Notes under the pieces: model-generated
Database searches by the model: none
Told to the model about the DNA's origin: nothing
The model's input: the letters and a program-made list of their open reading frames with translations, nothing else
From: Charina bottae
Taxonomy: Eukaryota; Chordata; Lepidosauria; Squamata; Charinaidae
Direction: 5' to 3'
Assembly (NCBI GenBank): GCA_023362775.1
Contig: JALMGJ010000004.1
Coordinates: forward strand, 84,474,298-84,538,297
DNA: 64,000 bases
Made by a program: the position numbers and the translations under genes
Shown: in pieces, positions 1-64,000 of the stretch
Position numbering within the stretch: the first letter of the stretch is position 1
How the letters are laid out: each line of letters starts with the position of its first letter

Positions 1-6
1 GTCAAT

Positions 7-285
7 AGCCTGGCAATTCTGAAAAGCAAGCGAAACAGTGAGAGGTTATTTTTATTTTTTGTTTAACAGTTGTTGTTTTTAATTGGAGTAGTACACTTTC
101 TACATTTCTACAGATCAGAGGAAGCAAAGTTATCCTACCCCACAAAAAGAAGTCAATATTCATTCTTTTGGTGTCATACTAAGCCTGGGACCCATAAAAA
201 GCAAGTAAAAGAGTAGGAGCTTATTTTGTAAAAAATAGTTTTTGAAAGTTTGTATTTTTAAATTGACTAGTACACTTCCTATAGT
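7..285. repeat. Ancient diverged tandem duplication (two units about 175 bp apart)
   Basis: The stretch at about 7-117 and the stretch at about 181-285 share the same order of words: agcctgg, aaaagcaag, a run of gaaa/aaag, a T-rich block, ttgtttttaattg-like sequence and tagtacactt. The copies differ at many positions, so the duplication is old. The array may continue left of the window. No coding sense is visible. Confidence 0.5.
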
Positions 286-660
286 TCCTTTGTGGCCATT
301 TTGGAGGCTGTTATGGTGTCTTTTACATTATGCTTGCTATTTCTGTCTTAAAAGAGATAAAGAAGGATATTTCAAATAATTTTTGCAGTAAAAGCCTTAA
401 AGATATCACGTCCTCTAACAGGTCTGCCATTTCTATTGTTTTCATCCTATTCTGCTCCAAATGGAGCAGCTTCTGGCAGCTTGAAGTGTTCTACTTTTAG
501 TGTGTGATTTTCCCCCCCAAAGTAAATCTCAAAGCTGCTGTAATCAAATTTGGTTGCCCTTGAAACTTGAATAACAACTTAAAATGAATAATGTCTTCCT
601 TGATTCTCAAATCTGCATTCTGAATCACATTGGAACTGATTGACACTGACCTAAAAAAGC
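286..660. other. Unassigned AT-rich sequence
   Basis: No recognisable gene or repeat. The short frames here are not supported by any codon pattern or protein family. Confidence 0.5.
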
Positions 661-731
661 ATGTGTGTGTTTGTGTGTGTGTGTGTGTGTGTATGTGTGT
701 GTGCGCGCGCGTGCGTGCATGCATGCACGCA
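661..731. repeat. (TG)n/(GC)n microsatellite
   Basis: An uninterrupted TG tract passes into gcgcgcgcgtgcgtgcatgc. The alternating purine-pyrimidine run could form Z-DNA, which is an inference from composition only. A histidine/threonine-rich antisense frame over it is a by-product of the repeat. Confidence 0.9.
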
Positions 732-1393
732 CCACCAGGGACTTCAAAGTTCACTTTTCTAATTGATTCCCTCAAAATATAAACACCAAAGACATTTGGA
801 GAAAAGTGAATTTCACCTAAAGAGGAACCATTATGCTTTTTATGTTTATCACATAAAAGTGATGCTCAAAGAAATAAAGCCAGGACAAAACACCTGCAGG
901 AAAACTGGATGAATTTGCAGGTTTTAGCATGAGTAATAAAGTTGCTGCTACATGCTGTGGAATGTCTGCCATTTAGGCCGAACCCATAATGATGATGGGT
1001 GAGGTCCTACAATAGTTTTGCATACTATTGAGTTTGGAGATCCGAAAAAGGTGAATAGCCTTCTCTCTAGTTTGAATTCTGCTATCTGTAGCCTTGACCC
1101 ATGCTCCTGGCTTCTTAAGCAGCTAGATGGGGATGAACAGCTGATAATCAATGGTTCCTGAGAGAGGATGAATGCTACCTGTCTTAAAGGAGACTGAAGA
1201 TCCTGGATCCATCTGTGTTTGATAACTTTCACTTGTTTTCCAACCTTTCCTTTTTGGGAAAGAGTATGAGAAAGGTGGCAAATCAAGTAGAGAGGTTCCT
1301 AGAGAAGCAAATTATCTGGGTTCAGGGTTTTACATGTCGTGACTCAGCTACCTGTCTGTTGTGACCTGTAGATATAATAATTTTTATTCAGGG
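732..1393. other. Unassigned single-copy sequence
   Basis: No gene or repeat recognised. A 112-codon antisense open frame (948-1286) has no recognisable domain and no splice or start context that supports it. Confidence 0.5.
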
Positions 1394-1454
1394 ATTTCCT
1401 TCCTTCCTTCCTTCCTTCCTTCCTTCCTTCCTTCCTTCCTTCCTTCCTTCCTTC
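1394..1454. repeat. (TTCC)n microsatellite
   Basis: About fourteen tandem ttcc units, nearly perfect. Confidence 0.95.
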
Positions 1455-1689
1455 CCTCATTCCCTGAGACCTTAAAATTATTTCAAGGGTTCCTCCAGGG
1501 TAAAGGTTAAGAAAAGATGATTTGTATAGGAAGAAACAAGCTCAGATAAAGTGCTACCAAGATGGAGTTGCTAGTTATCAGTAAACATTTGAGCAATTTA
1601 ACAACATTTGTCCAGGTAGTTACTATCATGTAACTTTTGGGACCTTTTGGATTCTTGACTTCTTCTCAAGCAAGAGGTGAGAGCTGTGC

Positions 1690-2160
1690 CCAGGTGAAGT
1701 TTCACTCAGCTTCTTCAGCTGGTGCTGCAGTTATCCTACCTTGACCAGGATGCTCTGACATCAGTTACTCATGCCCTGTTCACCACCCAATTAGATTACT
1801 GCAAAGTGCTCAATATAGGTTGCCTTTGGAAACAACTCGGAAACTGCAGCAGATACAAAAGCAATGACTAGATACTTTGTGGAACAGTTGCATCATTGCA
1901 GAATAACACCATTCTTAAATTTTCTGCATTGGTTACCAGTAGTCCTTCTGGCCCTTTTCGAAGTACTTTCATCTCCTTTAAAGCCATTTATGGCACAGCA
2001 TCAGGGTACATGAGACAATGCCTTCAGAATTAAATCTCCCTGTCCAGTGCTGTCATATAGGGAGGACCTGCTGAGAATATCCCTTCTCAAGAAGTACATG
2101 AAGTATGAACGATGTGACAGGCCATCTCTATGGTACAGACCTGATAAAAGAATGAGCTAT
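1690..2160 (+). pseudogene. CR1/L2-group LINE fragment, degenerate RT C-terminal region
   Basis: Translating in changing frames gives pieces typical of the C-terminal RT region of CR1/L2 LINEs: a segment like VTHALFTTQLDYC, then CRYKS-type remnants, then FLHWLPV followed by FEVLS and a KAL-like stretch. In intact elements these read as the 'ALVTSRLDYCN' and 'LHWLPV...FKVLLLTYKAL' blocks. Many frameshifts and stops make it a fossil. No target-site duplication is visible. The boundaries are approximate. Confidence 0.7.
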
Positions 2161-2790
2161 TCTGATAAATATTTTGTGCAACTATTAATTTTACATATAA
2201 ATAAAACTATAATGTAACAATTATTTTCCTTTACCTATTTTATAAGATAAATAGTTTATGTTAACAAAATTGCCTTAATCTTGCTCTAATGTCTTCACAT
2301 TTTATTCCAATACACAGTAAGGTACATTATTATGAAAACCTAATTATTCAGTCAATGAACTACATTGATCAAGATATAGTAATTAAGATTGAAAATTTAA
2401 ATAGCAAACTTTGTTGATCGTCTGTATTTTAGGTAGTTACAAACTGTTTTAGGCTTACCAATCGAAGAGATTGTTTTAGGCTTATTCAGTCTTGCATCCT
2501 TTACCTATATAGGAATTAAAGGAATTAAGATCTAACAATGTGGAGGTTATCAAGAATAAAGATACTTACAGACATTTGTATTAGTTGTAAAAGGATTTTC
2601 ATCACAATGTTTTTAGAAAGTTGTCCTTAAAAAAAGAAAACACAAAGCAGTGTTAAAATTGCTCTTAAATTTATTTTTCATGAACATGAACCAGAATGTA
2701 CTTAAGGTTCAGTGTTGCTGATTCATACATATGTAATACATATATATTCAGTTTCATATTTATTTTGGTCACTGACCAATACAACAACAA
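2161..2790. other. Unassigned AT-rich sequence
   Basis: Low-complexity AT-rich DNA with short poly-A and poly-T runs. Nothing recognisable. Confidence 0.5.

Positions 2791-2845
<55 letters not shown>
2791..2845. repeat. (ATC)n microsatellite
   Basis: About eighteen tandem atc units following three aac units. The sequence just to the right (cttatatgccactcgactcc) resembles the antisense 3' end of a squamate LINE or SINE, so the repeat may have begun as a retroposon tail. The polyisoleucine and polymethionine frames over it are artefacts. Confidence 0.9.
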
Positions 2846-3671
2846 TTATATGCCACTCGACTCCCAGAGACTCTGAGTATTATAGAACACCACAACCACC
2901 ATAGATAGCATATAACATACAAAGTTATAGTGTTTCTCTAAAAACTATAAAAGCTAAAGCTAATGTAAAAGAGTTAAGAAAGTTGAGGTAAGCTGTGCCA
3001 CTTAAGAATAGTAAATACACAAACATTTTAGTTATGTAGACCTATTGCTACCTATTTTCTATAAAGTTCTTACTCTTTTGGATAGCCTCTGAGCAAATTT
3101 TTGCCACCTAAGCTGTAACATCAGGAGAGCTGTCCTTCAGTAGCAAATGGAAATAAAATTTTGTGGGTTTTCCTACCAGTCTCTTAATGAGTATAATAAT
3201 CCTCATGCTTATGGCTTGCTCTTAAAGAGGATAGCTTACAAGAACATATGCCATTCTCCTTCTCCATAAGGTCAAACTCTTTCAGAATAAGGGGTCTTGT
3301 GGTATTTGCCCTTTGTTACTGCAGAAGGAAAGGAATTAGTGTGTGCCCTAAAGAAAGCCCATCTGAGTTTATAGAAGGTTAAATTACATAGGTATTTAGC
3401 AGGAGCTCTAGCAGGGGCTTCTAGTAACATACATTAAAAATATGGGACTTGTGATAAATCTTTCTGGGATTCCATATTTCATAGGCTGTCCTTGATTTAA
3501 CTACATTCTCAGAATCCTCATAGCCCATGGATTTAAAAATTCAAGTGAGAGTCCACATGTATTATTATTTTTTTCCTCACAGGTTAATTGCCAAGTGTCT
3601 TTGTACTTATCCAGTAATAACAGTAGCAATAAAGCACTGGGGGTTAATAAGACTCTAACTCAGGTGAACAG
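2846..3671. other. Unassigned sequence
   Basis: AT-rich DNA without a recognised gene or repeat, apart from the possible retroposon tail at about 2846-2890. Confidence 0.5.
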
Positions 3672-3673
3672 TA

Positions 3674-4592
3674 CAGGTAGTCCTCATTTAGTGACCACAG
3701 TTGGGACCAGCAACTCAGTCACTAAGCAAATCAGTCACTAAGTGGGAATTCACATGACTGTGATTGTGTTTTCAGGCTCAAAACTGACAAGAGTAATCAG
3801 TTTCACACCTTTGGCTTTTGTTTGTCTCCTAATCACTCCCCCACCCTTTGGAATACTCACCCCAGTGCTGGAAAATTAAAAAGAAGGGAATTGGTGTTTG
3901 TATTTGCATTTATTGAAGAGGAAAGGATTAGAAGAGAGTAAGCAGGCACACAATGGGGAATATAAAGTACAGTACGTTGAAAGCAATGTGTTTGTGCTGG
4001 CAGCTGCAAGCATCCGCTGCTCCTCTCTGGCACCCTTACTCCTGCTTGGCCATGGGGGAGACCAGGTGTCTGCCTTGGAAAGACATCCATCAGTTCCTGC
4101 ACATCTCCTCCCAACTAGCCCCAGATCCAAAGGGACCCAAAGGGGCACATTCCCAGCCCTGTTTGACATTCTGAATTACACGTGGCTGGAGTCTCCACTC
4201 CAGTGCACTTGCAAAGAGAATGTGCCTGCAGGTGGTTGTCTGGCTGGCTTAGGTCATGCTGGCTCAGGAGCCAAGTTGGCTTTTTCTGTTTTGGCAGGGT
4301 GGGAGCTGCGGGGGAAAGTTAACTGGCCTTGGCAAAAAGATGGAGCCCTCATGGTGATGGTTGCTTCAGAGTGATTGATGGCTCCTTTGCAGTCCCCTCC
4401 TTATAGTCAAACTGAAAAAAACAAAAAAAAAACAGGTCAGACACAGGACCTGACTGTAATGGTGATCACGTGACTAAGGGACCCTGAGGATGTCATAAAT
4501 GGTTATAAATTGGTTGTAAAGTTCTGTTTTTTCAGCACTGTTGTAAGTTTGAACAGTTGCTGAACAAGTGGTCGGTAAGCGAGGACTACCTG
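3674..4592. mobile_element. MITE with terminal inverted repeats and TA target duplication (Tc1/mariner-pogo-like)
   Basis: The left end reads caggtagtcctcatttagtg, and the right end is its near inverse complement, ending gaggactacctg. TA flanks both ends (3672-3673 and 4593-4594). TA duplication and this TIR type point to the Tc1/mariner/pogo superfamily. The inner flanks repeat words such as 'agtcactaag' and 'gtcataaatggttataaattggttgtaa', typical of a self-complementary MITE. No transposase frame is present. The middle part (about 3800-4440) is richer in GC and carries a 158-codon open frame on the + strand (3898-4374) with no recognisable domain. It may be captured or inserted DNA. A second copy is at 40988-42362. 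Confidence 0.8.
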
Positions 4593-4594
4593 TA

Positions 4595-6188
4595 TTCTGA
4601 ACCAGGTTTGAATTACTGGATACCTTGACTACAAACCATCTAATTGGTAATGCTGATTACAGAAACTGTTATTAAGAGATATTGCTTTCTTTTTGTGGTG
4701 TTGTTGTTTCTGTAACTCCGTGATACCTGTTCAGACTTGCATAGGAGTAGAGTGCTCTTTGATTGGAAGGTTAGATTGCAAGTGCATGATATTTGTATTA
4801 ATTGGTAGGAAGTTTTAGTATTTGTTTTTTATACCTATCTGTATTTAGCTTTTGGGGAGCTGTTTCATTAGTTGATATTGTTAGCAGCCTAGAGGCTATG
4901 GGAATGAGTGTCATACAAAATAACTATGTGCAGTTATTTAAGTAGCCCATTAAAATGCACCTATTGATACTCCAAACTTTTTTCTTGGTTCCTGTTAACC
5001 GAGTTAGGTTATTATATACTTTTGAATGTTTGTATGTATGTATTACTGTATTTCCTACCACAATCCAATACTACTCTTGGTTGAATGTTTTATGCAGACC
5101 TTTATGATTATAGAACACTAGGAGACCTGAATAAATTGAAATTTACCATTCAAGAATTTTAACAATTTAGTATTGTTAATGCTTAATCCTTTAGAGTCTG
5201 CAAATAGAACAAGCAGTCATCCAGATTATATTGATTTTGGCTGCAATCCTGCACATTGGTTGCTTAAATCCCATTGATCCCACAGAGAATTAAGTAGCCT
5301 AACTGTGCACAGGATTTAAGTATATATTAATAAAGAGCTTATTTCTCAAAGGTGTTGAGAATGAAAGTATTTAATCCAGTGTGGGAGATCTTGTGTGTAT
5401 TGAGCTATCACTCTCATACTGGCATGGTCTAGATGTCTTAGTAGGTTCTGTAACTATTGAAATCAGTATATGGTGCTATAATTTTAGATATGCAAATTAT
5501 TTTATATTAAGCTCTCATAGCATAGCCCTATTCATGCTTAGAAATAAATTTCACTCAGTGAAGTAAGTTCAAAGATATTTATTCCCTAGGAAACATGTTT
5601 AGAATAATTACTTTTGTTACTATCTGAGAAGCAATGGAATTTCTATATAAAAGTCAAGGCATCACAAATCTTGAATGAAGGTCATTTCTTTTAGGCATCC
5701 TAAATAATATCTGTGGTATTTTAAATAATCAGTCTATCATAGAAAATAAATTGTTCTTTTTAAAGAATTAAAATCATTGCATATATTTATATAATAAAAT
5801 ATAATGTTTTTTCTTTAAAAATCATATTGACATTAAATATTATTTGCAACATTTCTCTGTAGCGAAGTTCAAGACTATGCTAGAAAGAATATTAAAATGG
5901 GGGACTGAGTTTCCAGTAGTGTAGTTTGTGATCAGTTTTTTTGTTGTTGACTATGGATATTCTATCATATACAGTAACTGGGCATATTGTAGACATTAAA
6001 TAAAATTGTGATTACTTGATTAAAGATTGTTGTACTTGTTTATTTTGACATTAGCTTAACAGATGTATGTATTTCCATAGAATCCACTGAAATTGGGCGG
6101 CTAATATTTTTAAATAAATAATAATAAAGTTGTTATTATTGAGGTTTAGTGTTGCAGGAAATAATTGTAAAGTAGGTTTAATAACAGG
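4595..6188. other. Unassigned AT-rich sequence
   Basis: About 1.6 kb of AT-rich DNA with no recognised gene or repeat. Confidence 0.5.
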
Positions 6189-7735
6189 TCCCTGATAAAT
6201 ACGATGGTGTGGTCACTGACCTTGAGCCGGACATCCTAGAGAATGAACTCAAGTGGGCCTTAGGAAGCATTACTAACAACAAAGCTAGCGGAGAAGACAG
6301 TATCCCAGCTGAGCTATTTAAAATCCTAAAAGATGATGCTGTTAAAGTGCTGCACTCAATATGCCAACAAATTTGTAAAACTCAACAGTGGCCACAGGAT
6401 TGGAAAAGGTCAGTTTATGTTCCAATTCCAAAGAAGGGCAATGCCAAAGAATGTTCAAACTACCGTACAATTGCACTCATTTCACATGCTACCAAGCTTA
6501 CACTCAAAATCCTACAACCTAGGCTTCAGCAGTATGTGAACCAAGAACTACCAGAAGTGCAAGCTGGGTTTCAAAGAGGCAGAGGAACTAGGGATCAGAT
6601 TGCCAACATTCGCTGGATCATGGAAAAAGCAAGAGAGTTCCAGAAAAACATCTACTTCTGCTTCATTGACTACACTAAAGCCTTTGATTGTGTGGATCAC
6701 AACAAACTGTGGCAAATTCTTAAAGAGATGGGAGTACCAGACCACCTTACCTGTCTCCTGAGAAACCTGTATGCGGGTCAAGAAGCAACAGTTAGAACCG
6801 GACATGGAACAACCAACTGGTTCAAAATTGGGAAAGGAGTACGACAAGGCTGTATATTATCACCCTGCTTATTTAACTTATATGCAGAGTACATCATGAG
6901 AAATGCCGGGCTGGATGAATCACAAGCCGGAGTTAAGATTGCCGGGAGAAATATCAACAACCTCAGATATGCAGACGATACCACCCTAATGGCAGAAAGT
7001 GAAGAGGAACTAAAGAGCCTCTTGATGAGGGTAAAAGAGGAGAATGCAAAAGCTGGCTTGAAACTCAACATTAAAAAAACTCACATCATGGCATCTGGTC
7101 CCATCACTTCCTGGCAAATAGAAGGGGAAGATATGGAAGCAGTGACAAATTTTATTTTCTTGGGCTCCAAGATCACCGCAGACGGTGACTGCAGCCATGA
7201 AATTTAAAAACGCTTGCTCCTTGGGTGGAAAGCTATGGCAAACATAGACAGCATATTAAAAAGCATAGACATCACCTTGCCGACAAAGGTCCGTATAGTT
7301 AAAGCTATGGTTTTTCCAGTAGTAATGTATGGCTGTGAGAGTTGGACCATAAGGAAGGCTGAGCACCAAAGAAGTGATGCTTTCAAGCTGTGGTGCTGGA
7401 GAAGACTTTGAGAGTCCCTTGGACTGCAAGAAGGTCGAATCAGTCAATCCTAAAGGAAATCAACCCTGACTGCTCATTGGAAGGACAGATATTGAAGCTG
7501 AAACTCAAATAATGTGAAGAGAGGACTCACTGGAAAAGACCCTGATGCTGGGAAAGACTGAGGGCAAAAGGAGAAGGGGACGGCAGAGGATGTGATGGTT
7601 AGATAGCATCACCAATGTAATGACCATGAATTTGAGTAAACTCTGGGAGACAGTAGAGGACAGAAAGGCCTGGTGTGCTATGGTCCATGAGGTTATGAAG
7701 TGTCAGACACGACTAAATGACTGAACAACAACAAC
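6189..7735 (+). mobile_element. BovB LINE (RTE clade), 5'-truncated copy
   Basis: The insertion starts inside the region between endonuclease and RT and runs to the BovB 3' end, finishing in tgactgaacaacaacaacaa. It aligns almost codon for codon with the copy at 37844-39538 on the other strand. The endonuclease is absent because of 5' truncation, the usual product of incomplete target-primed reverse transcription. No clear target-site duplication was found. BovB is known for horizontal transfer among squamates, ruminants and other animals, probably by way of parasites. Confidence 0.93.
6209..7735 (+). pseudogene. BovB reverse transcriptase, broken
   Basis: A 332-codon open segment (6209-7207) carries RT motifs in order: RSVYVPIPKKG, QAGFQRGRGTRDQIANIRW, the first catalytic aspartate in FIDYTKAFD, GVRQGCILSPCLFNLY, and the YADD catalytic box in NLRYADDTTLM. 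A TAA stops it at 7205-7207, just after GDCSHEI. The C-terminal domain continues past the stop (MVFPVVMYGCESWTIRKAE at about 7307), with a frameshift near 7411 and a deletion of about 15 bases near 7510 compared with the better copy. It cannot make a full RT. Confidence 0.93.
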
Positions 7736-9099
7736 AAAATAGTACTTCCATGTAGAAGTATTTTAGCTAGCCTTTGCTCAAATTATTTGTTAGCCTTTAC
7801 TCCATATTTATTGTGAATTTTTAGGTTTCAAATGTGAACTTTCCAATTATTGGCACTCAGGCTCCCTGTTATCTTATTTGAGAATTTTTTGGTCCTCCTG
7901 CAGTGTTCAGTTAGCAACATTTGATTAATGTATTTTCTCTTTCTAATCGTTTGTCAAGTATCTTCTCTATGTAACAACTTTAAGTACTTCACACATTGAA
8001 GAAAAGAAGTGGAATAAAAACAAAAACAAAGTTTTCAAAGGGACAGGAAAAGATTCCTAGTCAGAAGAATTGGAAGACAGGGATAAATTTTAAAAAATGA
8101 TGATAATACTAAAAGATTTAATGAAAATTAGGTGTTATGATATGGTATGAATGAATATACATGTGTGATATAGGAAAGCTTCTGGTGAATTAATTGCAGC
8201 AGAATTTTGGGTGCAAAAGTGTTAGTAAACGATCTCTTCATTTTCACAGTAACAAGACTGATTTATCAAAAGGACATGCAGCTCCTGATATTCTGAGTCA
8301 TCTCATCTTATTTCTACTATTTTCTTGCTTGGGAAATATAATTTCTAGCAAAAATCAATATTATAGGTTTTTTCACACAATAAGATCAAGCTTCAATATT
8401 TAGGGGACTAAGGAGAGCAGGATAAAAGAAGAAAAACTTAATGCAATATACTGTATTATATATATAGTACATTTAAGTCTAAGATTTAAAAGTTAAGTTT
8501 CTGTTTAGAGCAGACATCTTTCTTTTCCCTTTAGACCAAGCCCCAGGGAAACAGTGGCTATTTTGTATGTCACATTAAACCAGAATTGATTGCTACAATT
8601 TGTTATTTCTTGCCTGTAGAAGCAACTAAAACAACCCACAAAAACTCTTTGTTTCTAGCTGTACCTGCTTCTAATTCTATACTGTAAGGAGGTGAATAAG
8701 TAGGAGAATAAGCCAGTTAACATGTCACAGAAACCATGGAAGCAACTGTAGTTTGCTTATCAGCATCTGTGACCACATCCAATCTAAAGGATGCAAACAG
8801 AGTATATAGTTTCTTAAGCCAAGGTCAGGAACAGAGGAACCATTTACAATAAAAACTGTAGCATGATTACAGATTCAGTCCAAGGGATAAAACAAACTGA
8901 GATTCAGAACCAAAAGATTAGCCATGACAATTAATCCAGAATGGATTGGAGTTCAGGACTCTGAAGAGTATGTTGGAGTCAGGAAAACAAAGAAATATGC
9001 AAGTAATGATCTTAGCAACAGTCTGCTTTCTCCCAGGTTTTTAATGAAGAAGTAGTACATAGCTCCACTTTAATGTATCTGGAGTTTATGGGTTATCCT
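7736..9099. other. Unassigned sequence
   Basis: No recognised gene or repeat. A 69-codon frame at 8194-8403 has no domain and lies in AT-rich DNA. Confidence 0.5.
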
Positions 9100-9640
9100 G
9101 GATTATAGCCAACTAGAATAACCAAGCAACCAAGGCCTTGATTGAGTCATGCTGCAGAGCTTCAGGAATAACCTTAAGTCCTCTCTGGAACCTAATTGGG
9201 ATCATCAAGCTCTTGGGGCAGATGTATTGAAAGGGGACCACCCAAAAAGAATTCCAAGGCTAACAGGGAGTGATCTGCCATGACAAGGGACTGATGGAAG
9301 CCTCACACAACTCCATATTGGGTTGCTACTGCCCTGATACAAAAACCCAATCTAGTGTATGACCTCTGCAGTGGGTCAGACCATCAATAACCTGGATCAA
9401 GTACATGGTGGCTATGAATTCCTAAACCACCTCTGACCTCAGGCCCAGAGAATGCAGTTTGAAGTCCCCCAGCACCATAAGTCTAGAGAACTCCACCACC
9501 AGCATGGTAACCAGCCACAGTGTCAAACAACTCAGGCAGGGAAGCTGTTTTGTAGTAGGGAGGCTGGTACAAAAGCAGCAAACCCATCTGATCCTTAAGC
9601 CCAACTTCACAAACTTACTTCTTACTTTCCCTACCTATAC
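9100..9640 (-). pseudogene. CR1-group LINE endonuclease fragment, antisense
   Basis: On the minus strand around 9460 the translation contains SRLMVLGDFKLHSLG. This matches the 'VLGDFNLP' block of the CR1/L2 apurinic-type endonuclease, where D and N are catalytic; here N is changed to K. The same block, better kept, is at 59100-59170, and the nucleotide texts around them ('gaagtcccccag.accataagtct') align. Frameshifts and stops are frequent. Confidence 0.7.
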
Positions 9641-10330
9641 ACAGCTATACTACCTCCTGGCCCTTACTTTCTCACTTAGGTGGCCAGAAAAGAGAGGAAC
9701 ACACTCACTACTTCACCAGGTAAGGCAGAAACCAGGAGGAGCTGAAAAAAACTTTGGAGCTGCCATCAGCGACAACAAGAAGCTCCTGTCCCTCTGAGTC
9801 TCATGGTAGTTGGGCAGCATGAAGAAAATGGCTGCTATGAGTATGGCAGGCTACCCAAGAACTACAGGACATAGGATGGCTCTCTTGCAAGACTATCATC
9901 CTACTTCTGCTGCTGCCAGTCCCATCAGTAAGCACAAACCTTATGGCACACCAAGTTTATCACCACTGCTGCATAACCCAAAAGGCACATCTGAAGCAGA
10001 CACAGTTCCATTTGCACTGTCATCCTCAGTGCAGTGAGCCCCAAGTCCATCTTGAATCACCACCTCCTTGCCTGCCACACCATGGCAGCTCCAAACATCT
10101 GATCCATGGTGCTAGATCAGTGGCCCTGCTGCCAGCTCAGAAGGAAAGGTTGCAGGTCCCAATGCAGCCTCCAATTCTACTATTTGCCACAGCTTTTGAA
10201 AAACCCTGCATCTGTTTGGCTGACTGCTCCAAGGCTCTGCACCATCCTGGCCTCCAAAGCTCAGGGACTGCTGCCATTTATTGTACTGTGCCAGCCCACA
10301 TACAAAAATAGGTCCAGAGTTTCATGAGTC
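9641..10330 (-). other. GC-richer stretch, probably the upstream part of the same CR1 copy
   Basis: This block is clearly richer in GC than its surroundings and lies where the 5'UTR/ORF1 part of an antisense CR1 would be expected, next to the endonuclease fragment. A similar GC-rich block sits in the same relation to the endonuclease fragment at 59.3-59.7 kb. Two overlapping + strand frames (9810-10037, 9943-10311) have no recognisable domain. The assignment is an inference from position. Confidence 0.4.
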
Positions 10331-11099
10331 CTTGTCCAAACCACTAAAATATTTACTGACCCTCACCAACATGCTGAAACTATCCTCAACACACCTATAC
10401 GCACACACAAAGTATATAAATACAAAGTAACTTACAAAGTAAGTTATATCTACACAGTTAAAACATCAAAATATATTTATATGCAGTCATACACAAACAT
10501 TTTTAAAATAAAAAATAACCCCTTGCCAGCTCTTTCGCATTCTAAGCTTCCTTTTCATTACTAGTGCTAAAATAGTACTGTGGCTACAGTATGTAAGAGT
10601 TTGCTGGTTGAAAACCAAGCTGAAATTTGTGTTTTTTTTAAATTACATATTTTATTATTATTACTTCATTTCCTTCAGCTATATAGCTAGATTTCCCTGG
10701 CTCACTGAGAGTTTTTTTTTAATGACGGTTTCCAGTGTTTCATTTTCCCCCACTCACCTTAACTAAACCTTTTACCTTGAGTAACTAGAAATGATGACAG
10801 GCTAGAACCTTGCATTTAGTGTTGTTGTTGTTGTTGTTGTTTTTTTTAAAGCTCTCAGCTAACTAGGGAAAGCTAAATAGTGAAGCTAAATGATGGAATC
10901 CTGCATGTTTTTAAGACCTTAGCTAGCTAAAGAAAATTAGCTTGGTAGCTGTAGGAAAGAAAAGAGGAAATGTTCATCCACTATTCTGTTTAAGACAACC
11001 CTTTATAAAATCTTAGATCAGGGAAATTATGGTCTCAGCTGAGTGGGTGTCCCTTCTTCTATGAAACAGCCAATGAATTACTAGGTTTGGCCTATAAAG
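10331..11099. other. Unassigned AT-rich sequence with a short (GTT)n run
   Basis: No gene or repeat is recognised apart from a (GTT)n run at about 10820-10840. Confidence 0.5.
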
Positions 11100-11385
11100 A
11101 AGTAAAGCTGAAATGGACAAGCGCACAAGGCATTGTAAGAGATAAGAATAATTTCAAACTGCAACAGGAAGCCACACAGGGAGGTCAAATTTATGACGGG
11201 AGGGAGGTGAGTTATGTCTGACTTCATTAATTTCTGCCCTCAGAAAATGGATACTGCCCTGTTCTGGTAACTGGACAATTAGACCATATGAATAAGCCTT
11301 GAGATGCTCCTGCAGCACGAACTTTTGTGAACTGAAGTCCACTGAATTGTATAATTCAGGATTTTCATGATGCAATTTCCTTTTG
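11100..11385. other. Complex single-copy block, candidate conserved non-coding sequence
   Basis: Balanced base composition without low-complexity tracts, between AT-rich DNA and a SINE. No known repeat and no convincing codon pattern was recognised. The 73-codon minus-strand frame has no domain. Conservation cannot be judged from one sequence. Confidence 0.2.
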
Positions 11386-11392
11386 AACTTTT

Positions 11393-11625
11393 TTTTTTAA
11401 TCTGTTCAATCATGTCAGATTCTCAGAGACTGCCTGGACAAGTCCCTGTAGCTTTCTTGGCAAGGTTTTTCAGAAGTGGTTTGCCATTGCCTCCTTTCTA
11501 GGGCTAAGAGAAAGTGACTGGCCCAAGGTCACCCAGCTGGCCTTGTGCCTAGGCAGGACTAGAACTCATGGTCTCCCAGTTTCTAGCCTGATGCCTTAAT
11601 CACTACACCAATCTGGCTTTCTTTT
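11393..11625 (-). mobile_element. tRNA-derived SINE, minus strand
   Basis: Read on the minus strand it starts agccagattggtgtagtgat, continues to a B-box-like gagttctagtcctgcc, then ctgggtgaccttgggccagtcac, and ends with the tail 'ggcaatggcaaaccacttctgaaaaaccttgccaagaaa...'. Head and mid-part match the Sauria SINE head at 21238, but the tail differs. A poly-T run (poly-A on the element strand) lies at its left edge. A second copy is at 14021-14222. Confidence 0.85.
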
Positions 11626-11936
11626 GAACCTATTTCATTCAATAATGGATGTTTTCAGGCAACCAAAAGAACATCCAAAAGTTGACTAATTCTGCCAGTC
11701 ATTTCTGGTTTTGAGGACAGATTTGTATTTATTTGATATTTTCCATTGAGAAAAAGTCTGTTGTATCAAGAATTCAGAATTAAAACCTTCATGATATGAT
11801 TAGTATTTCTGGACTTGGACTTTTGTTGCCCAAGTAGATATGGGCCCAGAATTGTTATCTAGAGACACTGCATCAAGACACTGCAGAGTCTTGTCCCTCT
11901 ATGTATTTCTATTGTAGCTGGTGAATAGCAAATTTA
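11626..11936. other. Unassigned sequence
   Basis: No gene or repeat recognised. Confidence 0.5.
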
Positions 11937-11952
11937 ACATTTAACTCAGGAC

Positions 11953-12074
11953 TGTGGCTTGAATCATGTCAACTGGATTTCTATTTAAATAGAATAGAAA
12001 TAAATAAATAGAAATCCAGTTGACATGATTCAAGCCACAGACTGTTCCACCTGGATGACTGAGAACCTTCATCG
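11953..12074 (+). mobile_element. Short palindromic retroposon-like element with 16-bp target-site duplication
   Basis: The element starts tgtggcttgaatcatgtcaa, reaches tctattt at about 11986, then after an AT-rich loop of about 19 bases returns as the exact inverse complement (12006-12039, aaatagaaatcc...caagccaca). A unique tail follows (gactgttccacctggatgac... to 12074). It is flanked by acatttaactcaggac (11937-11952) and acatttaacccaggac (12075-12090), a 16-bp duplication with one mismatch. The termini and the tail match the larger palindrome at 29275-29716. No protein is encoded. It is related by sequence to no LINE or SINE here; Penelope-like or fold-back origin is possible. Confidence 0.8.
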
Positions 12075-12113
12075 ACATTTAACCCAGGACAAATTACAAT
12101 TCAAGGGCTATAT

Positions 12114-12115
<2 letters not shown>

Positions 12116-12157
<42 letters not shown>
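12116..12157. repeat. (TG)n microsatellite
   Basis: About twenty perfect TG units. Confidence 0.95.
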
Positions 12158-12158
<1 letters not shown>

Positions 12159-12850
12159 CTCAAACAATATATCTCTATTTATATATCTGTGACGATGGGC
12201 TGTAGTATTCAGAGATGATATCTTGGGAATTGTTCATAGTCACAGGATTTACCATATCAACCACCCCCTCTCAGTTAAGGAAAGAAACAGCATAGGTTGT
12301 CGACCATCTAGGACATAAAGAATCTACATCAGGAAAATCCAACTTTAAAAAAACAAAACAAAACAAGCAAAAAAACACCCTGTGCTGCATCTGCTTTTGG
12401 AGGGAAGGGCAGGAATGCAGGGTGATTTTAATCAGAAGTTACAGTTGTTTCTGTTGCTTTCTTTTCTGGATCTGGGTTCCACTAGAGTATTCCCATTCAC
12501 AAACTGACTTTAATGATTGGCATTTTCATTTAATGGAGTAAGTATTATTGTGTAATAAATTGTTATGTAGACCAATATGCTGTGAATATTTGTCCAATAA
12601 ACCTGAACAGATGCTTGTATCATAAGGCATGACTGGGAGCAACTGTCTTTGTATTTCTATTTGGTAAAACTGGGAGTAGATAGATATGTGCAGTAATCAG
12701 TAGATTTTCAATATAACATGATAATTGTGTATCTCTTGTATAGCTGCACAGCTGTGTCCATAAACTGGACATATGATAACTTAAACCATAGTCATAATAT
12801 TTAATCTAATTTTCCTTTCTACTGCAGGATTGAAGTATCTCCACATTGCT
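12158..12850. other. Unassigned AT-rich sequence
   Basis: No gene or repeat recognised. Confidence 0.5.
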
Positions 12851-12854
12851 TATC

Positions 12855-13015
12855 TTAATTTATTTATTTATTTATTTGTTTATTTATTTGTTTATTTATT
12901 TATTTATTAATTATTTGGATTTATCACCACCCATCTCCACTATGGTAGACTCTGGGTGGTTTACAATCACATTATAAAAAGTTAAAAACCTATACATCTA
13001 AAATCTACTATAAAA

Positions 13016-13018
<3 letters not shown>
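12855..13018 (-). mobile_element. CR1/L2-group LINE or SINE 3' end, minus strand
   Basis: A (TTTA)n tract (12855-12910) is followed by 'ggatttatcaccacccatctcc...tagactctgggtggtttacaa'. On the minus strand this is the usual squamate 3' tail 'ttgtaaaccacccagagtc...gagatgggtggtgataaat' followed by (AAAT)n. The same tail is seen at 23.26, 42.54 and 44.54 kb. Confidence 0.7.

Positions 13019-13068
<50 letters not shown>
13019..13068. repeat. (TA)n microsatellite
   Basis: About 24 perfect TA units, self-complementary and prone to cruciform formation. Confidence 0.95.
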
Positions 13069-13071
<3 letters not shown>

Positions 13072-13490
13072 ACAACTTGATCTAGTTATAATTCTATGCA
13101 GGCAAGCACCACAGCAGAACATACAATCCTAGCACTGTATAACTTGCATACAAGCATTCAAGACAAATGTTTAAGCAGGTAATGGAACATGGATAAAATC
13201 TAGCAAAAATTCTCCAACATTTTATGAAGAAAAGAGTATGTGCATATGCACAGAGATAGGAGAGGATATATGCATGTTTGCCTATATAAGCAGAGTGGGG
13301 AGGTAGAAAAACAGATTAAAAAATGATACATGCTACATGTTAGAAAGGGTGGCAAAACTATTGGAATCATATATCTGTCATTTCTATGTTTCAGTTTAAA
13401 ATATTTTTATTCATTTAGGTATTACATTCTGTGCCACCTGCTAAGCAAGTAATTTGTGGTTTTAAATTTGAAAACAGATAACTATAAAAT
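13069..13490. other. Unassigned AT-rich sequence
   Basis: No gene or repeat recognised. Confidence 0.5.
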
Positions 13491-13494
13491 AAAA

Positions 13495-13934
13495 TGTAAG
13501 GTCCCTGGCTTACACTGTTTTACCCAAGTTCCTGAAGTTGCCAAAAGAGAGATTTGAGTCGAGGCTTGGAGATTAAAATAACAGTGTTTATTTGGCCAAG
13601 CAAAGCTGGGTGGAATATCTGCAGACATCATGGCAGTGAAATGTCTGGGAAGTTATCCACACACACATATTGCAACTTCAATGATTATATAGGGTTTGCA
13701 AAGCTAGTAAAGAAGGATGAATGAACTCTATCCCAGTGACAGGGCAAAGCTTCTGTATCTGCAGTTCTAACCGGCTTTCTGTCACCTGGTATGTTAAACA
13801 AGCCTTGTTCCACGTTATCTAAACGAACTCTCTCCTAAAGGACAGCAGCAAGGTCCTTGCGCCTCCTTTCACCTAATTCCCTTTAGCAAGCAGTTTTCAA
13901 AAGCAGAATGGTGTTGGTTAAGCTAACCCTTACA
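13495..13934 (-). mobile_element. Solo LTR, 440 bp, minus orientation
   Basis: The ends are inverted repeats: tgtaagg at the left and ccttaca at the right, the TG...CA form of LTRs. A 4-bp aaaa flanks each side (13491-13494, 13935-13938), although in AT-rich DNA this is weak. A minus-strand AATAAA polyadenylation signal (tttatt within cagtgtttatttgg, about 13585) sits as expected for the R region. No internal retroviral part adjoins it, so it is best explained by LTR-LTR recombination. The family (endogenous retrovirus or gypsy) is not known. Confidence 0.65.
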
Positions 13935-14020
13935 AAAATCAACTAACATAATTTAAAATAATACAGTGCATGCCCTCATAAATTATCCTAAACTCATTAG
14001 AAAACAAGGACAACTTTTTT

Positions 14021-14222
14021 GTTTGTTTGTGCCTTCAAGTCATAGTTGACTCCTGGCAACTGCCTGGACAAGTCCCTGCTGTTTTACTGGCAACATTTGT
14101 GAAGTGGTTTCCCCTTGCCTCCTTCCTAGGGCTGAGAGAAAGTGACTGGCTTTGTGCCTAAGGCAGAACTAAAACTGATGGTTTCTAGCCTGGTGCCTTA
14201 AACACTACATCAAACTGGCTCA
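14021..14222 (-). mobile_element. tRNA-derived SINE, minus strand
   Basis: Same family as 11393-11625: on the minus strand, a head agccagtttgatgtagtgtt, 'gccaccatcagttttagttctgcc' in place of a clean B box, a short deletion in the middle, and the tail 'ggcaaggggaaaccacttcac...gggacttgtccaggcagttgccaggagtc'. Diverged. Confidence 0.8.
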
Positions 14223-14346
14223 GGGCAACAATACAGAAGAAGATAAATATACAGTTGGGTTCAGAATCAACAAAGAGGAAAATAATCAGTGACAGTCATT
14301 GTAATGCACAAAAAAGTTAATAATTAACAGACCTGGGAGTGGGGTG

Positions 14347-14524
14347 TGTTGAGTGTGTGTTCGGGAGCATGTGCAGAGTTCCAGAAGCAAGTAGCATTAT
14401 AGAGACAAGAAATTATGCCAGACATTTATCAAAACAAAGATGTATTAATATAACAGAGAACACAAAACAATAACATCCGGATCCCTTGAGTTAAAATCTC
14501 TATATAAATATAAAAAGCATATTT
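14347..14524 (-). repeat. Copia 3' LTR, truncated (178 bp)
   Basis: Aligns without gaps to 17125-17302 of the complete LTR, with about 94% identity. It begins tgttgagtg, next to the gggtg target copy. Directly right of 14524 the sequence is pol coding sequence of the RT N-terminal edge, so the LTR's 5' 287 bp are gone. Confidence 0.9.
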
Positions 14525-14526
14525 AA

Positions 14527-15941
14527 TATTTAAGCTAATTCCTGCTGCATTGCCTCATGCCAGCATTTAGCAATTTCAGGTGGCATCTCATTTATTTGCT
14601 GTAAATTTTCAGGTTCAGTGTAAATGTGAAAAGCTTTAACTACATCCACCTCAAAATGTTTAGGAGGAATACAGTACCTTTATTAGTCCTCTGAGACCTG
14701 CAAGGTAGGACAGGACTAACATTCTGACTCCCACCATTTTCCTGAGAAGCCTCTGTCTCATCAGACAGTTCAGCTTGCTCCTCTTGTTTGTTGATTTCAC
14801 TAGGCGAAGAATCTAGCAGACCACCATCAGAAAGTCCTTGCTGTTCCCTTGGTGTTAAGTCAACTGAAGAACTGGAATTTATTTTTTCCCAGTTTTGCTC
14901 AGCAAATGAAGCGCTTTTGCTAATGATTAATTTATCACCTAGTATGAATCTGTAGCTTCTCTGGCTTTGTTCATACCCAACAAAGATAGCTTTCTTTGTT
15001 TTGGAAGCCCCCTTCCATCTCAGTTGCTTAGGAATATGAACCCAAGCTGTGCTACCAAAAATTCTTAGATGATTGACTTTGGGCTTCATACCATAGAACA
15101 GATGAAATGGAGTATCCTCAATCACACAATTAAACAGTCTGTTCTGAATATAACAGGCAGTGGATACTGTTTCACCCCAAAACTTAAAAGGTAGTCATGC
15201 ATATTTAAGCAAGCACATCATGGCTTCTTGAAATGTTCTACATTTTCTCTCAGTAATTCCATTCTGCTGAGGAGTATAAGGGTTAGAAAGAATTTGTTCT
15301 ATCACCTTCTCTGTCAGAAACCTTTTAAAAGCATTAGACAGAAATTCCCGTCTGTCACATTGTAAAGCAGATACAGGTTTTGGAAATTTTCCATTGGCCC
15401 ATATTACAAAACCTTTAAATTTCTCAAATGCCTCATCTTTATGTTTCAACAGATTTATAAATGTATATCTTGGATAATCATCAGCTATGGTCATTATATA
15501 CTTTGCTTGTCCAAGACTTGGGGAAAAGGGACCAATTATATCACAATGAACAGTTTCAAGAGGTCTAGTTGTGATTCTGTCTGCATGCTTGCCCACAGGA
15601 GCTTTATAAGTTTTACATTCCTTACAAATTGTACAATCCAGATATTTGCCACAGGATTTCAATTTTAGATCAGCACACACCTTTGGCATATGTGCAATAT
15701 ATTTAAAATTTGCATGACCAAATCTTCTGTGCATGAGGTGTATGTATTGATCATGAACTGGAATGTTACAAATTACAGCCTTTGCAATTTTAGCAGCATT
15801 CTGCACTATGTACAATGAATCTTTTTGTACACAAGTTGTACACAACTTACCATTCTTCCGTATCTCACAGCCATCTTTTTTAAATGTTATGACATATCCA
15901 GCTGCTACTAACTGGGCTACAGATAAAAGGTTAGTTTGCAA
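14527..15941 (-). pseudogene. Copia pol: integrase and start of RT, broken
   Basis: The frame opens at the classical protease-integrase junction (NLLSVAQL after NVLYVP, with a TAA in place of one codon at about 15942-15944). The zinc-binding HHCC part reads HRRFGH and, downstream, CTICKEC. The catalytic DDE triad is visible: D in CDIIGP, D in LQCDRREF and E in TPQQNGITERK. A TGA interrupts the frame near 15192 after LLKYA. The frame then continues through FGSTAWVHIPKQ and KKAIFVGYE, typical of the integrase C-terminal part, to 14640. A frameshift near 14650 leads into the linker before RT (IAKCWHEAMQQEL), where the deletion begins. Confidence 0.92.
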
Positions 15942-16290
15942 TTACGGGACATACAACACATTTCTAACAGTTTCCTCCAAACAAGATAAATATATATCAC
16001 CTTGACCCATGATTTTAGTCATAGATCCATTAGCTAAAGAAACACTTTGTTTGTTAGTTTTAGACAGTGAAATAAAATAACTTTTACAATTAGACAAGTG
16101 ACAATCTGCACCAGAATCTAATACCCACATATCATCAGAATTACAGTTTTCAAGAACTTGTGCAATATGAATTGTTTGTAGAGCTTTCTTCTTCATTGTC
16201 TCTTTGTTCTTCTTTCCTATCTTTCGACCTTTGTGCATTTGGTCACAGTCTTTGCGTAGATGTCCAGCTGATCCTCAATGAAAACATCTC
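15942..16290 (-). pseudogene. Copia zinc knuckle and aspartic protease, broken
   Basis: On the minus strand at 16245-16286 a CCHC zinc knuckle is seen, with its second cysteine codon changed to TGA (16275-16277). The order C, two residues, stop, then GSAGHLRKDC is otherwise regular. A lysine-rich linker follows, then the protease active site in WVLDSGADCHLSN (D-S-G), and the frame ends at the TAA before the integrase. This frame differs from the gag frame, so a frameshift lies between them. Confidence 0.88.
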
Positions 16291-16317
16291 CAGGTTGCCA
16301 ATGCTGTAGCTTCAGCT

Positions 16318-16938
16318 TCATTCCCCTTTCTCACGCTGCATTTTTCCAGAAGAGCTGGGTGCAAACAACTGTCGGTCCTTTCGTTTCTCCCACTCTGCAA
16401 GCAGCCATGCAGAAACAAACGTAGGAGTAAGATCAGCTTCGCGCATCACTTCTAGGGTGCAAATTAACGTGTCCCATGTTTCATTCAGTGAGGACAGAAT
16501 GATGTATGACTTTGTCAGAGGGGTAAACTCCATGCCTCTTTCCTGCAGTTCTACAAACATCTGCTGAATAGAGTGCAAATGTTCAGACAGACTGCTTTCA
16601 TCTGACAAATAAGCTTTGTACAGATTCCTAGTCAGAGAAACTTTACTTCCCGCAGTAGCTTTTACATATAAATTTCGCAAAGCATCCTATAATTCTTTGG
16701 CAGATTGCGAACCATGCACACTGACTAGCTGATTGTCCTCAACTCCTAAAATAAGAGTCGCTTGGGCACATTCATCTTGCCTTAGCCATGCTTGAATAGG
16801 ATTAACTGGAGTTGGCTCACCTATTGGGGCCCACAGGTCTTCTCTCCGAAGAAACATTTCCATTTTCAGAGCCCAATTCAAATAATTCGAGTCTGAAAGA
16901 TGTTCAAGCAGCATTGCAGAAGATTGAGAAGTCGCCAT
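16318..16938 (-). pseudogene. Copia gag, interrupted by one stop
   Basis: The likely start is MATSQSS at 16938; a methionine six codons upstream is also in frame. Near the N-terminus NYLNWALKMEMFLRREDLW matches the N-terminal copia gag domain. After an in-frame TAG (about 16684-16686, between SAKEL and DALRN), the UBN2-type domain continues with LSEHLHSIQQMFVELQERGM and LTKSYIILSSLNETWD. The frame ends at 16318 in a basic tail before the zinc knuckle. Gag would form the particle; this copy cannot do so. Confidence 0.9.
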
Positions 16939-17110
16939 GTTTCTACTCCTCTTCAAAAATCCTCAGCTCAGCTTCTTCTGAAAACAGGCAGCAGCCAAAA
17001 GCCTCCACGCGGCCTCAAAGAAAGAACCACTTCACCGGTCTTTCTCTTCACTTGCCTTTCAAATGCAAACAAAGTACTTAGCTGGTCTCTTGTGCTCTCT
17101 GCTGCTCTCT

Positions 17111-17123
17111 CTGGGCCCATAAC
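17111..17123 (-). promoter_or_regulatory. Copia primer-binding site: half-tRNA-iMet type
   Basis: The + strand reads ctgggcccataac, which equals bases 27-39 of the vertebrate initiator tRNA-Met (anticodon stem-loop). The element strand is therefore complementary to that part and lies one base from the LTR (17125). Drosophila copia is known to prime from a tRNA-iMet 5' fragment cut after base 39, and the match here ends at that same base. Confidence 0.85.
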
Positions 17124-17124
17124 T

Positions 17125-17589
17125 TGTTGAGTGTGTGTTCTGGAGCATGTGCTAAGTTCCAGAAGCAAGTAGCATTAGAGAGACAAGAAATTACGCCAAG
17201 CATTTATCAAAACGAAGATGTATTAATATAACAGAGAACACAAAACAATAGCATCCAGATCCCTGGAGTTAAAATCTCTATATAAATATAAAAAGCATAT
17301 TTTCAACCTCACCCTCACACACAGGGTTGAGTAAAGCTTACAGGCATTTCTCTGAGAACAGACAAGCAGGGGGGAGGAGGAAAGCTTGAATGCAAGGAGC
17401 ACAATAAAAGACATGCTAATTTATACCTTTGTATCTAGGTTACTGATTGTTAACCTATTTGACCATTTATCTCTACAACCTGGGAAAACAATAAAAGTTT
17501 GAACTCTTGACTCTGCTGATCAATTAACTGGCATCTCTGAGACTTGTCCTGTGACTTCGTTCCTTTGAGCAATAAGACACATACCAACA
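17125..17589 (-). repeat. Copia 5' LTR, complete (465 bp)
   Basis: Bounded by the primer-binding site on the left and the gggtg target copy on the right. The ends tgttg and caaca are inverted repeats. On the minus strand it should hold promoter and polyadenylation signals; several AT-rich blocks are candidates, but none was singled out. Confidence 0.88.
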
Positions 17590-17594
17590 GGGTG

Positions 17595-17925
17595 AAGTCA
17601 TGTGGAGGACAATGTCAGTTTGGTACTGGACAACTACAAAAAAAAGTGCACAAGACTAATTTTTCCATGATCCATATATCACCACTTACAGTTTTTAAAG
17701 ATATTTTGCTGCCTGAGGTGAAGAACAAATGGTGTCCCTTATGTTCTGAAGCCAGTTGGGCTACAGTTGAACTTTCTTCAACATCGCTAAAAAGACACAT
17801 ACTTAAAGGAGCAGCTTAACTTAAGGAACATAGGTCAAACCATATGCTTGCTACTGCTTTGCAATATCTGTCACTTAAGATCACTACTTCACTTTACCTA
17901 ATGATGATGGCAGATCTTCCAACAC
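17595..17925. other. Unassigned sequence
   Basis: No gene or repeat recognised. Open frames of 91 codons (+) and 61 codons (-) overlap and have no domain. Confidence 0.5.
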
Positions 17926-17929
17926 CCAT

Positions 17930-18440
17930 TTTCTAATTTCATGAGGAAACCTGGAGAAACACTTTGGATGAAGACTTTAAAGGCCAGATAGGTAATGATT
18001 TATGACAGGACATTTCCTTAAATCACTTAGTTTTAGCACTTTGAATGGGGTTTCAAAATGGATTGGAAGGCAGTAGATATGATGAATCATTGATCATGTC
18101 TGTCAGTCATCATTAATACTATTTGGACCATTTTCAAAGGCAGTGCCATATATAATGCATTGCAATAATCCTGCCAGGAAATTATCAAAGCAAGGATAAA
18201 TGTCACAAAGCTATCTTGATCCCAGTTGCAGTTGGCATATCTGCCAAATTTGATAAAAGGCTCTCCAAGTCACTAAGACAACCAGTGCTTTAAGTCATTA
18301 AGATGATCTAAGTATAAAGGTGATAATTTTGAGGGACTGCAGGCTATCATCTTCCACTTCTGCCTTGACAGTAGGATCTAGTTCAGCTACCACATTATAT
18401 GTTTGGCCTCTGTACACAAATCAGTAGTTGGAGAGGATTT
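17930..18440 (-). pseudogene. CR1/L2-group LINE fragment, minus strand, degenerate
   Basis: The text runs in the order of an antisense CR1/L2 RT C-terminal region: 'gactttaaaggccagataggtaatga', 'agttttagcactttgaatggg', 'ggcagtgccatatataatgcattgcaataatcc'. In kept copies these read 'gggctttaaaggt.ataac.agcactttgaat' and 'cagccccatgtagagcgcattgcagtaatcc'. The copy at 29.0-29.9 kb shows the same blocks. No open frame remains. Confidence 0.65.
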
Positions 18441-19369
18441 CATGTGAGCGACCAAAACTTACATACACAATTGTCTCCAATTATAGAATTGTATGCATGT
18501 GTTCTCTTCCTCCTTGTCTTCCCCCCATTTCTTTTCTCAAATTGGATTCACACCGAGTAGTTGAGAAGGAGGTAGAGGATATTTGTTCTCATGTAACATC
18601 TGATTTTATTATTTTTTAAAAGCTTTATATAAGCAGTTCTGGCTGATCCACAAACATAACACTTTGATTAGTGTGATGTTAGTATAAAATAGTATCTTTG
18701 TTGATTATTGTTTCCTACCCATATGTTATATACCATGAACTAAAAGGATGTAGGATGTAGCAGCTCAAAATACTTGAAAAGAAATGACAAGTTTAGTTTA
18801 ATTAAACTGATATTGTTTCATCTTCTGCATGCTTACAATTGAAATATATAAGTGCACCTGTGTGATCTTGGACTTTTCCCAAATGAGAAACAATGGCAAT
18901 AAAATCTGATAAGTATAAAGGTTTTCATCCCACTCAAGTCCTGCTATGCTGCTGCATGGTGGTAGTGAGGTGTTTCTGGGAGGAAGGAGCAGGAAAAAAA
19001 ACTCCAGGAATGTACACCAAGAGTCTGTACCACCAGCAGGGTCATCCCAGCTGCCCAGCTAAATCAAGCAAGTGCCCCTGTCAGGCAGCATTGATATAGG
19101 AGGTAGATGATCACTTTAATGAGAATGGCAGAGGCATTATTTCATATTTTGCAGGAAATGGCAAAGGTAAACAGATCCTGTATTTTACTAAGGTAACCAC
19201 ATGGATAGACAATAAAAAGTGATTGACAGTATAGTGCCCCAGGTCAGATGGGACACAACATTCTACTGAGGGAGAGCTGAGAATTTTTCAGAATACTAAT
19301 GGTGTTTATGACATGGCTAACTTAAAGCATTTGGGACATCTAGTTGGTGATGTTGTTATTCAGGACAAG
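18441..19369. other. Unassigned AT-rich sequence
   Basis: No gene or repeat recognised. A cysteine-rich 68-codon frame (18893-19099) has no domain support. Confidence 0.5.
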
Positions 19370-20355
19370 AAAATCTGAAGCTGCAAAGACAGAAGTATGG
19401 TGGAACATGGAATATAAGCATGAACACAGGAAAGCTCAACACAATGAAAGATGAAATTAATCAACTACACATTCATATCTTTGGCATCAGCAATCTGAAA
19501 TAGAATTCAGTCAGAATTTCATTCTTTCATTTCTTTTAATCAGAAGATTGTGTTACTACTCAGAACTTGGGGGGTGGGGGAAGGAATGCTTTCATAGTCA
19601 GGAAGGATAAAGCAAAGACAGTACTTAGGTACAATACAGTCAGTGACCAAATAATATCAAAGATACCAAGAAGAAGATTAGCAAAGAATTTCAGAGACCT
19701 GTTAGAAGAGACAAGAAGCAGTATTATAATAAAAGCTGTGAAGATGGTAACAGCTGTAAAGATAGTAACAAAAACAGAAAAATAAATGTCTTCTGAAAGA
19801 TCGCTGAAATTAGAAGGAGGTTCCAACCTTGAATTGTTATGCTAAAGGATGCCAGTGGACAGAAAAGGTATAATGCTTCAAGAAGATCAAACAAATATGG
19901 TAGGAGTATTCTGAAAATCTGAACAGTAAAGATGTGAACATCCAAGATACCTTGGAATATATTTCCGATTTACACAAACTTCTAATACTGAAAGATGAAG
20001 TTAGATCAACACCCTCCTCATTCCCAAGTTGGAAGACTATAGAAATTGATAGACATATGACAAACAGTAGAAGAAGAATCAGTAACGGTTTTAACCAAAC
20101 CATGCCATCAAATCTGGAAAACAACATGGTGGCCAACTCATTGGAAAAAGTCAAAGAAAGGAAAGTTAATAGAGTATGTAAACTATCATACAATATCCTT
20201 AAATTTACATCTCAGCAAACTAATGCTTAAGAACAAACAAAGCAGATTAGAGTCCTACATGGAGGGGGAAAATGCCAGATATTGAAACAGGTTTTAGAAA
20301 AGTCCAAGGAAAAAGAATCATTATTGCTGATGCATCCTGAAGAACTGACACAGGC

Positions 20356-21004
20356 GAATGTTTGTTGGAAATGTTCTCTTGGTGAAGGAACTTTTTATCA
20401 TCTTTGGTCGACTTGTGAAAAGGCCAAAAAATTCTGGGACCAAATATGTGCTAATATTCAAAAGATCCTTAAAGTGGACTTACAAAAAAATCCAGAACTG
20501 TTTCTCTTGGGCATGATGGAGAAGCAGCTTGAGAAACAACATGGGACTTTGCTTTTATTTATGATTACAGAAGCAAGAAGTTTATATGCACAAAGATGGA
20601 AAGATCCACAAATACCTTCAGTGGAGGACTAGATTATTAAACTGATGGAGTGTTAACAGCATTGATAAGAGAAAATACTGTTTCTGGATTTGTTTCTACA
20701 TGGCAACCACTTTTAGACTACTTGCTTGTGTCAGAAAAAAATGAAGTTTTGATTTTGGGTTTTAATTATTAAATGGCTTGATTTGATAGAAATAATGTTA
20801 CTAAGGTTTAACTAATGGTAAGTGATTATACTTCTAAATGTATCCATATCTGTATTGGAGAAGGTCGGAAATCACTTTCTGTTGCTGCTCTCTCTCTGTT
20901 CTGCACTTTTATAGTTTTTTTCTTTTTTCTTTAGACCTGTACTCTATCTGTTCTATATTCTGTATTCTAATTATATTTGGAAAATTAATAAAATTCTAAT
21001 AAAA
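20356..21004 (+). mobile_element. L1-type LINE 3' end (649 bp) with 13-bp target-site duplication
   Basis: It starts inside the C-terminus of ORF2: NVCWKCSLGEGTFYHLWSTC has the cysteine-histidine pattern (C-x2-C...H-x4-C) of the L1 ORF2 tail, followed by LFLLGMMEKQ. The frame ends at about 20632. A 3'UTR follows, then aataaaattctaataaaaaa. Copies of aactgacacaggc at 20343-20355 and 21005-21017 are the target duplication. Removing the insert restores the RTE reading across the site, which confirms the order of events. Confidence 0.88.
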
Positions 21005-21237
21005 AACTGACACAGGCAAAGAATACTAAAAAGAAGTAGTATGTGCTTTATTAATTATAGAGAGTTGTTTCATTGTGCAGACAATGCCAAGCCATGGGCT
21101 GTTGTTTGGAAAATGGGAATCCCAGAACATTTTATTGTCCTCATGAAAAACCTATATACAGGTCAGAAAGCCACAGTCTGGAAAGAACAAGGTGAAAGAG
21201 ACTGGTTCCAGCTCAGCAATGGGGTGAAAGGTCGCTG

Positions 21238-21482
21238 TATACCAGTTTGGTCTAGTGGTTAAGGCAACGGGCTAGAAACCAGGAGTCTGTGAGTTCTAGT
21301 CCCACCTTAGGCATGAAGGTCGGCTGGGTGACCTTCGGCCAGTCACTCTCTCTCAGCCCAACTCACCTCACACGGTTGTTGTTGTGGGGAAAATAGGAGG
21401 AGGAAGGAGTATTAGGTATGTTCGCCGCCTTGAGTTATTTATAAAAAATAATAAAGGTGGGATAAAAATTAAATAAATAAAT
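21238..21482 (+). mobile_element. Sauria-type tRNA SINE, nearly full length
   Basis: Starts accagtttggtctagtggtt with the A-box-like head, has the B-box-like gagttctagtccc, then gctgggtgaccttcggccag and ctctctcagcccaactcacc, and ends with aaaggtgggataaaaattaaataaataaata. It sits between the RTE codons for 'GRCI' and 'SPYLF', splitting the RT. It would be transcribed by RNA polymerase III and moved by a LINE. Confidence 0.9.
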
Positions 21483-21568
21483 ACTGTCTCCTTATTTATT
21501 TCACATTTATGCTGAATATATATATATATTAAGAGAGTCTGGATTGGAGTTATAAAATCAAAAGAACG

Positions 21569-22390
21569 ATGTATAACTTGAACTATGCTGATAAAAACTA
21601 TGATAAATCTGCACTATGCAGATATGCAGATGATACCACTTTGATGACTGAAAGCGAGGAGGAGCTGAGGAGCCTTATGATGAAGGTGAAAGAAGAAAGC
21701 GCAAAAGCTGGGTTGCAGTTAAACCTCAAAAAAAACAAGATTATGGCAATGAGCTTGATTGATAACTGGCAAATAGAGGGAGAAAAAGTGGAGGCAGTGA
21801 CAGACTTTGTATTTCTAGGCGCAAAAATTACTGCAGACGCTGACTGCAACCAGGAAATCAGAAGACATCTACTTCTTGGGAGGAGAGCAATGACAAATCT
21901 TGATAAAATTGTTAAGAGCAGAGACATCACACTGACAACAAAGATCTGCATAGTCAAAGCAATGGTATTCCCCGTAGTAACCTATGGCTGTGAGAGCTGG
22001 ACCATAAGGAAGGCTGAGCGAAGGAAGATAGATGCTTTTGAACTGTGGTGTTGGAGGAAAATTCTGAGTGCCTTGGACTTCAAGAAGATCAAACTAGTCC
22101 ATACTCCAGTAAATAAATCCAGACTGCTCACCTGAGGGAATGATATTAAAGGCAAAACTGAAGTACTTTGGCCACATAATGAGCAGACAGGATACCCTGG
22201 AGAAGATGCTGATGCTAGGGAAAGTGGAAGGCAAAAGGAAGAGGGGCCAACCAAGGGCAAGATTGATGGATGATATTCTGGAGGTTACGGACTCGACCAT
22301 GGGGGAGCTGGGGATGGCGACGGCTGACAGGAAGCTCTGGTGTGGGCTGGTCCATGAAGTCACGAAGAGTCGGAAGCGACTGAATGAATA
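21569..22390 (+). pseudogene. RTE reverse transcriptase C-terminal part
   Basis: A 188-codon frame (21569-22135) holds the YADD catalytic box in CRYADDTTLM, then LQLNLKKNKIM, FVFLGAKITADADCNQEI and MVFPVVTYGCESWTIRKAE. It ends early at a TGA near 22133. The rest of the C-terminus (LKYFGHIMSRQDTLEKMLM, then RKRGQPRARLMDDI) is readable at 22140-22391 in another frame. Confidence 0.88.
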
Positions 22391-22405
22391 AACAACAACA
22401 AAATG

Positions 22406-23185
22406 CTGATAACACTGTTCTGATAACTGAAAAGCAAACGAACTGCAAGTTCTAGTAACTGAAATTGAGGAGTGCAGTGAAAAAAAATGCACTATGGTTA
22501 AATATAAAGACTAAACTAATAACAACAAGTACAGCAATCAGCTTTAGAATTAACAATGAAGATAGTGGTGTATAGCTTCTGCCTTTTAGGAGACAGTAAA
22601 GGAACCAGCAGTCAAGAAATACACTGAAGACTAGCACTTCGTAGGTAGCTAGTAAGGTCTTGGAAAAGATATTTTCATGCTGTGACATGTCTGTACCTAC
22701 AATAGGTAAGCCTATTGACCATTTATGTTGTGGTAAAGGCAGAGTTAACTGTTCTTCATGGTTCTTTCCTGGAAGCAGAGACTATAGTAGCATAGTAGCA
22801 GATGAAGAGTATTTTTCTAGTTTATTTTTAAGTATTTTTACTTAAATACTTAAATACTCTTATTTTTAAATAAGAGTATTTTTCTAGTTTATTTCTTTCA
22901 ATTCAATTTCATTCAGTTTCATATATTGCATATGTCTCTTGTGCTATCTGAAACAATCCCAATTGTTATTTGGGATATTTTAATTGTATTCCATTCTGTC
23001 CTCCAAGCAGTTTACTTAGTGGCAGGGTACATTAAAGATTTGTATCAATGGTTCACCCTCCACATTTGCCATGCAACAGTTTTCTGAGATAGCAGCTATT
23101 GCTGATAGTATCTTCTAGTAAATTAATCAATGCCTTATTTAATAAAATGTATTTTCCCATTATTTTAAATCAGGCTTCTTGGTCT
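22406..23185. other. Unassigned AT-rich sequence with a local duplicated hairpin
   Basis: At 22807-22892 the word agagtatttttctagtttat occurs twice, flanking an AT-rich inverted repeat (aagtattt...aaatactt and actcttattt...aaataagagt). Nothing else recognised. Confidence 0.5.
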
Positions 23186-23254
23186 AGTGCTTTCCAGATA
23201 TGTTGGTTTACAATTTACAGTTCCCATCGTGTGGTTATAGTCCAGCATATGGAC

Positions 23255-23330
23255 AGAGTTCCCCGTTGGGGGAGATGGGCAGTCATATAAATTTGAATAA
23301 TAAATACATAAATAAATATGTGAAACTGGA
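23255..23330 (+). mobile_element. CR1/L2-type LINE or SINE 3' tail
   Basis: Contains gttgggggagatgggcagtcatataaatttgaataataaa followed by aaataaata units, the common 3' tail form also found at 42.5 and 44.5 kb. Confidence 0.6.
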
Positions 23331-24940
23331 GTTCTTCTTTTCTTCCTGCTATGGAATCTACAACCATAGATTCAAGTCGAACAATTTATCATGTACCGTT
23401 TTAGGCCTGAGGTAAAAACAGACATAGAGGGTGCAAATTGCAACTGTCTCCTTGTCCCACTTTGGTCTTCCCAGGGCTTTCCTTTTCACACCTCCCTTAT
23501 GCTGTGCTCTAAGGTGAAAAACCCAGCAGTGCAACCAAAGGGTGGCAGCAAAAGGAAAGTCCTGGAAAGATTGAAGGTGGACTGGCTGGTTAGATATGCA
23601 GCACTTCAAACAAAATATATTGGTAGCTGTCCAACTAGCTTGCCTTCCTCCATATTCTACCCTGCCTGCCTGCCTTCCTTTCTCTCTCTCTAATTTATTC
23701 TCTATCAAATAAAATAGCCAAGATTTCACATTTTTAGTGAAATTCTGGCATTATCTATTAGGAATTTAACAGTGAATTAAAAGACAGTTGAAACTAATTT
23801 AAATATTCCACTTATTCCTGCACTTGGATATCTTAAAAATTACAAGGAATATTAATTAGAAATGTTTTGTATTTGAGTTCAGAGCTATGTGTTTCCAAAA
23901 ATCTTGCAATGATTATTTTGAATGTTTCTTATTATTTCCTATGTTTCTGGTAGCCATTTATGGATACTTCCAATAAGAAGACTTACTTCTTATACCTGAC
24001 TTCTTTCAGTATTTTCTTTTACACTGGCCAAAATGATTTAATGTCTCACATATAATAATTACTTTTAAATAAAACATACTTTAATTGACAAATACTATTT
24101 CCCAGTAGTAAACATAATCATATGTTCTAAGCCTTTTTGTTTCATTTCCATTATTTAAATTAGTCTTAAGATTATGAAAAAAGTTGATAATTTGCCTTCC
24201 TTTCTAAGCTGACAATAAATAAGTCTTTCATTTGGTCATTTGGTTAATCAAACATCTCTCCCCCTTCAAAAAAAAGGAAGTAAATTGCTAGCATCCTCCT
24301 GCTTCATGTATTTCCTATATATGCATAGTTTGCAAAACAAAATCAAGAAAATTTGAGAAGGAAGACTGAGTGTAAAAAATATAGACAAATATACTGAAAA
24401 CTCTCAAAAACTTTTCAGTTGTCATGAACCTAAATATTCATAAATATCCAATTCTATACATTATAATTTTAGCATACCAGTACCTTTCCCAGTAGTTATG
24501 ATCATGCCAGCAAGTTCTGATGGAGGCAGGAGAGGAGTGAAGGAACATAAAGCTTGTTCATTAAGCTGTATGATTCACCATGATTTGAATCTAATTGGCT
24601 ATCTGACATTCAAAGATCTGTTTCAATTCAAGTTTGTAATTTGATTTAAGCAGCTTTGAGATTCAAAAATTAATTTAAAAAATGTTCATAGTTTATAAGG
24701 GAGAAATTTCAAAACAACTGAAGTTGCTTCATTCTGAGGCAAAATAAAATGAAAATGACAGGAATGGTGGGCCCTTTGAAAGTCATGAACTCTGCCAAGT
24801 TTCAACTTCATTTTTCCCCCTTTAATATTCCCCTTTTCTTCTTTTAGAGCAGAGATAGAAATGCTGAGGAATAGACAATAGAACAACCTTCAGTGGTTTA
24901 ATACCTAATGAAGAAGAGATAGATAAGTTGGCTGAACCAG
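23331..24940. other. Unassigned sequence, mostly AT-rich
   Basis: About 1.6 kb without a recognised gene or repeat. A GC-richer piece (23390-23700) carries overlapping frames on both strands (100 and 123 codons) with no recognisable domain. Confidence 0.45.
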
Positions 24941-24944
24941 AAAG

Positions 24945-25097
24945 CAAGCTGGGTGACCTTGGGCCAGTCGCTCTCTCTCAGCCCAACTCACCTCACAGGG
25001 TTGTTGTGGGGAAAACAGGAGGAGGAAGGAGTATTTGGTATGTTCGCCGCCTTGAGTTATTTATAAAAAAATAAAGGCGGGATAAAAATTAAATAAA

Positions 25098-25130
<33 letters not shown>
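24945..25130 (+). mobile_element. Sauria-type SINE, 5'-truncated
   Basis: Begins at gctgggtgaccttgggccag and runs through tcacctcacagggttgttgt, ggtatgttcgccgccttgag and aaaggcgggataaaaattaa into (AAAT)n. It lacks the tRNA-like head. Its body is nearly identical to the copy at 21238, so both are fairly young. Confidence 0.9.
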
Positions 25131-25132
<2 letters not shown>

Positions 25133-26297
25133 CCTATTCCAATTTGAAAACCAAATTTTCAAAAATGTTTGTGTGTGTTTAGTTCCTACATTTTTCTAGA
25201 GTGCTTGGGTTTTCTGGGATATCATGAGGACAGGCATAGCTGGATGACAGGCTTGTCCACCTCTGAGAAAAGCACCCTTTCATTACTAGTCTCAGTGAGG
25301 TGCCAGACTGGGCAAGGCAGATTGGAAAACCATTGCTATTTTGGGGCAGAAGCTGAAAAAAAATTACCCTTGACACCCCTTTATGGTATGGTGTAACTTT
25401 ATTGCCTCTGTTTTCTGGGGTGTGAAAAATATTGACAGAACTAATTGTCAAGCTTTGCTTTTCCTGGAAAGCACCTCTTCATCCCTGTCAATACTTAGGT
25501 GCATCAGAGATTGCTTACAGAACTTTGTATTAGAAAGCATCAGAAGCAGGATTACACCATAAAATAAATGCTAGAGTCAGATAGGCTGGCTCAGAGAAAG
25601 TGCCATTTGCTTTCTTAAAATGTTTGGACATTTGGCTCACATTCAGAGCTGGACTCCTATATTTGGCAGAACCAGCACAGAAGTTATATTCCATAGCTGC
25701 AAAAAAGAGTAAAGTTAAGTGCTGGTCATATTAAAGAAATTGATAGCTGAAAAATGAATGAAGCCTGAAATAATATTAACCTTGCCAACATAAACAGAAA
25801 AGTAAATGAAACCAAACCAATATTAACCTTTCCAATCTCTCCAGGAGAGATTCAGTAGGCCACTTACGTCTGTTTCAGAGAACCCATCACAACGCTCAAC
25901 CCCCTCCCCCATAAGTTCTCCTTATATAGAATTCAATATTGTATTTTCTATACGAATCCTCAAAACAGCACATCAATCATCAAATCTCCAAAGTGTTTTA
26001 GAACCCCACTATTTGATCTGTTGCTTTGAAGCAGGTCCCTTCTTCAGTTCAGGAGTCTGCTTTGAAGAGATCACTTAATTGAAGGTCTGCCAACTGAATG
26101 TGAAGCTTCTCACAGCCTATTATGAATACACATTGGGAGTTACAGGAAGGAGATACTGAAACCCCTATTGGGTGGGTTGCAACAATGAATTCCCTTCAGT
26201 GGAAAAATATACCACTTGTATGAGCTGTGTATTCATAGCATATATTTTCTGACAAAGAGAGGACATTTCAAAAGCAGTATCAAATGAAATATGATAG
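25131..26297. other. Unassigned sequence
   Basis: No gene or repeat recognised. Overlapping opposed frames at 25169-25451 have no domain. Confidence 0.5.
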
Positions 26298-26298
26298 A

Positions 26299-26337
<39 letters not shown>
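26298..26337. repeat. (AAT)n microsatellite
   Basis: About thirteen perfect units. The polyasparagine and polytyrosine frames over it are artefacts. Confidence 0.95.
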
Positions 26338-26520
26338 TCGACATTAACAAAATCACCATCAGTCGATTGCAAAAGGCAGCTTTACTTGGAACAGCTTACA
26401 TCCTGCGACGATACCATTAATATTATTAAACAGCAACATCTGCCTATCCCAGGTCCTTGGGAAGGACTTGATAGGTGGACAAAAATGCCAAATCCAGTCT
26501 AAACATCTGGCTGACTGTGC
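26338..26520 (+). mobile_element. Possible LINE 3' fragment (R4/Dong-like?)
   Basis: Reading from the (AAT)n repeat, the frame gives TLTKSPSVDC, and the other frame gives LQKAALLGTAYILRRY, a phrase I associate with the C-terminus of squamate R4/Dong-type LINEs. This is from memory and weak. Confidence 0.3.
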
Positions 26521-28589
26521 AATGAACCATAATGTCACTGAGTTAACACCTGGCAGTGGAATTATATGCAGGTCTAGTGATATGTAGCGATTTCTGAATA
26601 CTATTTACTAATCCATGTTTGAATTTCAGCATCCACAGGGAAAACATCAAGAACAAGAACAACACTGATACAGACTTATATTGCATTTGCAGTCCCCCAC
26701 TTACAATACTATGTGATCAATGGGGGAATTATTATTGCCCATTCTTAACCCAATAGTTTTGTCTGTCTTCTCATTCCCTCCCCCTATATAAAAACAAAGA
26801 AAAGGAAGAGTAAAACTCCAGGTTGGTGCAGATGTACTGGGCGGGGGGGCAGTTTCAGTTTACAGAAAAACCCAGTGGTGTGCAGGAAATAATAGATATG
26901 CTATGTCACAAGTGTGGAATAAAATAACTTCCTCAAAATATGTTGCCAGTATTCTAAGTTGCTTATGTTTGGACAGGACAAAATTCAAAACCACTTAAGT
27001 TCTTTTAATACAGCCTGAAGCTCACAAACAAGTACAAGAGCCTCTACAAAATACTTAGAGTGACCATCCTCTCCCCTCAAAGATCAACATTTGAAGCAAA
27101 CTAAACAAAATGCTGCATGGACAAGCATACATCTTTATATTTATTTCCCAGTTCTTTCTGGTCTTCTTTAGCAGCAGAATCTAGATCAAAATGGCTCTTC
27201 CCTCAGCGACCTATATTTCCATATTCCTAGGGCAATTCCACACTGAAGTCTAGCTGCTTGTCTCCCCTGATGCTATTATGTAACAAATTCCAATCTGGAT
27301 TGCAGTGATTTGGCAGTTTGGCCTCATCTGTGTGTGCAGTTCGGACTACAGCTACCATAGCATCCTGCTTCTTTTCCATCCCATCTTTAAAGGGTCTACT
27401 AGTGCCTGCCTTTTTGGGGTTGTTCCTTCCTCACTAGATTTTGTTTTTCTCTTTGCTTTTTCCAGTATTTGCACACCTGGAGGCCTTCACACCCCATTTC
27501 CACATTTTCTCCTTTGGCACTAGTGCAGACCATTTCTTTTTCCCCATTATTGTACTAACATTGCTCTAACTGTACAGTGATCAAAGCAAAATAAAACAGA
27601 TTGTCCCTTTGTTCCTACATTCCCCTGAAGATGCATAGAAACTTTGTAGCAAGAAAGACTTGATGGTTCAGATTCATAGAAGCAAAGCATTAACACTCCT
27701 TAAAACCTTATAGCTTTGTTCTATATGTGTTGCAAAGTAAAGATGGAAAAGAAGAAAAGGAAAGTGTACCATTACAGTACAGTATGCACACCCTAGGAAG
27801 AAAGGAGAGTACACACACTAGGAGATACAAGGGTGGAATCAGGTTGTGCTAACTGAAGAGGTGGTAGCCAGGACACTTTACTGAGCTGCATGAATATTAC
27901 TGTATATGCAACTATTAGATCAACTGGAAGGAAAAAGAAGAACAAGCTGATGACCAGCTGAGAACATAACACCCCAGCAGATCTGAAATGGTTGTAATAT
28001 GGCAGTGACTAGCTACTAGAGGGGAGGTGGCATTTCAAGTGCTCGAGCTAGTTGGAGCTTGGGATGCTGATAGATTGTATGGAAACCTGATAGACCAACC
28101 CCTTAGAATAGCTTAAGATGTATCAGGATGAAAAACAGTACTTTTAATGCAAAGCTTCAGAATATGGGTGCATTTTTATTGGGCTAGAAATGTATGGAAA
28201 TGACATCGACTTCCTGTACTCAAGAAATGGAGAGTGGCTCATACTGGAAATGGGGCAGTCAGAAATTATGACTCTGGCCTTAGCTAAGGAGATCCTGTAT
28301 GGTAGTATTGCAAAGCTGGTATTTCCCGATTTAGTCTCATTGGTATTCATCAGCAGTCTTACAGAGTTGGAGATTTAATTGCTGATACATTCATAGGGTG
28401 GGAAAAACAGCAGACCCACATATCAGCCTGGTTTGTAGACCTGGATTCAAACAGTCTTAAAGTGGGGCTGCTTGATACTAAGAAGCCTGTTAAGGACACT
28501 AAGTCTGAGACTTTTGTCAAGATCGTTCCTACAAAATAGACATCAAGTTTTTCTTTTTGTAAATCTAATCAAAAATAATTAAATGCCAA
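26521..28589. other. Unassigned sequence
   Basis: About 2 kb with no recognised gene or repeat. The block at 28140-28380 has balanced composition and a 62-68 codon frame on each strand, but no domain. Confidence 0.45.
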
Positions 28590-28972
28590 TTAAATATGCT
28601 GTATGTATTGACACCTTTGAACTTTGGTGTTGGAGAAGACTCCTGAGAATACTGTGGACAGCCAAGAAAGCAAACTGATGGATCATTGAACAAATCAATC
28701 CAGAGTTCTCACTCGAGGCACAAATGACTAGGCTCAAATTATCCTACTTTGGACATGTTGTGCAAAGACCCACCTTTCTGGAAAAGGATTTAATGCTGGG
28801 AAAGATGGATGGAAAAATAAGAATAGGATGACCAGCAGCAAGATGGATGAACTCAGTTTTGGTGGTGATGAGCGCACCATTCGGAGACTTAAATAACAGG
28901 TTAGGGATAGATCATCATGTAGAAAATCTATCTATGTGATTGTTAGGAGTCAAAAATGACTTGACAGCACAT
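28590..28972 (+). mobile_element. RTE-clade LINE 3' fragment, separate subfamily with (AATC)n tail
   Basis: The text 'gacacctttgaactttggtgttggagaagactcctgagaatac' encodes the DTFELWCWRRLLRI-like block of RTE RTs. Then 'cccacctttctggaaaaggatttaatgctgggaaagatgga' matches the 'EKxLMLGKxEG' block. The end is 'gttaggagtcaaaaatgacttgacagcac' followed by (AATC)n, unlike the (AAC)n end of BovB. Many stops. A relative is at 45615-45935. Confidence 0.8.

Positions 28973-29016
<44 letters not shown>
28973..29016. repeat. (AATC)n microsatellite at the RTE 3' end
   Basis: Eleven perfect tandem units, directly at the 3' end of the RTE fragment, suggesting expansion of its tail. Confidence 0.95.
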
Positions 29017-29017
29017 T

Positions 29018-29940
29018 CACCAAAAGTGCCTGGGGAAAGAGCCAGGTCTTAACTGTCTTTCTCAAGGCCTGGAAATTTGGAGCCAACAATACATTGGGGG
29101 AGGTCATTCCAAAGATGAAGGGCTGCCATTGAGAAGGCACACCCTCTGGATCCCACAAGGTGACATTGTTTAAAAAAAAAGGAGCTGGAACTTGTGGAAT
29201 GGGCAGATAGCCTTGGGAGAAGATGGTCCCCCAAATAGCCCAGTCCTGTGCCATGTAGAGCTTTATTGGTGATATGTCTATGAAGGTTCTCAGTCATCCA
29301 GGTGGAATTGTCTGTAGCTTGAATCATGTCAACTGGATTTCTATTTTCTTAGTGGAAACGTTTTGCTCCTTATCCAAGGAGCTTCTTCAGTCTGAGCAAA
29401 GTTGGTAAGGGAATCCTAAATATGTTTCTAGGTAGCTGTGTGACCTTACACCTGGGGGCATGGTTATATTGAGATGTTATTTTAAGTCCTTTTATTATCT
29501 AAAGGAGGTTGATGACGATCCTCCTTTAGATAATAAAAGGACTTAAAATAACATCTCAATATAACCATGTCCCCAGGTGTAAGGTCACACAGCTACCTAG
29601 AAACATATTTAGGATTCCCTTACCAACTTTGCTCAGACTGAAGAAGCTCCTTGGATAAGGAGTGAAACGTTTCCACTAAGAAAATAGAAATCCAGTTGAC
29701 ATGATTCAAGCTACAGTTTATAGGTGATAATTAGCTTAAATTGCACCCAGAAGCCTGTAGGGAGCCAATGTAGCTTGTAGAAGAGGTGTTACATGGCCTT
29801 AACAAGGCATGCCCATAACTACCTGCAGTGTTGCCTTCTGGACTAGTTGAACTTCTGGATGGTTTTCAAGGACAGCCCCATATAGTACTTTGCAATACAG
29901 TAATCCAATGAGGCTCCCCCTGACCCAGGAAAAGGCACAA
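29018..29940 (-). pseudogene. CR1/L2-group LINE, RT C-terminal region, split by a palindromic element
   Basis: The minus-strand frame (29049-29327) contains KALHGTGLGYLGDHLLP and AFSMAALHLWNDLPQ, hallmark blocks of the CR1/L2 RT C-terminus. After the inserted palindrome (29275-29716) the element resumes at 29730 with 'gcacccagaagcctgtagggagccaatgta' and 'agccccatatagtactttgcaatacagtaatcc'. Decayed, with no full frame. Confidence 0.82.
29275..29716 (-). mobile_element. 442-bp palindromic retroposon-like element with 13-bp target-site duplication
   Basis: Arms 29313-29508 and 29520-29715, each 196 bases, are inverse complements with only about three mismatches, around an 11-base loop (ttgatgacgat). 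A 36-base unique tail (29275-29312) adjoins the left arm. Target copies tttattggtgata (29262-29274) and tttataggtgata (29717-29729) flank it, and the host CR1 reads through when it is removed. On the minus strand it starts within a base of tgtagcttgaatcatgtcaa and ends in a tail with ccacctggatgactgagaac, the same ends as the small element at 11953-12074. Each arm carries ctgaaga, a short hairpin (ctccttggataaggag) and gaaacg. No protein is encoded. Penelope-like or fold-back origin is possible. Confidence 0.85.
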
Positions 29941-30378
29941 GTGCTGCACAAGACAAAATTGGGACAAAGGACCTCCTGTTGTTTGAGCAGGAGCTATGAG
30001 CCCTGTAGAACCCCAAATTGTGCACTGAATCTGAGCAGGATAGTCCACAATAAACTAAAATACACACCACACAAACAATTTTCTGCAGATATTACATAAT
30101 CAGTAGACTCCCAACATAATATAGTATAAATGAAAAGGAGCTTCAGACAAGGTTTCTCTTAATTATGTTACATTATATTTAATATTAAACCATGCATTTA
30201 GAATAAAAAAATCTACCTGTTTTGACTGGCTGAATGAATAAGTCTTATGAAAACCACAAAATGCTTCTTATCTTACTAAAACAATTGTACTTCTCTCTCA
30301 TTTTGGGGGAGGGGAGGGGGGCTTTTTTCCATCACTTCCTATGTTATATGAACCCAGGTGGATTGTTTGTTTCTAGGA
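29941..30378. other. Unassigned sequence
   Basis: No gene or repeat recognised beyond the CR1/L2 edge. Confidence 0.5.

Positions 30379-30406
<28 letters not shown>
30379..30406. repeat. (GT)n microsatellite
   Basis: Fourteen perfect units. Confidence 0.95.
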
Positions 30407-30409
<3 letters not shown>

Positions 30410-33400
30410 CCAACCACTTAATGGAGAAATTACTTGAAACCACTCTTGCACACTCTTTGTCAGAACTATTTTCCCTGGTAGGAACTGAAATTTCAAATGA
30501 GCCATAGCAAATAAACCCACAGGAAGCAAAAGTAACACCCCCACCCCCAGGAAAGCACACAATTCTGAGAAAAGAGTTTTAAAGGCTGCTAGACTCACAT
30601 GGCCCATAGATACACATTGTCCACATCCACAGTTCTTCCATTTCCTTGTTCCATCTGCCATCCTGATACAAGTGTATAGAGTGATCTTCAACTATTTTTG
30701 CTTAACGCTTCCACCCATTTGTTCATGACTTCCCTTAGCCTCAATCTATTTGCTGACTCCATTCACCAGCCTGTTTGCCCCCTTATACTCAAACTCTTCT
30801 TGTTTTTGGTATAAATACTTTTCTATATAGAAGACTTTCACAGAAATAAGGATGAACGTAGCTACAAACTACATGTTTACTGTATTCCAGGAAACAGTAG
30901 AGACATAAAATAGATGACAGTTTCTGAGCAAGTGGGAATGTTAGCTCAGAATTTATATCTGGCCATATCTCAAATCTTTCACACACAGTATTCTAGGAGC
31001 TTGCCCACTTAGAAAAGAAAACTTGAGTTTTCCATTATCTCTAACCCTCATAATATCTTCAATAGCAGATCCTCTTGGATATATTTTCTGCATTTCTGCT
31101 CTCCTATTCAGATCAGCTGTGACAGTTCGTTACCTTCTAACAGTCTTTCTATCACATGCCAAGGAAAACATCACAATTCTTTCCAAACTGCTGAGACTCT
31201 GCTTATTTGGTCATTCCCCCATTTCTTTGAATAGTATGCACTCCATCTACTTGTTATAAGAATATATAACTAATACTTTAATTTCCTTGCATTCCTTCTC
31301 CTTCCCAATCTCTTTTCTTTTTGCTCTGTGATTTCTTTAAAAGAAAATATTTATCATGAAAGAATGGTTTATCCTGATCTTTGTAAGTTGCTCCTGGAAT
31401 TTGCTTTGACAGAAGAATCTATTATGTAAAAAAAAAGAATTGTCATGTAATTGTCATGTAATTCAGTAAATGCTCAGAATTAGGACCCATTAAGTTAAAA
31501 GGAATTTACTTCTACAGTTAGAATTGCATCCCAAGTAAGATTTATTTAACAAATATGAAAACAAGAGCAATATTCAGCTTAGAGATATCTCATTTGAAGA
31601 GTTTATTTAAAAAGACAGATATCTTATATTAGAGCCACATTTTTCTACTTGTTTAATCTAATTCCAATGCGTATAATCTAATAAAATTTAATAATATGTT
31701 TATTATGCATTATACCTGTATGTACACATACACACATGACACAAACTAGCCACCACCAGTGCCCCAAAAACTAGTGCAAATAGATAAGCATTAGCTGACT
31801 AAACAACTACTAATTTAATTAAATTAATTTAAACTAATAAAATATTGTCTTTAAATATTCATCGACATATTGTCTTTAAAGTAATACAGTTAAGTATTAT
31901 CTTTATATATGCTTACAGATATTTTTTTGTTACGCATGCTCCTCTCTCCCTATTCCTTTTCTCTTTTGTGTCATACCTTTTATTTTTACTATATGTTGCA
32001 GAATCTATACAAGTATTTTGAGTAGAATGTAGTGAAGAATTATTTAAATACAAACATAAATAGTAGTATATTAAGCATAACATTTGAAGAATATATTAAT
32101 TTATTTAAATAATAAATTATATTTTATATTAATATTGTATATAAAGTTACAATAACTTGTATTTAATAGTATAATGATGTAGTTAAATAATATTATTTTT
32201 ATTTATTTATTCATTTACTTATTTAGATAACCTCCAACAATGAAATAAATTCAGTGAAACTAATTCAACTACTGAGATGGTGGTAGGACATAGATTACCT
32301 AAACCTTTTTCATTCAGAATTCAGGCCTAGGCATAGTATGGAAACAGCATTGGTTGCTCTGGTCAGTGACCTACATCAGGATGTGGACTGGGGGAATACA
32401 TACCTCCCCCCCCCCCAGATCTGATTATAACTCTTCATGGTGGTTGATGCAATCAACAATTCCAGGAATCGTTATTGATTAAGTTGGCATATAAAATAAA
32501 CGAATAAATAAATAAATATATAATATGAATGCATAATCATAAAATTATTCACACCTGCAGAAAACAGTTAGTAATTAAGATGAGAGAAAAAGAAAATTGC
32601 CTTGAGGGGTTTCACTGCATCTTTCCAGCCACTAACAAATACCATCTCCTGGGTTTGTTAAACTGGTGCTTTTTTGTACATGTGCAGTTTGTTCCTTTTA
32701 TTTTAATTATCATGACCTTGGCTCCTGGTTCTGAAAAGGCAGCAAGAATAGTTTGGAGGCCACAGTGAAGAAACAAAATCATCCTGAAATATTGCAACCC
32801 TAGCTTTCTGTACAGTACATACAAATTTCTCCCTCACAATTAGTTTGAAACACAAGACTAACCCACATAAGTACTTTATGTAGACTATTGTTGAACCTGT
32901 ACTGGAAAACATGTAATAGTCCCATGAATTTTAAATGAGTTGGAAAAATATTTACACTTGACATAGAATAGAATTTACATTGTTTAGGCAACTATTTTTA
33001 ATTTAAGCAAGAAACAATTTATCACTTTGCTTTTTTCCTATTCTATCCAACCTCAAACCTTCTCTGCTATGAAGTCTATAACTACCTTTGAGTTTAGATG
33101 TTTTGCGTACAATTAGAAGTTTTAATGCTCTGATGAAATTTGGGGTTCACTTGTATAGTGGCAATGTGGAAGACCATAGTATTTCAAGCAGTTTAAGTGA
33201 CATATTTTGATTTTCTCCCTCACACGGAGAAGATTAGAGTTTATTTAGAGTTATACTGATGTTTAACTGGCTTGTTTTTATTTCTGGTTGGAATGGAGAG
33301 GGAGATAGATTACCCCAAGATTGTTGGTGTAAGCATAAGTCCACTCCTCCAACAGCCACTCCAGCGGCTTGCAATGGGGGTGGGGGAGATAAGAGATTGT

Positions 33401-33577
33401 TGACGTTGGGCACTGGCTTATCTGTAAAGCTTCCCAGGCTCTTGGATGATGTCATAAACAGGTGCTGTGCCCCTGAGAAGTATCCCAGTCAAAGTCAGGC
33501 TGCATGGCCTGACTAAAGCTAGTTGAAACATATACAGTGAGAGGCCTCTATATACTTAGCCTCCATTTGGGTTAAAA
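30407..33577. other. Unassigned AT-rich sequence, the longest stretch without a named repeat
   Basis: About 3.2 kb. It holds short AT-rich runs, a (TTTA)n-like tract near 32195-32225, a C-run at 32404 and an (AAAT)n tract at about 32500-32520. A GC-richer piece at 33240-33530 carries an 85-codon + frame without a recognisable domain. No gene identified. Confidence 0.5.
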
Positions 33578-34105
33578 ATTGAATTATATTAATTAACTAA
33601 TTAATTAGATTTATATAGCTGCCCAACTCACCATAGCCACTATGGGCAGCTACCAACAAATAAAACACCATACAAAATAACACCTCAAAAGCAACTAATA
33701 TACTGTATAAAATTTATAATGATCACCAAGGTAAAAACAGATCTAATAATCTAAAAATATCCTATGGGCTCCAGATAACCTCCCAATGCCTGGGAACATA
33801 TTCAGGTCTTTAAGGCTTTTCAGACATCTGGCAATATTGGGGCCAATCTAATCTTGGGGGTATTCCAAAGGACAGGTGGTGTGTCAGAAAATGATCATCT
33901 TTTGGGTCCCACAGGATGACATTCTTTAATTGTCAGAACCTTCAGCATGCTTTTCCTGCCAGATCTGATGAGACATGTAAAAACAACATGGGAGAGGTAG
34001 TCCCAGAAATAATCCAGCCCCATGCCATGAAGGGCTTTAAATAAGACAACCAGCAGCTTGAATTGTACCTGATAGCATGTTGGAAGCCAGCATATTAGAG
34101 ATTGA
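33578..34105 (-). pseudogene. CR1/L2-group LINE 3' end, minus strand
   Basis: The left edge holds (TTAA)n-like units and 'agctgcccaactcaccatagc', the antisense 3' tail. Further right the minus-strand frame (33895-34215) gives LLVVLFKALHGMGLDYFWDYL, the 'KALHGLGPxYLxD' block of CR1/L2 RT. Decayed. Confidence 0.75.
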
Positions 34106-34878
34106 TTGGGAAAAAATAATTTTAGTGAATATGTTATCTCTTCCTCTTTAGGGTTTGCTGGTAGTTCCACATTCCCAAATGGATTTAGGCAATACTCCCT
34201 CCAGCTATTCAACAAGTCCTCCTGTGGTAGTTTCTGTTAACTAAGTTAACACATATGGTTCCTCTAATTGTACTGACATCCTTTGGTTTCATTACCAGCA
34301 CAGTTAGACACAGCAGTGCCACTGGTAATGGAACTGATAAAACTACTCTGTTTAAATGAAATGAATGCCAATAGTTTTATCTGCTCATAGCAGACTACAA
34401 AGCAGTCCTCCTCTTACACACTATGCAGAAGAGGTTCATTTGAGATAACACAAACATGATAGGAATAAAAGCTATCAAAATCACTGATTAGTCTTTATGT
34501 TGAGTTGTAGTCTGTATTAGATTAGGTTCTTCATAAAACTTTTACAACATTAATCCTACTTAGAATTCTGGCACATAAACCTAAGCATAAATGCTAATTT
34601 CCAAGAACAATTTATCTAGGGGACTCCATTGTCATTTCTGATGCCATCCTGGTTATTCAGGCAAGTAGTCTCAATTAGCTGTGGAAATAGAAATGTGCTT
34701 TGAAGCAACAGTTCAAGATATTCTGAGCTTATTTCTGAACCTGAAAACAAAATTGAGCCTGGAGTTCTTCTTCCCCTGATAGTTCATTAGATAGGCATTG
34801 CCTAATGATTGTTTGAATAAGGAAGATTCCTGGTCTAATACTGAACTCGTGCCACTAAGAAAGTACACTTGTATATGA
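34106..34878. other. Unassigned sequence
   Basis: No gene or repeat recognised. Confidence 0.5.
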
Positions 34879-34883
34879 TGGGA

Positions 34884-35394
34884 TGTATGCTGGCTTAAAG
34901 GGAAAAACCACGGCTTGAGAATAAACAGACAAGAATGCAGCTTTTTAGGGCTAACAGTGTTTATTGGTAGCATAAGGCAATAAATGCAGATATAGTACAT
35001 TATTGTAAAAAAGGTAAAACAAAAACAAACTTATAAGCAGAGATAGGTGTATTGATCCCAGGGCCAGAGTTCACTCCACGGCCTATACACAAAGGCAGGC
35101 ATATCTGCTCTGCTCAGCCCTTAGAAGTAGGATACACACACAAACATGACTAACAAGACCAGACAGACGTCAAGAAACCAAGAAGTATAGAACACCATTT
35201 TGCATGGTTAGATATGCAGTTCTTTCAGCATTCTGATATGCTGACAGTTAGGTGTGACACACACCAGGCCTCAAAGCACACAGCATGACCTGCTATTGGG
35301 TGGCAGTGCTGCATCTAAGCACTGAGTTCCCCCCCCTCCTTGCTCTCATAGGGCAAGGCTTCCCACAGAAGGAAATCAGGAGGATTTGTTAACA
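34884..35394 (-). mobile_element. Solo LTR, 511 bp, with 5-bp target-site duplication
   Basis: Starts tgtatgctgg and ends tttgttaaca, the TG...CA form. Perfect 5-bp target copies tggga lie at 34879-34883 and 35395-35399. A minus-strand AATAAA signal (within cagtgtttattgg, about 34960) fits the R region and is in the same relative place as in the LTR at 13495. No internal region adjoins. The family is unknown (endogenous retrovirus or gypsy). Confidence 0.75.
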
Positions 35395-35399
35395 TGGGA

Positions 35400-35705
35400 A
35401 GATTTCCATTGCTAGCCATAACATGGTACCTTCTCGCTCCCTATCTCATGAAGATGTAAACAACGCCATTCAAAATTATGGGAATGCTTGTTATCTAGCC
35501 ACCTGGCGTTCACGTCATCATGAGAACGCTTTGCTGGTAAAGGATGCAATTTGCCAAAACACTTCTCATATGGGTAATCTGACAGTATATCATCACTGGA
35601 TAAGACCAGCAGACAAACTTCCAATACATTTGATTTATACAATACTTTAGAAAGGTGCTTGTTTTCCTATTTTGATTTAGTTTACTGGCCCATATCTAAA
35701 TTATT
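35400..35705. other. Unassigned, GC-richer, with a 75-codon open frame
   Basis: A + strand frame (35423-35650) starting MVPSRSLSHEDVNNAI has no recognisable domain, and a 76-codon minus frame overlaps it. It could be a chance frame or the remnant of an element. The stretch ends in a (TTTA)n tract at about 35706-35730. Confidence 0.3.
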
Positions 35706-35867
35706 AATTTTTATTTATTTATTTATTTGTCAAATTTCTTTGCCGCACGTCTTGTGTACCACTATTTTAGGATTGTACATTTTGCAATTAGTTAAAATGA
35801 CAAAGCCTCAATGATTTCAGCAGCATTTATATCTGAGGATGCTATATGAAATACTATACTATATATA

Positions 35868-36107
35868 GTACTCACCAGATGGCAGCACCTGGTCAACTTT
35901 GTCCAGATTCAGAAGCTGAGCATTGTCAGGCCTGAATAGTACTTGGATGGAAGATCTCCAGGGAATACCAGGGCTGGAGGCTATACTGAGAAGTCAGCAA
36001 ACATATCAGAAGAAGACAGTGAAAAATCATATCTATATTACTGTAGAAAAGAAAAAGAAAATAAACCTACATGGACAGGAGCCAAGCTTGACTTGAAAGA
36101 GACATTA
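35868..36107 (+). mobile_element. 5S rRNA-derived SINE
   Basis: The text 'agattcagaagctgagcattgtcaggcctgaatagtacttggatgg' followed by 'aagatctccagggaataccagggctggaggct' matches the second half of 5S rRNA, including its internal promoter box region (gaagctaagcagggtcgggcctggttagtacttggatggga). A non-5S tail follows, ending 'gacaggagccaagcttgacttgaaagaga'. This fits the 5S-derived SINEs of squamates (5S-Sauria type). It is not a functional 5S gene, because the first part of 5S is not recognisable. Confidence 0.8.
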
Positions 36108-36336
36108 CTGTACCTTTATTTTCAAAATGAAGTATGACTTGGTTTAAAATAATCAATACATAAAATAGTATTGGTAAAACAAAATATTTCAATTTAATAA
36201 ATTTGAAGGCACCAAGCACTGTTTTTCTTTTTAATAGTTAATTACCTAATGCTATTCTTCGGTCTGTAAGAAATTCTCTAGCTATTTTTTCTGTGTGGTG
36301 GTCTTGAAACCAGTCCTTAAATTAATGCTGTATCTT

Positions 36337-36655
36337 AAGGTAAAGGTTCCCCCCGCACATTTGTGCAGTCGTGTCCGACTCTAGGGGCCGGTGCTCATCT
36401 CCGTTTGTTAGTCAAAGAGCCAGCGTTGTCCGAAGACGCTTCTGCAGTCATGTGGCTGGCATGATGCATGCGGAACGCTGTTACCTACCCACCGAAGTGG
36501 TACCTATTAATCTACTTGCATTTGCATGCTTTTGAATTGCTAGGTTGGCAAGAGCTGGGGCTAGTGCGGGAGCTCACTCCGTCACGCGGGGCTAGGAATT
36601 CGAACCTCCGAACTTGTGATCTTCCGATCGACAAGCCTGGCGTAGGCTCATAGTT
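36337..36655 (-). mobile_element. Long tRNA-derived SINE (about 320 bp), minus strand
   Basis: On the minus strand the head has tgtcgatcggaagatcacaa and the B-box-like ggttcgaattcc. A body with gaacgctggctctttgactaa-type text follows, and the end is agagtcggacacgactgcac then ggaacctttacctt. The word cagtcgtgtccgactct (+ strand, about 36367-36383) is identical to the 3' end region of BovB at 37867-37883. A second copy is at 63175-63505. Confidence 0.82.
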
Positions 36656-37640
36656 ATAGCTTGCAGCTGACTTCATATTACACTGCGCAATGGGTAGAAT
36701 AACTATTGAGGACTTTTTATTTCATCATTTATTTTAGTTTTTCCATTTGGTGGTGTATCATAAATTATTTTCAAAACTATACTTGATTTCAAAATAGGTT
36801 TGCTATGAAAAATGTCTATTTTTTCTTACTTGCAAAATTTCAGGCCTTTTTTTTTTTTTTTGCTTAAATAATTTTATTGTTGTACATAACTTTCAAATTG
36901 GTAGAAATCCTAATGTGCTGTAGCATCAAATGAGCCATTATTAAATTTTAAATGTGTTTAAATTTTGTGAATTGCAGACCATAATTTTCATGTAGAGAAT
37001 ACATATATGTTAGAAATTTACTTTAGAAAATTGATGAGTTGAAGTCAGAATAATTTGTATAATTCAATTCAATATTTTGCCTCTCTTCCAGAAAGCAGAC
37101 TCCTATGCACACAATGCACACCAATCTTATTAAGTGTAACAAAAGGAACACTTTTAACCAAGGGGAAATTATACTGATGAACAAAAGGAGTCAGAAATCT
37201 GCTACTTTTCTCGTATAAGATCAGACACAGTGGTCAGTAATCAACAGCCCTCCCATCCCTGCACTAGAGTGCTTTAACCTAATCAAATCTGTTATTAATT
37301 GAACTTAACTCCATTAATAAAGATTGTTGGGTGGACAGAACAGGAATAATTAAATCCTTAAGTACCTGTTAACACACAAGCAGTGGGCTGTCAATCTGAA
37401 AAAAAATAGTTTGACTTCCTTGCCACCCACTTCAGGACACCCCTTACCTTTAAAAAGCAACTTGCTCCAACAATGCTTCTGCATATGAAAGCTTTTTTTG
37501 CCCACCTTTTTTATTATTCCTATAAGAGTTTTTTTTAAAAAAATATAAACCTTCTTAGCTATTCCTTCAAGGCAAATAAGGAGGAGCCAGGCTCCCACAG
37601 ATAAGACTTGCTAAACCCTACTCCCTCAAGTTTCCAAATC
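36656..37640. other. Unassigned AT-rich sequence
   Basis: No gene or repeat recognised. A poly-T run lies at 36846-36861. Confidence 0.5.
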
Positions 37641-37685
37641 TCTATCTCTCTTTTCTCTCTCTCTCTCTCCCCCTCCCTCCCTCCC
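37641..37685. repeat. (CT)n/(CCCT)n polypyrimidine tract
   Basis: tctctctt and ctctctctct runs pass into ccctccctccctccc. Confidence 0.85.
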
Positions 37686-37843
37686 ACACTGTGCATGGGA
37701 TAATTAGGAAGGTTGAAAAGAGTGGTCCACAAAGAATGCATTCTATATGATTTGGGAGGTGTTTATGCAGACACATATCCCAGCTATAGAAAAGATTTGG
37801 GAGTGGACAGAACCTTTATAAGGGCTGTGTACTTCAAAGAGGT

Positions 37844-39538
37844 TTGTTGTTGTTGTTCAGTCGTTCAGTCGTGTCCGACTCTTCGTGACCTCATGGACCA
37901 TAGCACGCCAGGCCTTCCTGTCCTCCACTGTCTCTCGGAGTTTACTCAAATTCATGTTCATTACATTGGTGATGCTATCTAACCATCTCATCCTCTGCCG
38001 TCCCCTTCTCCTTTTGCCCTCAGTCTTTCCCAGCATCAGGGTCTTTTCCAGTGAGTCCTCTCTTCTCATTAGGTGGCCAAAGTATTTGAGCTTCAGCTTC
38101 AGCATCTGTCCTTCCAATGAGCAGTCAGGGTTGATTTCCTTCAGGATTGACTGGTTTGACCTCCTTGCAGTCCAAGGGACTCTCAAGAGTCTTCTCCAGC
38201 ACCACAGCTCGAAAGCATCAATTCTTCGGCGCTCAGCCTTCCTTATGGTCCAACTCTCACAGCCATACATTGCTACTGGAAAAACCATAGCTTTAACTAT
38301 ACGGACCTTTGTCGGCAAGGTGATGTCTCTGCTTTTTAATATGCTGTCTAGGTTTGCCATAGCTTTCCTTCCAAGGAGCAAGCGTCTTTTAATTTCATGG
38401 CTGCAGTCACCGTCTGCGGTGATCTTGGAGCCCAAGAAAATGAAATCTGTCACTGCTTCCATTTCTTCCCCTTCTATTTGCCAGGAAGTGATGGGACCAG
38501 ATGCCATGATCTGGGTTTTTTTAATGTTGAGTTTCAAGCCAGCTTTTGCACTCTCCTCTTTCACCCTCATCAAGAGGCTCTTTAGTTCCTCTTCACTTTC
38601 TGCCATTAGGGTGGTATCGTCTGCATATCTGAGGTTGTTGATATTTTTCCCGGCAATCTTAACTCCGGCTTGTGATTCATCCAGCCCGGCATTTCTCATG
38701 ATGTACTCTGCATATAAGTTAAATAAGCAGGGTGATAATATACAGCCTTGTCGTACTCCTTTCCCAATTTTGAACCAGTCGGTTGTTCCATGTCCGGTTC
38801 TAACTGTTGCTTCTTGACCCACATACAGGTTTCTCAGGAGACAGGTAAGGTGGTCTGGTACTCCCATCTCTTTAAGAATTTGCCACAGTTTGTTGTGATC
38901 CACAAAATCAAAGGCTTTAGCGTAGTCAATGAAGCAGAAGTAGATGTTTTTCTGGAACTCTCTTGCTTTTTCCATGATCCAGCGAATGTTGGCAATCTGA
39001 TCTCTAGTTCCTCTGCCTCTTCGAAACCCAGCTTGCACTTCTGGTAGTTCTCGGTTCACATGCTGCTGAAGCCTAGCTTGTAGGATTTTGAGCATAACCT
39101 TGCTGGCATGTGAAATGAGCGCAATTGTACGGTAGTTTGAACATTCTTTGGCATTGCCTTTCTTTGGAATTGGAACGTAAACTGACCTTTTCCAATCCTG
39201 TGGCCACTGTTGAGTTTTCCAAATTTGTTGGCATATTGAGTGCAGCACTTTAACAGCATCATCTTTTAGGATTTTAAATAGCTCAGCTGGGATACTGTCT
39301 TCTCCGCTAGCTTTGTTGTTAGTAATGCTTCCTAAGGCCCACTTGACTTCACTCTCTAGGATGTCCGGCTCAAGGTCAGTGACCACACCATCGTATTTAT
39401 CAGGGATATTAAGATCTTTCTTGTATAGTTCTTCTGTGTATTCTTGCCACCTCTTCTTAATCTCTTCTGCTTCTGTTAGGTCCCTGCCTTTTTTGTCCTT
39501 TATCATGCCCATCTTTGCACAAAGAGGGTAAAGAGGTA
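37844..39538 (-). mobile_element. BovB LINE (RTE clade), 5'-truncated, long intact frame
   Basis: About 1.7 kb on the minus strand. The 3' end, at the left, is the typical 'gactgaacgactgaacaacaacaa'. Copies of caaagaggt at 37835-37843 and 39539-39547 are a likely 9-bp target duplication; the right side also has near-copies (aaagaggg, taaagaggt), so its exact edge is uncertain. The 5' end stops upstream of RT, so the endonuclease is absent. With no stop over 551 codons, this is the youngest-looking element of the window. Confidence 0.95.
37857..39512 (-). CDS. BovB reverse transcriptase, C-terminal 551 codons, uninterrupted
   Basis: The frame starts at an internal methionine (MGMIKDKKGRDLTEAEEI) because the insertion is 5'-truncated; the true ORF start and the N-terminal endonuclease are not present. 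RT motifs in order: SVYVPIPKKG (about 110-119), QAGFRRGRGTRDQIANIRW (160-178), first catalytic Asp in CFIDYAKAFD (193-202), GVRQGCILSPCLFNLYAEYI (252-271) and the YADD box (296-299). Then come FIFLGSKITADGDCSHEIKR and the C-terminal block MYGCESWTIRKAERRRIDAF, with a basic segment (EGKRRRGRQRMRWLD) near residue 510. It would copy RNA at a nicked target, but without the endonuclease and a 5' promoter it is unlikely to be autonomous. Confidence 0.92.
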   Translation of the reverse strand: MGMIKDKKGRDLTEAEEIKKRWQEYTEELYKKDLNIPDKYDGVVTDLEPDILESEVKWALGSITNNKASGEDSIPAELFKILKDDAVKVLHSICQQIWKTQQWPQDWKRSVYVPIPKKGNAKECSNYRTIALISHASKVMLKILQARLQQHVNRELPEVQAGFRRGRGTRDQIANIRWIMEKAREFQKNIYFCFIDYAKAFDFVDHNKLWQILKEMGVPDHLTCLLRNLYVGQEATVRTGHGTTDWFKIGKGVRQGCILSPCLFNLYAEYIMRNAGLDESQAGVKIAGKNINNLRYADDTTLMAESEEELKSLLMRVKEESAKAGLKLNIKKTQIMASGPITSWQIEGEEMEAVTDFIFLGSKITADGDCSHEIKRRLLLGRKAMANLDSILKSRDITLPTKVRIVKAMVFPVAMYGCESWTIRKAERRRIDAFELWCWRRLLRVPWTARRSNQSILKEINPDCSLEGQMLKLKLKYFGHLMRREDSLEKTLMLGKTEGKRRRGRQRMRWLDSITNVMNMNLSKLRETVEDRKAWRAMVHEVTKSRTRLND

Positions 39539-39547
39539 CAAAGAGGT

Positions 39548-40985
39548 ATAAAGAGTTGATATCCCCATGCCCATTTACAGAACTATCCCTAGCAGACCAG
39601 ATGAAAGCTTATCTAACACCCCAATATACAATACTGCACTGCGCTCCCTATAATACCTAAAGGCTTCTGGAAGAGGAATGATGGGGCTTAGAAACAGATG
39701 ATAATTAAGTCCCTGATCCCCTCATGGAGTGCTAAACTCCCAGTAGTTCTCCCAAGCAGAAAACCCAGCAAATCTGAGCATAGCGAAGTATCTGGTCTTC
39801 CAGGAGGGACTCTCATCACCTTTAAAGGAATTACCTAATCCCACTGAAGAAACAATTAATTGACTGTCAGATAAATCATGCTCATTTACTTCCATCTCAT
39901 GGAATATAGCATGATGGTCTTCTTGTTTTAAAGAACACCAGTTTTTCAAGTATTTGTCAAACCTTGACACCCTTTCCTTGCAAGATACTTGGTTTATATC
40001 CAATATAGAGCAAAATGGTTATTACACCAAGAATCAGAATAAGCAGAGAATCATCCTAAAGGTGGAATAGCAACTGTAATTAGTACAGGGTTGAAAACAA
40101 AATGCGTATTTTGCCCACCCATGGAACATTTGGTAGTTACTTCCTTGCTATATTTCAAAAGGATGGAAATCCTTTTATGGAACTTGTTTTTAGTTATGGT
40201 TTAATAAACAAGGAAAATATTGAAATGGCTGGAAGGGAAAGGAGTGGGGAAAATTAAGAAATGGATGGGATAGAACAAAACTATTTACAAACCTGCTGAA
40301 CATTAGTTGTTGCTCTTTAAAATTCCAGTTCAAAAACACACTTGATATTGTTACTGTGGTAAGAAACAAATAAAGTAATATTTCCAGTGTGGAGAGTTTT
40401 AATGAAAACTCTGCATTTTCACACTAAGGACTTCTAGGATGCATACATCTTGTGAATGACACTCAACAATTATCCACAACCATGGTTAAAATAATTTAAC
40501 CAATAAATAAATAAATAAATAAATAACAGCCATTTCAAGAGTTCAAGAGTTTCCATTGAAATTCTTATGGCAGTGGCTGTCTTGGGCTGCATCATCAGCA
40601 TTATTGGTGTATCATGAAGGAGAGGACTGAAGCACAATTAGAAATGAATGGAAAGCAGTGACCAAAGAAATTTGACAAATAAATAAACTAACATGTCGTT
40701 CACCTGGGGTTATATGTTCTCTAATATCATCTTGAGGCTTGAAACATACTGTATAAATGTATGAACTTAGGTGATTTTTTTGCCATTATAAATTGCCATT
40801 ATAAACTGCTTATGCATACGATTTTACATATATAGTGTAAAATTGTACTTTAGGTATATGTATAATCTTTGAAGTTCAAATGGATTTAATCAATATTTAA
40901 AGAGCATAGAATTGCAAATAGTAGGATAAAATAAAATAGTATTCCTGCAATCCTTGTACTACCTACCCCAAAGGCTATAATTGCT
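39548..40985. other. Unassigned sequence with one 93-codon minus-strand frame
   Basis: The minus-strand frame at 39722-40003 (starting MDINQVSCKERVSRFDKYLK, with a hydrophilic acidic middle and an aromatic end) has ordinary amino-acid composition and is not low-complexity. I do not recognise it. It could be a decayed retroelement piece or a chance frame. The rest shows nothing, apart from an (AAAT)n run at about 40503-40525. Confidence 0.3.
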
Positions 40986-41212
40986 TACAGATAGTCCTCG
41001 CGTCCTCACTTAACTATGGTAATTGGGACTGGAATTTCAGCCACTAAACAATGCTGTCATAAAGCGCAATGTCATGTGACCACATCACTTAGCCACAGCA
41101 ATCCCAGCATTCCCCATTGCCGTTGTTAAGTGAGGATCATTGGTCATTAAGTGAAGACATAACATAACCATGACTTGTGACTTCCTACTGGCTTCCAACA
41201 AGCAAAATCAAT

Positions 41213-41808
41213 TCTCTTATTTCAGGTTTCAAACACACACACACTCAGTTGCTAGGTGAAAATAGCAATTTACTCAAGGCTGTATAGATAACAACAGACA
41301 AGGAATGTAAATCAAAACAGAGTCTCTGGAAAAGAAACTGGGTTCGCCTTCAAGAGGAGCATGCAGAAGAGTAATCAAAATCCAGTTCAAAGTTCAGAAA
41401 GCCTAGTCAGGTTTGTCAGCCAGTCCAAGGTCAGAGTTTCATGATCAAGATTCACAAGAATGACATGCCAGAGCAGGAAATCATATGGTTGTTTCCAACA
41501 GAGAAACATGGATCAGAGCTACCTCTTAAATCAGGCTGCAGCCAGCTCTCTTTAATCAAGAGAGTTAGTCCCTTGCTTGGCAAGGAGCTTCATTGAGCAT
41601 TTTTGCTCTGTTACTCTTCTACTCTACTTACCAAGTCCGAGGACTTGGAGGTTGTGCATCATCATCTGACTGCTCCAGCTGTTCTGCTGGTGTCTGTGTT
41701 TGATCAGCCTCAGGTGATTCCTGGCTTGGTGTCTCCTGCGGCTGACATTCTACTGGTTCAGATGGAGCAGCTTCTTCAGAGTCAGAGTCTGAGTTCTGGA
41801 CCATAACA
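41213..41808 (-). mobile_element. LTR-like insertion inside the MITE
   Basis: Its right end on the minus strand starts tgttatggtccagaac, the TGT start of an LTR. The flanking words atcaat (left) and gtcaat (right) could be a 5-6 bp target duplication. The left end does not show a clean TG, so the boundary or family is unsure. Across its right part a minus-strand frame (within 41628-42164) gives an acidic serine-, glutamate- and proline-rich segment (QNSDSDSEEAAPSEPVE). It has no known domain and may be the 3' coding edge of a retroelement or chance. Confidence 0.4.
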
Positions 41809-41894
41809 GTCAATGGGGAAGCCAGCAGGAAGTTGCAATTCCTGGTCATGACAACCCTTTCCTTGCAAGCAGGCCAGCGAGTGAGTGAATGATA

Positions 41895-42035
41895 TAGAGT
41901 ATGGGTGGGCAGGTGTGTGGGAGCTGCAGTGCAGCACAAGTGCAGGTGGGGGGAGTGGGCTCTATAGCATGGCGTGAATGCAGGAAGGTGAATGGGTGCT
42001 GTGGCATGGCACAAGTTCAGGTGGGTTGGCTGGTG
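41895..42035. repeat. Imperfect minisatellite, about 36-bp unit, inside the MITE
   Basis: Three diverged units share the order 'gca(t/g)gc(a/g)c(a/g)(a/t)g...gcagg...gggtg(c/t)': near 41930 (gcagcacaagtgcaggtgg), 41969 (gcatggcgtgaatgcaggaa) and 42004 (gcatggcacaagttcaggtg). Confidence 0.55.
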
Positions 42036-42499
42036 GCCCAAACTCACCCTGCCGCCTGGGGTCTCCTTCGGAGAAAAAGCGGTAGGAGCAGGAATGATTT
42101 GCAATCCTCCCTGCTGGCTTCCCCACTGACTTTGCTTGTGGGAAGCTGGCAGGGAAGGTCGCAAATGGTGATCATGTGACTGCAGGATGCTGCAACTGTT
42201 GTAAGTGTAAGCCGGTTGCTAAACACCCAAATTGCAATCACATGGCCATGGGAACACTGCGATGGCTGCAACTTTGAGGACCGGTTGTAAGTCCCCCTCG
42301 TTCAGAGCCATTGTAACTTTGAACAGTCGCTGAACGAGTGGTCGCTAAGCAAGGACTACCTCTATGTTCTTCAGCATGTAGTAATCAAAGGTATAGTATC
42401 ACCAACACTGCATAAATATATTGTCATCATGATAAATTGCTATTAAATTGATTTTACCATCTCTTGGATTTTTACCTATTCTATCTATTTATTGTTTTA

Positions 42500-42615
42500 T
42501 TGTAATTTTATATGTATAGATTTTATCCGTTGTTATCCTGTAAACCGCCCAGAGTCCCCTATTCAGGGAGATGGGTGGGGATAAATTTAATTAATTAATT
42601 AATTAATTAATTAAA
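42500..42615 (+). mobile_element. CR1/L2-group LINE 3' tail with (AATT)n
   Basis: The text 'gtaaaccgcccagagtcccctattcagggagatgggtggggataaa' is the common CR1/L2 3' end of squamates. It ends in (AATT)n at about 42587-42615. Confidence 0.75.
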
Positions 42616-43230
42616 ACTTCATCTTCCATGAATTTGTGTAGTTCTTTTTTAAAGTAATTCTGATTGGCAGCCATCACTACAGCTTGTACAAATTGCAGTT
42701 TAACTATGCAGTTTAGCTGTGCATTTGATTACTTTTTTTCATCAAGCTATTCACTGTCCCAAGGCTCATTTGAAATACCTCATACATCAATAACATTTTC
42801 CCACACTGCTCCCTATTTTTTTTTTCCTTCAATGCAATGATGTGCAATATTACTTCCGGTATTCTTATTTTTGACAAATTCCCAACTCGTTGATACTTGT
42901 TTTGACCACCAGATAATATTTCATACTTCTCTTATTGCAATTGGCCATCCTGAAATTTAGTATCCATGTACAACTATGCTTCAATTTCTCATTTTATAGG
43001 GTTTGTGATCCCAAGATGATGGGTCACTTACTACCAAAGTTCTCACTGCTTTATCTTTCTTACTGGTTAGGATCAAATCCAGGATGCCCAATCCCTTCAT
43101 CTCTTGCTTAATTGTATGGAAAATGAAATAATATAACTAGAATGTATTCCAAATATGTGAAATACATCTCCTGATACATAGCTTTATAAGTATTTCATAA
43201 ATAAATACAAACTTTTATTTGATTTTGCTT
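42616..43230. other. Unassigned AT-rich sequence
   Basis: No gene or repeat recognised. Confidence 0.5.
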
Positions 43231-43239
43231 TGGAATATA

Positions 43240-43500
43240 TGATTGAGAAAATGTCTTTCAAAATTGTTGCAGGATACCTTCAACAATTTTAGTTAGAAAA
43301 CACATCAAGAGTTGAATAATAAGGTTCTTAGAAATACTGAAAGTAGAATTCCTTCTTAAAAATGGCACATGAGAAGTAATGGCTGGGAAAGGCAGTGCCA
43401 AAGTCAGTGTTTTGTTTCTGATGTCTTTGAAGGCTGATTTTGCAGAACAGATTGTGAATCTCTGGCCCATTACACACCTGCTGAGATTTTGGTGTTTTAT
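43240..43500. other. Complex single-copy block, candidate conserved non-coding sequence
   Basis: Mixed-composition DNA without repeats or low-complexity tracts, in a long interval without transposons (42.6-44.5 kb). A 70-codon minus frame has no domain. Only comparison with other squamates could support function. Confidence 0.2.
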
Positions 43501-44520
43501 TTCTCTTGGGTGAGGAATCAGAAGCTCAAACTGTGTTAATCACTGTCAGTATCATTTGCACAAAATGCCAAAAATGCACTGAACTGCATGTTTTATATAA
43601 TACATATGACAGTACAGTTTAAAATGTTTGTTAGAGTAGTAATTTGCTATAATTTATTTCATATAGCTTTTGAGCATGAGAGATTTAAGATTTTTTTTAA
43701 GCAGCACATCACAAATAACAAAGTAATACAAATTAATTATGTAATTAATTTACCAGTAGAGATGGGGGACAAGTCCAATAGTTTTGTCGCTTAAAAGAAA
43801 TTTCTGTGCAGTTTATGAACTGTAATGAGTTTTTAAATATGGCATGCTGGGTTTATTCCTCTTAAATTCAGTTGATGAATGCAAATTGTAATTTATTCCA
43901 TTTTTTTTCTTACCTGTTTAATAGTTGATGAAGAGAATATTCTACTAGCCATAGCACTGAAACCATCAGGGTTCATTACCATAACATAACCTTGAGGAAA
44001 TTTGATAACGCCATTTAATGAACATAAATTCCTGAAATGGTAGTACTTATAAAGTGCTTATCACTTGACAATTCAAAACTTATTGTTTAGAAGCAGTTCA
44101 AATACATATATTTTATTCTGGCTTATATTCATGGAAACCTGTGAGATATTCATGAAGGAGTCAGGCCTTGGAACAGTTAAGTATTAATTTGATTTTTTGA
44201 TAACTAAATATAGTAGCAAGGTGACTATTACTTGTGCTTATTCTATATCAGTTCAGCAGCGCATACTGTATAAAGAAAATTGAACAATAAAGATAATGGT
44301 GGAATAATAGCTTCAAAGTGGAAAGTCTTAAATGCAAGGACGGTACCCGTTTAATAAAGTAAAAGCTTTTGTGTGAAGTAAGAAACAATGACAGCTGATC
44401 TGATGCAGAGCTGGCTGTGCCAGCATCTCATAAAATTGTCAGCAGAAGAGCTTGCATCCTCGTAACATTCTCAAGGGAAACGCAAGCATTGTAAGAGTAT
44501 ATCTATTAAGTGGCCAATGC
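43501..44520. other. Unassigned AT-rich sequence
   Basis: No gene or repeat recognised. The part at 44290-44470 has more balanced composition than its surroundings. Confidence 0.5.
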
Positions 44521-44534
44521 AATCTTATCATCTC

Positions 44535-44600
44535 CCCCTTTTCTGGGGGAGATGGGCAGTGGCAAAATTTGAAATATAAATAAATAAAATAAATAAATTT
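44535..44600 (+). mobile_element. CR1/L2-type 3' tail
   Basis: Contains tctgggggagatgggcagtggcaaaatttgaaatataaa and then aaataaata units. Confidence 0.6.
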
Positions 44601-45610
44601 GGGGCCAAGAAAAGTGAACAAGCCATTGTCATGGGTTATTTTCTATAAGGGATGTTGGCAACTAGGCAAAGATCAGGCTTTTATTCCAAAAGGCTTTATT
44701 GTATAGATATATACAAAATACTGTACTCTGGATTTTTCCATTCTAAAAAGAGTGGATTCCTAGTTGTGTGACTTTTAAAAAATATCCTTTACATTTCTAA
44801 AGGTTTGTTCTTTTCCCATAATTTTTTAACCCTAAGTCATTTTATTTAGACTTCAGTTTTAATTTTGAAACTTTGTACTTAAGAAAAATCTCTCTGACAA
44901 ACACTGTTGTTTTGACTCTACCCCTCATCTCAGTCCATGAACTTTGATTTCAATTTCTTTAACTTTTTATTATTTTACAATTTAACTCTTTTTGTTCCTT
45001 TTACTGTCTCTGTTGACTTTTTCCCCAAAGCCACTTGTCTTGCTTCTTCCAGCTTCCTCCTTCAAGAATCTTGGTCTGAGGTCAGTTGCTCATAATGCAA
45101 TAGGATAACAGCTACTTTTCTTCTGTTAATGCGACACCATTTATTTCTCTCTTCTTTCAGCTTTTCCTGACCTGTCTACCTGTAACATGCTCATGCCTTC
45201 ACTTGTAATCTCCTTTCCTCAGCTCACCACTTTGTCCTTGTTCATGCTGGACCATCCTGTAAGCCTTGAGGTGCTCACTTTCTATGGGCTTGGTGACTTG
45301 TGCTCTCCTCCTCCTCCTCTTTCCATTCTGATGTTTTCATTAACTTTAGTAAGGAATAGGCATATGATGCCATCTCACATTTGATTTTCATAGAGATCCC
45401 CAAGGGTCAAATCACAATTGTAGCAAATAGGTTAGTAAGAGATTGAATCCAATTCTACAATTTTGTGGAAGAAATGAAAAAGAAATGTATGCTTTTAAAC
45501 AGGGGTTTATTTAAACAATCCAATGAATTCATATATGTATATTGATATGTATGTGTATTAATGTGTGCGTGTATATGCACATGTACACATGCATGTATGT
45601 ATGTATTATA
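44601..45610. other. Unassigned sequence
   Basis: No gene or repeat recognised. A (GTAT)n-rich piece lies at 45535-45607. A 65-codon frame at 45187-45384 has no domain. Confidence 0.5.
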
Positions 45611-45614
45611 CAAT

Positions 45615-45935
45615 GGTTAGCCAAGAAAACAAACAAATAGATAATAGAAAAAACATCAATCCACAGTTTTCACTTGAGGCTCAAATGACAAGGCTCAAAT
45701 GATTATATATTAGACACATTCTGCAGAGATCTGGTTCTCCTGAAAAGGCTATAATGCTGAGAAAATAGAAGGGAAAAGAAGAAGAAACAGCAAGGTGGAC
45801 TCAATTACAGTAGTGATAAATGTACAATTGAGACATGTGAAGGGCCAGGTTGGGCACAGATCATCCTGAAGAAGGCCTATCTGTATGGTTGCTAACAGTC
45901 AACACTGACTTGATGATACATAATCAATCTATGTG
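45615..45935 (+). mobile_element. RTE-clade LINE 3' fragment, same subfamily as 28590
   Basis: The blocks 'aatccacagttttcacttgaggctcaaatgacaaggctcaaatga', 'tggttctcctgaaaaggctataatgctgagaaaat' and 'ggttgctaacagtcaacactgacttgatgatacataatcaatc' run parallel to 28690-28980. It is strongly decayed and ends in a short (AATC) run, followed by TG/TA repeats. Confidence 0.72.
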
Positions 45936-46000
45936 TGTGTGTATATATATACCCATACATGTGTACAAACACACACACACACACAAACACACTGGACCAC
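45936..46000. repeat. (TG)n/(TA)n/(AC)n mixed microsatellite
   Basis: tgtgtgtgtgtatatatata and, after a short gap, acacacacacac. Confidence 0.85.
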
Positions 46001-46070
46001 CATGGTAGATTAGTTCCTAACTTTCAATGGCCTTCATCCTGCCATGGATTGATTTGGGAGGATAAAAGTT

Positions 46071-46118
46071 CCATCCATCCATCCATCCATCCATCCATCC
46101 ATCCATCCATCCATCCAT
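46071..46118. repeat. (CATC)n microsatellite
   Basis: Twelve perfect units. The repetitive SIHP- and WMDG-type frames across it are artefacts. Confidence 0.95.
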
Positions 46119-46240
46119 GGTTAAGGTGCTGGAAGACCCAGTAGCAGGAAGACCTAGGTTCTAGTCCTTCCTTTTGCACGGAAGCTGCTGGGTGATTCCC
46201 CTGCCTCCACCTTCCAGTCATTCTTTCTCAGCCTATCCTG
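46119..46240 (+). mobile_element. tRNA-derived SINE head, degenerate
   Basis: Contains tggttaaggtgctggaagac, gacctaggttctagtccttc (B-box-like) and agctgctgggtgattccc, in the order of the Sauria-type head, but diverged and without a clear tail. Confidence 0.6.
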
Positions 46241-46249
46241 GGAGATCAG

Positions 46250-48735
46250 AAAACATCTATCTAGCAAACTGCACAGCAGATTAGATTATGCTCTATAACC
46301 TTCATTGAAGAGGCCATCATTCAGTGAATTGATTCAGGTTTATGATGATATATTCTGTTACATTATTATATACTGTATATTCCATATGGAATAAGGAATA
46401 TGTCTTTCAGCTCCCATTAATCCAGTCAGCAGAACCAATAATCAGCTTGCAAGAGTTGCAGTCCCAAATATCTTAGGGGAACCTGGTAGCTTATCCTGAT
46501 CAACAGAGATGGCTGTCTGATTACCCATGCTAAGAAAAATAAGATTGTTACTATGGTCAAGACAAAGGATTTTTTTTCAGTTCAATTACTTTTGATTTCT
46601 ATTTTTTCTTAAATAGTCATATTGAATAACCTATGTGCACTAAACAGAAAAGCAAAATAAAGCCAAGCATCACTATCACTGTTGTTATTTCATGTTGTAT
46701 ATCATTATTTTATGTAAAAGGAAGTGTAATGTTTCTCAATTATCAATGAGCCTGTTTGCCATTGCTGCCTTCTTCGCCTCACATATTCCTTTTCTTTGTT
46801 CTAATCTTTGCTTTGACTTCTGTCAAAAGCAATTGTTTTTTAAATGTTTATACTATAATGTAAAACTAAATTAACTTACAATAGTTATCTGGTTGGAATA
46901 ATTCTGCTAGATTGGATGCTAGTATTATTTTAAAGTTGATAGTAAGCTGGTAATCACATTTTTTAAAAAAGTATTGTTTGGGAAATGTAAATTGAGGAAG
47001 TAGCTTATCTGAAGCCAGTCTCATCCTAAGCTGTTCTTACCAAGCTATTGATGCATCCTGTATTTTCAGATCTGCATGTTTCTATTGACATTCCTTTGTT
47101 AATAAATGTTAATATTTATTGTTTTTCCTGTTGAGATTTTGTTTGATATTCTTTGACAAACAAGGATATGATTAGTGTAGCTGTAAAGTTCTCCTGTTGC
47201 CTGTGCTCCCTAGATAGCAGCATTAATGCCTGCCAAAGAGTTGATGCCGTTTATCATCAGAGACAGAGACTGAAAAAGGATATTTATATAATTTTTATCT
47301 TTTACCTTGCCAACCAAAATGGATGAGCTTTGTGATTTTTAATATTCTGTTGTAATTTTTTATACTTGTTACATATATACACTAGTACACTTATATACTA
47401 ATCTAATGAAATTAGTTAAACTATTATTGTGCTGTGGAAAACATGCCAGGGCTATTTTTTTTATCAGCAAATTCTGAATATACATATCTTTTGCATAATT
47501 TTGTATTACACACTAAAATTGTATACATAATGCCTTCTACTATTGGAATTCATGCATACATTTAGGCATAAAGAATTATAATTACACCATCAGCTGCAGC
47601 TGAGACCACTGGTACCATTTTTATATATGGATGGAAATAAAACTGGGCTAGATAGATTGTCTGCTTCTAAAGGCTCTAGATACTGAATAGCAATAAATGA
47701 TATCCAAAGTAAAAAGATGGCTGTCCTGTTTAACCATAAGAGTGAGCAATAATTGATAAACCTCTTATTGGCTTCCTTGAGGTTTTGTGCACTTTTTGTC
47801 TGTTAAGTTTAATAGATGCTTCAGTTCTTTTGAAAGCTCCTTGGAAATGTTGAGGGTTAGAAATAATTGTTTATTAACACAGTAACCATAGGGTTTTTTT
47901 TAATAATCAGTCTTCTGGAATGTTCATGTTACTTTTACAAAATATGGCATGAAGGCTTGGAATAAGTAGAAGAAACTAAATTGGCAAAATAGACAAGCCC
48001 TAAAGACATCTTTCAATTTTGGATACTTTTATAATAATTATTTAAAATTGTTTTCTCAGAACAATTTTAATCTTTGTGGCAACAAGCAATCCTAGGAAGA
48101 TTGATCCTTTACGGCTTGCCACTCTAGCAACTGCTGCTTTTATACTAGGGTCAGGCTAAAATAATAATCACAGAAAGAGTCCTAGACGTAAGATTACAGA
48201 AAAAGGTCAGCATATTCCATCCCGCATTGGAGCTCACAGAATTTATTCTAGATTGCAGTTGGGCAGGTACTTAACCTGTCCTGCCCAACAAAGAGTTTGT
48301 TTTCAAAGCCAGGCTTGATGTTTTACCCTCCCTTGTTCTTAATGGGTGATTTCCTCCTGTGTTTGAGAATCTGCCCATGCAGGGTAAACACTATTGAGAC
48401 AATCACATGTGCAATTTTACACTGTCCCTATTACCAGTGTAGTTTAAAGATTTTTGACACGTTTTATAGGTCATAACGAAAGTATTCTTCTTGATTTTCT
48501 CCTCTCAGACAGGGAATATTTTATTATACAAAATGTTGCTAGATTTTGTATAAACAGATAATTAATGGTAATGGGCTTGGGCAAATATACTGAGAATCCC
48601 TTTTTTATTTTTTATTTAATTGTTTTTTTTCAATTTTATTTTTTAAAATAACTACCACAATTTCTGATAGCCTGCACTCACAGAGAGACTGATTATTTTT
48701 AAATTTAAAGTTCCATTCCCCACCCCAACCCCTTG
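46250..48735. other. Unassigned AT-rich sequence
   Basis: About 2.5 kb without a recognised gene or repeat. A hairpin-forming palindrome (gttgggcagg...cctgcccaac) lies at about 48256-48288. Confidence 0.5.
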
Positions 48736-48745
48736 ATCTCCTTTG

Positions 48746-48780
<35 letters not shown>

Positions 48781-48783
<3 letters not shown>

Positions 48784-49028
48784 CCAGACTTTGAGTGAAG
48801 GAACACGCTGAGACTTGGTGTAAAAGCTCTAGTGTTTTATTGTTCTACTCTGCTAGACAGAATCCAGCTAAACTAAAATGAATTAGTGATGCTCAGAGAA
48901 AAGGCCCAAGAAACTAGGGTGGGGCCTTCTTTAGCTTCTTGGGTAGAAAGCAAAGCAATTCAGTACTGCGCATGTGTATATCCCCCTGGAGGGAGCCCCC
49001 TCCTTCTTCACCAGTTATCTCCCTGACA
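48781..49028 (-). mobile_element. Solo LTR, 248 bp, perfect 5-bp target-site duplication
   Basis: Starts tgtccagac and ends ccctgaca. Target copies gtatg lie at 48776-48780 and 49029-49033. A minus-strand polyadenylation signal (CAATAAAA, from ttttattg) is at about 48835. It sits in the microsatellite tail of copy A, so it is younger than that insertion. A diverged relative is at 59731. Confidence 0.82.
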
Positions 49029-49035
49029 GTATGTT

Positions 49036-49044
49036 TATATATAT

Positions 49045-49091
<47 letters not shown>

Positions 49092-49130
49092 ATGTATGTA
49101 TGTGTGTGTGTGTATATATATATATATATA
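49036..49130. repeat. (TA)n(CT)n(TG)n compound microsatellite
   Basis: Forms the tail of L1-like copy A on the minus strand. The serine/leucine-rich frames over it are artefacts. Confidence 0.9.
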
Positions 49131-49641
49131 AAATAAGAATTTTATTAAGTTTCAAAAAAGATAAAAGATACAGAAAAACAAAAAACTACAAAAAAAACTA
49201 AAAAAGTGTGAAAACACAAGAGAATTTTTTTTAGATAGATTACAAAAAGAAGTGACTTCCGATTTTAAACATCAAGGATATACAGCAATTTCCCATAATC
49301 AGTCCCTTACTCTATATTAAACCAAAATCACATTATTTCTACAAGTCAACCCCTTAGCACATTATAAAAGTCACTAAATACAATTGCTCCCTCCATGTAT
49401 ATTAAAAGAAAAAAGAAGTATAAATCACCTAATCAACTTCCCCCCTAAAATAACAATTACTTATTCCCTTCCTATTACTATTCTATACATTCCTGTCTAC
49501 TATAATAAAGATCAAAAGTAGAAAAGCATGTAAATTGTCTACCATTATAGTTAATAATACAAAAAACATGAATACAAAAGACATGAATAAGAAAAAAATG
49601 TAATAATCATAATCCCAGTCATTAACGATAAATAAAATCAC

Positions 49642-49781
49642 ATTTCTATATTTTCTTTGTTTGTTATTTTTTGACTTCACTTTTTCTTTTCCTTTTTCTT
49701 ACTTTGTATTTCTATTTCTTTTCTTTTGTATTAGCTCTTAATATGTATTTTAAAATTTAATAAAACTTATGGAAAAAAAAA
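49642..49781 (+). mobile_element. Short L1-type 3' tail nested in copy A, 14-bp target-site duplication
   Basis: A 140-bp T-rich 3'UTR piece ending aatttaataaaacttatgg and poly-A. Target copies ataaataaaatcac lie at 49628-49641 and 49782-49795. It is in the opposite orientation to its host element, whose sequence continues smoothly on either side. Confidence 0.85.
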
Positions 49782-49834
49782 ATAAATAAAATCACCCAAA
49801 GCCAAAAAACCATCCAGATAAATATTTTAGTCCC

Positions 49835-50311
49835 TTAACCCACTTCAGAATAAACCAAGACATTTACATATCCCCATAATAGGCACAGAGCTATATTCTT
49901 AAAGAAATCAAACAGCCCAATTGCTCCCCTCATGAACACAGACTTCTCTTCAAAAAACCTCTCGTACATAATAACCCCTTCTTTTCCATGACATTCCATC
50001 AGAAAGTCAAATCTACTCATATCTTGCAGCTCAATTTATCCATTTAAGTTCTTCATTTCAGCATTGCCAATTTCATCCAGGATTTCAACAGAAGCCTGAA
50101 TCTCACTCTTGGGAGAAACATTTCCATTGCTGTTAGATTCTTCAGGTTCATCTCCATCATCTCCAATCAAATGGCACATTTCAGACCACATGTTTTCCAC
50201 AATGCTCCAAATGTCCTGCACAACAGCTTGGAAGGAATCAGAAAAAAATTGCTTAATATCTGCTTTAATATCTTGGTGAAAATCGGAGAAAGTCTGTTTA
50301 AGATCCTCCAT
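49835..50311 (-). pseudogene. Short ORF1-like frame of the ORF2-less L1, one stop
   Basis: The frame starts MEDLKQTFSDFHQDIKADIK at 50311. The N-terminal part is rich in charged and large hydrophobic residues with a heptad-like spacing (coiled-coil-like), followed by an acidic middle (GDDGDEPEES). A TAA at about 50036 splits it. The same frame continues to 49835, about 158 codons in all. Copy B has the same start (MEDIKQILSHFHQNVKQ) and the same downstream segments. L1 ORF1 proteins bind RNA through a coiled coil and an RRM; no RRM is seen here. No database check was possible. Confidence 0.65.
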
Positions 50312-51012
50312 TTCTGAAGCAGTAAGTTATGGCGCCCTAGATACTTAACCGGCAGATGTAAACGGTAATGTAAAATTTCTGAACTGAGTTAAGATAAGAT
50401 CACAGACAGTTCCCAGAGAAAGTAACGGCAGGAAAGTGAAAGTTCAGAATGGCAGATTCAGCGTGTAGGAAAAATGCTAAAATTTTCAAAATTAGTGCAG
50501 AAATAACAACAGAGAGACTATAACATACTCTCAACCCTCCTTAGTATTGGATGGAAAGCAAAATCCAAAGCTTTAAAAAATAATAATAATAATAATCACA
50601 AAAATAACAATAAGCACCAAGAGAGATTGTTTCTCCTTAATGTAGAAAGCCTCTCTTAGGGTACGAATGCTTAAAGAAAAAATAAATTAGGTGCTTTAGA
50701 AATGGGGTGGATGGATTTAATGTTCCTTTAAGGCTGCAGCGCAGCTCGGAAATGATGTCTTCCCAGCCTCCCGGCGAAGTCTTACCCGTCGATCACAGAC
50801 ACTGTTTACGATCTCATGGTTGCAACTCACCGTCCGGAGGACAAATGGGTCAATTCTAAGCATTTTCCTTGATCTGGAAAAATGCTCTGGGCTTCAGGAG
50901 AAACCAGCCTGAGCTGAAAAAAATTGCCACACTGCCAGTTCTGCCCGCGGATCTTGCAGACACAGCTGGTCAGTCTGCCATTTCCCACCAGAAGCCTCAT
51001 CTCCTTTGTAGT

Positions 51013-51389
51013 TTATAGACTTTCTTAATATACTAATATTTGGAGGGGTTTCTTAATTTATCTCTTAATATTTAAATAATTATATTAATACTCTAACATC
51101 TTAATTTTTTACATTCTATTTTATTCTATTTTTAGTATCTTAAGGACTGCACTTAAACTCTTTTTAAGCACTTCACATATCTATCTTATCTTCTCCTTTG
51201 GTTCCTAATTTCATTCATACTTTATAATTTTAGATTAATATAAAACATTGGTTAATAATTGTAATAAACCTGAATTCAGATGAGTGTTGAAAGCAACATT
51301 TGTCTGTAGGTATGCTATTTTTATTTTTATTTTTATTTTCTCCTTCGTAGCTACAGTCTACTGCTAGATTAACAGAACTATAGTAGAGC
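51013..51389. other. Unassigned AT-rich sequence
   Basis: No gene or repeat recognised. Confidence 0.5.
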
Positions 51390-51590
51390 CAATGTGGTTC
51401 AATGGCTAAAGTTTTGGACTAGGAATGAGAAGACCCAGATTCAAGGCTACCCTTAGGAATGGAAACTAGGTAACACTGGGACAATTATTTGATGTCAGGG
51501 GTTGCTGTTATGGATATAAAATGAATAGAAATCCCCACTTTGACTTCTTGGAGGAAAGGTGGGATATAAAACTAACTAATAATTATATAT
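51390..51590 (+). mobile_element. tRNA-derived SINE, old, + strand
   Basis: Starts gagccaatgtggttcaatgg (A-box-like head), has acccagattcaaggctaccc in the B-box position, then actaggtaacactgggacaa, and ends cttggaggaaaggtgggata then taaaactaactaataatta. Diverged, but complete in order. Confidence 0.8.
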
Positions 51591-53820
51591 AGTAGACTGC
51601 AGTGATATAACTTTTTTGTTTTGTTTTTGGATATTTGTTTTGGTACAAGTTGTTAATACTTTTATTGTTTAAGCAAACATGTGGCCAGCCAATAGGAGAT
51701 AATGTATCTGTAAGATCCTGACCCTGGAAAAAGTGTAGATTTCTATTCATTGTATGAATTAATGTATTTGCTTTTTATGTTAATTTCTGTATATCAACCC
51801 ACTTTCTGCTATAGTTCTTCTAGTGCTTAATTCTTTCCCTTCCAATGATATCTATTTTTTTTCCTTTTATTGTAATGTAGTTCATGATACATTGTATTAT
51901 TTCAATGTAGATTTCAATGCAGTAATGTTTATAAAATATGATTTAAAATTATTAATACTCTATTGAAAGTAAAAAGGGAAAAGTAAAAAGTCTATCATTA
52001 TTAAGTGCCATTTTGGATGTCAGTATTATAAGCTGACATTATTCAAATTTTCATCCAAAGTTGAGTATTGTAATGGTATATGAGAATGACCTTGGGAAAC
52101 AGGAGGAAGAGCTGCAGCCTAGACAATGGTCTGGTAAACAGAATCTGAGCCCACAGTAGGAGGAGTGGGGAAAGCATATTAGAAGGAACCCTCCCTAGTT
52201 TTCAGGAAAGTAAAAGCAAGGGACAACAGGGGTACTTTCAGACTTCCAAGATTCTGTTAATGCAACCTCACAATAAAGATAGAGCTAGTAATCATAAGCA
52301 TGCTTCTTGTCTGGACTACCTCGAAGGGCTAACATCAGTCTTGCAAGTCTGATAGCATATTATACAAGTACAAGCTCTAACCTGTTGACGACTGGAGAAT
52401 TTAATCTGGTACCAGAAGAACCTTCCTCTCTGTGAATCAGGTTCTGTTCTAGGTCAGATTGCTTTCAGTTTAGTAGGCCTGATCTGGATATTAGCATAAA
52501 TACCATTTTAGGAAAAGCAGAGAGTGGATCATTTATAAAATATGCTATAAATAATGGAGTATGGCAAATTCTGTTTTGTGTGATTTCACAACGTAACTGA
52601 AATAACTAGTTTATTACATTAAAAAAATCATTATTCAACCATGATACAAAGGGTAGTCTAAGAGACTGTGACTCTCTTTAAGATACCTAATTTAATTGAT
52701 TTATTAAGACCAATGAAACCAAAGTGCAGCTAAGTAGTAATCCAAATGTATCCAGTGGGATTTAGGCATGTCTAATTTTTTGCTGGATCATGTCCTTCAT
52801 GCTTGATCAATGAATCCATTTAAGCAGCCATTTCTTTAATCCAATTTAGCCTTATTAAGTAAAATGCTAATTAGATACTTGTTCAGAGAATGGCATAGAT
52901 GTGTCTATGAAATCACCAGGAATCAAGCTTGACACAAAGAATGCTTTACCTTTTACAGATATAATGCAAGATTTCTTGGATTTAATTATCATAATTAAAT
53001 GTATATAACAAAGCATTTTAATAAAATACAAATTAGTTTTATTTAATCCTTAATTATTAGATTTTTGTTTGGTTTTAGAAAAGAAATTTATGTTTAATCT
53101 TGTTGCTACAAAAAGAATACAGCTTAAGTGATGTGCATGACAGACAAGTAATGGTAATAATCTAGAGATAAGATTAAAGCTCTGTGATTCACATACATTA
53201 CAAAAGAGATGTTCAGCACTGTTAACTTTTGGAAGAATGTGGTGGTGGGGGAAATGATGCCCTGGTCTAGCCTACAGCTTGCAGTCCACAGAAACAAATG
53301 GAGAAAACTGTTGTGATTAATTTCTAATGGGATGAATTTGTGGTAAAACTAGCTTAGATAAGAACACATGCTCTGAGTTGCTAACCAAACAGTATACTTA
53401 AGTCCTACTGAAGAAAACATGGTTTTCTCAAATTATTTTGAGAATTTTTATTCCTAAAAACATTGAATGCTTTCATGAATATCTCATTTTATGAAACTCA
53501 CTTCTGCTTTATTTTTCTCTCACATAAATAAGGCTCTGAAACTCCTGTGAAAATCTAAGAAAGTAATTACAATTATTTGGTATATATTTTATTTTACAAT
53601 TTATTCATATATGTATGAATTAAATTTATACTGCATATTGTATATGGTTTTATTGAATATGTTGTGTATTTATGGGCTACAGTAGAATATTTTTTTCTCA
53701 ATAAAATACTGACTTGCTTAATGCAAAAAACCCCCCACAACTATTGGTGTGCTATTAAATATATGAAATGGAAAAGCAGGCTGAGGCAATGAAATAAAAT
53801 GTCAGAACAAATCGTGACTT
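51591..53820. other. Unassigned AT-rich sequence
   Basis: About 2.2 kb without a recognised gene or repeat. Confidence 0.5.
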
Positions 53821-53824
53821 TATA

Positions 53825-54060
53825 GTTTGATCTTGGTAGCTCACCAGAGGTCCTCTTCAGGACCAATTCATCTTAAAATGTGCACCGGCTTTGAAGTAAT
53901 TCCACAGGATGCCTATGCCTCTGCCAGTGCTCTGATTAAAAACTGTAAATCTTTTTGTCAGTGTGTATCATGTGAAGCAATAAATCTCAATCCCCTAGGA
54001 CATGAACTTTGTGGGGGGAAAATGTTTTTCCCCTTAGCAAAAGAGTAAGCAAATCAAATT
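53825..54060. other. Complex single-copy block, candidate conserved non-coding sequence
   Basis: A block of balanced composition in AT-rich, transposon-free DNA (51.6-55.3 kb). A 73-codon + frame has no recognised domain and no exon-like splice context that I can defend. It could be a regulatory element or an unrecognised exon. Confidence 0.25.
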
Positions 54061-55355
54061 CAAACTGATGTTTTAACTGGGGTGAAGAAAATAATTTGGG
54101 ATATAAAATGCATCCATTTTGAAAAACATACTGAAAAATATAATTATTTGCTAGGAGGAATATTTTCAGCATCATTAATATTTCACAAGAACTGTATCTG
54201 CTCTAAAGATAGAGACTGACACTATAGTAGAACACAAATTGAATGCATTGCAATTTATCTCTTTAGACATTGTAGATATTCTTTATTGATTTAGTAATTT
54301 TACTTCTACATTATTAGTTGTATGATGCTTTCCCAACCCATTTCACATCATTACTTTAATGTATTATTGACTTTAAAAGGCATCTTAGAAGAATCATGAT
54401 CCTCTTAGTGATTATTAATGTTATTTTATACAGGTCATAGCTAACATAGACAAAAGGTTTGAATGAGTGCTTCCTAAGTATGCTTCATTCATCAGACTTC
54501 ACAAAGTCACCTAAGTATAGCAAATATTGAATAAACTAACCCTCTTTCCCAATATCCCGTAAATATAATTTGTATTTCATGTATCCATTTTTAATCTTAG
54601 GAATTTTGTTTTATTCCTGTAAATAATGAAACAGAAACAGAATAATGACAAATATTTGAACAATCTCCAATATCATTTTATAATATGTTTATATACCATC
54701 CTGTTTGAAAATATACATTGAAATGCTTCTCTGTTTTCCAGTGGCGACATCGCCTGCTTAGCCTATTAGTACATATCACAACTTTGCCTTAGCCAATTTA
54801 ATGTGCATCTTTATATTTACTGTATATCTTCACCTTCATGTCTAATGGATGCAGCTAATACTAATATGAATGCATATATGGTTTTCCCAATAGTTATTCT
54901 GTTTGATTAATTTTATATTTCCTCATAGTTACTTCATTATTCCAATATAAAATCATGATTTGCTAATAATAGTTATTTAAAACTGACTTATTTAACCTTA
55001 GATTAAAAATATAATCATGAATTTGTATTCTAACCATTATCTATTACTAATGACAGACAACATATTTTGAGGACTGGGCAGGTCAGTTTTCTTCTGCATT
55101 TGTTTACTTACAGTTCAGATTCTGCCTGTCTTGTGGAACTCTTATTCCATAATTTCAAACATTCTGTTTACTCCTCCTTTAAATTACAAGATAGGACACT
55201 TACCTGCTGAAAGAACATTCTTATAATAATGGTGTTTTCATGAGTTACTTGCAACTTACATTGCCTGAAATATCCATTATAGCAGTAGCCATTCAATGCT
55301 GCCTTATTCACAATCCAATATAAATTATACTTTAATGATCTATTTTGTTACCTGT
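54061..55355. other. Unassigned AT-rich sequence
   Basis: No gene or repeat recognised. Confidence 0.5.
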
Positions 55356-55359
55356 ATTT

Positions 55360-56260
55360 AGTTCTCCACATAATAACCACCATTTGTTATACATGTTTAC
55401 CAGTGATGGACAAGCTTCTTGAAGCCATCAAAAAAGAACTATGCATTTTGGCAACCAGATCCTGACAATCCTTTCCACCTCTTCATTTGAGTCAAATAAA
55501 TATCCACAAATGTATTCCTGCAATGTGGGGAAATGGCAGAAGTCACATGACACCAAGTCTGGACCATATAGCAGATGGGATAAGACAGTGAGATCCAACT
55601 TCTCAAATACCTCTTGGGTAGCTCATGAAGTGTGAGGCTTAACTTTGTAATGTTGCAGCAAAATTTCCCTTCCTGTGCCTCCAAACTCTATGTATTGTTA
55701 TTTCAAAGTTTTGAGTGTTGCAGTGTAGCACTGTTGGTTGATAGTGCTGCTAGGTTCAAGGAAACCTGTGGGACTAACACTATCTGCATCTGAAAAAACT
55801 GTAACTATGAGGTTTTCTGACGAAGCCTGGGTTTTGATTTATGTTTTTGCAGGTGACATTTTATGATGATAGTCCATAGAACTTAATTTCTAGATCATAA
55901 TGGATTTAATAAATTAAATCCATGTTTTTCACTAGCTATCATGATGCTGTGAAGAAATTCCTCACCTTCATTCTTGTAGCAAGACAAAAATTGCTGGAAA
56001 ATTTCAACTCTTGTAGCTTTCTTCTTTGCCATCAGCATGCAAACCCACCATGCAAAAACCTTTGCCATCATGCACAAACCTTCTGATATTGAAAAACATC
56101 AATAATGTGACTCACAAGTTCATGTGAAACTTGACAGCAATTTCCCTTTGACTATTCCACCAATTGTCCTTAATCAGTTCATCAACCTTTCTCATGTAGA
56201 ACTAGTCAGTTGCTGTCACAGGTCATCCACTTCATTCTTGATCACACACATTTAAAAAGA
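55360..56260 (-). pseudogene. Mariner-type transposase, dead
   Basis: On the minus strand, in shifting frames, the parts of a mariner transposase follow in order. The helix-turn-helix region is a remnant near 56200-56100. The 'KVxARWVPxxL' block is seen as KVFAWWVCMLMAKKKATRVE (about 56070), followed by EEFLHSIMIASEK, where intact proteins have 'FLxxIVTGDE' with the first catalytic Asp; here it is changed. Near the end come the 'SPDLxPxDFHxFP' region (degenerate, about 55560) and DSNEEVERIVRIWL (about 55490). The middle third is missing. No terminal inverted repeats were found. Confidence 0.75.
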
Positions 56261-56869
56261 AAAAAAAGCAATACAATACAGACAATTGTGTGTAAGATAG
56301 TCATTAAATAGTACTGGAAACAGTATAGAACCTTAGTAAAAAGTAGTCATTTGCCCAACATATTTTTGCAGAAACCTTTGTCAGGGGAACTAGAATTAAA
56401 TTAATAAATTTATTGTAGAGCAACAACTGTACTGCTTGCCATATTATAGTAACTCAACAAATTGAATTTGTGTGCCTTTGAGAAAGGTTGCCAAAGAAAC
56501 TCACTGGGAAATATATTATTTTATTAAAGTTTCTTACAGTTTCTAATATTACCTCACCTCTAATATTTCAACAAATACTTTCTGTTATGATTACCCTGAA
56601 CCAACAAAAAAGTAATTGTCTGTTATGCTCCTATACCACATTATTACAATGCCCCTTTTCTTTATATTATTATTTTGCAATATGTATTCAGACCCATTTG
56701 CATGATCCATTTATATTTCAATATATTTGTTAAGTGGCCTCCTTGTTCATTTCTAAATCTGAGATGCCCAACAAATGTAAAACTCCATACCAGTAAATAT
56801 TTTCATTGTCAGCTGTATACTCCCTATTATTTTTAGTACTGTTTTAACTATATAAATATATATATGATT
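56261..56869. other. Unassigned AT-rich sequence
   Basis: No gene or repeat recognised. Confidence 0.5.
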
Positions 56870-57295
56870 TTAATTACAATAGTAAAATCTAATACAAACT
56901 AAAAGAAAGAAAGAAAAATAGAAAGAGAGTGAAAGGTGCAAAGGAAAAGGAAAAAGAAAAAATGTAGAAAATAGAAAGAAAAAATTTAAAAAAAGAATAT
57001 AGAAAGAAAGAGAAAAGATATATATAAAGAAGTGACTTCCAACCTTCATCACAAGTATAGACAATTTTAGTAACTCTTCACCCCTCTTAGTTTGCAAGCA
57101 ATTATCTCTTCATCCCACATTCCATTTCTAGATAAGAGACAAATCTATCAAGCATCATCTTTTCAGTCCTGGTGTAAGCAGAAAGTCCATTAGGTCTACC
57201 AGAAATAACAATATATTTTATCCTTGATCAAATAAACCAACCTGATATTCCTTCCTTTTACTTCTAACAGTCTTAATCTTTAGTCCATACAAATG

Positions 57296-57716
57296 TCATA
57301 GAATTTGATTTATTTTCATTTCTTCTTTGTCCCTTCTCACAAGACTCTTCAAAGCTTTAACAAGCCTATTTTGTAAATCCAGTATAAAAAGATATATATC
57401 CAGGTCACTCTCTTTGTTTATTATTTGTATTTCCCTTTTGATTTTTGAAACATCAAACGGTTTCTTTTGTATGTCCATTGAGACATCCTTTTCCATGTCA
57501 TTTTCGTAGCCTGTTATTTGTAGATCCACTTTTGATGCCATTTCTGACTTTTCAAATAAAACTTGTTCCTCATCTGCCATTTCTTCCATAACATCTTTTG
57601 GACACAATCTATCCATAGAAACAAACATCACTCTTGACATTGTTGATACTAACTTCTGATTCCATTTTTTCAAAAGTGTCCTTCAATATTTTCAATGTTG
57701 TAATATTTTGTGTCAT
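57296..57716 (-). pseudogene. ORF1-like frame of copy C
   Basis: A start MTQNITTLKILKDTF at 57716 resembles the start of the frame in copies A and B. A frameshift then leads into the 125-codon open frame 57673-57296, rich in K, E, D and hydrophobic residues (MEEMADEEQVLFEKSEMASK, later LDLQNRLVKALKSLVRRDKE). This suggests a coiled-coil ORF1 protein. The 3'UTR follows directly. Confidence 0.55.
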
Positions 57717-58024
57717 TTTTTAACTCCCAGTTAATTAGTTGTCAATCAGGCTTGTGTATCTTTTATCTTTTAACTAAAATTTTAGTTCCCTCTAGTGTCC
57801 AATTTTTAAAATTGTTTATCTTTATTGTGTCTTGCAAAAAGTCCAAATAAATGTATTTCCATGGGAAGGTTTCTTTATAATTAATTCCAAAATCTTCTTC
57901 AAAGTTTATCTGGACCCTTAATCTGTTTATAACTTTCTAGGATCAAAGTCTTATTTAGCTTTTTGCTGTTTACTTCAGACTTGTCTATCTAAAGATCTCT
58001 AATAGCTTAAAAATAGTTAACAAG

Positions 58025-58360
58025 AGAAACTAGCCTTTTCTGCTGCTGCCCCCTCCCTGTGGAACATCTTGCCCCTTGAGGTGAGGTCAGCCCCCACTAT
58101 TCTGGCCTTTAGGAAGAGTGTCAAGACCTGGCTCTGTCAACTAGCTTGGAGATCGAAAAGTGATAGGCAGCCCTGGGGGTGGTTGGTGGCTTAAAGATGC
58201 TGTCTCTGCCTTTTAGTTTTCCACTTATATCTTCTTCTATTTTTAGTATTTTTTTGTATTTTTGTAATGGTTTTTTATGACTTTTTATTTGTAAGCCACC
58301 CAGTCACTTTTATAGTGAAATAGGCAGTGTATATATTAAATAAATAAATAAAATAAAGAA
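58025..58360 (+). mobile_element. CR1/L2-group LINE 3' end with (AAAT)n tail
   Basis: The coding remnant reads 'AFSAAAPSLWNILPLEVRSA' followed by LAFRKSVKTWL, the standard CR1/L2 RT C-terminus. The 3'UTR ends gtaagccacccagtcacttttatagtgaaataggcagtgtat and (AAAT)n. It lies inside the 5'UTR of copy C and so is younger than it. Confidence 0.85.
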
Positions 58361-58688
58361 GCAATTTCCAATGTAATTAGAAAAGGAAATTTGTGAACTT
58401 ACTGCCCTTTAAAAGGCGCCAAATGTGGTTGTAAGCAAGTTGGCTATTCTGGTTGTTTCCCAGTGCTCAAAACCCACCGGGCACTGCTGTCTCTATGCAA
58501 GGAGAAACTGTTCAGAGATCATGTGGGCGATCTCCCATCTTCTCCTTGTCTAATCACAGGCTCTCCATTCTTTCTCGCAGTCATTGGCTGTTTCTCACAC
58601 AGCCATCTTCAGTCTACCATTTCTTCCTCCAAAAGTTCCTCTCTTTTCACTTTAATTGGAAAGAAGTGCTGTAACTTATTTATTGTTT

Positions 58689-58732
58689 GTTTATTTATTT
58701 ATTTATTTATTGAATGAATGAATGAATGAATG
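58689..58732. repeat. (TTTA)n(TGAA)n microsatellite
   Basis: About five ttta units followed by six tgaa units, next to the antisense SINE tail. Confidence 0.9.
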
Positions 58733-58850
58733 ATTTATATCCTGCCTTTATTTTTGTAGAATTCCAGGGAATGTACATAATGTTCCTGTCTTCTGTTTTC
58801 CTCACAGCAACAATACTGTGAGGTGGGTTGGGCTGGCCCATATAAGTTGT
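58733..58850 (-). mobile_element. Sauria-like SINE 3' part, minus strand
   Basis: On the minus strand it reads 'ccagcccaacccacctcacagtattgttgctgtgaggaaaacagaag' and ends 'aaataaaggcaggatataaatc', the mid-part and tail of a tRNA SINE. The head is missing. Confidence 0.75.
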
Positions 58851-58904
58851 GGTGAAGAAGCCAGATTTTTCTTTCCTAAAGAAAAATACAAGCTGTTTTA
58901 TACC

Positions 58905-59300
58905 TCTGCCCCTGTATCTGCCTGAATGCATGGAGTGTTGAAACTGAATAGAGAACAGGGCATTAACATCTTTAAACTTTTGCTTCCTCCCAAGAACCTT
59001 GTTCACTATAGTCTGGCATGAGGCTGCTGTCTCGAGTCAGGTCCTGAATAATCTGGGACAGGCCCATGGCCGCCATGGTAGCCATGAACTCCCGAGCTGC
59101 CTCCGAGGCACACCCCAGGGATGGCAAGTTGAAGTCCCCCAGAACCATAAGTCTGGGAAACTCCACCGCCAACCCCAAGATGGCAGCTCAGGCAGGGAGG
59201 TTGCTACGCATCAGGGAGGCTGGTACAGTAGCAACACTCCCAACTGTTCTCAGGAACCTAACTTGAAAAACCGGTACCAAACACTGGGTGCACCTTCTGC
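58905..59300 (-). pseudogene. CR1-group LINE endonuclease fragment, antisense
   Basis: The minus-strand frame 58972-59178 gives FPRLMVLGDFNLPSLG, with the D and N of the 'GDFN' endonuclease motif kept, and a later LSQIIQDLTRDSSLMPDY block typical of CR1/L2 ('QLVxxPTR...LDLVF'). It aligns with the copy at 9.1-9.6 kb. The frame ends early. Confidence 0.8.
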
Positions 59301-59730
59301 TACTATGGCCTGACTTCTGGCCCCCGCATAAAACCCCCAACCTGTCACCACTTGGATAGGGTAACCTGCCCTAACCCCCACGGAACTTCCATTTCCCCCA
59401 GTCCCAACCCTCCAGGTACTCTAGTTAGGGGTCCCTCCAACATCAATACACATACCTCAGGCAACCATGTGATGGTGGCGAGCCCGCAGCACTCCAGCGC
59501 TTGCTACTCCTCCCCCTTGACTCTCACTCAAGGAGGGAGGAATCCACTCATACCTCATCCACTGTCTGGCTCCCTCCACGTCCCTCACCCCTGGAGGGAG
59601 CACCCACTCGCCACATGGGAGGGACCCCCACCTTACCCCTACCTTCTCCTTACAGGTGTTCCCTGGTCTGCCCCAATGTTCACTTGAGTCCACGGAGTCC
59701 ATGGGGTAGATGATGCCAAGTCGCCTCATC
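59301..59730 (-). other. GC-rich block upstream of the CR1 endonuclease
   Basis: The most GC-rich part of the window. Opposed frames of 111 and 90 codons, rich in proline, serine and glycine, have no known domain. By position it would be the ORF1/5'UTR region of the antisense CR1; an unrelated CpG-rich element cannot be excluded. Confidence 0.4.
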
Positions 59731-59994
59731 TGTTGTGGCTAGGCGAAGAAGAACACTGAGCCTTGGAATTAAGCTCTAGGTCTTTATTGTTCTACCTTAC
59801 ACAGAATCTTGCCAAACTAAGCCACACTAAGCAGTTCTCTGGGAAAAAATCCCAGGCACCCTAAGACAGGTCCGGCCTGACTTTCTTGGATGGACGCCCA
59901 AGGTCTTCGATGCTGTGAATTTGTTTCTCACCCTGGAAGGCACCCCCTCCTCGTTCACCCACAATCTCAATAACATCTCCTTCTCCCTCAGACA
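59731..59994 (-). mobile_element. Probable solo LTR, relative of 48781-49028
   Basis: Starts tgttgtggctagg and probably ends ctccctcagaca. It shares the plan of the LTR at 48781: 'aacactgagccttgg', 'agctctagg.ctttattgttcta', 'cagaatcttgccaaactaa', and at the end 'ccccctcctcgttcaccc'. The minus-strand CAATAAA signal is at about 59781. Flanks (catc, catt) give only an imperfect 4-bp duplication. Confidence 0.65.
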
Positions 59995-60650
59995 CATTCC
60001 ATCACAGTGTTGTTGTCATTCCTTGGCTTCCCCTGAAGTTTTGAGGTTCACAGTTGCTCCTGGTGTACTGAACGCATGTATTCATGGGTAACCTTAATTT
60101 TATTACAGGTCCAACATAAGAGTGACAACCACAGTTGCTGCTGTTTTTTTAACATCAACTGCAGAGTCCAACAAATAAACAAACAAGTTGGGTTAATCTT
60201 ATTTTAAAGCCAAAATGCATATTTTGAATATTCCTTAGGACCTGAAACCATTCATTTTGTAGCATGGGAAGCAGCAGTTCTCTATTCCAAATTTCTTCTA
60301 TATTTTCCAAATTGTTTTTCTGCAATATTGTAAATTGTTGGTAATCCTAAAATGTTGGTTTAGCCTCCAACAAAAGCTTATCTAATATATTCAAGGCCAC
60401 AGGGCAAGCTAAGGTATCTGGACTAAACAAGAAAAATAAGTACATTACCATTGAGTTGTTTTTTTTAGTAAACTATATGCTTTTTAAAAGATTTTAAAGT
60501 TATCAACAATTAACTAATTAACAATCACTATCCCATTTTTACCCATTTTTTTTTCCAAATAAATATTTTTTTTCTACCATTTTAAAATAATGATTATTTC
60601 AAAGGGTCAATTTTAATGAAAACTATGGTTAGCTATTGATTTCTTTATCA
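59995..60650. other. Unassigned sequence
   Basis: No gene or repeat recognised. Confidence 0.5.
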
Positions 60651-61339
60651 ATACACCAGAAGCATAGGGGGCTTCCGGTGGGAATGGCAGACTGAACGGC
60701 TGTGCCTGCTGGTTCAGGGGGTGGAGACAATTCGGTAATATTTTTCAGGGTCAGGCAGGTTTTCCTGAAGCCCAGAAACATTCTCCAGATCAATGCAGCC
60801 AGAAGATCGCAAACAGCGTTTCGCTTTCAACTGGAAAGAGCCAGCTGGGAGGTGGGGACTTCATCACTTTTCAAGCCACGTTGTAGCCTTAAAGGGACAC
60901 TAAGACCGGCCACCCCATTTCTAAATCACCAATTTGTATTTTTTTTAAGTATATGTACTCCAAGAGAGGCTTTGTACAGTGAGGAGAACCTGGTTCTCTT
61001 GGTGCTTAACATTACTTTTGGGATTACTTTTTTTTTTTAAATTCTTTTAAGTTTTGGATTTCATTTTCCTTCCAAAGGAAATTCCAAAGATTGAGAGTAA
61101 ACCAAATCCAAAGATTGAGAGTCTTCCTGTTATTATTTTTGTCTTAAATTTGAAGATATTAGCATTTTCCTACATGTTGAATCGGCTGATTTGGACCTTC
61201 AGTTTTCTGTTCTCACTTTCCCTTGAGAACAGTCTGCTATTTCACTCTCACTTTATGTAAATACACTCTGGAACTCTTCCATATCTTCGACTTTCACTGG
61301 TTAAGCTCCTAGGGGGTGCCATAATATACTGCTTGAGAC

Positions 61340-61690
61340 ATGGAGGATATCAAACAGATTCTTTCTCACTTTCACCAGAATGTTAAACAGATTTCTTCTG
61401 ACTTCTATCAAGCTTTTATGCAAGATATCCATGACATTCTGGAAAATATGAGATCTAAAATGTGCCATCAGGTTGGGGATCTGGTGGATGAAATTGAGGA
61501 ATTTAATTTTTTTTTTTTAAGGCTGAGATTGGGATTTTTATCGAGAGGCTGGATGAAGATTGGATAATGGAGTTGGAGAAATCTAAGGGAGAGTGTGATC
61601 TGCAAGCCATAAGTAAAATTGATATCCTGGAGGAATGCCATGAAAAGAACCTGGAATCTTTGGGGGGAGGCAGTTGGGCTGTTTGATTCT
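61340..61690 (+). pseudogene. ORF1-like frame of copy B, shifted by a T-run
   Basis: Starts MEDIKQILSHFHQNVKQISS and keeps the ALQ/ILENM-like helical part and CHQVGD, parallel to copy A. At 61507-61518 a run of T's shifts the frame, after which the shadow ORF ends at 61567. In the other frame the parallel to copy A continues to about 61685 (for example KIDILEECHEK against copy A's RFDFLMECHGK). Conservation of protein words in two independent copies suggests that the frame was once coding. Confidence 0.65.
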
Positions 61691-61758
61691 TTCAAATGGA
61701 AAGCTCTGTGCACATTGTAGGGATATCTAACTGTTTTGGTTTATTTTGAAGTGGGATA

Positions 61759-62033
61759 AGGGTTGAAGAATGTTCACCTGGTTTGCTTTAAGGATTTGTT
61801 TTATGCTATTTGCTTTTAAAGATTTGGATTTACTGTTTTGAATTGGCTTTGCTTTTTGGGTTTTTTAAGATTAAAATTATTAAAACTGTTGAATTAGGGT
61901 TAAAGAATGTTTATCTGGTTTGCTTTAAGGATTTGATTGATGTTATTCCCTTTTAAAGATATGGAATTACTGTTTTGAATTGTCTTTGTTTTTTGGGTTT
62001 ATTAAGATTGGGATTATTAAAATTGTTGTACTA
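61759..62033 (+). repeat. Tandem duplication of about 138 bp in the 3'UTR of copy B
   Basis: Unit 1 (61759-61896) and unit 2 (61899-62033) both run from 'gggtt(g/a)aagaatgtt(c/t)a(c/t)ctggtttgctttaaggattt' to 'ttttttgggttt(t/a)ttaagatt' and 'attattaaaa(c/t)tgttg'. Copy A has only one unit, interrupted by the nested L1 tail, so the duplication is specific to copy B or its source. Confidence 0.75.
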
Positions 62034-62507
62034 TTAAGTATAATAGCAGACAATTTATGTGCTTTTTAATTTGATTCTTATTATAGTAGACAGAAATGTA
62101 TAGAATAGTGGTAGGAAGGGAATAATTAAATACAGTATGTTTTACCTTTTGGAGGGGAGAAAGATGTTTAGGAAGTTTATATGAACTTTTTTTCCTTTAT
62201 TTTAATATAAGGGGGAGGAGTAATTGTACTTAGTGATTTTTATTATGTGCTAAAGTGGAATGACATAGAAATAATGTGGTGCTTTGGTTTAATATAGAGT
62301 AAGTGATTGTGGAAATTTTTGTATATCCTTGCTGTTAAAAGTCAGAAGCCACAACTTTTCGTAAATTTGAAAAAAAAATCTCTTGTGTTTCCACACACTT
62401 TTAGTTTTTTTTTCTTTCTTTGTCGTTTTTTTTTGGTTTTTGTAGTTTTTATTCTTCTCTTGAAACCTAATAAAATTTACTAAAAAAAAAATACACCAGA
62501 AGCACAG

Positions 62508-62910
62508 AGCGAAAATGGTGGGTGAGGTTGTACTGCTGCTTCTTTCTTCATGTGTTGATGCTATACAAAGGTACAGTTTGTTCCATGGTTATATCCACCA
62601 TTTTGGCCCATTTGACTGCCAACTGTAGGTATACATGAATAATACCCAACTTATAATACCAGCTCTACCCCCCTTCAATGTTGGAAATACCAAATAATTC
62701 TTGCTAAGAACCAATATTTTCCAGGACTTCCAGGTACCAAATAAAATTCTCCAAATGACCCAAAATGGTAGATATGAAAATAGTATTTAACAAATATTCC
62801 CAGAGACATAATTTAAACTCAGGAAAATTAAAACCATCAATTTTTATATGGAAGCTTATGGATACGAACAGACATCCTTAGTATTGACCATTCCATAGGA
62901 ATTATGGTAT
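62508..62910. other. Unassigned sequence
   Basis: No gene or repeat recognised. Confidence 0.5.
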
Positions 62911-62970
62911 TACTTATTATTATTATTATTTTATTATTATTTATTATCTTATTATTATCTTATTATTTAT
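62911..62970. repeat. (TTA)n imperfect microsatellite
   Basis: Interrupted tta units, such as ttattattattatt and ttattatctta. Confidence 0.85.
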
Positions 62971-63174
62971 CATTACTATGATGGTAGGGAGATTTTAGGG
63001 ACAAAAAGCATACTTTGTATAGATGCATAAATTTATCAAACCTACCTTTATCAACTGGATTGGGCCTTTCCGAGTTTTAGAAAATCCAGATCAGAAGGTG
63101 CTTTTAGTAGCCAGGCACTGGTCTGCAATTCTTTGTACAGTATGTCTGAAAAAGTGGAGGGGGGAGAGAAAAAG

Positions 63175-63505
63175 AGAGGTGTGGCGGCTCAGCGGGTAAG
63201 ATGCCAGGCTTGTCGATTGGAAGATCGCAAGTTCGGAGGTTCGAATCCCTAGCCCTGTGTGCGGAGTGAGCTCCTGCACTAGCTCCAGCTCTTGCCAACC
63301 TAGCAATTCGAAAGCATGCAAATGCAAGTAGATTAATAGGTACCACTTCAGTGGGTAGGTAACAGCGTTCCATGCATGTCATGCGGCCACATGACCAAGG
63401 AAGCGTCTTCGGACAACGCTGGCTCTTCGGCTAACAAACGGAGATGATCACTGGCCCCTAGAGTCGGACACGACTGCACAAATATGCGGGGGGATCCTTT
63501 ACCTT
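63175..63505 (+). mobile_element. Long tRNA-derived SINE (about 320 bp), + strand
   Basis: Head ggtgtggcggctcagcgggt (A-box-like), B box ggttcgaatccct, and body agctccagctcttgccaacc and ggtaggtaacagcgttcc. The tail is ctagagtcggacacgactgc and gatcctttaccttatta. It corresponds along its length to the minus-strand copy at 36337-36655. The tRNA-like head is well kept. Confidence 0.87.
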
Positions 63506-64000
63506 ATTAACCCTAATATTGACATTATATTATATGGAAGTTTTATTACATAAGGCATATTTTTACTTAACTTCTGTATACTTTTTTCTTTGGGGCAGTT
63601 TTGTGTTTAGTTTTGATAACAAAGTTATCTTCCATTTACTTAGAGAGTGGATTCTTCTTAATAGAGATTATAAAATTTCTAGTCGTGTTAAAATATGTAT
63701 TACGGAAGCAGCGAAGAATAGCTGAGCTGTGTGTTTAATAACTGGAAAACATAAAAACATAGCAACCAAATGGTGTCTTAACCAACTGTTATGCTTAAAA
63801 GAAAAACCATACATATAAAAGGAATAAATAAAAGTATGGAACAAGTGAAGATATTGAATTAACTTGCAAATGTCTATAGTGAAATTATAGAAGGCCTGCT
63901 TTGGATATAGGGTTTATTTATAGCTGCTGGATTCCTTCTGATAGAACACATTTTTGATAGAGAAATCCTCAGTAACAATAATAATAAACTAAAGGAAAGG
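63506..64000. other. Unassigned AT-rich sequence
   Basis: No gene or repeat recognised. A 68-codon + frame at 63519-63725 has no domain. Confidence 0.5.

What the first reader, a model, noticed from the sequence alone, without database searches (positions are those of the whole stretch)
29275..29716. Near-perfect 196-bp-arm palindrome inserted as a unit, with 13-bp target-site duplication
Seen directly: two equal 196-base arms with about three mismatches, an 11-base loop, a 36-base unilateral tail, and flanking 13-bp copies (one mismatch) inside a CR1/L2 whose sequence rejoins when the insert is removed. DNA fold-back transposons usually leave shorter fixed-length duplications, while 13-16 bp duplications fit target-primed reverse transcription. 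A retroposon made of a head-to-head dimer is unusual. Penelope-like elements are known to show inverted terminal copies and variable target duplications, so a PLE-derived non-autonomous family is my leading guess.
Basis: partly seen in the sequence, partly recalled or inferred. Interest (0 to 1): 0.78.

Follow-up and report, generated by a model that had tools for sequence, protein, structure and literature searches.

The report
Penelope-type inverted pLTR dimer
This near-perfect DNA palindrome looks like a short insertion left by a Penelope-like retrotransposon, whose known habit is to insert two copies of its end region head to head; a second, smaller example in the same window has the same ends, so the find is a clean example of a known kind of element.

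Summary
Confirmed: a 442-bp insert (29275-29716) made of a 37-nt tail, a 197-nt arm, an 11-nt loop and a 197-nt arm (3 mismatches), flanked by 13-bp duplications with one mismatch. The window holds a second, independent insert of the same design at 11952-12077. It has 36-nt arms, a 17-nt centre, a 37-nt tail on the other side and a 12-bp duplication, and it starts and ends at the same two element positions. The palindrome is therefore a recurrent insertion product, not a local rearrangement. The anatomy matches published Penelope-like elements (PLEs): head-to-head inverted pLTRs of about 180-220 bp, a 30-40-nt tail on one of them, short target duplications and a minimal hammerhead motif. A hammerhead-like core lies in arm B. 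Best mechanism: two staggered nicks each prime a cDNA, one from each of two adjacent start sites on the RNA, and the cDNAs join at their inner ends. No full-length relative, reverse transcriptase or GIY-YIG gene could be examined; the genome search did not complete.

The parts
29262..29274 (.). left target-site duplication, 13 bp
   Evidence: sequence
29275..29311 (-). unilateral 37-nt tail (3' side of the element in its sense, read on the - strand); outer end = distal RT start site by analogy with Poseidon of Anolis
   Evidence: PMC11167929
29312..29508 (-). arm A, 197 nt, pLTR in - orientation
29360..29390 (-). hammerhead-like core in arm A, changed at two bases (CAAAAC instead of TGAAAC), so it fails the strict pattern
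29509..29519 (.). 11-nt centre between the arms
29520..29716 (+). arm B, 197 nt, pLTR in + orientation; outer end = proximal RT start site by analogy
29638..29668 (+). minimal hammerhead ribozyme core CTGANGA-stem II-GAAAC in arm B; cut expected at 29671/29672 by the general hammerhead rule (recalled)
   Evidence: the only such motif in 64 kb, 0.067 expected; pattern written after the motif was seen
29717..29729 (.). right target-site duplication, 13 bp
11940..11951 (.). copy 2: left target-site duplication TTTAACTCAGGA, 12 bp
11952..11987 (-). copy 2: arm without tail, 36 nt
11988..12004 (.). copy 2: 17-nt A/T-rich centre, repeats of AATAGAA(A)T type
12005..12040 (+). copy 2: arm, 36 nt, 100% complementary to the other arm
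12041..12077 (+). copy 2: unilateral tail, 37 nt, on the opposite side from copy 1
12078..12089 (.). copy 2: right target-site duplication TTTAACCCAGGA

Best explanation
Both inserts are truncated insertions of a Penelope-like element: two pLTR pieces joined head to head, with the element's 3'-side RT start sites facing outward. Shown: the outer ends fall at the same two element positions in both copies (CYACAG| without tail, CATMGACA| with tail), the tail is on one side only, the unpaired centre is short (11 and 17 nt), and the target is duplicated (13 and 12 bp). Inferred: the GIY-YIG/RT enzyme, probably a dimer, cuts both target strands with a 12-13-nt stagger. Each 3' end primes reverse transcription of the element RNA, one from the distal and one from the proximal of two adjacent start sites. 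Both cDNAs run to the same RNA 5' end, where they are joined with a few extra bases. Filling the stagger gives the duplication. I give about 0.9 to the PLE identity and about 0.55 to the two-primer mechanism in this form.
For: Two of two copies found share ends, tail length (37 nt) and duplication class; blastn of arm plus tail against the window gave no further locus better than E 0.05. Published PLE anatomy fits: 181-218-bp pLTRs, an inverted pLTR, a 31-bp tail optionally on one of the inverted pLTRs, 8-10-bp duplications in Adineta. In Poseidon of Anolis the tail is 30-40 bp and corresponds to the stretch between two RT start sites, both strands are cut and extended, and the protein is predicted to be a dimer. 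The hammerhead-like core is the only one in 64 kb (0.067 expected). Its expected cut lies 26 nt after the start of stem II, the distance printed for Poseidon, and the distal end lies 108 nt after it, against 111-118 in Poseidon. One frame runs open through the arm-tail boundary in both copies, as published for the PLE ORF start.
Against: No protein or reference sequence of this family was compared. None of 59 stop-to-stop ORFs of 90 aa or more in the window matched a GIY-YIG family at the E-values used (0.001; 0.1). No Rfam hammerhead family was among 27 matches at E up to 10, and nothing in the window reached gathering score. Poseidon's ORF is printed as starting at stem II; here the three frames from stem II meet a stop at codons 5, 20 and 14, so the ORF start differs or the copy is decayed. 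Poseidon cuts AT-rich DNA; site 1 is 58% AT and site 2 69%, against 63% for the window, so no clear preference. Some published PLE copies with inverted pLTRs have no duplication. Both copies have nearly equal arms, which independent truncation of two cDNAs would not predict; a shared RNA 5' end or self-priming is needed.
Confidence: 0.85

Rival explanations
1. PLE insertion whose palindrome arises by self-priming: a template or first cDNA snaps back at its end and copies itself, as proposed in 2013 for Penelope on an antisense template.
For: Arms are nearly equal in both copies (centres of 11 and 17 nt), and the centre of copy 2 holds a palindromic CTATTTAAATAG (sequence). The 2013 paper argues for self-priming from palindromes at inverted junctions.
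Against: Snap-back copying should also copy the tail and run into the target; both copies stop at the arm-tail boundary, which fits a second RT start site.
Confidence: 0.3
2. A DNA foldback transposon or MITE with long terminal inverted repeats.
For: Long inverted arms with a small loop and target duplications.
Against: The outermost 37 nt exist on one end only, so the termini are not inverted repeats. Duplication lengths differ (13 and 12). Arm length differs five-fold between copies while the outer ends stay fixed.
Confidence: 0.04
3. A unique local rearrangement (inverted duplication) of this locus.
For: Nothing specific beyond the palindrome itself.
Against: A second copy with the same ends 17 kb away, target duplications, and a host repeat that lines up across the site without the insert.
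Confidence: 0.01
4. A hammerhead-bearing non-autonomous retroposon (metazoan retrozyme type) mobilised by a PLE.
For: A hammerhead-like core without a long ORF; a review proposes PLEs/Terminons as likely mobilisers of non-LTR retrozymes (passages).
Against: The motif is minimal (no loop on helix III), as described for PLEs rather than most retrozymes, and a frame is open across the arm-tail boundary in both copies (weak).
Confidence: 0.06

Closest known systems
Poseidon of Anolis carolinensis (PAc, Penelope/Poseidon clade; PMC11167929)
   Same: Tail of 30-40 nt between two RT start sites; hammerhead with cut 26 nt after stem II start; distal start 108 nt (here) against 111-118 nt after stem II start; both target strands cut and extended, which would explain an inverted dimer.
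   Different: No sequence comparison was possible; the ORF start at stem II is not seen here; PAc is described as tandem elements, here only short inverted pLTR dimers.
Adineta vaga Pen2a and related Penelope families (PMC3846280)
   Same: Head-to-head inverted pLTRs of 181-218 bp, optional 31-bp tail on one of them, target duplication (8-10 bp in the cases read; absent in some).
   Different: There the inverted pLTRs bound an element with an ORF or captured DNA; here the insert is the two arms, tail and centre and nothing else. Duplication is 12-13 bp here.
Penelope of Drosophila virilis
   Same: Same structural class by the papers' account (tail, pLTR, GIY-YIG/RT).
   Different: Not compared by sequence; known here only from passages in the papers read.

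Membership tests
Endonuclease-bearing Penelope-like elements (PLE) | telomerase-like reverse transcriptase of PLE type | not testable with these tools
   Insert has no long ORF; the own-genome search did not complete
Endonuclease-bearing Penelope-like elements (PLE) | GIY-YIG endonuclease domain | not testable with these tools
   None in 59 window ORFs of 90 aa or more, but these copies are pLTR only
Endonuclease-bearing Penelope-like elements (PLE) | pLTRs, often with an inverted pLTR head to head | tested here: met
   Arms 197/197 and 36/36, outer ends shared; published 181-218 bp
Endonuclease-bearing Penelope-like elements (PLE) | optional tail of 30-40 nt on one inverted pLTR | tested here: met
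   37 nt in both copies, one side only; published
Endonuclease-bearing Penelope-like elements (PLE) | short target-site duplications of variable length (not in every copy) | tested here: met
   13 and 12 bp, one mismatch each
Endonuclease-bearing Penelope-like elements (PLE) | minimal hammerhead ribozyme motif in the pLTR, sense towards the tail | tested here: met
   Sequence motif only: pattern with 7-bp stem II at 29638-29668 (pattern written after seeing it); arm A fails the strict pattern; no Rfam hammerhead match; activity untested
Foldback / MITE DNA transposon | inverted repeats reach both termini, fixed-length duplication | tested here: not met
   37-nt tail on one end only; duplications 13 and 12 bp

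The most novel reading that the evidence does not exclude
Inverted PLE dimers record how one RNA is copied twice: two primers from the staggered cut use the two start sites of the same RNA (hence exactly one tail and equal inner ends), and in short dimers such as copy 2 the inner end is set by hammerhead self-cleavage of that RNA. Copy 2's arms match the element over 35 nt, the right one over 40 nt with two more mismatches, against 45 nt from the expected cut to the proximal end, so they end 5-10 nt short of it; with a 2-base gap the left arm can also be aligned to 2 nt beyond the cut, so its inner end is not sharply defined. If genome-wide inner ends cluster at the cut, this would be a genomic footprint of ribozyme cleavage in vivo.
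Probability: 0.12. Interest if true: 0.6.

Novelty: new member of a known kind. Interest (0 to 1): 0.33.

Why it matters
[quoted passage not shown] Short inverted dimers with clean duplications are simple records of those steps. Their two outer ends report the two RT start sites, and their inner ends report where copying stopped. A survey of such dimers could separate two-primer synthesis from self-priming and test whether the hammerhead cuts the template in vivo.

Tried and rejected
Local rearrangement: rejected by the second copy. DNA foldback element: rejected because the ends are not inverted and the duplications vary. miRNA or other Rfam families: 27 matches at E up to 10 in 29200-29800, 14 of them miRNA families, the rest snoRNA, bacterial sRNA and the like, all below gathering score, as one would expect of a long hairpin; 0 in the window at gathering score. 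Fold of arm A as RNA, + strand (the antisense of the element): z-score -0.61, nothing special. Pfam matches below the curated cut-off to unrelated families, one of them in an ORF overlapping the left end of the insert (E 0.013), were taken as chance. Relatives in public collections: genome contigs, two exact patterns, 0 hits each. Viral contigs, five exact patterns, gave 0, 8, 2, 0 and 0 stretches; at E up to 0.01 these 10 stretches match only over 16-26 bases at the pattern (one search lists shorter chance matches) and were taken as chance. Paper text search for a 15-base stretch of the tail in both orientations: 0 papers.

A dispersed search in the source genome, the most useful test, could not be made: the genome search answered 'busy or cannot be reached' 14 times of 14.

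Full report
What is there. The finding is real. Arms 29312-29508 and 29520-29716 are 197 nt each, 98% complementary and 11 nt apart, with three mismatches. Two of the three are adjacent bases, CA in one arm and TG in the other, as expected if one CpG decayed in opposite ways after insertion (inference). A 37-nt tail (29275-29311) is attached to arm A only. The flanks are TTTATTGGTGATA and TTTATAGGTGATA. Of 200,000 random border pairs in the window, 27 gave a duplication of 13 bp or more with at most one mismatch. When the flanks are joined with one duplication, another copy of the host repeat at 33989-34089 aligns across the junction (70 of 102 columns identical, 4 gap columns, 3 of them at the junction, E 6e-9); it has no insert there, only 3 bases more.

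A second copy. The general repeat search showed that 12001-12084 matches the tail and outer arm. Reading that stretch and a search for close inverted repeats show a second complete insert: arm 11952-11987, 17-nt centre, arm 12005-12040 (36 nt, 100% complementary), tail 12041-12077 (37 nt), flanked by TTTAACTCAGGA and TTTAACCCAGGA (12 bp; up to 16 if the shared bases next to it are counted). The tool listed the two inserts first and second of 59 close-range inverted pairs, 25 of them shown. Blastn of arm plus tail against the window gave these two loci and otherwise only matches at E 0.05 or worse. Over the 77 nt shared by the two copies the identity is 92%. They have the same tailless end (CYACAG), the same tailed end (CATMGACA) and the same tail length, but arms of 197 and 36 nt. 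Fixed outer ends with variable inner ends are what target-primed reverse transcription with defined start sites gives. They are not what a transposase acting on inverted termini gives.

Comparison with Penelope-like elements. In Adineta vaga Penelope, an inverted pLTR next to the direct one, pLTRs of 181-218 bp, a 31-bp tail optionally on one of the inverted pLTRs, and duplications of 8-10 bp are described, the structure being called typical also for flies and fish; some copies have no duplication (PMC3846280, passages, sections 11 and 6 read). Head-to-head is called the most frequent arrangement. A curation guide lists inverted pLTRs and short 3' extensions as PLE peculiarities (PMC8969392, passages). 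For Poseidon of Anolis, purified protein cuts and extends both target strands. RT starts at two adjacent internal sites, and the stretch between them corresponds to the tail of 30-40 bp. [quoted passage not shown]

Hammerhead motif. In the sense that runs towards the tail, arm B holds CTGAAGA, one unpaired A, a 7-bp stem II (one G-U pair) and GAAAC at 29638-29668. This is the only match on either strand of 64 kb to a pattern that I wrote after seeing the motif; 60 random sequences of the same length gave 4 (0.067 each). Arm A has CAAAAC there and fails the strict pattern. With the cut placed by the general hammerhead rule (recalled), it lies 26 nt after the start of stem II; the proximal and distal outer ends lie 71 and 108 nt after it. 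Rfam gave no hammerhead match. Reviews say that PLE hammerheads are minimal and lack helix III or tertiary contacts (PMC6155905 and PMC7761336, passages). The original papers on this (Cervera and de la Pena 2014; Lunse 2017) and Craig 2021 are not held and were not seen.

Coding trace. One of three frames is open for 24 codons from the arm through the tail in copy 1 (...MIQATDNSTWMTENLHR), and the same frame, translated from the same ATG, is open in copy 2 (MIQATDCSTWMTENLHR). The other two frames have stops. An open stretch this short is weak evidence, but a PLE ORF is published as starting inside the pLTR and running through the tail. Against a close match to Poseidon, the three frames from stem II meet a stop at codons 5, 20 and 14.

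Mechanism. Shown by sequence: two fixed outer ends, one tail per insert (two of two), nearly equal arms (two of two), target duplication (two of two). Known from the Anolis work: both strands are cut and extended, there are two start sites, and a dimer is predicted. Inferred: each nick primes one cDNA from one start site and the cDNAs join at the 5' end of the RNA. Symmetry suggests that both cDNAs copied the same RNA end. Self-priming explains the symmetry equally well, but not why both copies stop exactly at the tail boundary. Copy 2's arms match the element to 5-10 nt short of the expected hammerhead cut (45 nt from cut to proximal end; 35 nt matched, or 40 nt with two more mismatches on the right); a gapped alignment of the left side runs 2 nt past the cut, in A/T-rich sequence. 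This is one case and only suggestive.

Limits. Only two copies were seen, both in this window. The own-genome search gave no answer in 14 of 14 tries. Exact-pattern scans of the prokaryote and viral collections found no relatives. All 59 stop-to-stop ORFs of 90 aa or more were scanned against Pfam: no GIY-YIG, and three ORFs with RVT_1 that lie in repeats of one another elsewhere in the window. PLE identity therefore rests on anatomy, not on a protein.

Verdict. A well-preserved example of a known PLE insertion structure, with a second example that makes the identification solid. New member of a known kind. Its use is as material for a survey of how PLE dimers form.

Noticed in passing
window 14347-17302: Copia-type remnant on the - strand (gag, Pol_BBD, pre-integrase/rve, SH3 domains at 14640-16962; some near or below the curated cut-off) between 178-nt direct repeats 14347-14524 and 17125-17302 (94%) that look like LTRs. 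No RVT_2 match among the 59 ORFs of 90 aa or more, so it may be a deletion derivative without reverse transcriptase; shorter ORFs were not scanned.
   Followed up: partly
window 6189-7407 and 38188-39406: Two RVT_1-bearing copies of a retroelement (LINE type is my guess), 97% alike over 1219 nt, in opposite orientation about 31 kb apart; a third, more diverged copy with RVT_1 at 21533-22132.
   Followed up: no
window 61751-62024: Tandem duplication of a 137-nt unit, 85% alike.
   Followed up: no
window 11988-12004: The centre of copy 2 is an A/T-rich run of AATAGAA(A)T-like repeats; it could be filler added at the join or later slippage at a perfect palindrome.
   Followed up: partly
window 29275-29311 and 29709-29716: In copy 1 both outer ends lie at an AGACA motif of the element (CTACAG|ACA and CATAGACA|), a possible shared RT start signal; copy 2 has CCACAG|ACT and CATCGACA|, so the motif is not kept in full and chance is not excluded.
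   Followed up: no
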